Below are positions 1-64,000 of a stretch of 64,000 nucleotides of DNA, piece after piece. The notes beneath the pieces are model-generated. The model saw only the letters and a list, made by a program, of their open reading frames with translations, did not search any database and was not told where the DNA came from. This DNA comes from an uncultured Chlorobiaceae bacterium (GTDB taxonomy: Bacteria > Bacteroidota > Chlorobiia > Chlorobiales > Chlorobiaceae), in the NCBI GenBank assembly GCA_903940125.1, contig CAJAJL010000077.1, forward strand, positions 1 through 64,000, read 5' to 3'. The translations under genes were made by a program, and so were the position numbers. Every line of letters starts with the position of its first letter. Within the stretch, counting starts at the first letter, position 1.

Positions 1-1161
1 GATGATGTCAACTTGTCCGTTTCTGGTCTGAAGATAGAGGTTCACCTCCGCTTTGTCGGTAATGAAGTATTATGCCCTAAATGTGGAGACAGCGCTAAAG
101 TCTATGATAGGGCTCCTGAACAACGTTGGCGGCATCTTGATACCATGCAGTTTGAAACAATCATTATAGCACGTATTCCAAGATCTCAGTGTGAAGCGTG
201 TGGTGTCAAGACTATAGCCGTTCCTTGGGCATCCCCCCATTCCCGTTTTACACTCCTGTTTGAAGGCTTTACCGTTTCTCTGCTCCAGCACTGTTTCAGT
301 GTTCAAGCAGTCTCAAATATCCTCAAACTTGACTGGCATGCAGTGGATGAGATCATGAAACGTGCTGTAGCGCGAGGGCTTCGGCGTCGGGCACCCAATA
401 ACATTCTCCATGTCGGTATGGACGAAAAAAGCTTCCGGTCTGGCCATAAGTACATTACGATCCTCAATGATCTGGACAGTAGCCGAGTGCTTGATATCAT
501 TGAGGATCGTACCCTGAAAGGGACGAAAAAGCTGCTGGAGACCCTTTCAAAAAAACAAAGAGCGGCTGTTGTGTCAGTATCGCTCGATATGTGGCAACCC
601 TTTGCAACAGCAGTCAATAAACTCCTTCCAAAGGCTGATATTGTTCACGACAGGTTTCATATCAGCAAATATCTTAATGACGCAGTCAACAAGGTGCGAA
701 ACCAGGAGTCACATGAGCTGCAGAAAAATGGTGATAAAAGTTTAGTCGGTTCGAAATACTCTTGGCTTCGAAATCCTGAAAACATGACCATAAGCCAAAG
801 AGCCCGGTTTGACGAGTTGATGGCATGCGAATTAAAGACCGGTGTGGCTTGGGGCTTGAAGAATGTATTTCGCGATTTCTGGAACTGCTCTTCAGAGCTG
901 AAGGGCGAGTTATTTATCACGTACTGGTTTGAGATAGTAGAGAAGTCAGGACTGAAGCCTCTTATAAAAGTGAAAGAGCTTATGGAACGTCATAAGGACA
1001 ATATCCTTAATTACTTCAAACACAAAGTAAGCAATGCTGTGTCGGAAGGTTTGAACAGTAAAATTCAGTTGCTAAAGGCGACTGCTCGAGGGTTTCGTGG
1101 CTTCGAAAGTTACCGGACAAGAATCCTCTTTTACTGTGGGAAACTGGATATGCAAATCTAA
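1..1161 (+). CDS. ISL3-family transposase, 5' end cut by the window edge
   Basis: Frame stays open to base 1 (DDVNLSVSGLKIEVHLRF...). N-terminal CPKCG...RRWRHLD-like zinc ribbon, then HVGMDEKSF...YITILNDLDSSRVLDI and VSLDMWQPFATAV...HDRFHISKYLNDAVNKVR, typical of ISL3 DDE transposases. Confidence 0.9.
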   Translation, partial: DDVNLSVSGLKIEVHLRFVGNEVLCPKCGDSAKVYDRAPEQRWRHLDTMQFETIIIARIPRSQCEACGVKTIAVPWASPHSRFTLLFEGFTVSLLQHCFSVQAVSNILKLDWHAVDEIMKRAVARGLRRRAPNNILHVGMDEKSFRSGHKYITILNDLDSSRVLDIIEDRTLKGTKKLLETLSKKQRAAVVSVSLDMWQPFATAVNKLLPKADIVHDRFHISKYLNDAVNKVRNQESHELQKNGDKSLVGSKYSWLRNPENMTISQRARFDELMACELKTGVAWGLKNVFRDFWNCSSELKGELFITYWFEIVEKSGLKPLIKVKELMERHKDNILNYFKHKVSNAVSEGLNSKIQLLKATARGFRGFESYRTRILFYCGKLDMQI

Positions 1162-1210
1162 ATGGTGCTGTAATATGAAATTTGATTCCCATTAAATTCT
1201 GCGAAGAGCC
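1..1210 (+). mobile_element. Right part of an ISL3-family insertion sequence; right end proposed near 1210 (...ctgcgaagagcc)
   Basis: Transposase ORF ends at 1161. About 50 bp further on is GAAGAGCC, which resembles ISL3 terminal repeats (GGCTCTTC... inward). An unrelated reading frame starts right after it. The left end is outside the window. Confidence 0.6.
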
Positions 1211-1393
1211 TTCAGGAGCATAATTCGGAATTACAGGAGCTTTTTTCAAAGAGTTTTCTGCAGAGCATAATTTCGGAATAAACGTACCCCAACTAATGTC
1301 TTTTTTCATAAGACCAATGATGTCTGCTATTCGTTCTCCATCTTTTGGGATAATCTTGTATTCAACTTTAATCTCATTCATATGTAGTATCAT
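1211..1393 (-). pseudogene. Hypothetical protein fragment truncated by the ISL3 element
   Basis: MNEIKVEYKIIPKDGERIADIIGLMKKDISWGTFIPKLCSAENSLKKAPVIPNYAPE reads well from the start codon to the IS end; the remaining codons to 1016 run into IS sequence. Confidence 0.5.
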
Positions 1394-1441
1394 TTTTTAG
1401 GTTTGCACACAACTCCTTTATCTATGCACCATATCTCACCA

Positions 1442-1486
1442 AAAGGTGTATATAGCCAACTATTCTGGCATGCTTTATACACCTTT
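1442..1486. repeat. 11-bp perfect inverted repeat AAAGGTGTATA / TATACACCTTT with 23-nt spacer
   Basis: Arms 1442-1452 and 1476-1486, between the truncated gene and the recombinase fragment. Confidence 0.7.
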
Positions 1487-1504
1487 GAGGTGCATAATAT
1501 TTTT

Positions 1505-1885
1505 TTACAAATTATCAAAGGGGCTGGAAATTTTTAGTAAACTCTGTTCGCATACGTGGGTATAGATTTCTGTCGTCTTACTGCTCTTATGCCCTAAGAA
1601 CTTTTGTATGTATCGAAGATCAGTTCCCGCTTCCAGTAAATGTGTTGCATAAGAGTGCCGCAACCAATGAAGCGTTACTGGTTTTTTGATTTTTGCATGA
1701 TCGAGGGCATGTTTTAACACTTTTTGCAAGCTGGTTTCGCTGTACTGTGTACCAGGTTCCTGACCCTCAAACAGCCAAATCCTGGGGCGATATATTTTAT
1801 AATATTCCCGCAACATTACAATCACTTTGTCCGATATGGGATTGACTCTGTCTTTTTTTTCTTTTGCATTGACTATTATCAATAA
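1505..1885 (-). pseudogene. Tyrosine recombinase/integrase, C-terminal catalytic fragment
   Basis: [14 protein letters not shown]...[40 protein letters not shown] contains HxLRH, LGH and the Tyr nucleophile. The N-terminal half and the first catalytic Arg region are missing; homology starts about 1885. Confidence 0.85.
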
Positions 1886-2156
1886 CGGTGGGGTGATCCA
1901 TGACACTTTGCTTTTCGCCCAGCAAACTTTTTGCCTTTAACGACTCTTGCCCTGCCACCTTGTCCGCATTTGCGCTTCCTGAAACGACTGCTGATGCGGC
2001 AGTTTGAGTTTTTGCTGCTTGCGTTGCAGAAACGCTGCTGGCAGCGATTGTGTGAAGGGAGAGTGTGAGAATGAAAATAGAAATAATGCAGGTCATCGGA
2101 GAGCAGCTTGTGGGTTTTGCCGATCTTGACATTTGCTGCAGCCAGGTAAGAGCCAT
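1880..2156 (-). pseudogene. N-terminal fragment of an exported protein (signal peptide) ending at the recombinase junction
   Basis: MTCIISIFILTLSLHTIAASSVSATQA is signal-peptide-like. It then changes abruptly into the recombinase region in another frame. Confidence 0.4.
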
Positions 2157-2258
2157 GAGAGAGTGTTGAATGGGTTAACCGGAGTGACGATGAAGCGACT
2201 GCAATATAGTGTATTCTTTGGGGAATGGGAAAGTAATGGCGGCATCAAAAGCACAAAC

Positions 2259-2301
2259 AAACGGGGAGGGATGCCAGTAGGGAAGAAAACGGGGAGGGAT
2301 G
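2259..2301. repeat. Two direct copies of AAACGGGGAGGGATG (2259-2273 and 2287-2301)
   Basis: 15-bp identical copies with 28-bp period, just downstream of the toxin gene. Confidence 0.8.
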
Positions 2302-2308
2302 TACTTTG

Positions 2309-2608
2309 TTAAAACTGACCAGTTCTCAGATGCCAATTCTTTGGATCACGATTGAGATGCATGATGGCACCGACACGAACAGCATCACTGTCTACTCTGT
2401 ATAGCACGCCATAAGGAAAGCGATTGAGCAAACATCGACGAGTTTGCCTCGAAAACAATGGCCATGATTCAGGGAAAACCTTGACCCGATCAAAAGCACG
2501 TTTGACTTCGGCAGCAAATTCATAACCGAGTCCGGGGCATTGTTCATTGTAATAATCCACCGCCTCAGCAAATTCCTCTTCCGCAAAGGAGAGGATAAGA
2601 ATATTCAT
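2309..2608 (-). CDS. Type II toxin-antitoxin toxin, RelE/ParE family
   Basis: EFAEAVDYYNEQCPGLGYEFAAEVKRAFDRVKVFPESWPLFSRQTRRCLLNRFPYGVLYRVD is the ParE/RelE signature; overlaps the antitoxin by 4 bp. Confidence 0.9.
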   Translation of the reverse strand: MNILILSFAEEEFAEAVDYYNEQCPGLGYEFAAEVKRAFDRVKVFPESWPLFSRQTRRCLLNRFPYGVLYRVDSDAVRVGAIMHLNRDPKNWHLRTGQF

Positions 2609-2865
2609 CTCTGATTGATCCTTGCAAAAACATCTTCTGCTGTTGATGCCTTGATTTCACCACGGTCAAAAGCTTCAAATCGAGATTCGACCTCTTCTGC
2701 CCATGCAGCATCGACGGCATTGCGTGCGGCACAATCAAAACTCTGAAAAAGTTTTTCGATCAGTTCCGCCCTCTCTACAGGAAGCAAATCGAGTGCATCT
2801 TTGAAAATACGTTCTGCGACTGCCGTCATATTTATCCCTAAATTATCTTTGTAATTGTAAAACAA
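2605..2865 (-). CDS. Addiction-module antitoxin (Unstab_antitox-like family)
   Basis: ALDLLPVERAELIEKLFQSFD...AWAEEVESRFEAFDRGEIKASTAEDVFARI is typical of putative addiction-module component proteins. Confidence 0.85.
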   Translation of the reverse strand: MFYNYKDNLGINMTAVAERIFKDALDLLPVERAELIEKLFQSFDCAARNAVDAAWAEEVESRFEAFDRGEIKASTAEDVFARINQR

Positions 2866-2957
2866 TCCTTTGGGCAGCAGGTGACTGCATTTGCAATGTA
2901 GCCGAGCAGCCTCTTGACAAGTTATGAAGAACTAAGGTTTTTTTATCAAGAAAAAAA

Positions 2958-3010
2958 ATGCCCGTCATGTTCGAAACGGCTATCCGGCTCGTCCTACCAA
3001 TGCCGGGCAT
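2958..3010. repeat. Imperfect inverted repeat ATGCCCGTCAT / ATGCCGGGCAT
   Basis: Arms 2958-2968 and 3000-3010 match 10 of 11; located 3' of the TR-like segment in its sense direction. Confidence 0.6.
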
Positions 3011-3094
3011 CCTGTGTGGCTCTTTTTGCCCTATACCTTACAGGAGCGGGGTCATCAATCTGTTCAGAGGCAGTCATCCGACTTTGCTTTTGAG

Positions 3095-3220
3095 CTGCGG
3101 GACGAAGACCAAGCGGAAGCCAATGTTGTTGTTCCGGTTGTCTGGCGGGTTGTTGTTACGATACGCCGACCGACAGTTCCCGGCAGGGTTGTTCCAGCTC
3201 CCGCCACGAAGTACACGGTC
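3095..3220 (-). repeat. Candidate DGR template repeat (TR-like), AAC-rich, apparently non-coding
   Basis: Minus strand CGTGTACTTCGTGGCGGGAGCTGGAACAACCCTGCCGGGAACTGTCGGTCGGCGTATCGTAACAACAACCCGCCAGACAACCGGAACAACAACATTGGCTTCCGC would read RVLRGGSWNNPAGNCRSAYRNNNPPDNRNNNIGFRLVFVPQ. All ten Asn codons are AAC. No FGE domain is encoded upstream. Confidence 0.65.
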
Positions 3221-3556
3221 CGAACCCACGATTAATGCCCTTGTTCTGCACTGGCCACCATTGTACTGTACACATTTTTTCTGAATTCTTTTGCATTGGC
3301 GTACTGTGTAAATGCCACCAATGGCATGGTGTGATTTGCAAACTGTTTTTGTGACCAACTGCCCGTTTGCAGGCAGTGGTCATAAAGCCGGGATTTCTGG
3401 ATAAAGCGCTTTTTGCTTCGCCGGGCAAGGCGTACTCGGTCTGGAAAGAGCTGTCACCGATGGGTATGGTAAAAAGTTTTATCTGCATGAACGTAGCGCG
3501 TTAAGCTGGTTTGATAACCCTGGAAGAGATCGTTATTATTTCAAAAAAATACGGTG

Positions 3557-3573
3557 GACCACCTTCGGTGGTC
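3557..3573 (-). terminator. Hairpin GACCACC-GAA-GGTGGTC followed by CACCGTATTTTTTTG on the minus strand: probable intrinsic terminator of the FGE fragment
   Basis: 7-bp perfect stem, T7 run 3' on the minus strand. Confidence 0.6.
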
Positions 3574-3597
3574 ATTTCTGTTGTCGGTTGTTACGGG

Positions 3598-3646
3598 AAA
3601 TCATGGCGCACGGCAGATCGTCCCTCACTGCCGTTCACCATGATTT
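3598..3646. repeat. Large imperfect palindrome: 19-nt arms (17/19 match), 11-nt loop
   Basis: aaatcatggcgcacggcag (3598-3616) against ctgccgttcaccatgattt (3628-3646). Confidence 0.8.
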
Positions 3647-3663
3647 TGTAACTGCCCTCTCGC

Positions 3664-4066
3664 TCAAAAGCAAAGCCGGAATGAGCTGCCAACTGACTGC
3701 GGGACGAAGACCAGGCGGAAGCCAATGGAGTAGGTGCGAGAAGCCGACCGACAGCGCTCAGCACTGAAGTGCCAGCTACCACCACGAAGCACACGGGACG
3801 AACGACTATCGTCATACCAGCTATCCGTCCATTCCCATACGTTTCCAGCCATGTCGTACAACCCCTCCGGTGTTGCTCCATCGGGATAGCTGCCGATAGG
3901 TGTTGTTGCTCCAACAGCATGATTGTAATTGGCCAATCGAACAGAGATATCTCCTTCTTCTTCGGGCCAGGGATTCGGTGGAGAAGTGCTTTGACGACTT
4001 GAAGAACGGTTTGGACATAAAGCGACTGGGGATGCACACTTCATCGCCTTGATCCGAACCCGGCAT
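3664..4066 (-). pseudogene. Formylglycine-generating-enzyme (SUMF1/FGE) family protein, C-terminal fragment; candidate DGR target
   Basis: ANYNHAVGATTPIGSYPDGATPEGLYDMAGNVWEWTDSWYDDSRSSRVLRGGSWHFSAERCRSASRTYSIGFRLVFVPQ is the canonical FGE C-terminus. The N-terminal two-thirds are absent, and the ORF start runs out of frame into ruvC. Confidence 0.8.
3697..3800 (-). repeat. Candidate DGR variable repeat (VR) at the 3' end of the FGE fragment
   Basis: CGTGTGCTTCGTGGTGGTAGCTGGCACTTCAGTGCTGAGCGCTGTCGGTCGGCTTCTCGCACCTACTCCATTGGCTTCCGCCTGGTCTTCGTCCCGCAG aligns to 3095-3220, with differences concentrated at TR adenines and a 24-nt length difference. Confidence 0.65.
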
Positions 4067-4072
4067 AGGATA

Positions 4073-4636
4073 CTACCGGACAACCTTATCAGGTGATGCA
4101 GCAACAAACTGTGACCAGCTGCTTTTCCCGCATCGGGCTTTTTGGACTGGAAGATAAGCATTTCGGCTCTCTCCTCTGAGCAGATCACAAAGAGCTATTC
4201 CAAGAGCATCAGTTACATCAAAAGGTTTAGGCGCCACAGTGAGACCAAGCATTCTTGTAACCATAAACGCTACCTGCTCTTTGCTTGCGGCACCTCTTCC
4301 TGTTATCGCCGATTTCACTTCACGTGGTGCATACTCATGCAGGGTAAGATGCTGGTTCATCGCCAGAGCAATCACTGCACCACGCACCTGACCAAGCTTA
4401 AGGGCTGACTGAACATTTCTGCTTAAAAATGCTGTTTCCAAAGCTATACGTTCAGGCTGAAAGTCTGTGATAACCTTTGCAAGCTCCCGATATATCTCAC
4501 CTATCCTCTCTGCATGACTACGACGAGGATGAAGACGGATGACACCGCATACAAGCACAGACAAAACTCCTGAACTCTCTTGAATCACACCGTAACCGGT
4601 ATTCAGACTTCCGGGATCAATCCCGAGAACAACCAT
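4073..4636 (-). CDS. ruvC: Crossover junction endodeoxyribonuclease RuvC
   Basis: [17 protein letters not shown]...[27 protein letters not shown]. Confidence 0.97.
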
Positions 4637-4639
4637 CCT

Positions 4640-5392
4640 CTATTCGTTTAAGCTGCTCATTGCACTCTCACTGATCTCCATGTTGCTATAGACCGAAAGC
4701 ACATCGTCATTATTTTCAAGGGCATCAATCAGCTTGATTACTTTCCGTGCATCCTCCGCCTCAAGTTCTATATAATTTTCCGGAATAAGATCAGTCTTTG
4801 CATTTTCATAAACAATACCCGCATCGTCAAGCGCTTTTTTTACGTTTTCAAGGTCCTTGACATCAGTTACAACGGTAAAATAGTTCTCATCATCAGTACT
4901 GAGGTCTTCAAGACCCGCGTCCAACAGTATTTCCATCAGCTGATCCTCGCCAGCTGAAGATTTTGGAACATCAAGAGTTCCCTTTCGGTGGAACATCCAG
5001 CTCACGCTGCCGCTTTCACCGAGCGCACCATTGTTACGGCTCATAATGTGACGAATATCAGCCACGGTCCGGTTGCGGTTGTCCGTTGCAGTCTCAATAA
5101 TCAGAGCTATACCGGCTGCGCCATACCCTTCATAGGTGATCTCGTCGTAGGTGACTCCCTCGAGCTCCCCCGTCCCTTTTTTGATGGCTCGTGAAATATT
5201 GTCCATCGGCATGGAATTATCCCTTGCTGTATCGACAGCAAGCCTGAGACGGGGATTCCCTGATGGATCACCTCCTCCCATTTTTGCCGCTATAGTAATC
5301 TCCTTGACCAGTTTGGTAAACAAACTTCCTCTTTTCTGATCAGTTACCGCCTTTTTCCTTTTAATGGTTGCCCATTTGCTATGTCCTGACAT
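4640..5392 (-). CDS. YebC/PmpR-family transcriptional regulator
   Basis: [52 protein letters not shown]. Confidence 0.97.
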
Positions 5393-5509
5393 AATAAAAA
5401 ACTGCTGATTTATTATTCCCGATACACCCCGCCTATGATAATAGATTTATTTTCTTTAAATAAAATCAAATCCAACGGCATTCGTGCAAGTTAATAACAA
5501 GAAAAAACA

Positions 5510-6352
5510 ATGACAAACTTGATGACCGCCTATCAGGGAGAACCCGGAGCCTACAGTGAGATAGCAGCACTCAGAATCGGAGAGCCAGAACCATTTGAAT
5601 CGTTTGAAGAAGTTTTTGCTGCCGTTGAAACACATAAGGTAGACTATGCTGTTATACCTATAGAAAATTCACTCGGTGGAAGCATTCATCAAAACTATGA
5701 CCTTTTGCTCCAGCATCCTGTCACTATCGTTGCGGAAACCTTTGTTAAAGTTGAACACTGCCTGCTCGGTATCCACAATGCCACAATTGAAAAGGCCCGG
5801 AAAGCGCTTTCTCACCCTCAGGCACTTGCGCAATGCCGTAATTTTTTTGCAACACACAAGAATATTAAGCCCGAGGTCGCCTATGACACTGCCGGCAGCG
5901 CTAAAATAATCGCCGCCCAAAAAGATCCGTCACAACTGGCCATAGCCTCAAAAAGAGCTGGCGATCTTTACGGACTGGAAATCCTGCAGGAAAACCTGGC
6001 CGATGAGGAGTGGAACATTACACGATTTTTCTGTATTTCACATTCAGCAATAAGCGATCCGTTACGTTTCAAGACAAAACCGGATACTTCACAGCACAAG
6101 ACATCCATTGCGTTCACACTTCCAAATGAGCAGGGTTCGCTCTTTAAGGCGCTTGCAACATTTGCCATGCGAAATATTGACCTGGCAAAAATAGAATCGA
6201 GACCATTCAGAAAAAAAGCGTTTGAGTATCTGTTTTATGTCGATTTCATCGGACATCAGCATGACCCGAATATTCATAACGCACTCAACCACCTCAAGGA
6301 ATTTGCAACAATGGTCAAGGTGCTTGGCAGTTACGGGGTAGTCGCAGAATGA
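5510..6352 (+). CDS. pheA: Prephenate dehydratase
   Basis: YQGEPGAYSEIAA...VIPIENSLGGSIHQNYDLL...C-terminal ACT domain with ESRP-like ESRPFRKKAFEYLFYVDF. Confidence 0.95.
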   Translation: MTNLMTAYQGEPGAYSEIAALRIGEPEPFESFEEVFAAVETHKVDYAVIPIENSLGGSIHQNYDLLLQHPVTIVAETFVKVEHCLLGIHNATIEKARKALSHPQALAQCRNFFATHKNIKPEVAYDTAGSAKIIAAQKDPSQLAIASKRAGDLYGLEILQENLADEEWNITRFFCISHSAISDPLRFKTKPDTSQHKTSIAFTLPNEQGSLFKALATFAMRNIDLAKIESRPFRKKAFEYLFYVDFIGHQHDPNIHNALNHLKEFATMVKVLGSYGVVAE

Positions 6353-9153
6353 GCAATAATCAACTCGCACTCTTTCTGACTGCCGATCCGGAAAAAAAAA
6401 TCGAAGTGAACACACCGCAACTTGAAAAGCCTGCCCTTTTTCTGCTTGATGGGATGGCTATGATCTACCGCTCCTTTTTTGCCTTGCAACGAGCAGGCAT
6501 GACCAGCCGGGAGGGAATGCCTACAGGCGCGATCTACGGATTTGCATCAGCACTCTTTAAAATCTTTGAAACCTATAAACCGCACTATCTGGCGGCTGTT
6601 TTTGACAGTAAAGAAAAAACTTTTCGCCACGATATCTATCCCGCTTATAAAGCCAATCGTCAGACTCCGCCGGAAGATCTGATCATACAGCTTGATGCCG
6701 TGTTTGAACTGCTTGAGGCTCTTGATATCCCACTTGTCAAAGCCTCCGGTTATGAGGCTGACGATCTTATTGGAACTGCTGCCCGAAAATTCGAAGAGAC
6801 TTGCCAGGTTTATATTGTCACTCCGGACAAGGATCTTGCACAGCTGGTACATGACGGAGTAAAAATCCTCAGGCCCGGTAAAAACCAGAATGAGCTTGAA
6901 CTGCTCGGGCAAAAAGAGATCATTGAACAATTCGGAGTAGTACCTGAACTGTTCATCCAGTTTCTGACGCTGACCGGCGACACCTCAGACAACATTCCGG
7001 GAGCGAAAGGGATTGGACCTAAAACGGCTTCCTCCCTGTTGGGTAAATACGGATCCCTCAAGAACATCTATACGCATCTTGACGAGATTTCCCCAAAAAA
7101 CCGCCAGAGCCTCGAAGAGTTTCAACCGAAACTCGATCTGATAACCAAGCTGGTTACCATCCGTACCGATCTGCAGATTGATGTTACCCTTAAAGAACTT
7201 GAGTGTGGAGAACCGGACCGGACCAAACTTTTACCTTTGCTGCAAAAGTTCGGGCTCAAGACCATTATATCCAGACTCCCGGTTGTGTTCAATGATTATG
7301 CACAACCAACCGATCCTCCGGAAAACAAAGAGCCTGCACTCCGGTCACCGCAAATCGGTGCCGACTATGCTCTCGTCGATACGTCAGAAAAACTGAATGA
7401 CCTTTTACGCTCACTGAAAAGCGCCAAACGGGTTGCAGTCGATACGGAAACAACAAGTCTGGATACGTTTGAAGCTGAACTGGCCGGAATGTCATTTTCA
7501 ATTGAAGCAGGAAAAGCCCGTTTTATTTTGTTTAATAACGGTGCTCTTCAAAGAGAGAACACCCTTGAGATATTAAGGCCTATCCTTGAAAATCCATCCA
7601 TACTTAAAACCGGGCAAAATCTCAAATACGACATTCTGGTCCTGAAAAAATACGGCATTGAACTCTCGCCTGTGGGTTTTGATACCATGCTGGCCAGCTA
7701 TGTACTCAACCCTGAAGAACAGCACAATCTCGATGATATGGCTGCCCGTCATCTCGGTTACAGGACAACCACCTTTGACGACCTCCTTATCGGAACCGGA
7801 AAAACAAAAGTGAAAATTTTCGACTTAGACCCAATTAAGCTCTCTGACTATGGCTGTCAGGATGCCGATCTGGCCCTTCAGCTTGAAGATGTGTTCCAAA
7901 AAAAACTCGAGGGTGAAACAGAGTTGCGCTGGATATGCGAAAATATAGAATTTCCACTTGTTGCCGTCCTTGCAGCAATGGAGTATGAAGGAATATGCAT
8001 CGACTCCAAAAGTCTTGAACAAGCATCCGAAGCTGCAACAATAGAGCTGGAGAGGCTGACAGAAAAGATTTATGCCGAGGCAGGCACTGTGTTCAATATT
8101 GATTCACCCAAACAGCTTGCACATATACTGTTCAATGTTTTGGCACTGCCGCCAAAAAAAACAACAAAAACGGGCTTTTCGACCAATGTCGAAGTGCTTG
8201 AGGAGCTTGCGCCACTTCACCCCGTTGCAGGTGACCTCCTCGAATACCGTAGTCTACAGAAGCTTAAAACAACCTATATCGACGCTCTGCCTAAGATAGT
8301 AAATCCTCGAACAGGCAGACTGCACACTTCGTTTAACCAGCATATTACTGCAACAGGCAGATTATCCTCTTCAAAACCCAACCTGCAGAACATTCCTATA
8401 CGTACCACGCTCGGAAAAGAAATTCGCAGGGCATTCATACCCTCAGCTCCTGATAAATGGCTGCTCTCCGCAGATTATTCCCAGATTGAGCTACGGATTG
8501 CCGCTGAAATATCAGGCGACCCTCAGCTCCTTGACGCATTCCGCAACCATGAAGATATCCATGCGGCAACCGCAAGAGTGATTTTCGGAACCATGGAGAT
8601 TGACACTGATATGCGGCGCAAAGCGAAAGAGGTGAATTTCGGGGTACTATACGGCATCATGCCTTTCGGCCTTTCAAAGAGACTCAATATTACCCAGAAA
8701 GAAGCGAAAGTTATTATCGACACCTACATTTCAAAATATCCCGGACTGTTCGATGCGCTGCAGAACATTATAGAAGCCGGAAGAAAAAATGGCTATGTGT
8801 CTACTCTTCTTGGAAGACGCCGTTATATCGCTGATCTCAACAGTCGGAATACAAACCTGAAGAAAGCGGCTGAAAGGGCTGCCATGAATACCCCGATCCA
8901 GGGCACAGCTGCCGATATCATTAAATGCGCAATGATCCTCTGCAGTCAGCGCATGCACGATGAGAAAATGAAATCCATCATGCTTCTGCAGGTCCATGAC
9001 GAACTGCTCTTTGAAACAACTGATGAAGAAAAAAAGCCGCTTTCAGTTCTGATTGAAAAAGCAATGATTGATGCTGCAATAATTTGCGGACTAAAAACCG
9101 TACCAGTAGAAGTTGATACCGGTATTGGAAAAAACTGGTTTGAAGCCCACTAA
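6349..9153 (+). CDS. polA: DNA polymerase I
   Basis: 5' nuclease, 3'-5' exonuclease and polymerase motifs (DYSQIELR, RRKAKEVNFGVLYG, QVHDELLFE); overlaps pheA by 4 bp. Confidence 0.97.
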   Translation: MSNNQLALFLTADPEKKIEVNTPQLEKPALFLLDGMAMIYRSFFALQRAGMTSREGMPTGAIYGFASALFKIFETYKPHYLAAVFDSKEKTFRHDIYPAYKANRQTPPEDLIIQLDAVFELLEALDIPLVKASGYEADDLIGTAARKFEETCQVYIVTPDKDLAQLVHDGVKILRPGKNQNELELLGQKEIIEQFGVVPELFIQFLTLTGDTSDNIPGAKGIGPKTASSLLGKYGSLKNIYTHLDEISPKNRQSLEEFQPKLDLITKLVTIRTDLQIDVTLKELECGEPDRTKLLPLLQKFGLKTIISRLPVVFNDYAQPTDPPENKEPALRSPQIGADYALVDTSEKLNDLLRSLKSAKRVAVDTETTSLDTFEAELAGMSFSIEAGKARFILFNNGALQRENTLEILRPILENPSILKTGQNLKYDILVLKKYGIELSPVGFDTMLASYVLNPEEQHNLDDMAARHLGYRTTTFDDLLIGTGKTKVKIFDLDPIKLSDYGCQDADLALQLEDVFQKKLEGETELRWICENIEFPLVAVLAAMEYEGICIDSKSLEQASEAATIELERLTEKIYAEAGTVFNIDSPKQLAHILFNVLALPPKKTTKTGFSTNVEVLEELAPLHPVAGDLLEYRSLQKLKTTYIDALPKIVNPRTGRLHTSFNQHITATGRLSSSKPNLQNIPIRTTLGKEIRRAFIPSAPDKWLLSADYSQIELRIAAEISGDPQLLDAFRNHEDIHAATARVIFGTMEIDTDMRRKAKEVNFGVLYGIMPFGLSKRLNITQKEAKVIIDTYISKYPGLFDALQNIIEAGRKNGYVSTLLGRRRYIADLNSRNTNLKKAAERAAMNTPIQGTAADIIKCAMILCSQRMHDEKMKSIMLLQVHDELLFETTDEEKKPLSVLIEKAMIDAAIICGLKTVPVEVDTGIGKNWFEAH

Positions 9154-9236
9154 TCATTGATTTATAAAAAAAAGTTTATTTATATTTGTCCATCATTCAC
9201 GACTGCCCCTTTTAAGGCAAACTATCCGGATCCTGC

Positions 9237-10019
9237 ATGTCTTCAACAAAAAAGTTCATAAATCTCCCTGAACTCGGAAGAAAAGTGCGGGCATTGCTTA
9301 TTCCTCACCTATCGATAGATAATTTTCTCTTTTCTCTTGCTATCCTCTCCTCACTTTTTTTAGCACCTTACCCTTTGTCTGCTGAAGAAAAACAACCAGT
9401 CGATAGCAATCAGAACAACACCGCCGTCAGTACGACCGAAGGATTACTGGCAAGCACTGAGCAAATGATAGAGCAGCTGATTCAACAGCTTGAACTTCAG
9501 AATGAAAAACCCATTGAAAAAGCTGAGCTCACTGAAAATCCCAACCCGACCTCTTTTTTTTCAAGCATACCCAATATCAGACCTGTCAAGGGATCAATTA
9601 CCAGCAATTTCGGTATCAGGGTACACCCGGTCTATCATGTTCCCCTTTTTCATGCTGGAATCGATTTTTCTGTATCTGAAGGCACAAGAGTGCAATGCAC
9701 AGGTGATGGAATTGTCGCTTATTCAGGCTATGAAAAGGGATATGGGCAAAAAGTCACCATAAACCATGGCTACGGCTATAAAACCATCTATGCCCATCTG
9801 TCAAAATCGCTGGTACGCCAAGGTCAGAAAGTAAAACGCGGTGATGTCATTGCGCTGTCAGGAAATACCGGTGTATCGACCGGGCCGCACATGCACTACG
9901 AAGTACACAAGAACAATGTTATAGTCAATCCGACTGCGTATTTCTTTGATGGAATAAATCCGGATAAGTTCATCACAAGACAAAAACCTGCACCTGACGA
10001 AATAGACAATAACTCTTAA
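9237..10019 (+). CDS. M23-family metallopeptidase (LytM-like)
   Basis: SNFGIRVHPVYHVPLFHAGIDFSV...YAHLSKSLVRQGQKVKRGDVIALSGNTGVSTGPHMHYEV. Confidence 0.93.
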   Translation: MSSTKKFINLPELGRKVRALLIPHLSIDNFLFSLAILSSLFLAPYPLSAEEKQPVDSNQNNTAVSTTEGLLASTEQMIEQLIQQLELQNEKPIEKAELTENPNPTSFFSSIPNIRPVKGSITSNFGIRVHPVYHVPLFHAGIDFSVSEGTRVQCTGDGIVAYSGYEKGYGQKVTINHGYGYKTIYAHLSKSLVRQGQKVKRGDVIALSGNTGVSTGPHMHYEVHKNNVIVNPTAYFFDGINPDKFITRQKPAPDEIDNNS

Positions 10020-10043
10020 CCTGAATAAACCAATCGACGTAGT

Positions 10044-10271
10044 ATGTACTGGAATTTAGACCTTGCCCGTTATATAGCCGACGCACCATGGCCCGTCACA
10101 AAAGATGAACTCATTAATTATGCGAACAGAACAGGAGCACCGCAACAGGTAATCGAAAATCTGACGGATCTTCCTGAAAGTGATGATATGTATGAAAGCC
10201 TTGATGAAATATGGCCTGACTATCCTACTGATGAAGACTTCGGCTACAGTGATGAAGAGCCATTAACATAG
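10044..10271 (+). CDS. DUF2795 domain protein
   Basis: IADAPWPVTKDELINYANRTGAPQQVIENLTDLPE. Confidence 0.8.
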   Translation: MYWNLDLARYIADAPWPVTKDELINYANRTGAPQQVIENLTDLPESDDMYESLDEIWPDYPTDEDFGYSDEEPLT

Positions 10272-10290
10272 GAAAACGGAACTCAGTTCA

Positions 10291-12524
10291 GTGTTTTTTT
10301 TTTACCAACTACCTTCTTCGCCAGAGCAAAAGCTTGTGGTCTTTTAGCTCTTTTTCTGCTCTGTACCATACCGGTATATAGTCAGTCACTCATTACCGTT
10401 GAGAACCAGTCTCCGAAATCACTGTATGCCCGCAAGATCCGCTTTACGGGCAATAAAGCGATAAGCAATGAAGAGCTAAAGCAGGTTATTGCCACCTCTG
10501 AACACACATCATTTCTTGGACTCGGTCTGTTCGGAGGAGCGTTTAAACCCTTCAAGCCAGAGGAGTTTGAAAAAGACCTGGCCCTCATAAAAAAGCTCTA
10601 TACCTATAAGGGTTACTTCTTTGCAAATGTGAATTCCACGATTGCAAAGAAAGGAAACGGTCAAATGGTGGATCTGAACATAATGATCCATGAAAATGAA
10701 CCATCGAAAATTGATTCACTGAAATACGAAGGGCTTGACAAGATATCAAGGGAACTTAAAGCCCATTATCTTGATGAACAACGTCTTAAAACCAGTGATA
10801 TTTTTTCGGTTGAGCGACTGATTGATGAAAGGAATCGCACCATTTCATTTTTCAAAGAAGAGGGTTATGCTTTTTTTCATGAAGACAGTATCCGAATCAA
10901 GGTTGATACTGTTGGAAATCGTGCCGGAATCCTGTTCAGGATAAGTCTTCCCGACCGGCTTACCTATGGACCAGTCCATGCTGTTGTACACAATCCCATA
11001 AAGAGCGACTCAACGTCTGGGGAAAAAACGTTTACAAAGCATAACATCACCGGCAAAATTATTGGGAAACAAAATTTATCCGCTGATCTTATTACATACC
11101 CTGTTGCATTCCGTCCAGGCCAGGTTACCCGCCAGAGTCTCGAACAGCGAACCCTTCAAAATTATGGCATAACCAATATTTTTTCGTCCATCTTTATCAG
11201 TCCTGACTCGGTCCGTTCCGGAGAACTCTACACCACCATACATCTTGAAACCGCACCAAGACACCAGATAGAACCAAAATTACTGGTTGACAACCGTTAC
11301 GGCTCCCTCTTTTTTGCTGGTTCACTTGCATACGAAAACAAAAACCTGCTTGGGGGAGCAGAACAATTCCATACCTCTACTGAGTTCGGCACTCAGGTTG
11401 GCGACCGCAACAGTGTGCTTGAAAACCTGAATCCTGACCAATACACGAAGGTGATTCCCTATGAATTCAATCTAAAAAGCAGCATGAACATGCCGGTTCT
11501 TAAAAAACCGGGCAACTCCTATGCAGTTACAGCCGAATACGCAAGTACCATACAGCCTGTGCTTCTTTCTACCCAGAACGGACTGCTTCGGGGAACCTAC
11601 AGTGCCAGGCTGAGTCCGAAATCACGACTTAATTTTGATTTTTTTGAGTTTGAATTAGTGAAAAATGATTCTCTCAGAGGCTTTAAACAACTTTTCAAAA
11701 CCAGTCTTGCAAAAAATATCGGCATTGACCCATCCAATGAAGCCGCTGTAAAAACAGGATTGGACAGCCTGCTTAAAACCCATTTTGACCAGACCTTCAG
11801 GCTTCGTTACAACTACACAAACCGTCAAACTGTTCTGCCGGCAAAAACCATCTGGAACATAGACCTTCTCCTTGAAGAGTGCGGAACGATACCCTGGCTG
11901 ATCGACAAATATATTGACAGAAAAAATTACATCGGATTCACCAGCCAGGATCCCCAGATATTCGGGACAACATATACCCAGTATATCAAAATTGCTCCGG
12001 GAGTGAGCTTTATTGAAAACATTTCACCACAAAACCAAATTGCCGGAAGAATGGACGTTGGATGGATGGAACCATGGGGAAAAGCTGAAACAACCCCTCA
12101 AGAACGACGTTTTTATGCCGGCGGGGCAAACAGTCTGAGGGGATGGCTTTTCAACACCCTTGGACCCGACAACAGTCCAAGCAACGCTGCAGCAAATTTC
12201 GGAGCTGACATCAAACTTGAACTTAATCTTGAATACCGTCTTAAATTTTTCAAGCTCTTCCGTCAATCTTCCGGAATAACTCTCTTTTCCGATATGGGAA
12301 ATATATGGGACAGAACCGGTCCATATGCGTTTACCCTTAAATCCATGGTCAATAATTACGCCCTTGATGCGGGTATTGGCCTGAGGATAGGATCTCCTAT
12401 AGGACCTTTCCGTTTTGATTTTGCCTATAAACTGCGTGATCCAACTGAAACTGAAGCCTGGCGGATTTCGACATGGAAACTTAAAGACTTTACCTTCAAT
12501 TTTGGAATTGGTGAAGCTTTTTAA
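10291..12524 (+). CDS. Omp85/BamA-TamA family outer membrane protein; start codon uncertain (apparent frame break at T10 tract 10294-10303)
   Basis: The open frame from 10272 encodes a signal-peptide-like sequence and POTRA (ARKIRFTGNKAISNEELKQVI...). The track begins it at a GTG at 10629. C-terminal beta-barrel with RRFYAGGANSLRGW and GIGLRIGSPIGPFRFDFAYKL. Confidence 0.85.
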
Positions 12525-12570
12525 TTATTTGGCGAGGTTAATCTTTTTTCACGATTAAGGACGTATTATC

Positions 12571-13236
12571 ATGCATGCACCATCAACGCTTCTGGCACCT
12601 TCCATTTTATCCGCCGACTTCACTAACCTCAAGCGCTCGATAGAGATAGCCGAAAACGCGGGAGCAGACTGGATACACTGCGATATTATGGACGGAAACT
12701 TTGTCCCCAACATCACTTTCGGGCCATTCATTGTTCAAGCGATTGCAGCATGCACATCTCTTATTATCGACACTCATCTGATGATTGCTGCTCCAGACCG
12801 TTTCATAGAGGATTTTGTCAAAGCAGGTTCTCACCAGATCACTGTTCATCAGGAAGCCTGCCCGCATCTTCACCGTACGATTCAGTTCATCAAAAGCCTG
12901 GGCGTCAAAGCAGGTGTCTCAATCAATCCGGCGACACCGGTCTCGACACTCGAGTCCATTCTCCCGGATCTCGATCTGGTTCTTCTGATGTCAGTTAATC
13001 CCGGATTCGGAGGACAGAAGTTTATCCCCTCATCGATTGGAAAAATTCAACAGCTCCACAAGATGCGCACGCAGTTGAATCCAAACATGATCATCGCCAT
13101 TGACGGCGGCATAACGGAAGATAATGCTCAGGCTGTTGTTTCGGCAGGCGCCGATGCCTTGATTGCCGGTACGGCATTTTTCAAATCGGATAATCCGTTA
13201 AAAAGTGCATCTGCAATAAAGGCTATGACCAGATAA
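12571..13236 (+). CDS. rpe: Ribulose-phosphate 3-epimerase
   Basis: [13 protein letters not shown]...[19 protein letters not shown]...[13 protein letters not shown]. Confidence 0.97.
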
Positions 13237-14002
13237 TATCACGAAGTTCAGCACTTGTATGCAGCCCTTCTCCTATCAGCACGGCATCAAACGATGCCTG
13301 CCTGATAAGAGCAATATCAGCAGCGGTTTTCATGCCGCTTTCCGCAACAGCAACAACCTCGGAAGGAATAAATGGCCGAAGCTTAATTGATGTCTCCAGC
13401 TTGAGGGAAAAGTCATTCAGATCCCTGTTGTTGACTCCGATCATCAGAGCACCTTTTTCAAGAGCTCTGTCAAGCTCTTTACGGTCATGCACTTCTACAA
13501 GAACATGAAGACCTATGCTCAGCGCCAACTGAAGATAATCGCCAAACTGGCACGGATCAAGCGCAGCTACGATAAGCAGAACAGCATCCGCTCCGATCAG
13601 GCGGGATTGAAAAATCTGGGATTCATCAATAATGAAATCCTTGCGAAGTACAGGCAGGGAGAAAGAACGGCTGACTATCTGAAGATAGTCGTTGGAACCC
13701 TGAAAAAAATTGCGATCAGTCAACACGGAATACGCTGCAGCACCAAGTTCTCCATATCGCCGGGCAATGGCCACAGGATCAAAATCTTTGACAATAAGGC
13801 CACGGGAAGGTGATGCTTTTTTGATTTCGGCAATCAGCTTTAATCCTCCATCTCTGCTCCTGAGTGCTCCTGTAAAATCGCGGGTCGAAACAAGAGAGCC
13901 CTGTCGTTCAACATACTGAAGTGAGGGTTTCTCTTTTTTCAGTTCCTGTATTTCGCGCTGTTTTTCCTCTAATATCCTGGTGAGATAGGTCATAACATTC
14001 AT
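13223..14002 (-). CDS. trpC: Indole-3-glycerol phosphate synthase
   Basis: [15 protein letters not shown]...[27 protein letters not shown]...GVNNRDL. Confidence 0.97.
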
Positions 14003-15477
14003 TCAGCTGCAGCCAATTCCCTGAGATCACTTTCAAGCTCAACAATCTGGCAGATATTATCCAGAAACCAGGGGTCTATACCTGTAGACTTATGAACCTC
14101 TTCAATGGTTGCACCGGCCTGGAAGGCATAACGAAGATAAAATATCCGGTCAGCTTTCGGTATCTTGATTTTTTCAAGAATATCCTCTTTTGCAAACTTT
14201 TTCTGCTGCTGTGTCATATCAAGCACATTCATGATATCCTTACCGTCTGACCCGAGTCCGGCACGACCGATTTCAAGACCACGAAGCGACTTTTGCAGAG
14301 CTTCTCTGAAATTTCTTCCAAAAGCCATCACCTCGCCAACGGACTTCATCTGAACACCGAGCCGGGCATCAACATTCTTGAACTTCTCAAAATCCCAGCG
14401 GGGAATTTTGACGACACAGTAATCAATTGCGGGTTCAAAACTAGCCGGAGTAGTTTTTGTTATATCATTAAGAATCTCGTCCAGAGTATACCCAACCGCA
14501 AGTTTTGCAGCAACCTTAGCAATTGGAAAACCGGTTGCCTTTGAAGCCAGAGCTGAACTCCGTGATACACGGGGATTCATCTCAATCACCACAATACGGC
14601 CGTTCACTGGATTAATAGCAAACTGGATATTGCTGCCGCCGGTCTCGACACCGATCTCCCTGATAATCCTTATTGATGCATCCCTGAGTTCCTGATACTG
14701 GCGGTCCGTGAGCGTCTGGGCCGGAGCAACGGTAATACTGTCGCCGGTATGCACACCCATTGGATCAAAATTCTCAATAGAGCAGACGATAATCACATTA
14801 TCCGCCAAATCGCGAATAACCTCAAGCTCAAACTCTTTCCATCCAATCAAACACTCCTCAACAAGCACTTCGCTGATAGGACTTTCGGCAAGTCCCCGGC
14901 GCACCGCTTCATAATAGTCAGCTTTTGTCTCTGCAAACCCGCCGCCGGTCCCGCCAAGCGTAAAAGACGGACGGATCACAATTGGAAGACCAATCTCGTC
15001 TAGCGCTTCTTTCGCCTCTTTTTCGTTGCGGACAAAAAAACCTTTGGCCATTTCAAGACCGATTTTTTTCATCGCTGTGCTGAAAAACTCACGATTTTCA
15101 GCTTTTCTGATCGCACGAAGCTTAGCTCCGATCAGTTCAACTCCGTTACGTTCAAGAATTCCAGATTCAGCAAGACTTACAGCAATATTCAGAGCAGTCT
15201 GGCCACCCATAGTCGGCAGCAAAGCATCAGGTTTTTCACGTTCTATAATTTTCTGTACGTATTCCGGTGTAATCGGTTCGATATAGGTTGCATCAGCCAA
15301 CTCTATGTCAGTCATGATGGTTGCCGGATTGCTGTTCACCAGCACAACACGGTATCCATCTTCCTTAAGAGCGCGGCACGCCTGAGTACCGGAATAATCA
15401 AACTCACAGGCCTGACCGATCACTATAGGACCGGCACCAATCACTAAAATCGACTTTATATCTTCCCGCTTTGGCAC
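13999..15477 (-). CDS. carB: Carbamoyl-phosphate synthase large chain, N-terminal half only
   Basis: [48 protein letters not shown]...; 492 aa against ~1070 for full-length CarB; ATGA overlap with trpC. Confidence 0.93.
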
Positions 15478-15566
15478 GTTAATTCCCGTGTTTAATACTT
15501 GCTGAGCTTTAAAAAAAAGTAATGTACAAAATAATTATAGAGTTTATGTTCCACAACCGGACCAAA

Positions 15567-15998
15567 CTACTCAACCACTCGAATCTGTTCCTGGTGGAAC
15601 CCTCCCGAATCCCGCCTCAACCAGGCCGTCACCTCTTTTGGCTGTGCATTCACCAGTGAAATAATCAGCAGCGTATGACCGGCCCTGGCAAAATCAACAT
15701 CGTGAAGCGATGGAATAGCGGGAGAATTAATATGTGAATGATAGGAACCTATAATTTCGTATCCGATTCTTCCGGCTTCCCGCTCCACATCAAGGAACTC
15801 TTTGTGGGAGATCTCAAACCCATGTTCCTTTCCATGATAGAGACAATTCCTGCAAGGGGCAACCTCGTATACTATATTTTCAACATTCCCCCTGTGATCA
15901 ACACTTTTTTTCCCGACAAGCAGCCCGCAACATTCATATGGCAACTCCCGAAAAGCCTGTTCCTGAATAATCTCAAATTTTCGGCGGAATAGTTTCAT
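15567..15998 (-). CDS. Mov34/MPN/PAD-1 (JAB1) family M67 metallopeptidase
   Basis: E(x)PYECCGLLVG...GSYHSHINSPAIPSLHDVDFA JAMM motif. Confidence 0.85.
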   Translation of the reverse strand: MKLFRRKFEIIQEQAFRELPYECCGLLVGKKSVDHRGNVENIVYEVAPCRNCLYHGKEHGFEISHKEFLDVEREAGRIGYEIIGSYHSHINSPAIPSLHDVDFARAGHTLLIISLVNAQPKEVTAWLRRDSGGFHQEQIRVVE

Positions 15999-16020
15999 TG
16001 AACAACCAGTAACTGAAAAA

Positions 16021-17310
16021 TTAAAGTGCCTTGGCTCCTATATCTGTTCTGTAATACGCTCCTTCAAAACCAATTTTTTTCACTGCAAGATATGCAAGAT
16101 CAATACTTTCTTTGAGGTTTTCACCAAGAGCGGTAACGGAAAAAACCCTTCCGCCGGCTGTCGTAAGTCTTCCTTCTTTACAGGATGTTCCGGCATGAAA
16201 CACCAGACAATTGTCCATCTCAGCAACCTCTTCAGCAATGGTGATCTCCCTGCCGGTTTCATAATGATCAGGATAACCGCCGGAAGCGATAACAACTGTT
16301 GCCGCTGATTTCCGGTGCATCTCAAAAGGCACCTCACCAAGTGTTCCATCAACACTTGCCTGAAGGGCTGCAATAAAATCACTTTTTACAAGAGGTAGAA
16401 CAACCTGGGTCTCAGGATCGCCAAGACGCGCATTATACTCAACCACGGAAGGCTCACCTTTGTCAATCATCAAACCGACATACAAAAAACCGGTATAAGG
16501 ATAACCTTCGTCTCTCATGCCCTTAAGCGTAGGTCGAATAATCCGCTCCTCAACCTTCTGCAGTACCTCGGGAGTCACTAAAGGGGCTGGCGCATAGGCG
16601 CCCATGCCACCGGTATTTTTACCGGTATCGCCATTGCCGATACGTTTATGATCCTGAGCCGGGAGAAAAAGCCGGTAGCAGGTACCATCCGTCAGGACAA
16701 AAACACTCGCCTCCTGACCCTGCAGAAAATCCTCAATGACCACTTCATCGGCTGCATCGCCAAAAATACGATCTTCGAACAACTCTCTGATTGCTTTCAG
16801 CGCCTCCTGCCTGTCGAGAGCAATGAAAACACCTTTACCTGCGCATAAACCGCTTGCCTTGATCACCTGAGGATATAAGGTCTCCGGCAACTCGAAACAG
16901 CTCGCTGCTGAATGAAAATCCCGAAAAACATGATAACCGGCAGTCGGAATACTATGACGCTGCATGAATTCCTTGGAAAATACCTTGCTCGACTCGAGCC
17001 GGGCTGCAGCCTGTGTGGGACCGACAACATGCCGGCCGGCGCTGCGGAAAAGATCCACAATGCCAAGCTCAAGCGGCTGCTCAGAACCGATAATGGTCAA
17101 ATCAACATTATTATCGCGAGCAAATGCAAGCAGTTCATCAATCGCGACGGCTTTAAGTGGAACATTTCTAACCTTTCCTCCCATCAGAGCAGTCCCTCCA
17201 TTACCCGGCGCGACAAAAACAACCTCGACACGGTCACTCTCTGCTGCAGCCCAGGCAAGGGCATGCTCCCTCGCACCGCTTCCAATAATCAATACATTCA
17301 TAGCTTTCAA
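16021..17310 (-). CDS. purD: Phosphoribosylamine-glycine ligase
   Basis: MNVLIIGSGAREHALAW...QDHKRIGNGDTGKNTGGMGAYAPAP. Confidence 0.97.
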   Translation of the reverse strand: MKAMNVLIIGSGAREHALAWAAAESDRVEVVFVAPGNGGTALMGGKVRNVPLKAVAIDELLAFARDNNVDLTIIGSEQPLELGIVDLFRSAGRHVVGPTQAAARLESSKVFSKEFMQRHSIPTAGYHVFRDFHSAASCFELPETLYPQVIKASGLCAGKGVFIALDRQEALKAIRELFEDRIFGDAADEVVIEDFLQGQEASVFVLTDGTCYRLFLPAQDHKRIGNGDTGKNTGGMGAYAPAPLVTPEVLQKVEERIIRPTLKGMRDEGYPYTGFLYVGLMIDKGEPSVVEYNARLGDPETQVVLPLVKSDFIAALQASVDGTLGEVPFEMHRKSAATVVIASGGYPDHYETGREITIAEEVAEMDNCLVFHAGTSCKEGRLTTAGGRVFSVTALGENLKESIDLAYLAVKKIGFEGAYYRTDIGAKAL

Positions 17311-17496
17311 TGCAGGGACTTGCCGTATTTCAACCTTTTAACCCTTATGGGCCTGTGGTTTTTCGGCATGGTTTATTAAATTACTCCCATCTTTGCGGCT
17401 GACAGCTCCTATATAAATCAAGAGGACTAAAATAAACAATAAAAAAATTATTCCTTTACCACAGGCCTCCTCTACCGGCAAATATCAAATACCTCT

Positions 17497-18114
17497 ATGG
17501 CCATTTCACCCCTGATTTCACGCCATATCCTTCCCTTTACCTTGAAGCTTCTCTATGCAAGCCTCCGGATATCAGTAACTCCTCAGTCGTGGACAATGAA
17601 GCATTCCGATAAAGGAATGATCTTCACCTTCTGGCACGGAAAAATGGTTACCGGCTGGCTTCTAGCCCGGGCACTCTTTCCTGAAAAAACAATAGCCGCA
17701 GTGGTCAGCCGTTCCGAAGACGGACGCACCCTTTCGGATACCCTTGAGCAGCTTGACTTCACCCTTATCAGAGGTTCAAGCTCCAGAGGAGGCGATGAGG
17801 TAAAGCATGCCATGCAGGAGGCACTACAGCGGGCGAGTATTATCGTCCTTACTCCTGACGGGCCAAGAGGACCAGTCTTCCAGTTCAAATACGGCACTTT
17901 AAGGATAGCCTCAAGTAACAGTTATCCACTCATTTTTGCTGAAATCATCTACGAAAAAGCCTGGAAACTTAACAGCTGGGACCAGTTTGAAATCCCCAAG
18001 CCCTTCAGCAAAACGGCAATAACCCTTCACCGTTTTGATCTGCCTGAATTTGAAAGTGAAGAAGAACTTCGCATCTATACAGCAACTCTTTCCAACCGTC
18101 TTGGTCATGAATAA
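17497..18114 (+). CDS. DUF374 lysophospholipid acyltransferase family protein
   Basis: FTFWHGKMVTGWLLA...TLIRGSSSRGG...LTPDGPRGPVFQFKYG. Confidence 0.85.
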   Translation: MAISPLISRHILPFTLKLLYASLRISVTPQSWTMKHSDKGMIFTFWHGKMVTGWLLARALFPEKTIAAVVSRSEDGRTLSDTLEQLDFTLIRGSSSRGGDEVKHAMQEALQRASIIVLTPDGPRGPVFQFKYGTLRIASSNSYPLIFAEIIYEKAWKLNSWDQFEIPKPFSKTAITLHRFDLPEFESEEELRIYTATLSNRLGHE

Positions 18115-19171
18115 CCCGTTTTCTCTCCTGCTCAGGCCTTTCGCTATGCTCTACCTCTCCAACGTGCAGCTTCGTAATAAACTGTTCGATCGGAAACTTT
18201 TCAAATCCTGGAAATCACCAATTCCTGTTGTATCAATCGGAAATCTCTCCGCCGGAGGAACAGGAAAAACCCCTCTCGTTGACTGGGTAGTCAAATACTA
18301 TCTCTCGATCGGCTGCAAACCTGCAATCGTCTCAAGGGGTTACCTGCGCGAATCAAAAGGCGTGCAGCTTGTGTCCGACGGACAAAAGATCATGCTGAGC
18401 AGCAGAGAAGCCGGCGATGAAACCGCCATGCTCGCATGGAACAATCCGGATGCTATTGTTGTCGTATCTGAAAAACGAAAAGACGCTGTATCCTATATCG
18501 CCCATCATTTTGCCAAACGTTTACCCGGAGTTATCATCCTCGACGATGCTTATCAGCACAGGGCAATTGACCGAAACCTCAATATTGCCGTCATCAATAC
18601 AGAAGAACCTTTTACAAAAGCAAAAATGCTGCCTGAAGGACGTCTGAGAGAACCGCTGAAAAATCTTTCAAGAGCCGACCTGATTATACTCAACAAAATC
18701 ACCGATGCCGAAAAAGCCGGTATCATAATGAGGGAACTGGAAAAAACAGGGCGACCTGTCATTAAAGCCCGGGTAAAAACAGGAGAGCTGATCTGCTTTT
18801 CAGGCATCTCTGCATCCTCAGATGAAGCACCTTTATCCAAAAACCTCAATGCACTGGCATTTGCCGGTATTGCATCTCCCGAAAACTTTCTTGAAAGTCT
18901 CCGAAAAGAGGGCGTCACGGTTGCTGCACACCGCTTTTTCCGTGACCATGAACCCTATAGTGCAAAAAAAATAAAAGGGATACGACGGGAAGCCGAAAAA
19001 AAAGGACTGAGCCTGATTACCACCGAAAAAGACTACTTCCGTATGCTCGGACGTCCGGAACTGATCAGCATGATTACCTCAAGACCCTGTTATTACCTGA
19101 AAATCGAAACCGAAATTTTTGAAGGAAAAGAAATACTGCACTCAATGCTGAAAGCCGCTATCAACAAATAA
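18107..19171 (+). CDS. lpxK: Tetraacyldisaccharide 4'-kinase
   Basis: PVVSIGNLSAGGTGKTPLVDWV...ILDDAYQHRAIDRNLNIAVINT...PEGRLREPLKNLSRADLIILNK. Confidence 0.95.
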   Translation: MNNPFSLLLRPFAMLYLSNVQLRNKLFDRKLFKSWKSPIPVVSIGNLSAGGTGKTPLVDWVVKYYLSIGCKPAIVSRGYLRESKGVQLVSDGQKIMLSSREAGDETAMLAWNNPDAIVVVSEKRKDAVSYIAHHFAKRLPGVIILDDAYQHRAIDRNLNIAVINTEEPFTKAKMLPEGRLREPLKNLSRADLIILNKITDAEKAGIIMRELEKTGRPVIKARVKTGELICFSGISASSDEAPLSKNLNALAFAGIASPENFLESLRKEGVTVAAHRFFRDHEPYSAKKIKGIRREAEKKGLSLITTEKDYFRMLGRPELISMITSRPCYYLKIETEIFEGKEILHSMLKAAINK

Positions 19172-19191
19172 AACGACAAGTTCAGTTTCAG

Positions 19192-19734
19192 TCACTCCTT
19201 GATAATTTTTGAAATCGCTTTGAACCGCTCACCTTCGGCCACATGCAATATTTCAAAAACAGCCATTTCGGTACTGGTCAGTGATGCGCCTGCTTTTTCA
19301 ATGCAGCGAATCCCGAGCAACTTGTTCTCTTCGGTTCTGGACGAAACAGCATCTGTTACTAAATGAACATTATAACCAAACTCAAGCAGATCCACCGCTG
19401 TCTGGTAAACGCAAACATGGGTTTCAATGCCTGCAACAAGAATATCATTTCGCTTAAATGAACGAAGCCGCCGCATGAACTCCTCGTTTCCACAACAACT
19501 GAATGAAATTTTTTCAACAGGAACACTATCAGGCAGCAGTTCCCTCAGTGAATCAATGGTATGTCCAAGACCTTTCGGGTACTGCTCAGTCACCATAACA
19601 GGGACTTCAAGATTTGCGCAGGCTCTAATCAGTTTGCTGATGTTGTTTTCCAGAACCGTTGGTTGAAAAACACACTGAGCCAACCTTCCCTGCACATCAA
19701 TAATCAAAAGCAGCGTTCCCTTAGAAGTAATCAT
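19192..19734 (-). CDS. Isochorismatase-family cysteine hydrolase
   Basis: LLLIIDVQGRLA...DILVAGIETHVCVYQTAVDLLEFGYNVHLVTDAVSSR. Confidence 0.9.
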   Translation of the reverse strand: MITSKGTLLLIIDVQGRLAQCVFQPTVLENNISKLIRACANLEVPVMVTEQYPKGLGHTIDSLRELLPDSVPVEKISFSCCGNEEFMRRLRSFKRNDILVAGIETHVCVYQTAVDLLEFGYNVHLVTDAVSSRTEENKLLGIRCIEKAGASLTSTEMAVFEILHVAEGERFKAISKIIKE

Positions 19735-19829
19735 ATCAATATCCTCAATAAAAAATAATTAGATTTAAACAGCACTTATAAAAAAACAACATTAATGTAA
19801 CTTTCAAGATACGTGTTTAAGAGTAATCC

Positions 19830-20336
19830 ATGAATACTGAACCCTCCCAAAAAAGCACAGCAGCATGGGGCAAAAAGGGAGAATACCTCGTTGTACTTCA
19901 GGTCGCGCTATTGTCAGCCTTTATTTTTCTTCCTTTTTACCCCGTCAGTTCAGGTTTTGAACTTATAGAGCCGCTAAGCTTCTTCAGATGGACAACGCTC
20001 ATTGTCTGCTGGGTGATCGCCATCCTTTTCGGCACACTCGGATTGCACCAGATCAAACACTCTCTGACCCCTCTTCCCTACCCGGTCGAACGCAATCAAC
20101 TTGTCACAACAGGAATTTATGCCTTGGTACGTCACCCTCTATACAGCAGTCAGCTTTTTGCGGCTTTTGGATGGTCATTTTTTCACATGAGCCTTTCCCA
20201 TCTTTTAATGACCGGTTCAGGCTTTCTTTTCTTCAGTTATAAAGCCTCAAGGGAAGAGCAGTGGCTGACCGAACGCCATCCAGAGTATGCAGACTACGCC
20301 CGGTACGTTAAAAAATTTATTCCCTATATCTATTGA
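19830..20336 (+). CDS. Isoprenylcysteine carboxylmethyltransferase-family / PEMT-like membrane methyltransferase
   Basis: TGIYALVRHPLYSSQLFAAFGW...EEQWLTERHPEYADYARYVKKFIPYIY. Confidence 0.8.
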   Translation: MNTEPSQKSTAAWGKKGEYLVVLQVALLSAFIFLPFYPVSSGFELIEPLSFFRWTTLIVCWVIAILFGTLGLHQIKHSLTPLPYPVERNQLVTTGIYALVRHPLYSSQLFAAFGWSFFHMSLSHLLMTGSGFLFFSYKASREEQWLTERHPEYADYARYVKKFIPYIY

Positions 20337-20357
20337 AAAAAAGCTGATGTACTCAAC

Positions 20358-21239
20358 TTATTCTGATTTGCGATCTTTTTCAAAAGGAACGCCCGCATCC
20401 CGAGGGGCGGAAGCCCTGCCGACAAACCCTGCGAGCACAAAAAGCGTAATCAGATAAGGAAGTGACTGCACAAGCTGGGAAGGAATCAATCCCGTCTGGA
20501 GCCAGATTTCCAGGGATTCAGCAGCAGCAAACATAAGACTCGCAAGAGCGGCACCTCCCGGGGTCCATTTTCCGATAATCATGGCGGCAAGTGCTATATA
20601 ACCACGACCAGCAGACATATTGTCAGTAAAGGTATGCTGCTGAAAAACAAGAAAAGCTCCAGCAAGAGCAGCCAGCATACCGGAAATCAACACACCCGAA
20701 TAACGCATGCGATTGACATTGATTCCTGCACTGTCGGCTGTTTCAGCGCTTTCACCGGTTGCCCGTAGCCGCAGACCATAAGGAGTGTAAAAAAGCAAGA
20801 GATGACCAGCTGCAACTGAAAATACAGCCACATAAAGCAAGGGATCCATAAAAAGAAAAGGGACATCAATTCCTGCAATCCGCTCCGAGTTCATTGAACT
20901 TCCAAACAGCAGACTGAGGCCGAAACGGGTAGCGCCCATAACGAGAATATTGATGGCAATGCCAGCAATAATCTGATCGGCCTTCAATGTAACCGTAATA
21001 AATGCAAAAAGAAGTGCCACACAGAGTCCGCAAAGAAGAGCTAGAAGTACCCCAGTTATCGCTGATCCTGTCTGATACTGACCAAAAGCCGCACCGAAAG
21101 CACCGATGAGAATCATCCCCTCAAGGGCAAGATTAACAACACCTCCCCGCTCCGAAAAGGTAGCCCCGACAGAGGTAAGAGTATATGGCACTGCCAGACG
21201 CACAACTTGCAAAAGAATGACTGCAGGCTCGATTCCCAT
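20358..21239 (-). CDS. ABC transporter permease (nucleoside-type, BmpA-system/YufQ-like)
   Basis: LTSVGATFSERGGVVNLALEGMILIGAFGA...TGESAETADSAGINVNRMRY...GRGYIALAAMIIGKWTP. Confidence 0.88.
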   Translation of the reverse strand: MGIEPAVILLQVVRLAVPYTLTSVGATFSERGGVVNLALEGMILIGAFGAAFGQYQTGSAITGVLLALLCGLCVALLFAFITVTLKADQIIAGIAINILVMGATRFGLSLLFGSSMNSERIAGIDVPFLFMDPLLYVAVFSVAAGHLLLFYTPYGLRLRATGESAETADSAGINVNRMRYSGVLISGMLAALAGAFLVFQQHTFTDNMSAGRGYIALAAMIIGKWTPGGAALASLMFAAAESLEIWLQTGLIPSQLVQSLPYLITLFVLAGFVGRASAPRDAGVPFEKDRKSE

Positions 21240-21391
21240 AATTTTTAGGTATGAAATATCCTTTCAGGTAGTTTTTAGAGCCGGTTTTTTTATTAAATTT
21301 CCGTTCATTAACAGTAATAAACTCCACCTGTTTTTTTGCCGCCTGCTCATGTTTTTTATTTTGTAAAGTAAAATAATTACTGCTTAAAATC

Positions 21392-24142
21392 ATGCCAAAA
21401 TCTGAGATTACCATCGAAACGGCTACCAGCAAACAGTACATTTACAATTTCTCAGGAGGGTCTTCTGAAGGTGACGCATCCATGAAAAACCTGCTTGGAG
21501 GCAAAGGGGCCAACCTTGCTGAAATGGCAAATATCGGCCTGCCGGTTCCTCCTGGATTCACCATTTCAACAGAAGTCTGTACGTATTACTACGATAATCA
21601 GAAAAACTACCCAAGAAATCTCTTCGAACAGGATATCCCTGAAGCACTCCACAAAATTGAAGACATTTTAGGAAAAAAATTCGGGGACCCGGAAAACCCC
21701 CTGCTTGTTTCAGTCCGTTCAGGGGCAAGAGCCTCAATGCCCGGCATGATGGATACCATTCTCAATCTTGGTTTGAATGAAAAAACGGTTGCGGGCCTCG
21801 CCAGAAAATCAGGAAACCCCCGATTCGCCTGGGACTGTTACCGCCGTTTTGTGCAGATGTACGGCGATGTCGTCCTTGACCTCAAACCTACCGATAAAAA
21901 ACAGATTGATCCCTTCGAAAAAATACTTGAAGCTAAAAAACACGAACTTGGCATCAAACTCGACACCGAATTTGAAGTTGAAGACCTCCAGGACATCGTT
22001 GCAAAATACAAAACCGCAATCCTTGAAAAAACCGGAAAAGTTTTCCCGGAAGATCCCAACGAACAGCTCATCGGTGCAATCGGTGCTGTCTTCAACAGCT
22101 GGAACAACGAACGGGCCATCGTCTACCGCAAGCTAAATCACATTCCCGGATATTGGGGTACAGCCTGCAACGTTCAAGCCATGGTATTCGGTAACATGGG
22201 AGAAGATTGCGGAACAGGGGTAGCCTTCACTCGAGATGCCGCAACCGGGGACAATATTTTTTATGGTGAATTTCTCATGAACGCTCAGGGTGAAGATGTC
22301 GTAGCCGGTACACGAACTCCTTTGAAAATCGCACAGCTCCAGGCAGAAAACCCCGAAATCTATAGACAGCTCGAAGATATCCGTTCGATTCTGGAGCACC
22401 ACTACCACGACATGATGGACATCGAGTTCACCATTGAGAACAACAAGCTCTTCATGCTTCAGTGCAGAGTCGGCAAAAGAACCGGAATGGCTGCGGTCAA
22501 GATTGCCTATGACATGTACAATGAAAAGCTCATTGATGAAAAAGAGGCTCTCTTACGTATTGAACCCGAACAGCTCAACCAGCTGCTCAGACCTGTTTTC
22601 GACATAAATGAAAAACAGGCCGCCATTTCCGCTGGAAGACTCATTGCTACAGGCCTTAATGCAGGCCCTGGAGCTGCAACCGGAAAAATCTATTTCAACT
22701 CCGTTGATGCTTATGAAGCAGGCAAACGTGGTGAAGCCGTTATTCTTGTCCGCATCGAAACTTCTCCTGAAGATATCAAAGGCATGGCCGCTTCTGAAGG
22801 GATACTCACCGAACGCGGCGGTATGACCTCCCACGCCGCTCTGGTTGCACGTCAAATGGGCAAAGTCTGCGTCGTAGGATGCGGTGCACTTAATATCGAC
22901 TATCAACTGGGAGAAATTCGGGTTCACGGCAACAGCACGGTGCTCCGCGAAGGTGATTACATCTCCATCGACGGCAGTACAGGTGAAGTCATTGCCGGAG
23001 AAGTAGCCACCAAAAACTCTGAAATCATTGAAGTCCTGGTTGATAAGACCCTTAAACCGGAAGATGCACCGACATGGCCTATTTACAAACAGCTTATGGA
23101 ATGGGCAGATAAATACCGCAAGCTCAATATCCGTACCAATGCAGATCAGCCTGACCAGGCTGAAATCGCCATTACGTTTGGCGCAGAAGGTATCGGTCTC
23201 TGCCGCACCGAGCATATGTTCTTTGGAGGAGAGCGGATTGATGCAATGCGAGAAATGATTTTAGCCGACGATATTGAGGGCCGCAGAAAAGCTCTTGAAA
23301 AACTTCTTCCCTATCAGCGTGAAGACTTTTACGGACTTTTCAAAACCATGGGCTCACGTCCTGTCACTATCCGACTTCTTGATCCCCCGCTTCATGAATT
23401 CCTGCCGCACACCGACGGAGAGATCAAAGTTCTTGCAAAAAAAATGGGCAAGTCCTATGAAATTGTAACAAGACTTATAAGCGATCATCACGAATTCAAT
23501 CCCATGCTTGGCCTCCGCGGCTGTCGCCTCGGTATCCTTCACCCTGAAATAACGGTTATGCAGGTTCGGGCAATTATCGAAGCCGCCTGCAGGCTTAAAA
23601 AGGAGGGACTTGAAGTTATCCCTGAAATTATGGTTCCGCTTATAAGCACCGTCAAAGAGCTTGAGATTACCAGTGAAATCATCCACAAAACAGCAAGAAG
23701 CGTCATTGCCGAACAAGGCACAGGTGTTAAATACCTTGTAGGCACCATGATTGAAGTGCCACGTGCAGCCATCACCTCCGACCAGATTGCAACCGCTGCC
23801 GATTTCTTCAGCTATGGCACCAACGACCTTACCCAGATGGCACTTGGTATGAGCCGCGACGACTCAGGTCAGTTCCTGCCGATATACCAGCAGCAGGATA
23901 TTTTTGCCCGCAACCCGTTTGAATCGATCGACAGAGATGGCGTCGGACGCCTGATAAGCATTTCTGCAAAAGAGGGCCGCGGAGTCAAACCGGACCTGAA
24001 ACTCGGCATCTGCGGTGAACATGGCGGTGATCCTTCTACAGTCGAGTTCTGCCACCAGGTAGGGCTCAACTATGTTTCATGCAGCCCCTACAGAGTCCCG
24101 ATTGCACGTCTTGCCGCTGCAAGAGCCGCACTGAAAAGCTGA
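21392..24142 (+). CDS. ppdK: Pyruvate, phosphate dikinase
   Basis: [26 protein letters not shown]...[26 protein letters not shown]...[39 protein letters not shown]. Confidence 0.97.
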
Positions 24143-24167
24143 CCGAACCCTGCAAAAACATTCTATC

Positions 24168-24203
24168 AAATGATAAAGGCGGCTTTGGCCGCCTTTATCA
24201 TTT
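24168..24203 (+). terminator. Strong hairpin (16-bp perfect stem, TTTG loop) downstream of ppdK
   Basis: AAATGATAAAGGCGGC-TTTG-GCCGCCTTTATCATTT, followed by TACTTTC. Confidence 0.85.
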
Positions 24204-24246
24204 ACTTTCTCCTTATCACTCAGCACTTTTTATTAAGCACTAATTC

Positions 24247-24405
24247 TTACGCTTCCTTTTTCTTGAAGAACATGCAACCGCCTTCGGCAACTACATCCTT
24301 GCCAAAACAAGTGCCTGCTGCCGGATCATCGGTTTTTTGAGTAAAGCTTTGACAATCCTGACACTGTTTTCCTTTTTCGGCTTGCTTCTGGTAAATAATT
24401 TCCAT
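24247..24405 (-). CDS. 52-aa Cys4 protein resembling a minimal HiPIP (high-potential iron-sulfur protein)
   Basis: Not in the supplied track (below length cutoff). MEIIYQKQAEKGKQCQDCQSFTQKTDDPAAGTCFGKDVVAEGGCMFFKKKEA*. C-x2-C-x14-C-x10-C with FGKxVxAxGxC resembles the HiPIP C-terminus (C...FPGKxVxAxGWC). Confidence 0.75.
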   Translation of the reverse strand: MEIIYQKQAEKGKQCQDCQSFTQKTDDPAAGTCFGKDVVAEGGCMFFKKKEA

Positions 24406-24640
24406 ATTGAATGTTGCTTAATGTTTTGCGTTATTTTCAATCTAATTTTAAACCGTATCCAGCCGAAGGCTAAAACCTGACAGCCATCAGACAGATGCCA
24501 CAAATATAAAGCAGAAACATTTTTGACAAAGTTTTTTTCAAAAAAAAATGAAACCATAACCTTTGTCTTACGGTTGAGCTAATCAAAATCATCACAGGTT
24601 TGCTGCTTTGCAGCCATAAAGAAAGAGAGAAATAACTCAC

Positions 24641-27481
24641 ATGGAATTCAGTCATATCAACATCAGGGGAGCAAGAGTTCACAACCTTAAAAATATTTCC
24701 CTTGATATTCCCCGTAACAAATTTGTTGTCATTACCGGACTCTCAGGTTCTGGGAAATCAAGCCTTGCTTTTGATACCATTTATGCCGAAGGACAACGCC
24801 GTTTTATGGAAACGCTTTCACCCTATGCACGGCAGTATATCGGCAGCATTGAACGCCCCGACGTTGATTATATCGAAGGACTTTCACCAGTAATCTCCAT
24901 CGACCAGAAAAGCACAAACCGCTCACCCCGCTCAACAGTTGGAACAATAACTGAAATTCACGACTTTATCCGGCTGCTCTATGCGAAAGCAGGACGACGC
25001 TATGACCCCGTCACCGGGCAGATGCTGCAACAGCAAAGTGAAGAAAGCATTGCTGAGGCTATTCTCGCTCTGCCGCATGGCACCAAAATCCAGATACTCT
25101 CCCCTCTGGTATCCGGACGCAAAGGCCACTACCGCGAACTTTTTGAACGATTGCTGCTCAAAGGCTTTCTGCGCGTCCGCATTGACGGACAATACCGGGA
25201 AATGGAAAAAAACATGCAGATTGAGCGTTATAAAAGCCACTCTATTGAACTTGTCATTGACGGTATCGTTATCGGCCCTGACTGTGATGAACGTTTGAAG
25301 AATGCGCTGAAACTTGCAATCGGCATGTCAGAGCACAAGTCATCGGTCATATGCGACCCCGTTGAAAGTGAGCTTAAAGAACTGATCTTCAGTACACGCT
25401 ATGCCTATTCTGACGGATCCGTACCGGTTGATACGCTTGCCCCGAACCACTTCAGTTTCAACTCTCCCTATGGCGCATGCCCGGAGTGTAACGGCCTCGG
25501 TGAACTGATGCAGCTGTCAGGTGAGCTGATGATCCCTGATGCAACACTTTCGCTCAATGAAGGAGGCATCGATCCGTTCGGTAAATCCGGAAAACGCAAC
25601 CTCTGGCAGGTGATTAAAGCGATCGCCAGGGAGTTCGACTTCTCCCTCGACACACCAATTGCGGGTATTCCACCACAAGCTCTGGAAATATTGCTTAACG
25701 GATCAGGAAGCCGCACCTTTGACGTCAGCTACAGCTACTCAGGTCACGACACCGTTTACCCACAACCCTTTGCAGGAGCACTCCCCTATGTTGATGAAAT
25801 CCGAAAAAATGCAAGTACACCCAAAGTGCGGGAATGGGCTGAAAGCTATATGATCCGTCAGCCATGTCCGGCATGCAAAGGTGCACGGTTGCGCAAAGAG
25901 AGCCTGCTGGTCAAATTAAATGGTCTTAATATTGCAGAATCCGAAGTACTTCCTCTGCCGGAAGCCCTTGCATTTTTCACCTCTCTTCCAGAACATCTGA
26001 CAGCAAAAGAGCAGCTTGTAGCAACACCGATATTGCACGAAATTCTCAAACGCATTGAATTTCTTCTGAACGTCGGACTCAGCTACCTCTCCCTTGACAG
26101 AAGCTCACAGACACTTTCAGGGGGTGAAGCACAACGTATCAGACTCGCCTCGCAGCTCGGTTCGCAACTCAGCGGTGTCCTCTATGTGCTCGATGAACCA
26201 AGCATCGGACTCCACCAGCGGGACAACCACAAGCTTATCACCTCCCTCAAACGCTTAAGAGACCTCGGCAACACCGTCCTTGTTGTAGAACATGACAAGG
26301 ATACCATGCTAGAAGCCGATGAAATCATTGATCTCGGTCCAGGAGCAGGAGAATACGGCGGAGAAATTGTCGCCCAGGGAACAGCCAGTTCCCTTGACCC
26401 TGACTCACTGACGGCAAAATATCTTTCAGGCACAATGCATGTTTCGTGTGCAAGAGAGGAAAATAATGCAACAGACGAGCAGCAATTCATTCGCCTGAAA
26501 GGATGTCGCGGCAACAACCTCCAAAACATCGACATCACCATTCCACTTCGTTCGCTGGTCAGCATTACCGGTGTCAGCGGATCAGGCAAATCAACAATTA
26601 TCAACGAAACGCTTTTTCCGATTCTTGCGCGTCATTTCTACCGCTCCAAACTGCTTACCTATCCCTATGACAGCATTGAAGGAATCAGTAATATCGACAA
26701 AGTAGTCAACGTCGACCAGTCACCCATCGGGCGAACACCACGATCAAATCCGGCGACCTATACAGGTGCATTTACCTTTATCCGCGACTTCTTTACCCGT
26801 CTGCCTGAAGCGCAAATCAGGGGATACAAAGCCGGTCGGTTCAGCTTTAATGTCAAAGGTGGCCGGTGCGAAGTATGCCAGGGAGCCGGAACCAGGAAAA
26901 TCGAAATGAACTTTCTACCCGACGTCTATGTCCAATGTGAAAACTGTAAGGGAGAACGCTACAATCGCGAAACCCTTCTGGTAAAATACCGTGGGAAGTC
27001 CATTGCCGATGTGCTTGAAATGACCATCACGGAAGCTGCGGAATTCTTTGTCGACTTCCCCCGCATCCTCCGCATCCTCTCCACCATGCAGAGCGTCGGG
27101 CTCGGCTACCTCAAGCTCGGCCAGCCCTCACCCATGCTTTCAGGCGGCGAAGCACAACGCATCAAGCTCTCGTCCGAACTCGCCAAAATACAGACCGGGA
27201 AAACCCTCTACATTCTCGACGAACCAACCACCGGACTGCACTTTCAGGATATACAGCACCTGCTTGAAGTACTCCGGAAACTTGTTGATAAAGGCAACAG
27301 CGTTATTATTATAGAGCACAATCTCGATATTATAAAAAACAGCGACTGGATTATCGATATCGGCCCCGAAGGAGGTTATGAAGGAGGAAAAATAATTGCA
27401 GAAGGCACACCAGTTCAGATTGCCGAAATGAAACATACATACACCGGCACATTCCTTAAAATGGAAATGCAGCAATCTTAG
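24641..27481 (+). CDS. uvrA: Excinuclease ABC subunit A
   Basis: Two ABC domains with zinc fingers; [46 protein letters not shown] twice. Confidence 0.98.
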
Positions 27482-27508
27482 GGGACTGCGTAATCTTACA
27501 CAACCCAA

Positions 27509-28750
27509 TCAGATAAATTCTTCGTAATAATCAAGATCTTTGTGAAAGGTCTCCTCAAGGGCACTTAGAGAAAGAAAGGCCGCCGCAATGCAAATGCCTC
27601 CAACCAGCAAAGCTCCTGTTTCCAGCCCAAAGATACCCCTGCTGAACTGAAATAACATGGTAATCGGCACCACCATACCCCGAACAAGATTCGGCACGGT
27701 CGTCGCAACAGTTGCACGAAGATTGGTACCGAACTGTTCTGCCGCAACGGTCACAAAAATAGCCCAGTAACCACCGGCAAAACCAAGAAGAGCACAAACA
27801 ACGTAAAAAGATTGCGGACTGCTGCTTCCCTGCAGAAAATAGAGTGCAACCGCTCCGACCGTAAGCAGCATGAACAAAAGAATGACCTTCTTCCTGCTCT
27901 TAAAAAGCTGGCTTAACAATCCGCTTGACAGATCACCAAACACCAGACCGAGATAACAATACATAACCGCGTTTCCCGCCGAAACAGGCCCGGTAATGTA
28001 GAGTGCAACCGCAAATTCAGGAGAGAATGTAATGAGCACGCCGACGACAAACCAAATCGGCACCCCGATCATGATGGAATTGAAATAACGTAAGAAGCGA
28101 TTCCGGTCGGTAAACAAAGCAAGCATATTGCCACGGCTGATACCGGATTTTTCCTCCATTGCCTTAAACATCCCCGACTCAGCAACCTTTACACGGGCCA
28201 GCAGAAGTAAAAGGCCGAGGCCTCCTCCAATAAAAAAAGCATTATGCCACTCATAGGTATTTGCGACAACGTTGGCAAGAATAGCACCCGAAACTCCTAT
28301 AGAAGCAACGAGCATTGTCCCGTAGCCGCGTATTTTGGTGTGGAGCACCTCCGATACAAGCGTAATACCCGCACCAAGTTCGCCGGCAAGACCAACACCT
28401 GCAATAAACCGCAAGAGTGCGTAGGCAGGAAGAGATGAGACAAAGCCATTGGCGATATTGGCAAGTGAATAAAGCAGAATCGAGGCAAACATAATTTTCA
28501 GGCGGCCTTTTTTGTCGCCAAGCCAACCCCAGAGAATGCCACCAGACAACATTCCGATCATCTGCATATTGAGCAGAAAAACACCGTAATCGATCAGTTC
28601 CTTCCCCGAAAGCCCGAACGACTTCAGACTCGGCACTCTGACGATGCTGAACAGCACCAGATCATAAATATCGACAAAGTATCCAAGAGCCGCCACAATG
28701 ACAGGGAGACTGAAAATATCGCGTACCGACGCATGCTCCATACGATCCAC
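27509..28750 (-). CDS. MFS transporter (metabolite:H+ symporter-like)
   Basis: 12-TM-like; GGILWGWLGDKKGRLKIMFASILLYSLANIANGFV. Confidence 0.88.
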   Translation of the reverse strand: MDRMEHASVRDIFSLPVIVAALGYFVDIYDLVLFSIVRVPSLKSFGLSGKELIDYGVFLLNMQMIGMLSGGILWGWLGDKKGRLKIMFASILLYSLANIANGFVSSLPAYALLRFIAGVGLAGELGAGITLVSEVLHTKIRGYGTMLVASIGVSGAILANVVANTYEWHNAFFIGGGLGLLLLLARVKVAESGMFKAMEEKSGISRGNMLALFTDRNRFLRYFNSIMIGVPIWFVVGVLITFSPEFAVALYITGPVSAGNAVMYCYLGLVFGDLSSGLLSQLFKSRKKVILLFMLLTVGAVALYFLQGSSSPQSFYVVCALLGFAGGYWAIFVTVAAEQFGTNLRATVATTVPNLVRGMVVPITMLFQFSRGIFGLETGALLVGGICIAAAFLSLSALEETFHKDLDYYEEFI

Positions 28751-28802
28751 AAAAACCTCCCAGACGGTTTAATACTTTCAGCATCTTCCTTCAAACGCGC
28801 AA

Positions 28803-29396
28803 TTACAAACGAAGAAAATGCTTTTCCACAGCTACAATATCACTATGCTTTGCTACATCACCACATCGAGATTCCGACGCAACACTCGAAACAGGAAGAA
28901 GCAAATCAGGGTAAATGCTCACTTCGACTCCCTGCATTATACTTTCAAAAAAAACCACAAGTCTCATCTCCCTTCCCTGTTTGACCACAACACCTTCCAA
29001 ATCCTTAAACGGACCAGCAAGCACCCTGACCCTCTGACCAGCAGGGATAGCAGCAACAATCCCATTGATGGCATCAGGCTCCCTTACGAGCTTTCTAAGC
29101 CAATCAATATCCTTCTCACCAATAACCGAAGGTTTTTTACCAATCCCTATAAACTTGACAACACCTTCCGTATCGAGCACATTGATATGATCCTTCCGCA
29201 TGTCAATATTGACGAAGACATACCCTCTGAACAACGGATCGCTTACCTTTTTCTTTCTATCACTCCACTGTTTCCAAGTTTCAAGCAAAGGAAGAAAACT
29301 TTTCACCTCCCTTTCAAGCAACATCTGATGAACTTTTTTTTCATGACGCGACCTAACATAAACAGCATACCACAACAAATTCGGAACATCAATCAT
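28803..29396 (-). CDS. Specialised NusG-paralog transcription antiterminator (UpxY/RfaH/LoaP-like)
   Basis: WYAVYVRSRHEKKVHQMLLEREVKSFLPLLETWKQWSDRKKKVSDPLFRGYVFVNID...AGQRVRVLAGPFKDLEGVVVKQGREMRLVVFFESIMQGVEVSI (NGN + KOW). Confidence 0.88.
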   Translation of the reverse strand: MIDVPNLLWYAVYVRSRHEKKVHQMLLEREVKSFLPLLETWKQWSDRKKKVSDPLFRGYVFVNIDMRKDHINVLDTEGVVKFIGIGKKPSVIGEKDIDWLRKLVREPDAINGIVAAIPAGQRVRVLAGPFKDLEGVVVKQGREMRLVVFFESIMQGVEVSIYPDLLLPVSSVASESRCGDVAKHSDIVAVEKHFLRL

Positions 29397-29536
29397 ACAA
29401 CAGGGGACTATTATTACTTGTAATACCGTAAAAGCCGTGCTCCAACAAGAGTCAAGTGTTCTTTGAAAGCAAAGGTAACAACTGCGGATTATATTTCAAA
29501 AAAGACAAGAGCCATAACAACACCGTGGATAACTGC

Positions 29537-31366
29537 TTATAAACCATGTACATTTTGTTTGCGGTATGAACCAAGAAAGAACTTGATGAGTTTTGCGGCA
29601 AAACCCAGAACTTCAAGGTCTTTAAGGATGGGGAAGAGCATGCTTGTCGTCCGTCCAGGGTTGTTTCGCAGCCACTCGTTTCTGTAAAGTACTCCCATCA
29701 GTTTGTCCATGGGTACGCTGCAGGCACTCTCTACAAGTTGGTCCAGTCTGATTTCAGGCCCGGCAAAAGGTTGACTGCTGTTCTGCGCAGTCATGGTGAG
29801 CACCCGATTGCCTGCACGTTCTGAAAGAGTATAATCGATACTTTTTCCGGATGTGTGAGAAATGCGGAGGTGAATTGGCTGCTGCAATGTCTTGCATTTC
29901 GCTGCTGCCGGCTGCTCTACCTCACCCTGCTTATGGTCAAGAAACCGTATAAGTGCGTTAAACAACAGATCGCTGATAGCCTTATTTGTCAGATTTTTAT
30001 TGACCCTCATAAGCCAACTGAGCTGGAAAAGATCTATCATAAAGCTGAGCAGCACTGCTTTGGTGCTGTTACGCTTCATTGCTGACTTGTAGCTGTTGAA
30101 GGCGACATTACAGTATACCAGCATTGCAACAAGGGTTTGACCGTCCATGCTGCGGGTTTCGATGACGGGGCAGTAGTTGTTGTAAAGATCCCAGTCAAAG
30201 GAACGGATCTTGCCTTCGTCTTTGTACTCTTTATATATGCCCGTACCGGGATATGGGGTCATGACCATGAAGATGGTCTGACGGAGACCGAGCGATCTTG
30301 CAAAGTCGGGGTAGGCAATGGTGTCCTGAATGTTTTCGGTATAGTGGCCAATGATGAAATAGCCTTCGGCACCAATGCTGTTTTTGCTGCAGAGCTCTAT
30401 GGCCCGGGCGACGTCGTCAAGGCTGTTTTTTTTATTCATGAGGGCAAGGGTGGCTTCGCTCGGGCTTTCGATGCCGAGACCTACTTTACTTAACCCTATG
30501 CGGCGAAGTTTATCGAGAATTCGTTCGGCTCTGACAAGGTCTTTGGCTCTGGATTCTGTCATGATCCGGAAATTGGTCAATCCCCTTTCGATCATCATGT
30601 CGCAGATTTTTTCTGCCCGGCCGATGTTGGTAAGAAAATTGGCATCCCAGATCTTTATAAGTTTTTTATTTTTCGGGTCGTGTAAAATGGCGATCTCTTC
30701 GACAACATTTTCGGCACTTCTGCCGCGCCAGCCTTTGTGCATCTGGTCATTGGCGCAGAAGGAACATGACCATGGGCAACCACGTGATGTATAGATGGTG
30801 TCGATGGAGTAGGCATCGCCTTTTTCACCATATCGCTCGGGACGAAGAGTGCGCAGGGGAAATGCAATGGAATCTATGTTGGCGATGACGTCACGGGGGC
30901 CGGTATAGACAATGCCTCCGCCTTCGCGATAGGCTATTCCTTTGACATCACGAGAGGGGCCGTTAAGAACCAGTTCCCTGAAAGTCTGCTCGCCCTCTCC
31001 GATAACCACAACGTCTACGCAGGAGTGTTTCAATACCTCTTCGGGCAGTGCTGTTGGATGAAAACCACCCATAACAACGAATTTCCCTGCATCCTTGGCA
31101 ATACGGGCAAGTTGTTCCGCCTGGTTGAAGGCTCCGGTCATTGATGAGATAGCAACAAGGTCGACAGGACTTTTTTTCAAAAGTGAACGCAGGTTGTCGA
31201 AAATACCGTAGTTGTAAAAGTTGTCGGGCATGACGAGGCTTTCGACATCATGCTGGACGGCTGCCGCAAGGTAGCAAACCCCGATGCAGTCGGTTATAAA
31301 CCGGGGAAAAGGTATAATAATTGTCTGTGGAGCCTCTACGAGACAGATATGGTTAAAATATGCCAT
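29537..31366 (-). CDS. B12-binding-domain radical SAM protein (BchE/BchQ/BchR-like superfamily; substrate unknown)
   Basis: N-terminal cobalamin-binding-like fold (VMGGFHPTALPEEVLKH...VIGEGEQTF), then TSRGCPWSCSFCAN (CxxxCxxC). Confidence 0.85.
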   Translation of the reverse strand: MAYFNHICLVEAPQTIIIPFPRFITDCIGVCYLAAAVQHDVESLVMPDNFYNYGIFDNLRSLLKKSPVDLVAISSMTGAFNQAEQLARIAKDAGKFVVMGGFHPTALPEEVLKHSCVDVVVIGEGEQTFRELVLNGPSRDVKGIAYREGGGIVYTGPRDVIANIDSIAFPLRTLRPERYGEKGDAYSIDTIYTSRGCPWSCSFCANDQMHKGWRGRSAENVVEEIAILHDPKNKKLIKIWDANFLTNIGRAEKICDMMIERGLTNFRIMTESRAKDLVRAERILDKLRRIGLSKVGLGIESPSEATLALMNKKNSLDDVARAIELCSKNSIGAEGYFIIGHYTENIQDTIAYPDFARSLGLRQTIFMVMTPYPGTGIYKEYKDEGKIRSFDWDLYNNYCPVIETRSMDGQTLVAMLVYCNVAFNSYKSAMKRNSTKAVLLSFMIDLFQLSWLMRVNKNLTNKAISDLLFNALIRFLDHKQGEVEQPAAAKCKTLQQPIHLRISHTSGKSIDYTLSERAGNRVLTMTAQNSSQPFAGPEIRLDQLVESACSVPMDKLMGVLYRNEWLRNNPGRTTSMLFPILKDLEVLGFAAKLIKFFLGSYRKQNVHGL

Positions 31367-31594
31367 ATTAATTTAGAGCGTGAGTTGTTAACCATGCCAA
31401 TAGATGGCGAAAGATACGCATTATTGACGTTTTCGCATGGGAAAAACAAAAAAAACCTTGCGGGCAATGTACATGCTTGCGGGTTACCGCCTCCTATGTG
31501 GTGGGAATTTGTAAAGAAATAAAGTAATTTTTATCGGGGAGGATTAAAAAGCTGAAGTTCTGCATTGGCTTAATGCGCTGATGTTAATAAATAA

Positions 31595-32509
31595 ATGGAG
31601 TCAATCATCATGCTGCAGCTGAAAACTACCGGTTATAAAGCGCTTGACAATCTGCACTCAATGGGTGTTTTACCGGTGGAGTGGTTAAATATGGATGAGC
31701 TGAAAACGAAAGCTGATAATGCCGTTGCACGTTTTCTTGAAGAGAGGTTTGCGGTATCACAGGAGCTGGGCGGAGGTTTTTTGGCGGCTGAGCTGGCTGA
31801 CAGGGCTATACGTACGTCGGAATCGGAGATTATGGATAGGGAGGATATTGCTGAGAACGAAAGACTTGCATTGGTGCAGGCTCTGGATCGACAGAACATC
31901 ATGATGGGGCTTTATGACCGTTATGTGGACATACTTCTTCCATTGATCAATGAGGCGGCTCGGCGTGAACAACGGGAGGTACGAGTGCTTGAACTGGCAA
32001 GCGGGAGTGGAGGTCTTGCACTGGCTCTGGGCGAGGTGGTAAAGAGGCTACAGTTGCAGGTGTGTATTACCGGTTCGGATATTGTTCCGGCTTTTGTTGA
32101 AGAGGGGAACCTGCAGGCAGCGAAAAAAAAGCTTGCGGTTCGCTTCAGAGTGCTTAATGCGTTTGATCCGAAGGAGTTGGGGAATGGAGAGTTTGATCTT
32201 GTGGTTATGTCGCAAAGTCTGCACCATTTCAGTCCCGGGCAACTGGCGGTGATTATTGCCCAGTCTGTACGATATAGTACAGGAGGGTTTGTCGGCATTG
32301 ATGGATTCAGAAGTGTGCTGCTTGCGTGTGGTGTACCTTTGATTGCCGGTTTGCAGGGGTTTGGATCTTTTGCCCTTGATGGTTTTACTTCTGCCCGGAA
32401 ATTTTATTCGGAACTGGAACTGGATATTATTGCTGAGATTGCTACAGGGAGAAAAAATCACACTGTTGCCTGCTTGTGGCCGTTGAGCGTCCTTACAGTA
32501 CAGTTTTAA
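31595..32509 (+). CDS. Class I SAM-dependent methyltransferase
   Basis: VRVLELASGSGGLALALGEVV...GEFDLVVMSQSLHHFSPGQL. Confidence 0.8.
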   Translation: MESIIMLQLKTTGYKALDNLHSMGVLPVEWLNMDELKTKADNAVARFLEERFAVSQELGGGFLAAELADRAIRTSESEIMDREDIAENERLALVQALDRQNIMMGLYDRYVDILLPLINEAARREQREVRVLELASGSGGLALALGEVVKRLQLQVCITGSDIVPAFVEEGNLQAAKKKLAVRFRVLNAFDPKELGNGEFDLVVMSQSLHHFSPGQLAVIIAQSVRYSTGGFVGIDGFRSVLLACGVPLIAGLQGFGSFALDGFTSARKFYSELELDIIAEIATGRKNHTVACLWPLSVLTVQF

Positions 32510-32586
32510 GGGTATGGGCTTAGAGGGTTGAGTTAAGAGAAGAGATGGCGAGTTATGTTATTGAAATAAATTTGGTTGGCTGTATT

Positions 32587-32613
32587 GGATCCCTCTCGTT
32601 GTTCGGGATGACA
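32587..32613. repeat. REP-like palindromic element (degenerate GGATCCCTC...CGGGATGACA)
   Basis: ggatccctctcgttgttcgggatgaca matches the widespread intergenic palindrome TGTCATCCCGAG..nnn..GAGGGATC; arms atcccTCTcg / cgGGGat are imperfect. Confidence 0.5.
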
Positions 32614-32741
32614 GACTGGAGAGACAGATAAGACAAGTTCCACTGCACGGATGTTGATTCCGTGTGAATGGGAATTTGGGGATTTCAGTTATATTGGTGT
32701 AAAATATTTCGGGATAAAAAAAAGAAAAGGAGTGATGAGGT

Positions 32742-33194
32742 ATGAAGGTTGTCAAATTCCTGGCTGGTGCTGTGATTGCTCTTGTGGCTATTCAGTTTGT
32801 GCCTTATGGACGGGATCATAAGAATCCTGCGGTGACTGGCGAGCCAAAATGGGATTCTCCGAGGACACATGAGCTTTTTAACCGAAGCTGCAAAGATTGC
32901 CATTCCAATGAAACTGTCTGGCCCTGGTATAGTTCTTATGCTCCCGTATCCTGGCTTACAACGCTTGATGTCACTTTTGGCCGGAAGGTTTTCAATGTTT
33001 CTGAATGGGGTCGTCAAGAGAAAAATGAAGGAGATAGAGCTGCAGCTGAAGTTAGAAAGGGAAAAATGCCTCTCTTTATTTATTTGCCTGCTCATCCGGA
33101 AGCAAAGTTGAATGCTGTTGAAAAAAAGGAACTGATCGATGGTCTTGTAGCGACGTTTGGCGACAAAAAGAGCAAAAACAAAGAGAAAGATTAG
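32742..33194 (+). CDS. Heme-binding domain protein (single CxxCH)
   Basis: N-terminal membrane anchor; [30 protein letters not shown] typical of Haem_bd family. Confidence 0.88.
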
Positions 33195-33223
33195 CATTAG
33201 AGTAAGGTTTCAGCCATGATTAT

Positions 33224-34219
33224 ATGAGTTTTTCAATTTTTCAACCACGAACCAATCCTGCCATAGAAAAATACCCGCTGCATCTGGCACTCTTTCTTTT
33301 GACAGTTCTGTCAACGCTCTGGGCAGGAGCTTTCTGGTCTGGGCAAGGCACATTGATCTCAGGGCTCCCTTACTCTTTCTGCCTGCTTCTTTTTTTAAGC
33401 GTGCATGAGTTTGGCCATTATTTTACTGCGTTGCATCATCGTGTACGGGCTACTCTGCCATATTACATTCCTGTGCCTCCCCTGCCGATGCTTCTCAGCC
33501 TTGGAACGATGGGGGCGGTGATTAAAATCAAGGAGCGTATACCGAGTACAAACGCCCTTTTTGATATCGGTATTGCAGGGCCGTTGAGCGGGTTTGCCGT
33601 ATGCTCAGGAGTTCTGCTCTATGGCTTTCTGCATCTTCCATCGGCAGATTTTATTTATGCCATTCATCCTGAATACCTGAAGCAAGGGTATATGCAAAAC
33701 CCGGTACCGCAAGGCACTCTCAGTCTTGGAAAAAACCTGCTTTGGATAGCGCTTGAGTACTTTATCGCACCGAAAAACCTTCCGCCAATGAGCGAGATGT
33801 ATCACTATCCTTTTCTGTTCACCGGATGGCTTGGTTCACTTATTACTGCTCTGAACCTTCTCCCTGTTGGACAGCTTGACGGGGGACATATCACATACGC
33901 CATGTTCGGGAGAAAGGGACATGCAAAAGCCGCAAGGGCTTTTTTGCTGTTTATCGTGCTTCTTGGCTTTCCCGCATTTTTGGAACTGCTCTTCAGCCTG
34001 TTCAAACCGGATGCTGTTGTGCTTATTCCTCCTGTGCTTCTGCATTGGTCATGGTCCGGCTGGATGCTGTGGGCTTTCGTTCTTTCAAGGCTTATTGGTC
34101 TGAATCATCCTCCTACATGGCATGATCATCCCTTGACGACACAGCGTACGCTGCTTGGATGGCTGGCAATTGTGATCTTTGTTTTAACATTTACGCCGGT
34201 ACCGTTCGGGTTCACATGA
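33224..34219 (+). CDS. Site-2 protease (M50) family membrane metallopeptidase
   Basis: LSVHEFGHYFTALHHRVRATLPYYIPVPP (HExxH) and LLPVGQLDGGHITYAMFG. Confidence 0.92.
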   Translation: MSFSIFQPRTNPAIEKYPLHLALFLLTVLSTLWAGAFWSGQGTLISGLPYSFCLLLFLSVHEFGHYFTALHHRVRATLPYYIPVPPLPMLLSLGTMGAVIKIKERIPSTNALFDIGIAGPLSGFAVCSGVLLYGFLHLPSADFIYAIHPEYLKQGYMQNPVPQGTLSLGKNLLWIALEYFIAPKNLPPMSEMYHYPFLFTGWLGSLITALNLLPVGQLDGGHITYAMFGRKGHAKAARAFLLFIVLLGFPAFLELLFSLFKPDAVVLIPPVLLHWSWSGWMLWAFVLSRLIGLNHPPTWHDHPLTTQRTLLGWLAIVIFVLTFTPVPFGFT

Positions 34220-35145
34220 AGGAGGCCAGATTCCGGATCAACTGCGCAGGCCGCATACTTGATCTTTCTCAAGGGCCAGTCATCATGGGTATCCTGAATA
34301 CTACGCCTGATTCTTTTTATGATGGCGGGATGTTTCAAAAAAAGGTCTGCGGGATAGATTTTGACAGAGCTTATGATCATGCGGTCAAGATGATCAAGGC
34401 TGGTGCCTCGATTATTGATATTGGCGGAGAATCTTCGCGACCTGGCGCTGAAGTGATTTCTCCGGCTGAAGAGATTGAGCGCACAGCACCGTTAGTTGCC
34501 CTTTTGCGTAAAAAAACTGATGCACTGATTTCTATCGATACGTATAAAGCGGAGGTCGCAGAAAAGGCTTTGCAGGCGGGAGCTCATTTTGTCAATGATA
34601 TTTCAGGATTCACTTTTGACAGCACTCTTCCTTGCATCTGCAGAAAATATAAGGCCGCGGTAATCCTTATGCATACTCAGGTAAAGCCTGGTTCGATGGG
34701 GTGGAGTCCCGATATAGAGTCGGGAGAGGAAGATATTGTGGCGAGTGTCTGCAGCTTTCTCAGGAAATCGGTAGCACGGGCTGCAGAACATGCAATCGAT
34801 GACATTATTATTGATCCTGGATTTGGATTTGGCAAGAGCGTCGCTGAGAATTTCAGGCTGCTTGGCCAGCTCAGCTCACTGCTCTCACTCGGCAGACCTC
34901 TTCTGGCCGGTCTGTCAAGAAAATCGTTTCTTGGACATGCTCTTACTCTTCCCGGCGATGCAACACCTCCACCCTCTGATAGACTTCCAGCCACCTTGGC
35001 TGCAGAAACCATAGCATTGATGAATGGGGCAAGTATTCTGAGAGTCCATGATGTTGAGGCGGCTGTGCAGTGTTTGCGGGTAGGAATGAGCGTGATGAGA
35101 GATGACAGTAGGGGTGGGTTCGGAAATTTCGGGGTAAAACGGTAG
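34216..35145 (+). CDS. folP: Dihydropteroate synthase
   Basis: IMGILNTTPDSFYDGG...IIDIGGESSRPGAE...IIDPGFGFGKS; ATGA overlap with the upstream gene; longer ORF start 34159 less likely. Confidence 0.95.
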   Translation: MKEARFRINCAGRILDLSQGPVIMGILNTTPDSFYDGGMFQKKVCGIDFDRAYDHAVKMIKAGASIIDIGGESSRPGAEVISPAEEIERTAPLVALLRKKTDALISIDTYKAEVAEKALQAGAHFVNDISGFTFDSTLPCICRKYKAAVILMHTQVKPGSMGWSPDIESGEEDIVASVCSFLRKSVARAAEHAIDDIIIDPGFGFGKSVAENFRLLGQLSSLLSLGRPLLAGLSRKSFLGHALTLPGDATPPPSDRLPATLAAETIALMNGASILRVHDVEAAVQCLRVGMSVMRDDSRGGFGNFGVKR

Positions 35146-35151
35146 GAAGCG

Positions 35152-38100
35152 ATGTATCTATCGAAGATTGAGCTTTTCGGGTTCAAGAGCTTTGCTCATA
35201 AGGTCAGGATAAAATTTGACAGTGGTCTTACGGCTATTGTCGGGCCCAATGGATGTGGCAAAACTAATGTTGTGGATGCCATGCGCTGGGTATTGGGCGA
35301 ACAGAAGCCTTCTCTGCTTCGGTCGGCGAAAATGGAAAACATTATTTTTAACGGTTCAAAAAATCTCAAGCCGCTCAGTCTTACTGAAGTTTCTCTGACT
35401 ATTGAAAATACGCGAAATGTTCTGCCGATAGAGTACAGTGAAGTGACTGTTACGCGCCGGCTCTACCGGAACGGGGAGAGTGAGTTCCTTTTAAACCATG
35501 TGAACTGCAGGTTGAAGGATATTCTTGATTTATTTACCGATACGGGAATGGGCAGCGATGCCTATTCGGTCATTGAGCTGAAGATGATTGAGGAGATTAT
35601 CAGCAATAAAAGCGAGGAGCGTCTTAAGCTTTTTGAAGAAGCTGCTGGAATAACGCGCTACAAACAGCGACGGAAACAGACATTCAAGCTGCTGGAAAGT
35701 GCTTCAAAAGACCTTTCAAGAGTTGACGACATCCTGGCGGAAGTAGAAAAAAAGGTGAAAAGCCTGAAGCTGCAGGTAAGAAAAGCCGAAAAGCTCAGGG
35801 AACTGAAACGAGAGATTCGGGAGATTGACCTTACACTTTCATGGCATGCAATGGAGGAGTTCCGGGAAAAACTTGAGCCGTTGCAGCGTCGCATCAGGGA
35901 AGAAGAGCTGCTGAACCATGCCTGTGCGGCAAAAATCGCATCAGAGGACAGCAGGGCACAGACAATGGAGCTGCTGCTGCTTCAGGAGGAAACAACACTA
36001 TCGGAACTGCAGAAAAAGCTGAATGAAAGCAATAATCGGATTCATACCCTGGAAAAACAATGTCTGCAGTATGAAGAGCATCAAAAAAATCTTGCAATTG
36101 AAACCGAACGTTATAAAGCAGTTATCTTTGAAAAGGAGTTGAAAATACGTGAACAGGAGAGACTTGAAAGCGAGCTTTTGAAGCGTAAAGCACCTTGTGA
36201 AGAGAGATGCACTGCACTCCACTCTGCCTTTCAAAGCCTCATTGCGGAACACGACCAGCTCAATACGACATTGAAGGAGCAGAGAACTGAACTGGCCATT
36301 GAACGCAGATTGAGCGCAGAAGAACAAAGTGCTGCCAACCAGATTGCTTTGACAAAACGCACGCTTGAATCTAAAAAAGAGTATCTGCGAATAACCAGGG
36401 AACGGCTTGAAATAAAAAAGCAGGCAATTCTTGAAAAATTGAGAACCTCCCGAACAGATGAAAATCTGCTATCTGATGAGATATCGATCAAAACAGCTCA
36501 GATTACTGAAGCAAAGAGCCTTGAAAAAGTGCTGAGGGAAGAACAGGAAGAGGCATGGAGACATATCGAAACAAAAAATGAGTCTCTCCTTTTGCTGAGG
36601 TCGAGCAGGGATAAAATACTTAACCGGATTCTGCTGGCGGATTCCGTGCTCGACAATTTTGAGGGGATGCCTGAAGGAATAGGATTTTTGGAAAAGCAAA
36701 ACAAGGGAAAGCAAGGACTGGGCTGCATGACAGATCTCTTATCGCTTGAAAGTTCATATAAAAAAGCGGTCAATGCCGCGCTTGGTGAGGGCATGAGCTA
36801 CTATGTGTGCCAGTCGTTACGTGAGGCCAAGGAGGGTATCGCCAATCTGAGAAGTTCAAACAAGGGAAAAGTTAATTTTCTTGTACTTGATCTTATTGCC
36901 CCTATGACAGAAGTGTATTACCCGGATATAAGAGAAGCTCAAAAAACTCTTGAAGTTATGACCTATCCTCAGGAACTTCATCATGCGCTTCTCTTGATGC
37001 TCAACAAGAGCTATATCGTAACGGACCTCGGAACTGCTGAAGCCCTTGCCCTGCTTCATCGCGATTGCTCATTTGTTACGCTTGAAGGAGAAACATTTTC
37101 CGGCAGAGGGATGCTTTTCGGCGGAAGTTCAAAAAGCAATGAGGGGCTGCGGTTAGGGAAAAAAGCCGAACGCGACCTGCTACGGAACGAGCTTGCAGAC
37201 CTTGAGCAGTCAATACGTGAGAATGAGGCGATTCTTGTGCAGCTGCGCAACAGAGCGGCATCAATTACATTGGCGGAACAACGCAGGGGGATTGAATTGC
37301 TGGTGACGGAACTGGGAAAAGTTGAAAAGAGGTTTGCACGATTTGAGGCCGAACAGAGTGAGAGACAACGGGACGAGGTGCAGACCGGAGAGGAGATCGC
37401 CGCGCTTCTTCAACAACAGCAGGCCTGCGAAAAGGAGCTGCATGAGCTGCTTCCTGCAATTCAGAGCAGTAGTTCGAAGAGCAGACTTTTCGGGAACAAC
37501 ATCCGGCAGATGCAGGAAAATCTTGCCGCACTGGAAACACGTCATCACGAGTTCGGACTGGAAGTTCAAGCCAGTCAAAGCCGCTATAAGGACGCGCTTC
37601 TTGAATTTGAAAAATTACGGATCAATATTTCCAGCTGCACTGCAAACCGGCAGTCGTTGCATGAAGAGATCAAGAAACTCAACAGCGACATTGAAACTTC
37701 TGAAAGGAAAAAACAGGCCGGTAATGATGCGTTGAAAAGGATAAAAGAAGAACTTGATGTACTGCTTCTGTCAGCTGCTGGAGAACAGAAGGCGGTCAAT
37801 GACCTTGAATCGAGCTATCGGGAACATCAGGCCGGACATCATGAAACCCAGGCATCGCTCAGAGATCTGCGAAGAAAATATGAGGTAGGACTTCAACTTC
37901 TTTCGACACTCAACAACGACCGCCTGCATATAGAACATTCGCTGGACCATCTGTTTACAGAGGCTCAGGTTAAATACAACTGCGACCTTGCATCAATGTC
38001 GCAGCCAGAAAGTCATCAATCATTCGACCGAAAGGCAGCCCGGGAAAAGCTTGAACTCCTTAACAGACAACGAGAGCAGTCTGGTGCGGTCAATGAGCTT

Positions 38101-38688
38101 GCACTGGATGAGTATGAGGAGGAAAAAAAGCGATTTGATTTTTTAACTGAACAGAAAGCTGATCTGCTCAGCGCAGAAAAACAGCTTCGTTCGACTATTG
38201 ATGAAATCAACAAAACTGCCCTTGAGAAATTTGACGAAACCTTCCGCACGGTGAGAAAAAACTTTATCGGTATTTTCCGGGAACTCTTTGATGCGGAAGA
38301 TGAAGTGGATCTGCTTATTCATGCTTGTGAAGACCCCCTTGATGCCCATATCGAAATTGTTGCCAAACCGAGAGGGAAAAAACCGCTCTCTATTGAGCAG
38401 CTCAGCGGGGGTGAAAAGGCATTGACCGCACTTTCGCTGCTTTTTGCGATCTATCTGGTCAAACCGAGTCCGTTCTGTATTCTTGATGAAGTTGACGCCC
38501 CACTGGATGACGCCAACGTAACCCGTTTTATTAAACTCCTGAAAAAATTTGAGAATAACACCCAATTCATTATTGTTACGCACAACAAAAAAACAATGGC
38601 TTCGTGCCAGGCTCTTTATGGCGTAACCATGGAAGAGGAGGGCGTGTCGAAGCTGATACCCGTACGGCTTGAAAAAATAAGGGGCTGA
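35152..38688 (+). CDS. smc: Chromosome segregation protein SMC
   Basis: MYLSKIELFGFKSFAHKVRIKFDSGLTAIVGPNGCGKTNVVDAMRWVLGEQ...LSGGEKALTALSLLFAIYLVKPSPFCILDEVDAPLDDANV. Confidence 0.97.
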   Translation: MYLSKIELFGFKSFAHKVRIKFDSGLTAIVGPNGCGKTNVVDAMRWVLGEQKPSLLRSAKMENIIFNGSKNLKPLSLTEVSLTIENTRNVLPIEYSEVTVTRRLYRNGESEFLLNHVNCRLKDILDLFTDTGMGSDAYSVIELKMIEEIISNKSEERLKLFEEAAGITRYKQRRKQTFKLLESASKDLSRVDDILAEVEKKVKSLKLQVRKAEKLRELKREIREIDLTLSWHAMEEFREKLEPLQRRIREEELLNHACAAKIASEDSRAQTMELLLLQEETTLSELQKKLNESNNRIHTLEKQCLQYEEHQKNLAIETERYKAVIFEKELKIREQERLESELLKRKAPCEERCTALHSAFQSLIAEHDQLNTTLKEQRTELAIERRLSAEEQSAANQIALTKRTLESKKEYLRITRERLEIKKQAILEKLRTSRTDENLLSDEISIKTAQITEAKSLEKVLREEQEEAWRHIETKNESLLLLRSSRDKILNRILLADSVLDNFEGMPEGIGFLEKQNKGKQGLGCMTDLLSLESSYKKAVNAALGEGMSYYVCQSLREAKEGIANLRSSNKGKVNFLVLDLIAPMTEVYYPDIREAQKTLEVMTYPQELHHALLLMLNKSYIVTDLGTAEALALLHRDCSFVTLEGETFSGRGMLFGGSSKSNEGLRLGKKAERDLLRNELADLEQSIRENEAILVQLRNRAASITLAEQRRGIELLVTELGKVEKRFARFEAEQSERQRDEVQTGEEIAALLQQQQACEKELHELLPAIQSSSSKSRLFGNNIRQMQENLAALETRHHEFGLEVQASQSRYKDALLEFEKLRINISSCTANRQSLHEEIKKLNSDIETSERKKQAGNDALKRIKEELDVLLLSAAGEQKAVNDLESSYREHQAGHHETQASLRDLRRKYEVGLQLLSTLNNDRLHIEHSLDHLFTEAQVKYNCDLASMSQPESHQSFDRKAAREKLELLNRQREQSGAVNELALDEYEEEKKRFDFLTEQKADLLSAEKQLRSTIDEINKTALEKFDETFRTVRKNFIGIFRELFDAEDEVDLLIHACEDPLDAHIEIVAKPRGKKPLSIEQLSGGEKALTALSLLFAIYLVKPSPFCILDEVDAPLDDANVTRFIKLLKKFENNTQFIIVTHNKKTMASCQALYGVTMEEEGVSKLIPVRLEKIRG

Positions 38689-38706
38689 ACGCCCCAGGAA
38701 GACGAT

Positions 38707-39408
38707 ATGCTGAAGAAACTTGTGTTATTTGATATCGATGGAACGTTGCTGTCGGTAAACAGTATCAATCGACGTATCCTTATGGATGCCTTACGGGAGG
38801 TTTACGGCACTGAAGGAAGTGCAGGCACTCACAATTTCGCCGGCAAAATGGACAGCATCATTATCTATGAAGTTCTGCACAACGCAGGGCTGAGTGATGC
38901 TGTAATTGCGGAAAAATTTGACAAGGCCAAACAAACCTATATTGAAATGTTCCGCATGCATGCCAAACCTGCAGATATCATGCTGATGGATGGCGTCCGC
39001 AAGCTTCTTGATGAGCTTTCAGCACGTTCCGAACTGACCGTTGGTCTCCTGACCGGTAATTTTGAGGGTTCAGGACGTCACAAACTACTCCTTCCCGATA
39101 TCAACCATTATTTTCCTTTCGGTGCCTTTGCCGATGATGGAGAGAGTCGCAATGACCTCCCTCAGGTTGCTGTTGAAAAAGCATACCAACTGACAGGAAA
39201 AAGATTTTCGGAACATAATATTATCATTATTGGCGACACAGAACACGATATTGCCTGTGCAAGAGTTCTGAACGCGAAGTCAATTGCCGTCGCAACCGGC
39301 ACCTATTCAACGGAGGAACTGAAAAAGCACAATCCGCATATTCTTTATAAAAACTTATGTGAGACTGATACTGTTATCAGTGATATACTCCATTCCACAA
39401 TCAATTAA
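38707..39408 (+). CDS. HAD-family hydrolase (phosphoglycolate phosphatase-like)
   Basis: [14 protein letters not shown]...[29 protein letters not shown]. Confidence 0.9.
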
Positions 39409-39418
39409 CTGCTCTTTT

Positions 39419-39934
39419 ATGAAGACGTATCGTCGACAAATTCGCGAGAAGATTTTACAGGCGCTCTATACCATTGAAATCAGAGATACCGACATAGATT
39501 CTGCTGCCGGCTGGCTTTTGACCGAAGAGATTCTGGCTGACGCCAATGCCATGAAGTTTTTCAATATGCTCCTGAAAAACATCAAAGAGCATATGGCTGA
39601 GATTGATCGTTACATTGTGAAGCACACTTTTAACTGGGATATGAGCCGCATTGCGATCATCGATAAAAATATCATTCGGATGGCCCTGACGGAAATTCTT
39701 TACTGTGAGGATATTCCGCCAAAGGTATCGATCAATGAAGCTATTGAAATTGCAAAGAAATTTAACAGCACTGATAAAAGCAGCAAGTTTGTCAATGGCA
39801 TTCTTGACGCCATCTTTAATGACCTTAAAGCTGAAGGCAAAGTACACAAGAACGGAAGGGGACTGATTGATCAATCGGTCGCGAAGCTCCAGAAAACAGA
39901 GGACTCTATTGAGAAAACTGAAATCGATACCTGA
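39419..39934 (+). CDS. nusB: Transcription antitermination factor NusB
   Basis: [16 protein letters not shown]...[33 protein letters not shown]. Confidence 0.93.
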
Positions 39935-39939
39935 GCAGT

Positions 39940-40578
39940 ATGACTCAAAGCCCTGAAGAAAAAATTGTTGTTCTCAACGAGATCCTTGGAGCTCAATACC
40001 CGAATCCGAAAAGCGAACTGCAATACGATAACCCTTTTCAGCTGCTTGTGTCCACAATTCTGGCTGCCCAGGCAACTGACAAGCAGGTTAACATCATTAC
40101 AAGGGAGCTGTTCAAGTATGCACCCGATGCCGAAAGTCTGAGCAGAATGGAGCTTGACACTGTCATCGGCTTTGTTCGCTCGATCAATTATTTCAACAAC
40201 AAGGCAAAAAATATTCTTGAAGTAAGCCGGATACTGGCTGCGCGATATAACGGCCAGGTCCCCGAAACAAGGGAAGAGCTTGAAAGTCTGCCGGGGGTAG
40301 GAAGAAAAACAGCAAATGTTGTTTTGAGCAATGCTTTTGGCCAGGCAGTCATGCCGGTTGACACCCATGTGCACAGGGTTTCGAATAGAATCGGTCTGGT
40401 CAGGACTGACAAGCCCGAGCAAACCGAAACAGCATTGACGAACATCATTCCAAAAGCATGGGTCATCAACTTCCATCACTACCTGCTTCTTCACGGACGT
40501 TACACCTGCAAGGCGAAAAAGCCTGAATGCAGTCTGTGTGGAGTAAGCAGCGTCTGCGAATATCCTGCAAAAAACTAA
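39940..40578 (+). CDS. nth: Endonuclease III
   Basis: LVSTILAAQATDKQVN...LPGVGRKTANVVLSNAFG...VDTHVHRVSNRI...C-x6-C-x2-C-x5-C iron-sulfur loop. Confidence 0.97.
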   Translation: MTQSPEEKIVVLNEILGAQYPNPKSELQYDNPFQLLVSTILAAQATDKQVNIITRELFKYAPDAESLSRMELDTVIGFVRSINYFNNKAKNILEVSRILAARYNGQVPETREELESLPGVGRKTANVVLSNAFGQAVMPVDTHVHRVSNRIGLVRTDKPEQTETALTNIIPKAWVINFHHYLLLHGRYTCKAKKPECSLCGVSSVCEYPAKN

Positions 40579-41042
40579 CCAAGTTCTATTTTTCGGTCGA
40601 CGGCATAGATCCACTCACCTTCCGGGCGCTGCCGATTGCCGGCCCACAGTTCCAGCGTCATACCCTTTTCTGAAGCTACCTGAGAAGTGAAAATTTCAAC
40701 CTGGTAGTAGAGTTCTTCCAGCAGATCATCCCAGACATGGTCAATGGTAAGTCCATCATTCAGATAGGATTGGCGAGGCTTTAGAATATGAGAATTATTA
40801 TCGTCGGACTGAAAGTAGTCGCTGATAAAAACAAAACTGTCGGGCATCAGAAACCCGCCCCTGAAGGTACCTCGAGGACGCTTAACCCCAGGAACTTCAA
40901 CCCAGAATTCAAGCAGGGTGTCTGATGTCAGCTTGCCGTCATCAGAGAGCTTTTCAAGCAGCTGTTGTGTGGTTTGACGAATGAGTGCCTTGTTAGCGGC
41001 GGAAAGCTCATTCATTTTGAAGTCGGGAGTGTGATCACGCAT
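40575..41042 (-). CDS. Conserved hypothetical protein
   Basis: 155-aa ORF with tidy convergent boundary to nth; no family recognised. Confidence 0.65.
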   Translation of the reverse strand: MRDHTPDFKMNELSAANKALIRQTTQQLLEKLSDDGKLTSDTLLEFWVEVPGVKRPRGTFRGGFLMPDSFVFISDYFQSDDNNSHILKPRQSYLNDGLTIDHVWDDLLEELYYQVEIFTSQVASEKGMTLELWAGNRQRPEGEWIYAVDRKIELG

Positions 41043-41135
41043 GTTGTTGAACGGTAAGTTTAATCGGTGAATTACTTACATGAAATATACGGTTATTTTG
41101 GCATAAGAGAAGAGAGTTTATAGGTCGTACAGTAC

Positions 41136-43007
41136 CTATAACGACAAGTGATCGCCGGTGAAGAGTGCCCGCCTTAAACCTCGGACTGAGTTTGTCATGT
41201 AGATGTTGTCGGCGGAGAGGATGTCGTGGAGGGTCATGGTTTTTTCGGAGGTGAAGCGGCGGGTGGCAAGAAAGTATTGGCGAAAAATGCCGTTGAGCAG
41301 GCCGCAACTGACTGGTGGAGTATAGAAATGCCGACCTTTACTGATAAAAATATTGCTTATTGTCCCTTCAGTTAATTCCCCGCGCTCATTAAGAAAAAGA
41401 ACTTCGTCAAAACCTTTTTCACGGGCAACGCTGTAGTGACTGTCATAGAGTGCTCTCGTTGAGGTTTTGTGGTAGAGAAGGGATTTTGAGGAGTCGGTTC
41501 TTTGATCGGCCAGACAGAGGCGCAGAGGTACACTTGAATTTTGCACCTCAATCGATTGATAACCGAGGCTTAAGTCTCCCTGAAATGAGAGGGTGAGCTT
41601 GACTTTGAAACGAATGTCAGGTTTTGGCTGTTGCAAGAGGCGCAATTCCTCTTCAAACTGAGTCAGAATCATAAGGGCGGCAGTTGAGTCAAAAGAATAT
41701 CCTAAAACCCTGGCTGATGATGCAAGACGGTCAAGATGCTCCTGAAGCCAGAGATACCTTCCTGCCCAAAGCATGCTTTCAAACAGTTCACCATGCGAAT
41801 TACCCGATTCTGAAAGAATTTTAGCTTTGAGATGACACTCACGATACTCCTCTTGAGGATCTGAATCCCAGACAATTCCGCTGCCGGAGCCGTAAACCCC
41901 TTCCTCCCCTGAAAGTTCTACCGTCCTTATCGCCACGTTAAAAACCATATCGCGATCGGGGCTGATGAATCCGATTGTCCCTGTGTAGATAGTTCTTGGT
42001 TCTGTTTCAAAGGTTCGGATAAGTTTCATCGCCTTTATTTTTGGCGCTCCCGTTACTGATCCGGAAGGATACAGCGCTTTGAAGAGCTCATACAAGCCTA
42101 TATTTTCTCTCTGTTCACCCCGGATTGTTGAAACCATCTGATGAAGGGTCGGGTAGGTTTCTGCTGCAAACAATTTTTCGGCTGCGATCGAACCCGGTCG
42201 GCATATTCTGCCAAGGTCGTTGCGCAGGAGATCGACAATCATGAGATTTTCAGCACGGTTTTTCTGGCATTGAGTGAGACTCTCTTTCAAGCGTTTGTCT
42301 TCTTCGAAAGTTCTTCCCCGGGGAGCAGTTCCCTTCATCGGCATGGTTTCAATCGCCAGTCCTCGTTTTGAAAAAAAAAGCTCGGGAGAAAAAGAGAGAA
42401 TGGTACGTTCACCACAATTAAGCAAGGCGGTATATGATGAGGGCTGAGCGTCTCTCAATGCACCATAAAGAGCTGATGCAGAACCGCTGAAAGTGAAGCG
42501 GTTACGCCCGGTAAAGTTCACCTGATAGACATTGCCTGCGGCAATTTGATCTTTGATCGCAAGAACCTTCTCTCGATACTCCTCTTCCGGAAGGTTGAAC
42601 GATACAATACCAGGGGAAGCCGATGGATGTTCAGAAAAAAGCTCTTTGACCACCCTCTCCGAATAATGTTCCGGTGACCTGTAAACCCCAAACCAGGCTA
42701 ACGGTGAAGAGGAATGGGTTGCGTCAGCGATAGAAAAAAGCGTCGGTTCGAAACCATATCCAGCTTCATAACTCAGCCATCCGGCAAGAAAATAGCTTTC
42801 GGCAAGTTTTTCCTCAAGCGTCTGGAAAAACCTTTTCAGGCCGGAAAGAGAGGAGAGGACAACCACCTCTACCGGATCCGAAAAAAGCAGTGCCCCCCCA
42901 TCAACCCCTTTACAGAAAGCCGATTCAAACCAGAGTGAACCCTCTCTCGTAAGAGTATCGGCGATCAGTTGCGTAGTGGCCGATCCATACATATCAGGCA
43001 GCATCAA
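41136..43007 (-). CDS. pabB: Bifunctional aminodeoxychorismate synthase component I / 4-amino-4-deoxychorismate lyase (PabB-PabC fusion)
   Basis: Anthranilate synthase I-like domain (PMKGTAPRG...RNDLGRICRPGSI...PSGSVTGAPKIKAM) then class IV aminotransferase (DEVLFLNERGELTEGTISNIFI). Confidence 0.93.
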   Translation of the reverse strand: MMLPDMYGSATTQLIADTLTREGSLWFESAFCKGVDGGALLFSDPVEVVVLSSLSGLKRFFQTLEEKLAESYFLAGWLSYEAGYGFEPTLFSIADATHSSSPLAWFGVYRSPEHYSERVVKELFSEHPSASPGIVSFNLPEEEYREKVLAIKDQIAAGNVYQVNFTGRNRFTFSGSASALYGALRDAQPSSYTALLNCGERTILSFSPELFFSKRGLAIETMPMKGTAPRGRTFEEDKRLKESLTQCQKNRAENLMIVDLLRNDLGRICRPGSIAAEKLFAAETYPTLHQMVSTIRGEQRENIGLYELFKALYPSGSVTGAPKIKAMKLIRTFETEPRTIYTGTIGFISPDRDMVFNVAIRTVELSGEEGVYGSGSGIVWDSDPQEEYRECHLKAKILSESGNSHGELFESMLWAGRYLWLQEHLDRLASSARVLGYSFDSTAALMILTQFEEELRLLQQPKPDIRFKVKLTLSFQGDLSLGYQSIEVQNSSVPLRLCLADQRTDSSKSLLYHKTSTRALYDSHYSVAREKGFDEVLFLNERGELTEGTISNIFISKGRHFYTPPVSCGLLNGIFRQYFLATRRFTSEKTMTLHDILSADNIYMTNSVRGLRRALFTGDHLSL

Positions 43008-44553
43008 TGATAATTGATTTTTTCAGAACCGTTTCCATCCATGATTTCAACTGTGCTGCGGCCCAAATTTCAATATCGGGCTCAAAGCGGGGTTTAAGAT
43101 GAAGAGTGATCACACTTCCTTTGATGGTAACGCTGAGGTTCTGAATGTTCTGCCGGTGACCGCGCTCGAGGCCGTTAGCCAGACGGAGAATTCCGGACAG
43201 CACATCCACAGCCCTTTTCTGTGGCGGTTTAAGCAGGTTGTATGCAGCATGTTTGTCCGAGGGAGGGGATTTGCGGTGATAGCGGGCGACATGGGCAATA
43301 ATCTCGATTTCCGTGGGAGAAAACCCCCGAAGTTCACCATTAAGGATGATATACTGACTATGTTTATGATGTGAAGAGATGGAAATAAAGGATCCGATGT
43401 TATGCAGAAGTGAGGCATATTCGAGTAATTCCCGATAGGGTGTTTCAAGATGGTGCAAGGGTGCCAGACTATCGAACAGCTGGAGAGCGAGACCGGCAAC
43501 ATGCTCCGAATGCTTTCGGTTCCAGTCGCATCGGCACCCGAGCTCATAAACACTCTCCTGACGTATATCAATCTCGAACTCATGTTCCTGTTCGCCCGAT
43601 CCATTAAAACGATCCTTAAGATAGTGAAGCACCATACCCTCGCGCAGAGCATAATCTGATACAACAATTTCATTGAGATTGAAGAGCCTGAAAATCATAT
43701 CGACAAGAATCAGGCCCGGCACAATCAAATCGACCCTGTTTGCGTCAAGACCGGTAAATTTCCTGCGGTCGACAGAGCCAAGAGGCATCAGTGTCGTGTA
43801 AAGAGTTTGAAACTCTTTTCGGGTAAAAAAGCTGTTGTTGAGTGACGCTTTGTTTGACCTGCCATTCATGGAACAGATCATACGGGCGATATTCTGAGCT
43901 GTCCCGGAAGATGCTATGGCGCGGGTAACCTTGAGTCCGGATGCTTTTGCAACAGCTGAGACCATCTCTGCGGAAAAGAACTGCTCAAGCATTTTAATAT
44001 CAAGGCGAACAATCGGATCGGTGAAGACAAACCGTTCATACATTCGAGCAACTCCTATTTTACGGCTCTCAAGGAGCTGCACGCCCTTGTTGTTCGCAAT
44101 AATAAATTCAACGGAACCGCCGCCGATATCGAAAATAAGGTCATACGTTTCACCAATCTTTACGGCATTTCGAACCCCGTAATAGATAAATTCTGCCTCC
44201 TCCCTACCTGATATCACTCTGACTTTGAGACCGGTTTCCTCCCTTATCATCCGAAGAAAATCAATCCTGTTTTTTGCTTCACGGATAGCACTGGTAGCAA
44301 ATGCAATAATATTTTCCGGTGCCACACCATGATGAGCGGCGAGAACAAGAAAGTTCTTCAAGGCTGCAATACCTGACTGCATGGCCTCTTCATCAAGCAT
44401 TTTTGTAGAAATACTGCCACGGCCAATGCATATCATATTTTTAACACGATCAATCTCAACAATTCCTTTTCCCCTGCTCTCTTCTACAATGATCATGTGG
44501 AAGGAGTTGGTACCGAGATCTATAGCAGCTACTCTCAATTTTTCAGTGGTCAT
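42994..44553 (-). CDS. Ppx/GppA phosphatase family protein
   Basis: AAIDLGTNSFHMIIVEE...FDIGGGSVEFI plus C-terminal HD-like region; start set at MTTEKLRV. Confidence 0.93.
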   Translation of the reverse strand: MTTEKLRVAAIDLGTNSFHMIIVEESRGKGIVEIDRVKNMICIGRGSISTKMLDEEAMQSGIAALKNFLVLAAHHGVAPENIIAFATSAIREAKNRIDFLRMIREETGLKVRVISGREEAEFIYYGVRNAVKIGETYDLIFDIGGGSVEFIIANNKGVQLLESRKIGVARMYERFVFTDPIVRLDIKMLEQFFSAEMVSAVAKASGLKVTRAIASSGTAQNIARMICSMNGRSNKASLNNSFFTRKEFQTLYTTLMPLGSVDRRKFTGLDANRVDLIVPGLILVDMIFRLFNLNEIVVSDYALREGMVLHYLKDRFNGSGEQEHEFEIDIRQESVYELGCRCDWNRKHSEHVAGLALQLFDSLAPLHHLETPYRELLEYASLLHNIGSFISISSHHKHSQYIILNGELRGFSPTEIEIIAHVARYHRKSPPSDKHAAYNLLKPPQKRAVDVLSGILRLANGLERGHRQNIQNLSVTIKGSVITLHLKPRFEPDIEIWAAAQLKSWMETVLKKSIIIDAA

Positions 44554-44698
44554 ACCAATAGTCAGAAAGTGATTTAACAAAGCCGATACAAAATACATGT
44601 TTTGATACCGTTTTCAGTGTATATTCAAGCGTGATATGTTCAGATAGTATGCGATTTCCCCGATAACATCTTTTTTTCGACTTGTTCGCTGTGTTTCT

Positions 44699-45358
44699 GT
44701 GCCCATGAAAAAGATAGACCGTTTGAAGCTTCGCTATGAAGTTGCTCGAAAAGCAATTCATCTGTCGTCCATTTCAATTCCAGTGATATACTACTTTATC
44801 ACCAGGGAAATCGCTCTACTTTTACTTGTTCCGCTTTTTGCCGGTTTTTTTCTGGTTGACCTGCTTAAAAATTTTTATCCTCCTGTTGCAAAATGGTATC
44901 ACAGCACATTTGATGCAATGCTGAGAACCCATGAACTTGAAGAAAAACCTTATTTGAATGGAGCTACCTACATTACCATGGGAGCGCTTCTGCTTGTGCT
45001 CTTCTTCCCTAAAATTATTGTCATAGCATCCTTTGCCATGGTTTCTGTTTCAGATACTTTTGCGGCAATTATCGGGAAAGCATTCGGAAAACACCGGTTC
45101 GGAGAAAAAAGCGTTGAAGGAAGCATTGCTTTTTTTCTTGCTTCACTGGGTATTGTCGCCGTCGTTCCAGAACTGAACATCTTTATCGGCCTGGTAATGG
45201 CAATAACAGCCACAGTTACTGAGGCCTTTATGGTGCGTATCGGCAGCTATAAAATAGACGATAATCTTTCCATCCCAATTGTCAGCGCATCGGTCGGTAT
45301 CCTCTGCTATATGCTTGTGTTGCCTGAACAAATTCCATTCCTTTCCATTTCTCCATAG
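44699..45358 (+). CDS. Dolichol-kinase / phosphatidate cytidylyltransferase-like membrane protein
   Basis: RKAIHLSSISIPVIYYFI...VSVSDTFAAIIGKAFGKHRFGEKSVEGSIAFF. Confidence 0.85.
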   Translation: MPMKKIDRLKLRYEVARKAIHLSSISIPVIYYFITREIALLLLVPLFAGFFLVDLLKNFYPPVAKWYHSTFDAMLRTHELEEKPYLNGATYITMGALLLVLFFPKIIVIASFAMVSVSDTFAAIIGKAFGKHRFGEKSVEGSIAFFLASLGIVAVVPELNIFIGLVMAITATVTEAFMVRIGSYKIDDNLSIPIVSASVGILCYMLVLPEQIPFLSISP

Positions 45359-45377
45359 ACGACCCCACAAGAGTATC

Positions 45378-46325
45378 ATGCAGACCATTCTTACCGATTC
45401 CGCTGAAGAAGCAGCTGATTTCCTTAATTGCGGAGGAGTTGTCGCATTTCCAACAGAAACGGTATACGGTCTTGGTGCCGGGATATGCCATCCTGAAGCC
45501 ATTAAAAAGGTCTTTCGGGCAAAAGGTCGTCCCGGGGATAACCCTTTGATTGTTCATATTTATTGCCTTGAGCAATTGGCTGATGTTGCTTCTGACATCA
45601 ATTCGAATGCAAGAGTGCTGATTGAACGGTTTTTTCCCGGCCCACTGACTCTTGTGCTGAAAAAAAATTTGCTCGTGCCTGATTCTGTTACAGCTGGACT
45701 TGAGACTGTCGGAATCCGATGTCCCGCAAATCTGGTCGCACGGGAGTTTCTCAGCCATTGTTCCTGCCCTGTTGCTGCACCTTCAGCAAATCTTTCGGGG
45801 CTGCCAAGCGCAACAAGCTGGGAATCGGTCTATGAAGATCTTAACGGAAAGATCGACTGCCTCCTTAGGGGAAAGCCGAGTACTATTGGCCTTGAATCAA
45901 CTATTGTAGAGTGTTCGGGTACATTGCCGGTACTGCTCCGGGCCGGTGCCATAACCCTTGAACAACTGCGGGCAGTGCTGCCTGAAATCAGTGTATACGC
46001 AGTTACGGATGAGCGGGAGGTACCGAAAAGTCCTGGTCTGAAATATCCGCATTATGCACCTAAAGCATCAATTCTCTTTTACAACGTCAATGAAACAGTA
46101 ACCATCGGACCTTCTTCGGCATATATCGGTCTTTCCGACCCTCCTGAAGGTGTTGCGTTGTTCAAGATCTGCAAAAATTTTGATGAGTACGGGCGAGAAC
46201 TGTTCAGCTTTTTCCGCTACTGTGATGCTCATGACATTAAGGTCATTTACTGTGAACTCCCTGCAAATACCGGATTGGGCAGAGCAATACGTGACAGACT
46301 TCTGAGGGCGGCGGGGAGGCTTTAA
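45378..46325 (+). CDS. L-threonylcarbamoyladenylate synthase (Sua5/YwlC type)
   Basis: VVAFPTETVYGLGAG...VFRAKGRPGDNPLIVHI...VAAPSANLSGLPSAT...SPGLKYPHYAP (Sua5 C-domain). Confidence 0.95.
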   Translation: MQTILTDSAEEAADFLNCGGVVAFPTETVYGLGAGICHPEAIKKVFRAKGRPGDNPLIVHIYCLEQLADVASDINSNARVLIERFFPGPLTLVLKKNLLVPDSVTAGLETVGIRCPANLVAREFLSHCSCPVAAPSANLSGLPSATSWESVYEDLNGKIDCLLRGKPSTIGLESTIVECSGTLPVLLRAGAITLEQLRAVLPEISVYAVTDEREVPKSPGLKYPHYAPKASILFYNVNETVTIGPSSAYIGLSDPPEGVALFKICKNFDEYGRELFSFFRYCDAHDIKVIYCELPANTGLGRAIRDRLLRAAGRL

Positions 46326-46333
46326 CCTCCCCG
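46312..46333. terminator. Hairpin at convergent gene ends (8-bp stem, stop codon of sua5-like gene in the loop)
   Basis: CGGGGAGG-CTTTAA-CCTCCCCG; no clear T tract. Confidence 0.4.
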
Positions 46334-46341
46334 TGATATGT

Positions 46342-48384
46342 TCAGAATGAGAGAGTACATCCAACATGGAATGAACCGGGAGAGCTTGTAGCTCGTTCGT
46401 CGTTCCCACTGCTGTAGACCTCTCGATCACCATACCAGGCCATCTCGTATCGTGCTGCAAGCTTCATATACGGCATGGTCTGCCATGATGCGAGAAGAAA
46501 AACTGATTTTCCGCGACCGTTGTAGAGACCGAGAGTCGAGGTCAGTGGCAGATCATCTTCATAAGCATAGAGTGCTGCATCGTAATCATCAGTATTGAAG
46601 ATGGTAAAACGTCCTTTTACAGTACATTTTCCAGTATGGTAAGCTGCCTGCTGATAGATAAGCCATCCATTGAATGCTCTGTCACCGGAAAGATATTTTT
46701 TGACTGCTTTTTTCACTTCGCCCCGGGTTCTCACATGAATGCCGGGGGAAACCTCTCCATCGAAATCCAGCCTGCTGCGATTGGTAATTTGCGGAAGCGC
46801 TGACCAGAGCGGTTTGCTGGCAGTACCTTGATTGGCCTGTTCTTCTTTAGCTTTATGCTGCAGTTGGAGATTCCAACTGACCGCTTGTGATTGCTGCCAT
46901 GTCATGAATAGTCGAAAATCATTACCTTCGGAGGAGAAGTGACAATGATCGTCAAGCACGGGGAAGGTGAAGAGGTCATAATAGCCTCCAACTGCAAGTC
47001 TTTCGGTCACTTTTGCCTTGATGCCCAGATAGTCTCCTTCCTCGTTTGATGCCCCGTCTCCCCTTTCGGCAAACGCTCCTGCAAAAGGTGAGAAATAGTT
47101 ACCGCCATATCGTCTGAGGGAAGCTATTGTGCTGACGCCATGAAAAATTTCATACTCTGCGCCCGCAGTCCATGATGCATCCCCGGGTTTTTCGGAAAAT
47201 GCCGCTTCGGCAAAGAGGTTTATCGTTCCCAGTGAGCAATCCGTTTCTATACTGTAAAGGGTTGCTGAAGATTGCTCCCCTGCTGCTGCATAGGGTTGAA
47301 GCTTGCTGAGCGGTTCGGAATAGTGGTAGTTGAGCACGGTGCCGCCAGCCTTGCCGCTTATGAAGTCAGTTTGATAATGATAGAGCAGATGCGCACCTGA
47401 GAGGGTTTCAATAATGTTGTCTTTTCGGCTTATTTCAAGCAGAGTACGGTGGTTCCCTGATTCATCAAAGCTGGTAATTAACCCACTGGTTTTATTGATG
47501 ACAGCATCAACATGATTTACAGAATAAAACGAGGTAACTTCGAAAGGATTAAGCTTCAGAGTCGTTGCGGCACCTTGCAGAAAGCCGCATTCGGAGCTTG
47601 ATGCATAGGGCGATAGTGACTTCGATGAAAGCCTGACACTTCTGGTGGGATCGGAGCCCTTTGCGAAATATCGGTTCTGTCCAATGAGCAGCCCTTCGCC
47701 AAAATTCAGCCGATAGTTGCCGATAACAGCATTTTTTATCATGCCAAGGTCATAGACATGGATGCTCAGTGATGTAAAGTCGGCAAGGTCGGGTTCTCCG
47801 ATATCTTTTTCCTGTACAAGAGTTGCTTCGAGATGAGGAACAGTAAACTGCTGGCGATTATAGAGTTTGTAGTTTTCACCGCTGTATGCACCGTTCAGTA
47901 TGCCTTTACGTTCGGTCGTTTCCCAGAACAGGCGACTGTTGAGCGTGATTTTTGCCGCTTTCGAGCCTGATGCTGGTGTTAGCGGGAAAACCTGATTTTT
48001 TTGTAACTGAATATATGGCGCAATAGCTGCCGTTTTCTCTTTTCCGATAAGCGTCTCAAGCTCCTGCAGAGAAAGAACCGATCCTTTGCCAGTGTGAGAA
48101 AGAATGGTGTGAGCATCGAATGAGGTCAGCCAGGGAAGTTGTCGCAGTTCATCAACATCTGCAACATTAAGAGAAACAGGGTTGTTTTTCAAGTTCTCAA
48201 TTAATTGGAAGAGCTGCTCAAGATTTGATTCAGATTCAGCGCTGTCGAAAAGCTGCTGAAGGGCAGGATTTTCAGCATGAAGAAGTTGAAGAGGGAAAAA
48301 AGCAGGTGTCAGAAAACATAAAAACGTCATGACCTGGAAAAATACATGACGTTTAAAAGCAATGAAAAGCTGTTTCATAACCAT
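46342..48384 (-). CDS. Exported protein with N-terminal helix-hairpin-helix (ComEA-like) region and beta-barrel-like C-terminus
   Basis: Signal peptide; PVSLNVADVDELRQLPWLTSFDAHTILSHTGKGSVLSLQELETLIG; then alternating polar/aromatic strands ending ...GSFHVGCTLSF with terminal Phe. Confidence 0.75.
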   Translation of the reverse strand: MVMKQLFIAFKRHVFFQVMTFLCFLTPAFFPLQLLHAENPALQQLFDSAESESNLEQLFQLIENLKNNPVSLNVADVDELRQLPWLTSFDAHTILSHTGKGSVLSLQELETLIGKEKTAAIAPYIQLQKNQVFPLTPASGSKAAKITLNSRLFWETTERKGILNGAYSGENYKLYNRQQFTVPHLEATLVQEKDIGEPDLADFTSLSIHVYDLGMIKNAVIGNYRLNFGEGLLIGQNRYFAKGSDPTRSVRLSSKSLSPYASSSECGFLQGAATTLKLNPFEVTSFYSVNHVDAVINKTSGLITSFDESGNHRTLLEISRKDNIIETLSGAHLLYHYQTDFISGKAGGTVLNYHYSEPLSKLQPYAAAGEQSSATLYSIETDCSLGTINLFAEAAFSEKPGDASWTAGAEYEIFHGVSTIASLRRYGGNYFSPFAGAFAERGDGASNEEGDYLGIKAKVTERLAVGGYYDLFTFPVLDDHCHFSSEGNDFRLFMTWQQSQAVSWNLQLQHKAKEEQANQGTASKPLWSALPQITNRSRLDFDGEVSPGIHVRTRGEVKKAVKKYLSGDRAFNGWLIYQQAAYHTGKCTVKGRFTIFNTDDYDAALYAYEDDLPLTSTLGLYNGRGKSVFLLASWQTMPYMKLAARYEMAWYGDREVYSSGNDERATSSPGSFHVGCTLSF

Positions 48385-48420
48385 TCCGGGTTTTGTGCAT
48401 TAACAAAACCGGCTGATGGT

Positions 48421-49164
48421 TTATTGGCTTTCCGTCAACTTGTAGAGTTCCTGAACCTCATTACGGCTCAGATATCGCCATTCACCACGCCGGAGTTCAC
48501 CAGCCTGGAGACCTGCATAAGCAACTCTTTCAAGCCGTTTAACCTCAAAACCGAGGGTTTCGAACATTCTTCGTACCTGGTGATTCTTCCCTTCATGAAT
48601 GCTCAGCAATACCTGCATGCCATCGTCGAGTATTTTTGCCCTGCAGGGACTAACCTTTTCCCCGGTGTCTTTTAAACGCATTCCCCCTGTCAGCTGCTGC
48701 AGAAGATTTGGCGTAAATTTTTCATTAAGGACAGCAATATACTCTTTTTTTACATTTGACGAAGGATGCATAAGTTTATGTGCAAGGGTACCGTCGTTGG
48801 TCAAAAGAATAACCCCTGTAGTTTTTCTGTCAAGCCGGCCTACGGGAAAGACCCTTTCTTTGACGTCAATAAAATCGAGCACCATTTCACGATTTTTTTC
48901 GTCACTGTTAGTGGTAATTACATTTCGGGGTTTGTTCAAAAGAATGTATACCTTTCTTGCCTCGGGCTGAGCAAACCGCTCGCCATCGACAATCACTTCG
49001 TCGCGAGACGGATTAACCATTATCCCCGGTGTTGTAATTACTGTGCCGTTTACCATTACACGCCCGGCAAGAACAAGCTGGTCGGCAGCCCTCCGTGAGG
49101 CTATGCCGCATGATGCCAGAAAACGGTTGATTCTGACTTCATCGTCTTTACTGCTGTTTTTCAT
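48421..49164 (-). CDS. Pseudouridine synthase, RsuA/RluB family
   Basis: INRFLASCGIASRRAADQLVLAGRVMVNG...VGRLDRKTTGVILLTNDG...EGKNHQVRRMFETLG. Confidence 0.95.
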   Translation of the reverse strand: MKNSSKDDEVRINRFLASCGIASRRAADQLVLAGRVMVNGTVITTPGIMVNPSRDEVIVDGERFAQPEARKVYILLNKPRNVITTNSDEKNREMVLDFIDVKERVFPVGRLDRKTTGVILLTNDGTLAHKLMHPSSNVKKEYIAVLNEKFTPNLLQQLTGGMRLKDTGEKVSPCRAKILDDGMQVLLSIHEGKNHQVRRMFETLGFEVKRLERVAYAGLQAGELRRGEWRYLSRNEVQELYKLTESQ

Positions 49165-49790
49165 TCTTTTGTATCGTTTCCTCTTGATAGTTGTCGAGTG
49201 ATTGTCTCTGCTTCACCCTCCTGCCGGGTCAAGTACTCCTGCTCTTCGTGCTCCTGGAGAATTTCTTTTATTTCGCGAAGTTTCGGCAGGTCTTTCAAGG
49301 AAGATAAGTGAAAAAGATCCAAAAATTCTCTGGTGGTTCCATACTGCAGTGGCTTGCCGGGAGAATCCGCCCTTCCTCGAACCTCTATGAAGCCGCGAAG
49401 CATAAGCCTGTCGATAGCATAATCGGGACTAACGCCGCGAATCTGCTGAATCTCTCCACGGGTAACCGGCTGATTATAGGCAATAACGGCAAGAACTTCA
49501 AGAAGAGACTGCGAGAGCCTTCTGCGAATGTTAGGGGCAAGAAGTTTTTTCAGGATATCGCCGAATTCCGGTTTGGAAAGAAAACGGTATCCACCGGCAA
49601 TCCGGTGGATATGAAAGGTTCTTCCGGTAGAGGTATACTCAGCATTGAGCTGCTCAATAATTGACTGAAACTCACCGGAATCAAGATCCCTGCCGGTAAC
49701 CTGTCTGATTGTCTGGAGGGTAACAGCTTCTTCAGAAGCAAAAATGACCGCCTCTATGTATTGCTGCAACTGCAGGTCCTGCTTCTGCAC
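49161..49790 (-). CDS. scpB: Segregation and condensation protein B
   Basis: YIEAVIFASEEAVTLQTIRQV...LEVLAVIAYNQPVTRGEIQQIRGVSPDYAIDRLMLRGFIEVRGRADSPGKPLQYGTTREFLDLF. Confidence 0.95.
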   Translation of the reverse strand: MQKQDLQLQQYIEAVIFASEEAVTLQTIRQVTGRDLDSGEFQSIIEQLNAEYTSTGRTFHIHRIAGGYRFLSKPEFGDILKKLLAPNIRRRLSQSLLEVLAVIAYNQPVTRGEIQQIRGVSPDYAIDRLMLRGFIEVRGRADSPGKPLQYGTTREFLDLFHLSSLKDLPKLREIKEILQEHEEQEYLTRQEGEAETITRQLSRGNDTKE

Positions 49791-49804
49791 ATTTTTCCTT
49801 TAGC

Positions 49805-50575
49805 CTATTTTGTCCGGGCAGTAGAGAAATTATGGTCGAGGCAAATGCCTTCTTCATAATTATACCATAACTGCTGACAGGGGAAGTTGTTTTCGTAAAG
49901 GGCCTTACCAATAATGACAGAATCTACACCGCAAGACTTAAGTTCATCGAGTCTTTTCAAATCCCCGGAATTGGTAACTCCGCCAGAAGCAGTGATTTTC
50001 ATCCCTGTTTTTTCTGCAAATTTTTTGGTGCTTTCATAACCAAATCCCTGCATCATGCCGTCTCGGGTTATGTCCGTATAAATCACCCGCTCAATTCCCA
50101 TCTCTTTCATCTGGAGTGCCAGATCGTAATCCTTCAAGCCACTGCTTTCAGTCCACCCTTTAATCTTAGGAACTCCGTTCTCGGCATCGATACCAACGAC
50201 AATCTGTGATGGGCGATATGTTTTTAAAAGTTCTTCAATCAGTTTGGGATTGGTAACTGCAGCTGAGCCAATCACAACACGACCAACCCCGATATCAAGA
50301 TAACGCTTGACCGCATCGACAGAGCGAATACCCCCGCCGACCTGCACTGGAATATCAAGATTATTTAAAATATCCCTGATTTTCTCAAAATTGACCATCT
50401 CTCCGGTAAGGGCGGCATCAAGGTCTACAATATGCAACATCTTGGCATTCTGCTTGCGCCAGATAATTGCCATGTCGAGTGGATTGTCGAGATATATTTT
50501 TTTCTGGCTGAAATCACCTCGGGTCAACCTTACACACTTTCCGTCCTTTATATCTATAGCAGGAATAATCAGCAT
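49805..50575 (-). CDS. hisA: Phosphoribosylformimino-5-aminoimidazole carboxamide ribotide isomerase
   Basis: MLIIPAIDIKDGKCVRLTRGDF...VGGGIRS...YTDITRDGMMQG. Confidence 0.97.
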   Translation of the reverse strand: MLIIPAIDIKDGKCVRLTRGDFSQKKIYLDNPLDMAIIWRKQNAKMLHIVDLDAALTGEMVNFEKIRDILNNLDIPVQVGGGIRSVDAVKRYLDIGVGRVVIGSAAVTNPKLIEELLKTYRPSQIVVGIDAENGVPKIKGWTESSGLKDYDLALQMKEMGIERVIYTDITRDGMMQGFGYESTKKFAEKTGMKITASGGVTNSGDLKRLDELKSCGVDSVIIGKALYENNFPCQQLWYNYEEGICLDHNFSTARTK

Positions 50576-50597
50576 AACAAAGTAAAAAGAATCGGTT

Positions 50598-51203
50598 TCA
50601 ACACTCAGCAAAGTTTTTCAGAACTTGTAATCCGGCATCAGAACTTTTTTCCGGATGAAACTGAACTGCAAAAATACCATTTTTTTCGATAGCCGAACAA
50701 AAGTTTTTTCCAGCGAACCAGGTTGTTGCAGCGACAGCATCAAGTGAGACAGGCTCACAATAATAAGAGTGTACAAAATAGAAAAACGAGTGATCCGGAA
50801 TACCTCGAAAAAGAACACTCTCTTTCTGTTGATCAACCGAATTCCACCCTATCTGGGGTATCTTGTCAGTGTCGCTTATAAATCGCAGAACTCTGCCGGG
50901 AATCAGGTTCATTCCCTTGTAATCGCCCATTTCCTCACTGTCAGTCAACAGCAACTGCATACCAAGACATATTCCCAGGAGTTGTCCTCCTTTATCGACA
51001 TGTTCTGCAACTGCTTCGGTAAATCCGGATGCATTGAGGGACTCGATGGCCTGACCGAAAGCACCAACTCCAGGAAGAACTACCTTTCTATAACCGGCAA
51101 GTTTACCGGGATCACTGCTGACGACAGCCTTGACACCAAGGTAGTCAAATGACTTGAGAACAGAACGAAGATTACCAGCACCGTAATCGGCTATAAAAAC
51201 CAT
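50598..51203 (-). CDS. hisH: Imidazole glycerol phosphate synthase glutaminase subunit
   Basis: IADYGAGNLRSVLKSFDYLG...LPGVGAFGQA...GICLGMQLLL...FVHSYY...FHPEKS. Confidence 0.97.
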   Translation of the reverse strand: MVFIADYGAGNLRSVLKSFDYLGVKAVVSSDPGKLAGYRKVVLPGVGAFGQAIESLNASGFTEAVAEHVDKGGQLLGICLGMQLLLTDSEEMGDYKGMNLIPGRVLRFISDTDKIPQIGWNSVDQQKESVLFRGIPDHSFFYFVHSYYCEPVSLDAVAATTWFAGKNFCSAIEKNGIFAVQFHPEKSSDAGLQVLKNFAEC

Positions 51204-51369
51204 AAAAACCCTTTAACAGTGCAGAAAATCAGCCGATAAAATATCTGCAACCGGACTGTCTGATTTTCTGCTCATTTTTATATTTAATCAATAATGCTTA
51301 TTATAATGACTTTTTCACCTTAAAGGAAAAGCCGAAAAGCCTCTATCATCATACGAAATCGAAAAGCAA

Positions 51370-52206
51370 ATGCATAAGATTGTTTCTGCAATATTTTTAG
51401 CTGAAAATATCAAAAAAATTGAAATAGAGGCGCCTCGCATTGCTAAAAAAAGAAAAGCAGGCCAGTTTATCATGATAAGGGTGGGCCAGTCGGGCGAAAG
51501 AGTCCCGCTGACGATTGCAGATTCTGATCCTGAAAAAGGCACCATTACCATCATTGTTCAGGGAATGGGTAAATCTACAAGAGAGTTGAACACAAAAGAA
51601 GCCGGCGACACCATCAGTGATATTGTAGGGCCGCTCGGAACCCCTTCACACATTGAGAAGTTCGGAACCGCCGTCAGTATCGGCGGTGGGGTTGGTACAG
51701 CAATTGCCTATCCGACGGCTGTCGCTCTTAAGGAAGCCGGGAATTATGTTATTACCATTAACGGTGCCCGGTCAAAAGAGCTTGTGATTCTTGAGAACGA
51801 GATGAAAGCAGTGAGTGATGAGGCATACATTACAACAGATGACGGCTCATACGGCTTTCATGGTTTTGTCACCCAGAAACTTCAAGAGCTGATAGATTCA
51901 GGGAAAACAATCGATTATGTCCTTGCCATAGGACCTATCCCTATGATGAGAGCAATTGCTGAGGTCACCCGGCCCTACAATATTAAAACCATGGTCAGTC
52001 TCAATCCAATTATGGTTGATGGAACGGGCATGTGTGGCGGCTGCAGGGTGACAGTGGATAATCAGATTAAATTCGCCTGTGTTGACGGGCCTGAATTTGA
52101 TGCGCATCAAGTCGATTTTACAAACCTTACTGACCGGAACAAACTGTACCTGCCGGAAGAAAAAAAATCGGCTGAAGCATTTGCACACAAATGCAACCTG
52201 CAGTAA
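51370..52206 (+). CDS. Ferredoxin-NADP+ reductase-like FAD/NAD subunit (NfnA / sulfide dehydrogenase SudB-like)
   Basis: KAGQFIMIRVGQSGERVPLTIAD...MVDGTGMCGGCRVTV; adjacent to gltA-like subunit. Confidence 0.9.
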   Translation: MHKIVSAIFLAENIKKIEIEAPRIAKKRKAGQFIMIRVGQSGERVPLTIADSDPEKGTITIIVQGMGKSTRELNTKEAGDTISDIVGPLGTPSHIEKFGTAVSIGGGVGTAIAYPTAVALKEAGNYVITINGARSKELVILENEMKAVSDEAYITTDDGSYGFHGFVTQKLQELIDSGKTIDYVLAIGPIPMMRAIAEVTRPYNIKTMVSLNPIMVDGTGMCGGCRVTVDNQIKFACVDGPEFDAHQVDFTNLTDRNKLYLPEEKKSAEAFAHKCNLQ

Positions 52207-52323
52207 GCAGGAATACAATACCTGTTGGATTTATCACTCTGTCATCACGACTTTCCTGCCGTTGAACTTTGCAGGGATGGCTTTTTTTGTATAAACACAC
52301 CATCTTTTTTAATTGAAATAACT

Positions 52324-53769
52324 ATGGCCACACAACATATCACGACCAAAGAGCGCTTTGCCATTCCGCGCCAGGAAATGCCTGCTCAGAAAGCGGATGT
52401 CCGGAATAAAAACTTCAAGGAAGTGAATCTTGGTTATACACCTGAGCTGGCACAGAAAGAAGCGCTTCGTTGTATTCAGTGCAAGGATCCAGCCTGCATC
52501 AAGGGATGCCCGGTTAATATCAAGATAGATCAGTTTATCAAGCTTATAGCGGATGGCAATTTTCTGGGTGCAGCAAGAAAGATCAAGGAGGATAATGTCC
52601 TTCCGGCAATCTGTGGAAGAGTGTGCCCACAGGAAGACCAGTGCGAAAAAACCTGCATTCTTACAAAAAAGCATACATCAGTTGCTATCGGAAATCTGGA
52701 GCGATTTGCCGCCGATTACGAGCGTGAAACCGGTAATGTTGAGCTGCCAACCGTAAAAGCCTCTACCGGTAAAAAAATAGCGGTTATCGGCAGCGGACCG
52801 GCCGGACTCAGCTGCGCTAATGATCTTATCCAATTGGGCCATTCGGTCACGGTTTTTGAGGCGTTACACGAACTAGGGGGCGTTCTGGTCTATGGCATTC
52901 CCGAATTCAGGCTTCCTAAGGAGATTGTAAAGTCAGAAATTGACGGGTTAAAAAAACTTGGTGTCAACTTTATAACCAACGCTGTCGCCGGACGTTCGAT
53001 TACCGTAGACGAACTGCTGAAAGAGGAGGGATTTGACGCTGTCTTTATTGGTGTTGGAGCAGGTCTGCCATGGTTTTTGGGTATCCCTGGTGAAAACCTT
53101 CTCGGGGTATATTCGGCAAATGAGTTTTTAACCAGGGTCAACTTGATGAAATCGTATCAATTCCCTGAAAATGATACTCCGGTGTTCAACTGCAAGGGGA
53201 AAAATGTGGCTGTGTTCGGGGGAGGCAATACCGCAATGGATGCTGTAAGAACTGCCAAAAGACTGGGCGCCGAGCATGCCTATATTGTTTACCGCCGTTC
53301 AGAAGCTGAAATGCCGGCACGTCTTGAGGAAGTGCATCACGCAAGGGAAGAGGGAATTGAATTCCTTATGCTTATGAACCCTTTGGAATTTGTCGGCAAT
53401 GAACAACAGTGGCTTACTGGAGCCAAATGTCTCAGGATGGAACTTGGCGAACCAGACGAGTCCGGACGTCGACGTCCTGTGCCGATAAAAGGTTCTGAGT
53501 TCATTCTTCCTATCGATATGGCAGTTATTTCAATCGGTAATGGTTCGAACCCGCTTATCAAACAAACCACTCCTGATATCGAAGTGAGCAAGCGCGACAC
53601 TATTGTGGTGGATATGAACACGATGGCCACATCCAAAGATGATGTCTATGCCGGCGGCGATATTGTAACCGGTGGAGCAACCGTTATTCTTGCCATGGGC
53701 GCAGGTCGTACAGCAGCCAAAGCCATCCACGAAAAACTGACGGGTATTGAAACTGTGCAGCCAGTTTGA
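52324..53769 (+). CDS. NADPH-dependent glutamate synthase-like subunit (NfnB / SudA-like, GltA family)
   Basis: CIQCKDPACIKGCPVNIKI...ICGRVCPQEDQCEKTCILTKK...IGSGPAGLSCANDLIQLGHSVTVFEA. Confidence 0.92.
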   Translation: MATQHITTKERFAIPRQEMPAQKADVRNKNFKEVNLGYTPELAQKEALRCIQCKDPACIKGCPVNIKIDQFIKLIADGNFLGAARKIKEDNVLPAICGRVCPQEDQCEKTCILTKKHTSVAIGNLERFAADYERETGNVELPTVKASTGKKIAVIGSGPAGLSCANDLIQLGHSVTVFEALHELGGVLVYGIPEFRLPKEIVKSEIDGLKKLGVNFITNAVAGRSITVDELLKEEGFDAVFIGVGAGLPWFLGIPGENLLGVYSANEFLTRVNLMKSYQFPENDTPVFNCKGKNVAVFGGGNTAMDAVRTAKRLGAEHAYIVYRRSEAEMPARLEEVHHAREEGIEFLMLMNPLEFVGNEQQWLTGAKCLRMELGEPDESGRRRPVPIKGSEFILPIDMAVISIGNGSNPLIKQTTPDIEVSKRDTIVVDMNTMATSKDDVYAGGDIVTGGATVILAMGAGRTAAKAIHEKLTGIETVQPV

Positions 53770-53771
53770 CT

Positions 53772-54221
53772 TTAACGATGATGTCGGACATTTTGCAATG
53801 CAGTCCGCAACTGCTCGACCCGTCCACGATTGACTCCAAGGTCCGATATTCCGAGCCTTGAAGCCGATCGGACATGGATAACTCCTTCACTTGCATTTAA
53901 GCGGAACTCGACGTCATCGATAAAGCCAAAAACAGGTACCGTAAAGGTCGACCAAAGATACTCTTTACCTTCATCATGCACTATGCCGCCCTGTTCTCCG
54001 ATAACAGTCTTCAGATCCGCCCAGGCCTGCTCAGGTGAACCACTGAAGGCTAACGGGGCAATCTTGAACAACGGATTGGTGCTTTCACTGCTCACACAGT
54101 TCGGTGTTCCAGGACATGCTCTCAGCTTTCCATCCACTAACTGCGGTTTTTCCTTGGGCTGAGGCCATAACCCTGAGAGCTGACTGGTTAGAGCTCCGAC
54201 TGCATCACTGAATATATCCAT
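53772..54221 (-). CDS. DUF1499 domain protein
   Basis: RACPGTPNCVSSEST...EYLWSTFTVPVFGFIDDVEFRLNASEGVIHVRSASRLGISDLGVNRGRVEQLR. Confidence 0.9.
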   Translation of the reverse strand: MDIFSDAVGALTSQLSGLWPQPKEKPQLVDGKLRACPGTPNCVSSESTNPLFKIAPLAFSGSPEQAWADLKTVIGEQGGIVHDEGKEYLWSTFTVPVFGFIDDVEFRLNASEGVIHVRSASRLGISDLGVNRGRVEQLRTALQNVRHHR

Positions 54222-54256
54222 GAATTGTTCTCCATTTTATTGAAATGCAAACCATA

Positions 54257-55099
54257 CTAACCCTCTATCCTCGAAGCCAGCTCTTCAGCCATCTTTTTAT
54301 CAACAAGTTTAACAGTAATTTCGGCAATTTCACGAGCAGTATTGACATGAAAAACAGAAACCTCAAAAACATCGGCCATTCGGACAATTGCCGTTAAGTC
54401 TTTGATATATTTGCTGATCCCAAGAAAACTAAGGGGAAGAAGACACTTCACATGAAAGGGATTACTTAAAAAAATTCCGTAAGGCTTGACCTTCAGGACT
54501 GTACCGGTAAAGAGTTCGCCGATATCGGGAAGTCGCACAGAAAATTCCTGCTCACTGCCTGCAAGAGCACCCTCAAGACGAGATGGATCACCCTGCCTGA
54601 CCTGTTCGATTCGTTCTTTCAGAACTGAGATATCACCATATACTATACCGGGTTCGGCAAGCAGCTCTCTTGCGCTTAAGCCCTGAGTAGAATAAACGAT
54701 AACCTCTTTTCCTTTCTCTTTCAAAGCCCTGAGTAAAGGAATAAAATCACTGTCGCCACTAAACAGAATAAACGTATCGTACTGATCTATACTGATTAAG
54801 GCATCAACAACAAGTTCAACATCAAGGTTGCCTTTCATGACAATCACTCCTGTTTCCCTGTTGACAATTTTTTTGACCGATTTTGAGGTGATACGATAGC
54901 CGTGTGCAATCAGCACTCTGGTGAATGCCGCATTTTCTTCAGAAACCGGTTCGGATGCCGGAACATAATAATTTGCCTGAACAGAGGCATACCCTGACAT
55001 AAAAAATGACATCAGACGGGAAAAATCGATCTGCCAGCCAAGATGACGCTGGGTAAAAAACAGGTTTGCTCCGTCTATAAAAACAGCCGCACGACCCAT
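54257..55099 (-). CDS. NYN-domain (PIN-like/LabA-type) protein with C-terminal S1-like RNA-binding domain
   Basis: AAVFIDGANLFF...KGNLDVELVVDALISIDQYDTFILFSGDSDFIPLLRALKEKGKEVIVY; then GELFTGTVLKVKPYGIFLSNPF...MADVFEVSVFHVNTAREIAEITVK. Confidence 0.85.
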   Translation of the reverse strand: MGRAAVFIDGANLFFTQRHLGWQIDFSRLMSFFMSGYASVQANYYVPASEPVSEENAAFTRVLIAHGYRITSKSVKKIVNRETGVIVMKGNLDVELVVDALISIDQYDTFILFSGDSDFIPLLRALKEKGKEVIVYSTQGLSARELLAEPGIVYGDISVLKERIEQVRQGDPSRLEGALAGSEQEFSVRLPDIGELFTGTVLKVKPYGIFLSNPFHVKCLLPLSFLGISKYIKDLTAIVRMADVFEVSVFHVNTAREIAEITVKLVDKKMAEELASRIEG

Positions 55100-55205
55100 A
55101 CTCTCAGCTCCTTATATTATTCAGCTTTATATCTTCACTTTACTGTAAATAGTAAACATCAGAAGGGTATTAACCATTCACTTTTTACAAGGAAGGAGAT
55201 TATAA

Positions 55206-56225
55206 TCATCGCCAGCTCATGATCTGCCTTGCAGCATCGGTAACTCTCGATGCAAGATAGGAGGTAAACGCCGGAGTGCTATTCAGACAGGGAATAGATG
55301 TTGCCTGTCTGACGGATGAAGAGCAGAGAAGCTCTTCCGCCCGATGTATGGTTTCATTTCCATCGGCAAAATAGCCGCAACCAAAAAGATCTACAGCAAC
55401 AGAGCTTTCTGCTTTAAATATGGCCGAGATCTCTTCAAATGAAGGTTTTGTCCACTCTCCGCCGACATTGTGGTTGAGATAGACCGTCATTATTCTGGAG
55501 TAGGGATTTCTTGGATCACTGACCATCAGGGCCTTAAGGCGCTCTGCAAATGTCATAGTTTCTTCCCGACCGGTACGGAAAAGAGGAGTATCGCCCTTTG
55601 CATCTTTAACCAGGGTTCCATGAAAAAGAAGAAGCAGAACTCTTTTTTCCTCTTTTTCAGGCGAGAGTGCCTGGCCATGTCGGAAAGTATCCTCAAATAA
55701 ATAATCACAGTAGATTGAGTGCAGCTTCGCATCGTTCCAAAACCTGCTGAGCACTTTTACTTTTCCAAGTTCCTCCGGGCTGCGAGTTGCTGCCAGACAG
55801 GAACAAAGCTGTCCACAGGAAAGTGTGTTGTCGATAGGCGACATGGAAACAATCACCTGTCCATCGTAGAATCGAGTCTCCTCAATAATTTTTTCGACGT
55901 AGGGCGGTGAGGCTGAAAAAGCTGAATATACCTCAAAATCGAATGCCATTGCAGATGATGATGCGTTCAGATACTGCTGCAGAGCGTCTGCCTGGTCACG
56001 CGTGATCCGATTATGCGGTGAACATTGTGCGTTGGTACGTGAGCGAACAAGCTTTTTTATCGATGACGTTACTGCTATCGTCTTCTGCAAAGAGCCGGAG
56101 ATAGGCATGACCTGCGAAGCATGGGCCAGGGTCTGGCGTGTCACCCTGTAGTTTTCCATGAAACGGGTTGTTTCAGCCTCGCCATGCGCAGCAAGAATAA
56201 CCGCAATTTTAGCTCTTGATGCCAT
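55206..56225 (-). CDS. Ferrochelatase-superfamily (HemH-like) protein
   Basis: IAVILAAHGEAETTRFMENYRVTRQTL...LLLLFHGTLVKDAKGDTPLFRTGREETMTFAERL. Confidence 0.65.
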   Translation of the reverse strand: MASRAKIAVILAAHGEAETTRFMENYRVTRQTLAHASQVMPISGSLQKTIAVTSSIKKLVRSRTNAQCSPHNRITRDQADALQQYLNASSSAMAFDFEVYSAFSASPPYVEKIIEETRFYDGQVIVSMSPIDNTLSCGQLCSCLAATRSPEELGKVKVLSRFWNDAKLHSIYCDYLFEDTFRHGQALSPEKEEKRVLLLLFHGTLVKDAKGDTPLFRTGREETMTFAERLKALMVSDPRNPYSRIMTVYLNHNVGGEWTKPSFEEISAIFKAESSVAVDLFGCGYFADGNETIHRAEELLCSSSVRQATSIPCLNSTPAFTSYLASRVTDAARQIMSWR

Positions 56226-56242
56226 CAGCTGCAGTATTAATC

Positions 56243-57325
56243 TCAGGACTTTCGAGCAGCGATGATTCTGACATCAAGACCTTCCCGTAAGCTCTTATCA
56301 GGAAGCAAAGCAATTTTATCGCCTTTTTTAAGTCCCTGCAAAACCTCAATAAACGTCATATCGCTGGCACCCTGCCGAATAAGCTGTTTTTTCAATCGTC
56401 CATTGTCAATTTTCCAAACGTAGCTCTGATGGTTTTCCTCAAACACGGAACTTTTTCTGACAAGAAGAGCGTGCTGCTTTGTATTGTATATAATATTTGC
56501 TGTAGCGGTCATGCCGGCCTGGATATTGCCAACCGGTTTTGCAAAGGTCAAATAAATCTTTGATGTCTTGGTGATCTTGTCTGTCTGGGGCACTATACGA
56601 GAGACAACTGCAGAGAGGCGTTTATCAGGATAGGCATCAAAAGCAACCGTTGCCGCCTGACCATTGCGGATCTTGGGAACATCCAGTTCATCAACCTCTA
56701 CACTCACCAGATAACTTGATGTATCAACGACTCTTGCAACCAGCGTATTGAGTGTGACATAATCACCCTCCTTGACATTCTGCAAGGTCAGCGTACCTGA
56801 AAAAGGTGCTCTAACGGTCAGCTTTTTGAGATCATCCTCACGCATCTTTACCATAAACTCCTTTTGCTGGAGCAACTCTTCAGCCTGAATGCGGTTTTTT
56901 TCGGCATCGTCAACCTCCTGGCGGGATATCGCCCCTTCCTTAAAGAGGTTTTTCTTTCTGATACTTTGAAGTGAGTTATCCTTCATCAGTGCCTGCTGTT
57001 CTGCAAAGGCAGCCTTTGCCTGACGAACGGCAAGCTGGGGATTAGGACTGTTGATTTCAAGGATTTTCTGGCCGGCAGTGACTTTCTGACCTTCGAGAGC
57101 ACCGATGTAACTGACTGTTCCTGAATACTCAGCACTGAGGTTGGCAACTGCATCTGCCTCAACAAACCCTGTACCATAGATGGCCTGAACAAGTTCAGCA
57201 TAGGTGACCTCTCCAGCCTCAATATCGACACTATTACCTTTGGTGATCAGAAAAACAACAGTCGCGACAAAAACAACTGCAAGAGCTATGGAATATTTTG
57301 GAAGAAATTTTTGAAGGGACTTCAT
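56243..57325 (-). CDS. HlyD/MacA-type periplasmic adaptor (membrane fusion) protein
   Basis: N-terminal TM; SAEYSGTVSYIGALEGQKVTAGQKILEI...LTVRAPFSGTLTLQNVKEGDYVTLNTLVARVVD. Confidence 0.92.
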   Translation of the reverse strand: MKSLQKFLPKYSIALAVVFVATVVFLITKGNSVDIEAGEVTYAELVQAIYGTGFVEADAVANLSAEYSGTVSYIGALEGQKVTAGQKILEINSPNPQLAVRQAKAAFAEQQALMKDNSLQSIRKKNLFKEGAISRQEVDDAEKNRIQAEELLQQKEFMVKMREDDLKKLTVRAPFSGTLTLQNVKEGDYVTLNTLVARVVDTSSYLVSVEVDELDVPKIRNGQAATVAFDAYPDKRLSAVVSRIVPQTDKITKTSKIYLTFAKPVGNIQAGMTATANIIYNTKQHALLVRKSSVFEENHQSYVWKIDNGRLKKQLIRQGASDMTFIEVLQGLKKGDKIALLPDKSLREGLDVRIIAARKS

Positions 57326-57493
57326 TGGTACCGTTATTATTGATTCAGCTTAAGGAAGTTACATGTTTTGAACTTTTTATCCATTCTGACCTTGGTTTTT
57401 CCATAATTTTATCAATCTTTAAACACATTTTTCTTTCCGTGAGATGCAAAACACTAAGAGTATTGCATAAAAAACACTTAATCTACACCTTCA

Positions 57494-57907
57494 ATGGGCG
57501 ATAATCAAGATTTACAGAAAAGCTTTCTTGAAACGGTCAAGTTCGATGATAAAGGACTTGTTCCGGCAATTGTTCAGGACCATGAAACAGGAAAGGTACT
57601 GATGATGGCATGGATGAATCGGGAGAGCCTTCAGATGACACTGGACAAAAAGAAAGCGTGTTACTGGAGCCGCAGCCGTAAAGAACTCTGGCTGAAAGGT
57701 GAATCATCAGGCAACATGCAGTCGGTTCACGAGATTCTGATTGACTGCGATGGCGACACACTGCTTTTAAAAGTCTCACAAATCGGCGGAGCCTGCCATG
57801 TCGGGTATCACTCCTGCTTTTATCGCAAAGCCAAAGATGATACAACAATGGAAATCTGTGATACTCTGATGTTTAACCCGGAAGATGTCTATGGTAAAAA
57901 AAGCTGA
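57494..57907 (+). CDS. hisI: Phosphoribosyl-AMP cyclohydrolase
   Basis: [44 protein letters not shown]...[11 protein letters not shown]. Confidence 0.96.
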
Positions 57908-58640
57908 TATGGCGGTAAATAAATCACAAGAGAGTGCCAAATCCCTTAACCAGACTAAATCCAGAGCCTCGATTCAGCGAATGTTTGACGAGGTTGCCCC
58001 AACCTATGATTTTTTAAATCATCTGCTGAGTCTGGGAATCGATAATTACTGGCGGGCAAAAGCAACAAGCAAGGCAAAAAAACTCCTTGAAAAAAATCCC
58101 GCGCCAAGGATTCTTGATGTCGCAACCGGCACCGGCGACCTGGCTGATTCTATGTCAAAAATATCAGGGGCAAAAGTTACAGCGCTTGACCTTTCACCTG
58201 AAATGCTTGCCATTGCTCGAAAAAAGTATCCTGATATCACTTTTTTGGAAGGATATGCTGAAAAGCTGCCGTTTAAGGATGCAAGTTTTGATGTTGTCAG
58301 TGCAGGGTTTGGAGTAAGAAATTTTGAAGACCTTGGCAAGGGAATGCGGGAATTCCATCGTGTTTTGAAGCCGGGCGGCTATGCGTTCATTATTGAACCG
58401 ATGATCCCGCGCAATGAAGTGATGAAAAAACTGTACCTGATCTATTTTAAAAAGGTACTGCCTAAAATCGCAGGATTGTTCAGCAAATCCAGTTTTGCCT
58501 ATGACTATCTGCCTCATTCTGTCGAGCAGTTTCCGCAGACCACCGCTTTTACCGCAATTCTGAAAAAAAACGGATTCCGAACCGCCGAGTTTTATCCGAT
58601 GACTTTTGAAACATCCATTCTTTACATTGCCGGCAAATAG
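57885..58640 (+). CDS. Demethylmenaquinone methyltransferase (UbiE/MenG)
   Basis: [28 protein letters not shown]...[12 protein letters not shown]...[25 protein letters not shown]. Confidence 0.95.
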
Positions 58641-58680
58641 CTCAGGTTCTCTTTTTCGTCTGAGCATACCGCCGGAATAA

Positions 58681-59064
58681 TTACATCTGGCGGTAGTGCT
58701 GATAAGCAAAGAGACGTCGAAGCAGGAATATTGTAACTGCATAAACGGTAATACCAACAACATCGGTAAGCAAGTCAGCCACTTCTGCAGAGCGATAAGG
58801 TAGAAAGGATTGAACGTACTCTATCAGAATCCCGTAACCAATCAGCACTATAATCTTGAGCACCCCGAAACGGCTCTTTGGAAAAGAGAAATCCAACAGA
58901 AACGCAAGTGTATAAAAAGCAAGGAAATGCAGAATTTTATCGCTGTTCGCAACAGGTACCGATATCCCGTTCCGAATCGTCGCCTGCCAGCTTATAAAGC
59001 ACAGAGTTACGACCAATAACAGTCGGGAGGAAATCGTCATCACATACTGTTTGTTGTCTTTCAC
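58681..59064 (-). CDS. VanZ-family protein
   Basis: DKILHFLAFYTLAFLLDFSF...GILIEYVQSFLPYRSAEVADLLTDVVGI. Confidence 0.85.
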   Translation of the reverse strand: MKDNKQYVMTISSRLLLVVTLCFISWQATIRNGISVPVANSDKILHFLAFYTLAFLLDFSFPKSRFGVLKIIVLIGYGILIEYVQSFLPYRSAEVADLLTDVVGITVYAVTIFLLRRLFAYQHYRQM

Positions 59065-59079
59065 GTGTAATGGGAAATA

Positions 59080-59718
59080 CTAAAGGTTACCGATGCGGTT
59101 GATTGATTCAAGTTCAGCGCGGTATTTTGCAAAATTACGGCAGGCATGTTCCTGCTTCAACCTGTCTGCATGAATTTTTTTTATAAGATCGACAACCTGT
59201 GACGACTCTGTGACATGGAATATCATGTGCATATCGCTTTTGTTGAAAAGCTTCCTCTCCATCACCTCATTTTCAAGCCATAATAGCAGATTGGTCCAGA
59301 TTTCACCATAGAGAATAATCGGTGTTTCGCAGATATGCTCCACCTGTACAAGCTGCCATGCATAAAAGAGTTCGAGCAGGGTTCCAATACCTCCGGGAGC
59401 CACAACCACTGCATCTGAGAGTGCCATGAACGTATCAAGCCTGTTACTGAAAAGGCTGAACTCCTGTTTGATATCAAGAAAATTGTTTGCGTTCTGCTCT
59501 CTGGGGAGTCTGATGTTCAGGCCGATGGAGCGGCTTGCAGAGTGAGCGCTTTTCGTCCCTGCATTAGCTGCCTGCATTAATCCAGGGCCACCACCTGTCA
59601 CAATATCAAAGCCCGATTCCGCCAGGCCTCTGGCTATTTCAAAAACATCCTTATAATCCTTATCACCTTCCTGAATTCTGGCTGATCCGAATATTGCCAC
59701 CCTGTAGTGAAGATCCAT
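59080..59718 (-). CDS. LOG-family (TIGR00730-like) protein
   Basis: [16 protein letters not shown]...[20 protein letters not shown]; start set at [15 protein letters not shown]. Confidence 0.92.
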
Positions 59719-59761
59719 AAAGTCTCCTTGTGCATAATAGTGTTTTCTCTTTCCTTGCCCC

Positions 59762-61795
<2,034 letters not shown>

Positions 61796-61801
61796 CTAAG
61801 G

Positions 61802-63340
61802 TTATCTGACAGGTGAAAATGCCCAACCGGTAAGATTTTTCAGAAAGCCGAATGAGCCATGCATGCCAAGCTTTTCCCAAGTCGCCACCAGCACTCTGGG
61901 ATAGCGCCAGGCAAGTCGAAGCATCACCATCATCAAATCCTCAATCTTCATTTCATCGCGGAACATAGCCTGACGGTAGCGCTCGGGCAGTTCATCAAGA
62001 ACAATCATAACCTCGTTCATAAGATCGTTGACAAAGTTCGGCTCATCAGTCGCGGAGTTAAAGCACATATACTTCATCAAATTAGCCATCGAGGCCACAT
62101 TGGGTTCGTAGGCACTGATTTTTTCCAGATGCTTTTTAGAAAGGTTATTTTCGGTTATTGCATGGTCAAGATCTGCCGTTAAATGCGGAAGATTACGAAC
62201 CATGGAACCGAACCCGCAGAACGTCAGTGGAGAAGCAAGCGAAGCAGCGTCACCGAAAAGAATGATACGGTCATCGGCAATCTCGCGTGTACGGTTGAAC
62301 CCGTTATGAAAATACGCTGGAATAATGCCATAAACAGGGCGGTGAACAACAAACTCCTTACCGATTTTTTTATACTCGGGAAGTTTTTTGAAATAGGTAT
62401 CGAAAAGTCCGAGCAGGGACTTGTCGTTCGGTGAGTCCGCCTCATCATAAAAAAAGAGATAGCTGATATACTGCGACTCTTCGGCGGGAAATCCTTCCCA
62501 GATAAGCTGTCGTCCCTTTCCCGGAACCAAGTCGGCAGGTCCTATACTGGCGAGAATTTCACCGGTATCAAAATCAACATCTTCAAATCCGCTCGCTATT
62601 GTACCAACCGTGGGGCAGACATGTGTTTGAGGCACACCTTCGTTAAGCTGCATGGCTATGGGAGAGAGTATCCCCATGACATCGACAAGCACTTCAGCCT
62701 TGTAATAGAATGCCTTGCCTTTGCTATCCTCAACCTTGACAACAATATGGTCGTCAAACCGGTAACAGCAGGAAAAGGACCTCTCTGCAAGAATAGTGCT
62801 CCCTTGAACCAGCATAACCTTATCTTTTGCCATGCCAAGGAGCTTGTCGGCATTAACAGCGCAATCGAGTACATTTTTCATATAGAGCCTCTTCTGGCTG
62901 CCATCCGGCTTATAAAACTCAACCCATCCGGTCTTGTAGCGACGGACAATAACCGAATCAACTTCGTTCTCTGTAAACAAACCTATAGCTGAGAGTTTCA
63001 GAAGTTCCTGTCTTGAAATATTCCAGTCCCGGGTGGATTTAGCTGGTGTCTGGCGATCAAAAATCATAACCTTCCGGCCATACTTTTTTGCCATCACAGC
63101 TGCATGGAGCAGACTGAGGGTCCCGCCTGCATAAATCAAATCATACTCGCCGCTGATCACCGCATTTTTTGGCAGGTCACTTCCGGATAGAATTACTTGC
63201 CGAACTGGATGCTTCAACAGCTCCCAATAACTATCCACTGCTTTGATATGGAGAAGATGCTGCTCTCCATCCACAAGAGCTGAAAATGCTTTGTAAAGGT
63301 GAGGGTGAGTCTGCTTGATTTGTTTGAGTAACGATGACAT
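61802..63340 (-). CDS. FAD-dependent CruA/CruP-family lycopene cyclase-like protein
   Basis: YDLIYAGGTLSLLHAAVMAKKYGRKVMIFDR...RIILFGDAASLASPLTFCGFGSMVRNL; consistent with CruA family. Confidence 0.7.
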   Translation of the reverse strand: MSSLLKQIKQTHPHLYKAFSALVDGEQHLLHIKAVDSYWELLKHPVRQVILSGSDLPKNAVISGEYDLIYAGGTLSLLHAAVMAKKYGRKVMIFDRQTPAKSTRDWNISRQELLKLSAIGLFTENEVDSVIVRRYKTGWVEFYKPDGSQKRLYMKNVLDCAVNADKLLGMAKDKVMLVQGSTILAERSFSCCYRFDDHIVVKVEDSKGKAFYYKAEVLVDVMGILSPIAMQLNEGVPQTHVCPTVGTIASGFEDVDFDTGEILASIGPADLVPGKGRQLIWEGFPAEESQYISYLFFYDEADSPNDKSLLGLFDTYFKKLPEYKKIGKEFVVHRPVYGIIPAYFHNGFNRTREIADDRIILFGDAASLASPLTFCGFGSMVRNLPHLTADLDHAITENNLSKKHLEKISAYEPNVASMANLMKYMCFNSATDEPNFVNDLMNEVMIVLDELPERYRQAMFRDEMKIEDLMMVMLRLAWRYPRVLVATWEKLGMHGSFGFLKNLTGWAFSPVR

Positions 63341-63385
63341 AGAAGAATATGGTAAAGGATATTAATGCTAATCGCGCATCCTGGT

Positions 63386-64000
63386 TTATGTGGTATATTC
63401 AGCCATCGATCGCAACAGCACATCACTTTCAATCATTCCATCAACAAGATTGATCCTCCGCCCTGCACGGTTTGCAAACTCCTCATCGTGAGTAACAACA
63501 ATAACAGTCTGATGCAGCTCCCTGTTGAGCCGGTCAAAAAGATTATAGACATTGTTCGCAGAACGGGAATCGAGATTGCCAGTCGGCTCATCCCCAAGGA
63601 GTACCTTCGGCTCGTTTGCCAAAGCACGGGCAATGGCCACACGCTGCTGCTGACCCCCGGAAAGCTGGCTTGGCTTGTTGGTGTACTTGTTCTGCATCTC
63701 TACCAGATCGAGCAGCATCTTTGCTCGATCCCTGATCTCCTTCCTGTTGCGCCTGCCATTGATCATCATGGGCATACTGACATTCTCGACAGCGTTAAAC
63801 TCCGGAAGTAAAAAATGAAACTGATAGATAAACCCTATCTTTTCATTCCGGATCTGGTTCATTTCTTTTTCACTCTTGTCGTTAATCGCCTCTCCATCGA
63901 GCCACACCTTCCCTGCAGTTGGCTTGTCAAGCCCTCCCATAATATAGAGTAGTGTTGATTTACCGGAACCGGAAGGGCCTGTAATCGCGACAAACTCTCC
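63386..64000 (-). CDS. ABC transporter ATP-binding protein (LolD/MacB-type), 5' end beyond window
   Basis: [36 protein letters not shown]...[33 protein letters not shown]; frame open to the window edge. Confidence 0.95.

Follow-up and report, generated by a model that had tools for sequence, protein, structure and literature searches.

The window analysed here covers 64,000 nucleotides (C77:1-64000) of a 2.98 Mb draft assembly that comprises 129 contigs and is 98.6% complete. Near its start, on the minus strand, lie parts of a DGR cassette (Table 1): a truncated FGE/C-type-lectin gene with a variable repeat (VR) at its 3' end, the beginning of an HRDC accessory gene, the end of a reverse transcriptase (RT) gene and an AAC-rich template repeat (TR). 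A sequence-only reading of this DNA had proposed a TR-like/VR-like repeat pair, and our comparison confirmed both repeats. The target gene keeps only the C-terminal part of the FGE domain (PF03781 positions 147-254 of 255, E = 5.5e-16), while its 5' end overlaps ruvC (4073-4636), into which its frame runs. Directly 3' of the TR we found a ParE-like toxin paired with an addiction-module antitoxin (2309-2865), followed by a partial integrase/recombinase-like open reading frame on the other strand (1505-1906) and an ISL3-type transposase cut at the contig end (1-1161). This edge of the contig is thus rich in mobile elements and prone to decay. The DNA 3' of the TR matches the corresponding side of the type II cassettes in two related loci (L076, L077) along 1.1-1.4 kb.

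Table 1. Features of the DGR cassette remnant in the window.
Feature	Position	Strand	Basis
TR-downstream block CTCAAAAGCAAAGTCGGATGACTGCC	3069..3094	-	Complementary to VR-downstream block; shared by every type II relative
Template repeat (TR), 131 nt, AAC-rich (28 A)	3095..3225	-	85-91% identity to RT-adjacent TRs of same-genus genomes
Type II DGR RT remnant, last 69 codons, open frame	3244..3450	-	Protein match and nucleotide alignment to relatives
HRDC accessory gene stub (MQIKLFTIPIGDS), joined to RT remnant	3451..3488	-	Alignment; full-length relative matches Pfam HRDC
VR-downstream block GGCAGCTCATTCCGGCTTTGCTTTTGAG	3663..3690	-	Reverse complement of TR block with few mismatches
Truncated FGE/C-type-lectin target ORF, 174 aa	3664..4188	-	PF03781 match
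Variable repeat (VR), 107 nt, 24 nt shorter than TR	3697..3803	-	Sequence comparison with TR

When aligned with one another (blastn, E = 2.7e-10), the two repeats differ predominantly at TR adenines: under optimal placement of the 24-nt gap, 12 of 18 TR adenines are changed in the VR vs 10 of 89 other positions. The codon changes reported earlier, from AAC to CAC, TTC, CGC, ACC, TAC and TCC and from TAT to TCT, are as described. The bias is sharper when the VR is compared with a consensus TR built from 17 relatives (14 of 22 adenines vs 5 of 85 other positions changed). The difference in length between the repeats, also noted before, is real; among the loci that we fetched it occurs only here, and we thus rejected it as an inherited trait. 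The 24 nt missing from the VR correspond to exactly one period between two AACAACAAC runs of the TR, and one could guess at template slippage during reverse transcription, with which such a loss is compatible. At window position 3097 (TR position 129) and at the matching VR base, both repeats read CCGCAG where the TRs of the 17 relatives read CCGTAG, which removes the stop codon of the target; this shared variant may mark the last copying event between the TR and the local VR.

The TR sequence was carried by 23 of 60 related genomes, all of the same genus (Chlorobium). Many of the homologues that match it best (85-91% identity) are found no more than about 20 nt from where an RT gene with the motifs IGNLTSQ and YMDD ends. 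Such an arrangement, with an RT frame of full length directly before the TR, occurs in at least six genomes (G003, G012, G018, G024, G028 and G031), and further relatives have contig-truncated RTs beside it. The order in these cassettes is target with VR, HRDC accessory ORF (identified by Pfam), RT and TR, and we refer to cassettes with an HRDC accessory gene and an RT that precedes the TR as type II. Within single relative genomes, TR/VR pairs differ at 11-24 of about 30 adenines but, for most pairs, at only 0-3 of about 100 other positions, often at none. These comparisons support the interpretation of the sequence-only reading, which had seen here a DGR TR with its decayed target and had named two observations that would speak against it, namely a lack of RTs in this and related genomes or substitutions spread equally over adenines and other bases. 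On the contrary, RTs of the matching type stand beside homologous TRs in many genomes of the genus, and the pairs in those genomes are almost purely adenine-specific.

The window TR differs from its VRs at more non-adenine positions than is usual among relatives (10 for the local VR and 14 for a second VR on contig C79), as expected once writing had been lost, and most of these differences in the window pair are later drift. At several sites the TR carries derived bases: position 6 is A in 17 of 17 relatives and G here, position 39 is A in 15 of 17 and C here, and position 46 is A in 14 of 17 and G here. Two earlier caveats can be re-read in this light. The changes from GGG to GAG and from CCT to AGT are non-adenine changes with respect to the window TR, but 14 of 17 relatives have an A at the former site and their consensus at the latter is AAT, meaning that it was the window TR that changed. 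Since the VRs match the consensus TR better than the local one, they were written from an older state of the TR, which has drifted since; the suspicion that the VR derived from an older TR and that activity was later lost is thereby borne out.

The VR on contig C79 matches the window TR without gaps at 102 of 131 positions; because this identity is only 78%, we infer the pairing of the two from family membership. Relative to the consensus TR, 16 of its 31 adenine positions are changed vs 7 of 100 others (Fisher p = 2e-7). Its gene is an intact frame of 1158 aa with calcineurin-like phosphoesterase, NACHT and FGE domains. Ordinary divergence of FGE paralogues, with the adenine bias a coincidence of AAC-rich sequence, could draw on the non-adenine differences and the gap in the local pair and on the frequency of FGE paralogues in the genome (8 matches), but we dismiss it, given that it is already refuted by the same-family pairs of relatives, that the C79 VR shows the same bias, and that the TR copy adjoins an RT remnant and is noncoding except for the stub.

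The earlier statement that the window holds no RT is correct for an intact gene, yet it overlooked a C-terminal remnant of 69 residues, which is 74% identical to residues 266-334 of the RT of L076 (E = 2.5e-26). The two motifs that characterise DGR RTs, (I/V/L)GxxxSQ and Y(V/M)DD, are present in the RTs of relatives and absent from the window cassette, which has also lost all of its accessory gene (Avd or HRDC) but the first ~13 HRDC codons. In L078, the counterpart of the sequence 5' of the RT remnant is the beginning of the HRDC gene together with the spacer between target and HRDC. This alignment and that of the remnant itself with L078 meet at a deletion junction at about 3450/3451, meaning that some 1.2 kb were lost. 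Remnants of target, HRDC gene, RT and TR are thus found in the order of a type II cassette and with an alignable junction, which points to a single deletion and suggests the order of events set out below. On its own the locus would be a modest discovery, one more relic of an already known type.

No type II RT was found elsewhere in the assembly: the query matched the remnant, a type I RT (described below), a group II intron RT and a negligible stretch of 22 aa, but no further piece of a type II RT, however small. Given that the genome is a draft, such an RT may lie in unassembled sequence, or the junction may be an assembly error. Indeed, an assembly of 129 contigs may well falter at DGR repeats, which are difficult to assemble, and the living strain would then carry an intact cassette. 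We consider an assembly or binning artefact very improbable, however, as the junction lies in unique sequence within a contig, the adjoining TR has drifted, the target is truncated and no further type II RT fragment was found in the assembly.

A search of the genome with RVT_1 suggested two RTs, of which the one on contig C102 proved to be a group II intron protein and the one on contig C78 the RT of a type I DGR (order: target, Avd as identified by Pfam bAvd, TR and RT). The latter is the only other DGR-type RT in the genome and is about 44% identical to type II RTs. Its gene is split inside the YVDD-C motif into two parts (L018 9568-10403, G000:C78; L021 9013-9408, G000:C72), and the interruption looks like a group II intron: a match to Rfam group-II-D1D4-2 (57 bits) starts at the break, and the 3' part of the RT, which lies at the end of C72, has a domain V match (36.9 bits, slightly below the gathering score of 40) ahead of it. 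Joining GTTGATGATT to GTGTCTTGTTTTCC restores VDDCVLFS, so that splicing would restore the frame, and C78 and C72 are probably contiguous through the intron. One retroelement seems to sit within the active site of another.

We saw no sign that the type I RT serves the orphan TR of the window. Such service in trans, by which the TR would still be live, has in its favour the presence of a type I RT and Avd, the restoration of the YVDD-C motif by exon joining across the intron and the good preservation of the blocks that flank TR and VR. It is nonetheless a remote prospect: the type I RT is distant from type II RTs and belongs to a cassette with another TR and another order, the VRs of that cassette lack the inverted block described below, and the 10-14 non-adenine differences between the window TR and its VRs speak against recent writing.

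The flanks of the two repeats hold a second regularity. In type II loci, the TR is followed by a sequence that begins with CTCA, the reverse complement of which lies about 5-35 nt past the end of nearly every VR. Across the RT clade (Chlorobi, Bacteroidetes and others), the 14-26 nt that follow the TR find their reverse complement in a block shortly past the VRs. We scanned 80 loci with related RTs (Chlorobi, Saprospiraceae, Bacteroidales, Chitinispirillales and others), 57 of which had an adenine-specific pair. In these 57 the mean local score between the TR flank and the reverse-complemented VR flank was 16.9, compared to 6.4 when dinucleotides were shuffled and 6.6 when the flanks were matched in direct orientation. 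For the 25 loci with distinct TR flanks, cognate pairs scored 15.1 on average vs 6.7 for non-cognate pairs, and none of 20,000 permutations reached the observed sum. The complementarity was not seen at four loci of the scan (L142, L164, L165 and L174).

We also aligned 30 distinct 14-bp blocks, leaving out L142, an outlier that does not pair, and six loci for lack of an anchor. In this alignment 95.5% of cells pair, 13 of 14 pairs have changes on both sides, and compensatory cells number 108 vs 31 in shuffles. Covariation was 0.716 vs 0.232 in shuffles and at most 0.22 in slid controls. The VR 14-mer in each case was the best match, and the same choice gave 8.5 of 14 for non-cognate vs 12.8 for cognate pairs. 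Genus-wide, the direct block was found at 22 sites, nearly all of them A-rich TRs, and the inverted block at 38, nearly all of them VRs. One exception (L085 890-1020 and 7175-7305, G029:C81) is a VR-like repeat that ends a frame of 1585 aa and has a TR-type downstream block. It looks like a product of recombination between TR and VR, which would be another route to DGR loss; no type II RT was found in the G029 genome.

Neither BPP-1-like nor Avd-type Chlorobium DGRs carry this signal. Among 27 distinct BPP-1-like viral DGRs there was no significant cognate complementarity (7.04 vs 6.75, p = 0.1), and the known GC hairpin can be seen in their VR flanks. Viral relatives of the type II RT in which the TR precedes the RT were near background and had higher self-complementarity; we did not count them as support, since the effect is tiny despite its p-value (6.66 vs 6.23, p = 0.02). 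Type I DGRs with Avd from the same Chlorobium genomes mostly gave background flank scores, with two at 11. The mean self-complementarity of VR flanks was 7.6 in the type II clade and 8.6 and 11.2 in the two viral sets. In place of the BPP-1-type target site, a self-complementary GC hairpin with a 4-nt loop 3' of the VR, the window has the inverted TR-flank match: the predicted RNA duplex between TR block and VR block reaches -45.8 kcal/mol for the window pair and -42.0 kcal/mol for C79, and the predicted self-fold of the window VR flank is weaker (-11.6 kcal/mol). A self-hairpin (GCTCA/TGAGC) after type II VRs was considered and rejected, as it is missing in L075 and L087. In BPP-1 itself (L195), positions +22 to +41 of the TR spacer could pair with the loop and 3' arm of the VR hairpin if a 3-nt bulge is allowed (score 11.5, shuffle p ~0.007). 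Given that the 27 BPP-1-like DGRs lack the signal, we take this match to be chance or a special case and not the same rule. At the level of sequence, complementarity, covariation, cognate specificity and their absence in controls are shown for the flanks of the type II clade.

The blocks also track writing, although this correlate is post hoc and based on few cases. In genomes with distinguishable TR subtypes (G014, G012, G006 and G028), all VRs with at most 3 non-adenine differences have a block that fits the TR explaining their body, except for ties between near-identical blocks. By contrast, VRs without a fitting block look unwritten, with 4 non-adenine differences in L093 (end 1997) and 13 and 47 in two VRs of G013. 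A stale VR in L190 (end 246; 6 non-adenine differences) has a block that fits in part.

Considering this, we propose the following course of events. The ancestral cassette would have comprised, in this order, a target gene with VR, an HRDC accessory gene, an RT and a TR. The RT would have copied TR RNA with errors opposite adenines, and the cDNA would have overwritten the VR at the 3' end of the local FGE target and, most likely, that of the remote C79 target. TR RNA or cDNA would pair with one strand just 3' of the VR and so direct writing to the right VR, standing in for the self-hairpin of BPP-1; in the RNA form, the partner would be the VR coding strand or the target mRNA. A deletion of about 1.2 kb would then have joined the first HRDC codons directly to the final 69 codons of the RT, after which writing would have ended and TR and VRs diverged.

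The main rival to target selection by pairing places the role of the blocks at the level of mRNA: TR RNA and target mRNA would pair for regulation (stability, translation or tethering of transcripts). Both blocks would be transcribed if transcripts pass the stop codon, VR and TR may share one transcript in the common cassette, and the predicted duplexes are strong. Against regulation, VRs without a block fitting the resident TR look unwritten (at least 4 non-adenine differences) while fresh VRs carry a fitting block, and the block occupies the site at which BPP-1 requires its homing hairpin (PMC3240598). We therefore regard regulation as unlikely, though a serious contender, and prefer target choice through pairing of TR RNA or cDNA with the VR-downstream block. 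With moderate confidence, we extend this to the whole clade (Chlorobi, Saprospiraceae, Bacteroidales and others), in which base pairing between TR and VR flanks would act as a co-evolving address tag that sets which TR writes which VR and replaces the BPP-1-type DNA hairpin. The explanation as a whole, a DGR killed by deletion together with the proposed pairing of the TR flank at the VR flank, appears to us highly probable.

In the window locus the death of a DGR can be followed clearly: the enzyme is lost, and the template, the end of the target and the address tags stay. The flank rule of the clade, found through this locus, outweighs the relic in interest. How DGR cDNA searches for and enters its target is incompletely understood (PMC12875486), and matching, co-evolving complementary tags may be how the copy finds it. 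The role of the hairpin after the BPP-1 VR was left open, with contact between its loop and the TR-containing RNA named as one of several possibilities (PMC3240598). Flank covariation amounts to a precise address code that can be tested by swapping, allows remote VRs to be assigned to their TRs and might help to retarget DGRs for use as mutagenesis tools in the laboratory. The literature that we searched, whose coverage omits key papers, does not mention complementarity between TR and VR flanks; in the text of the Treponema denticola study (PMC4891356), the words hairpin, inverted, complementary and downstream are absent. HRDC accessory genes (PMC3240598, PMC4891356) and partly lost DGRs (PMC4891356) were already known.

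DGRs have been described in Chlorobium phaeobacteroides and Pelodictyon phaeoclathratiforme in the DiGReF survey (PMC3521204), which the present system resembles in its green sulfur bacterial hosts, in multiple VRs per DGR and in its FGE-type target, a kind common in that survey. It differs in that the window cassette has no RT, and since the survey detects DGRs via their RT, this cassette would not be listed there. With BPP-1 (PMC3240598, PMC12875486) it shares TR and VR, adenine mutagenesis and a cis element directly 3' of the VR; BPP-1, however, has Avd, a TR that precedes the RT and a GC hairpin with a GRNA loop, whereas type II cassettes have HRDC, an RT that precedes the TR and a block complementary to the TR flank. 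The DGRs of Treponema denticola (PMC4891356) are similar in their HRDC gene overlapping the RT, their remote targets and the leftovers of lost cores, but have HRDC between TR and RT. Finally, DGR-diversified conflict-system proteins (PMC7159879, PMC10907252) join a variable FGE/C-type-lectin end to conflict-system domains; the window's own target differs from them as a truncated remnant, while the C79 target is comparable in its architecture.
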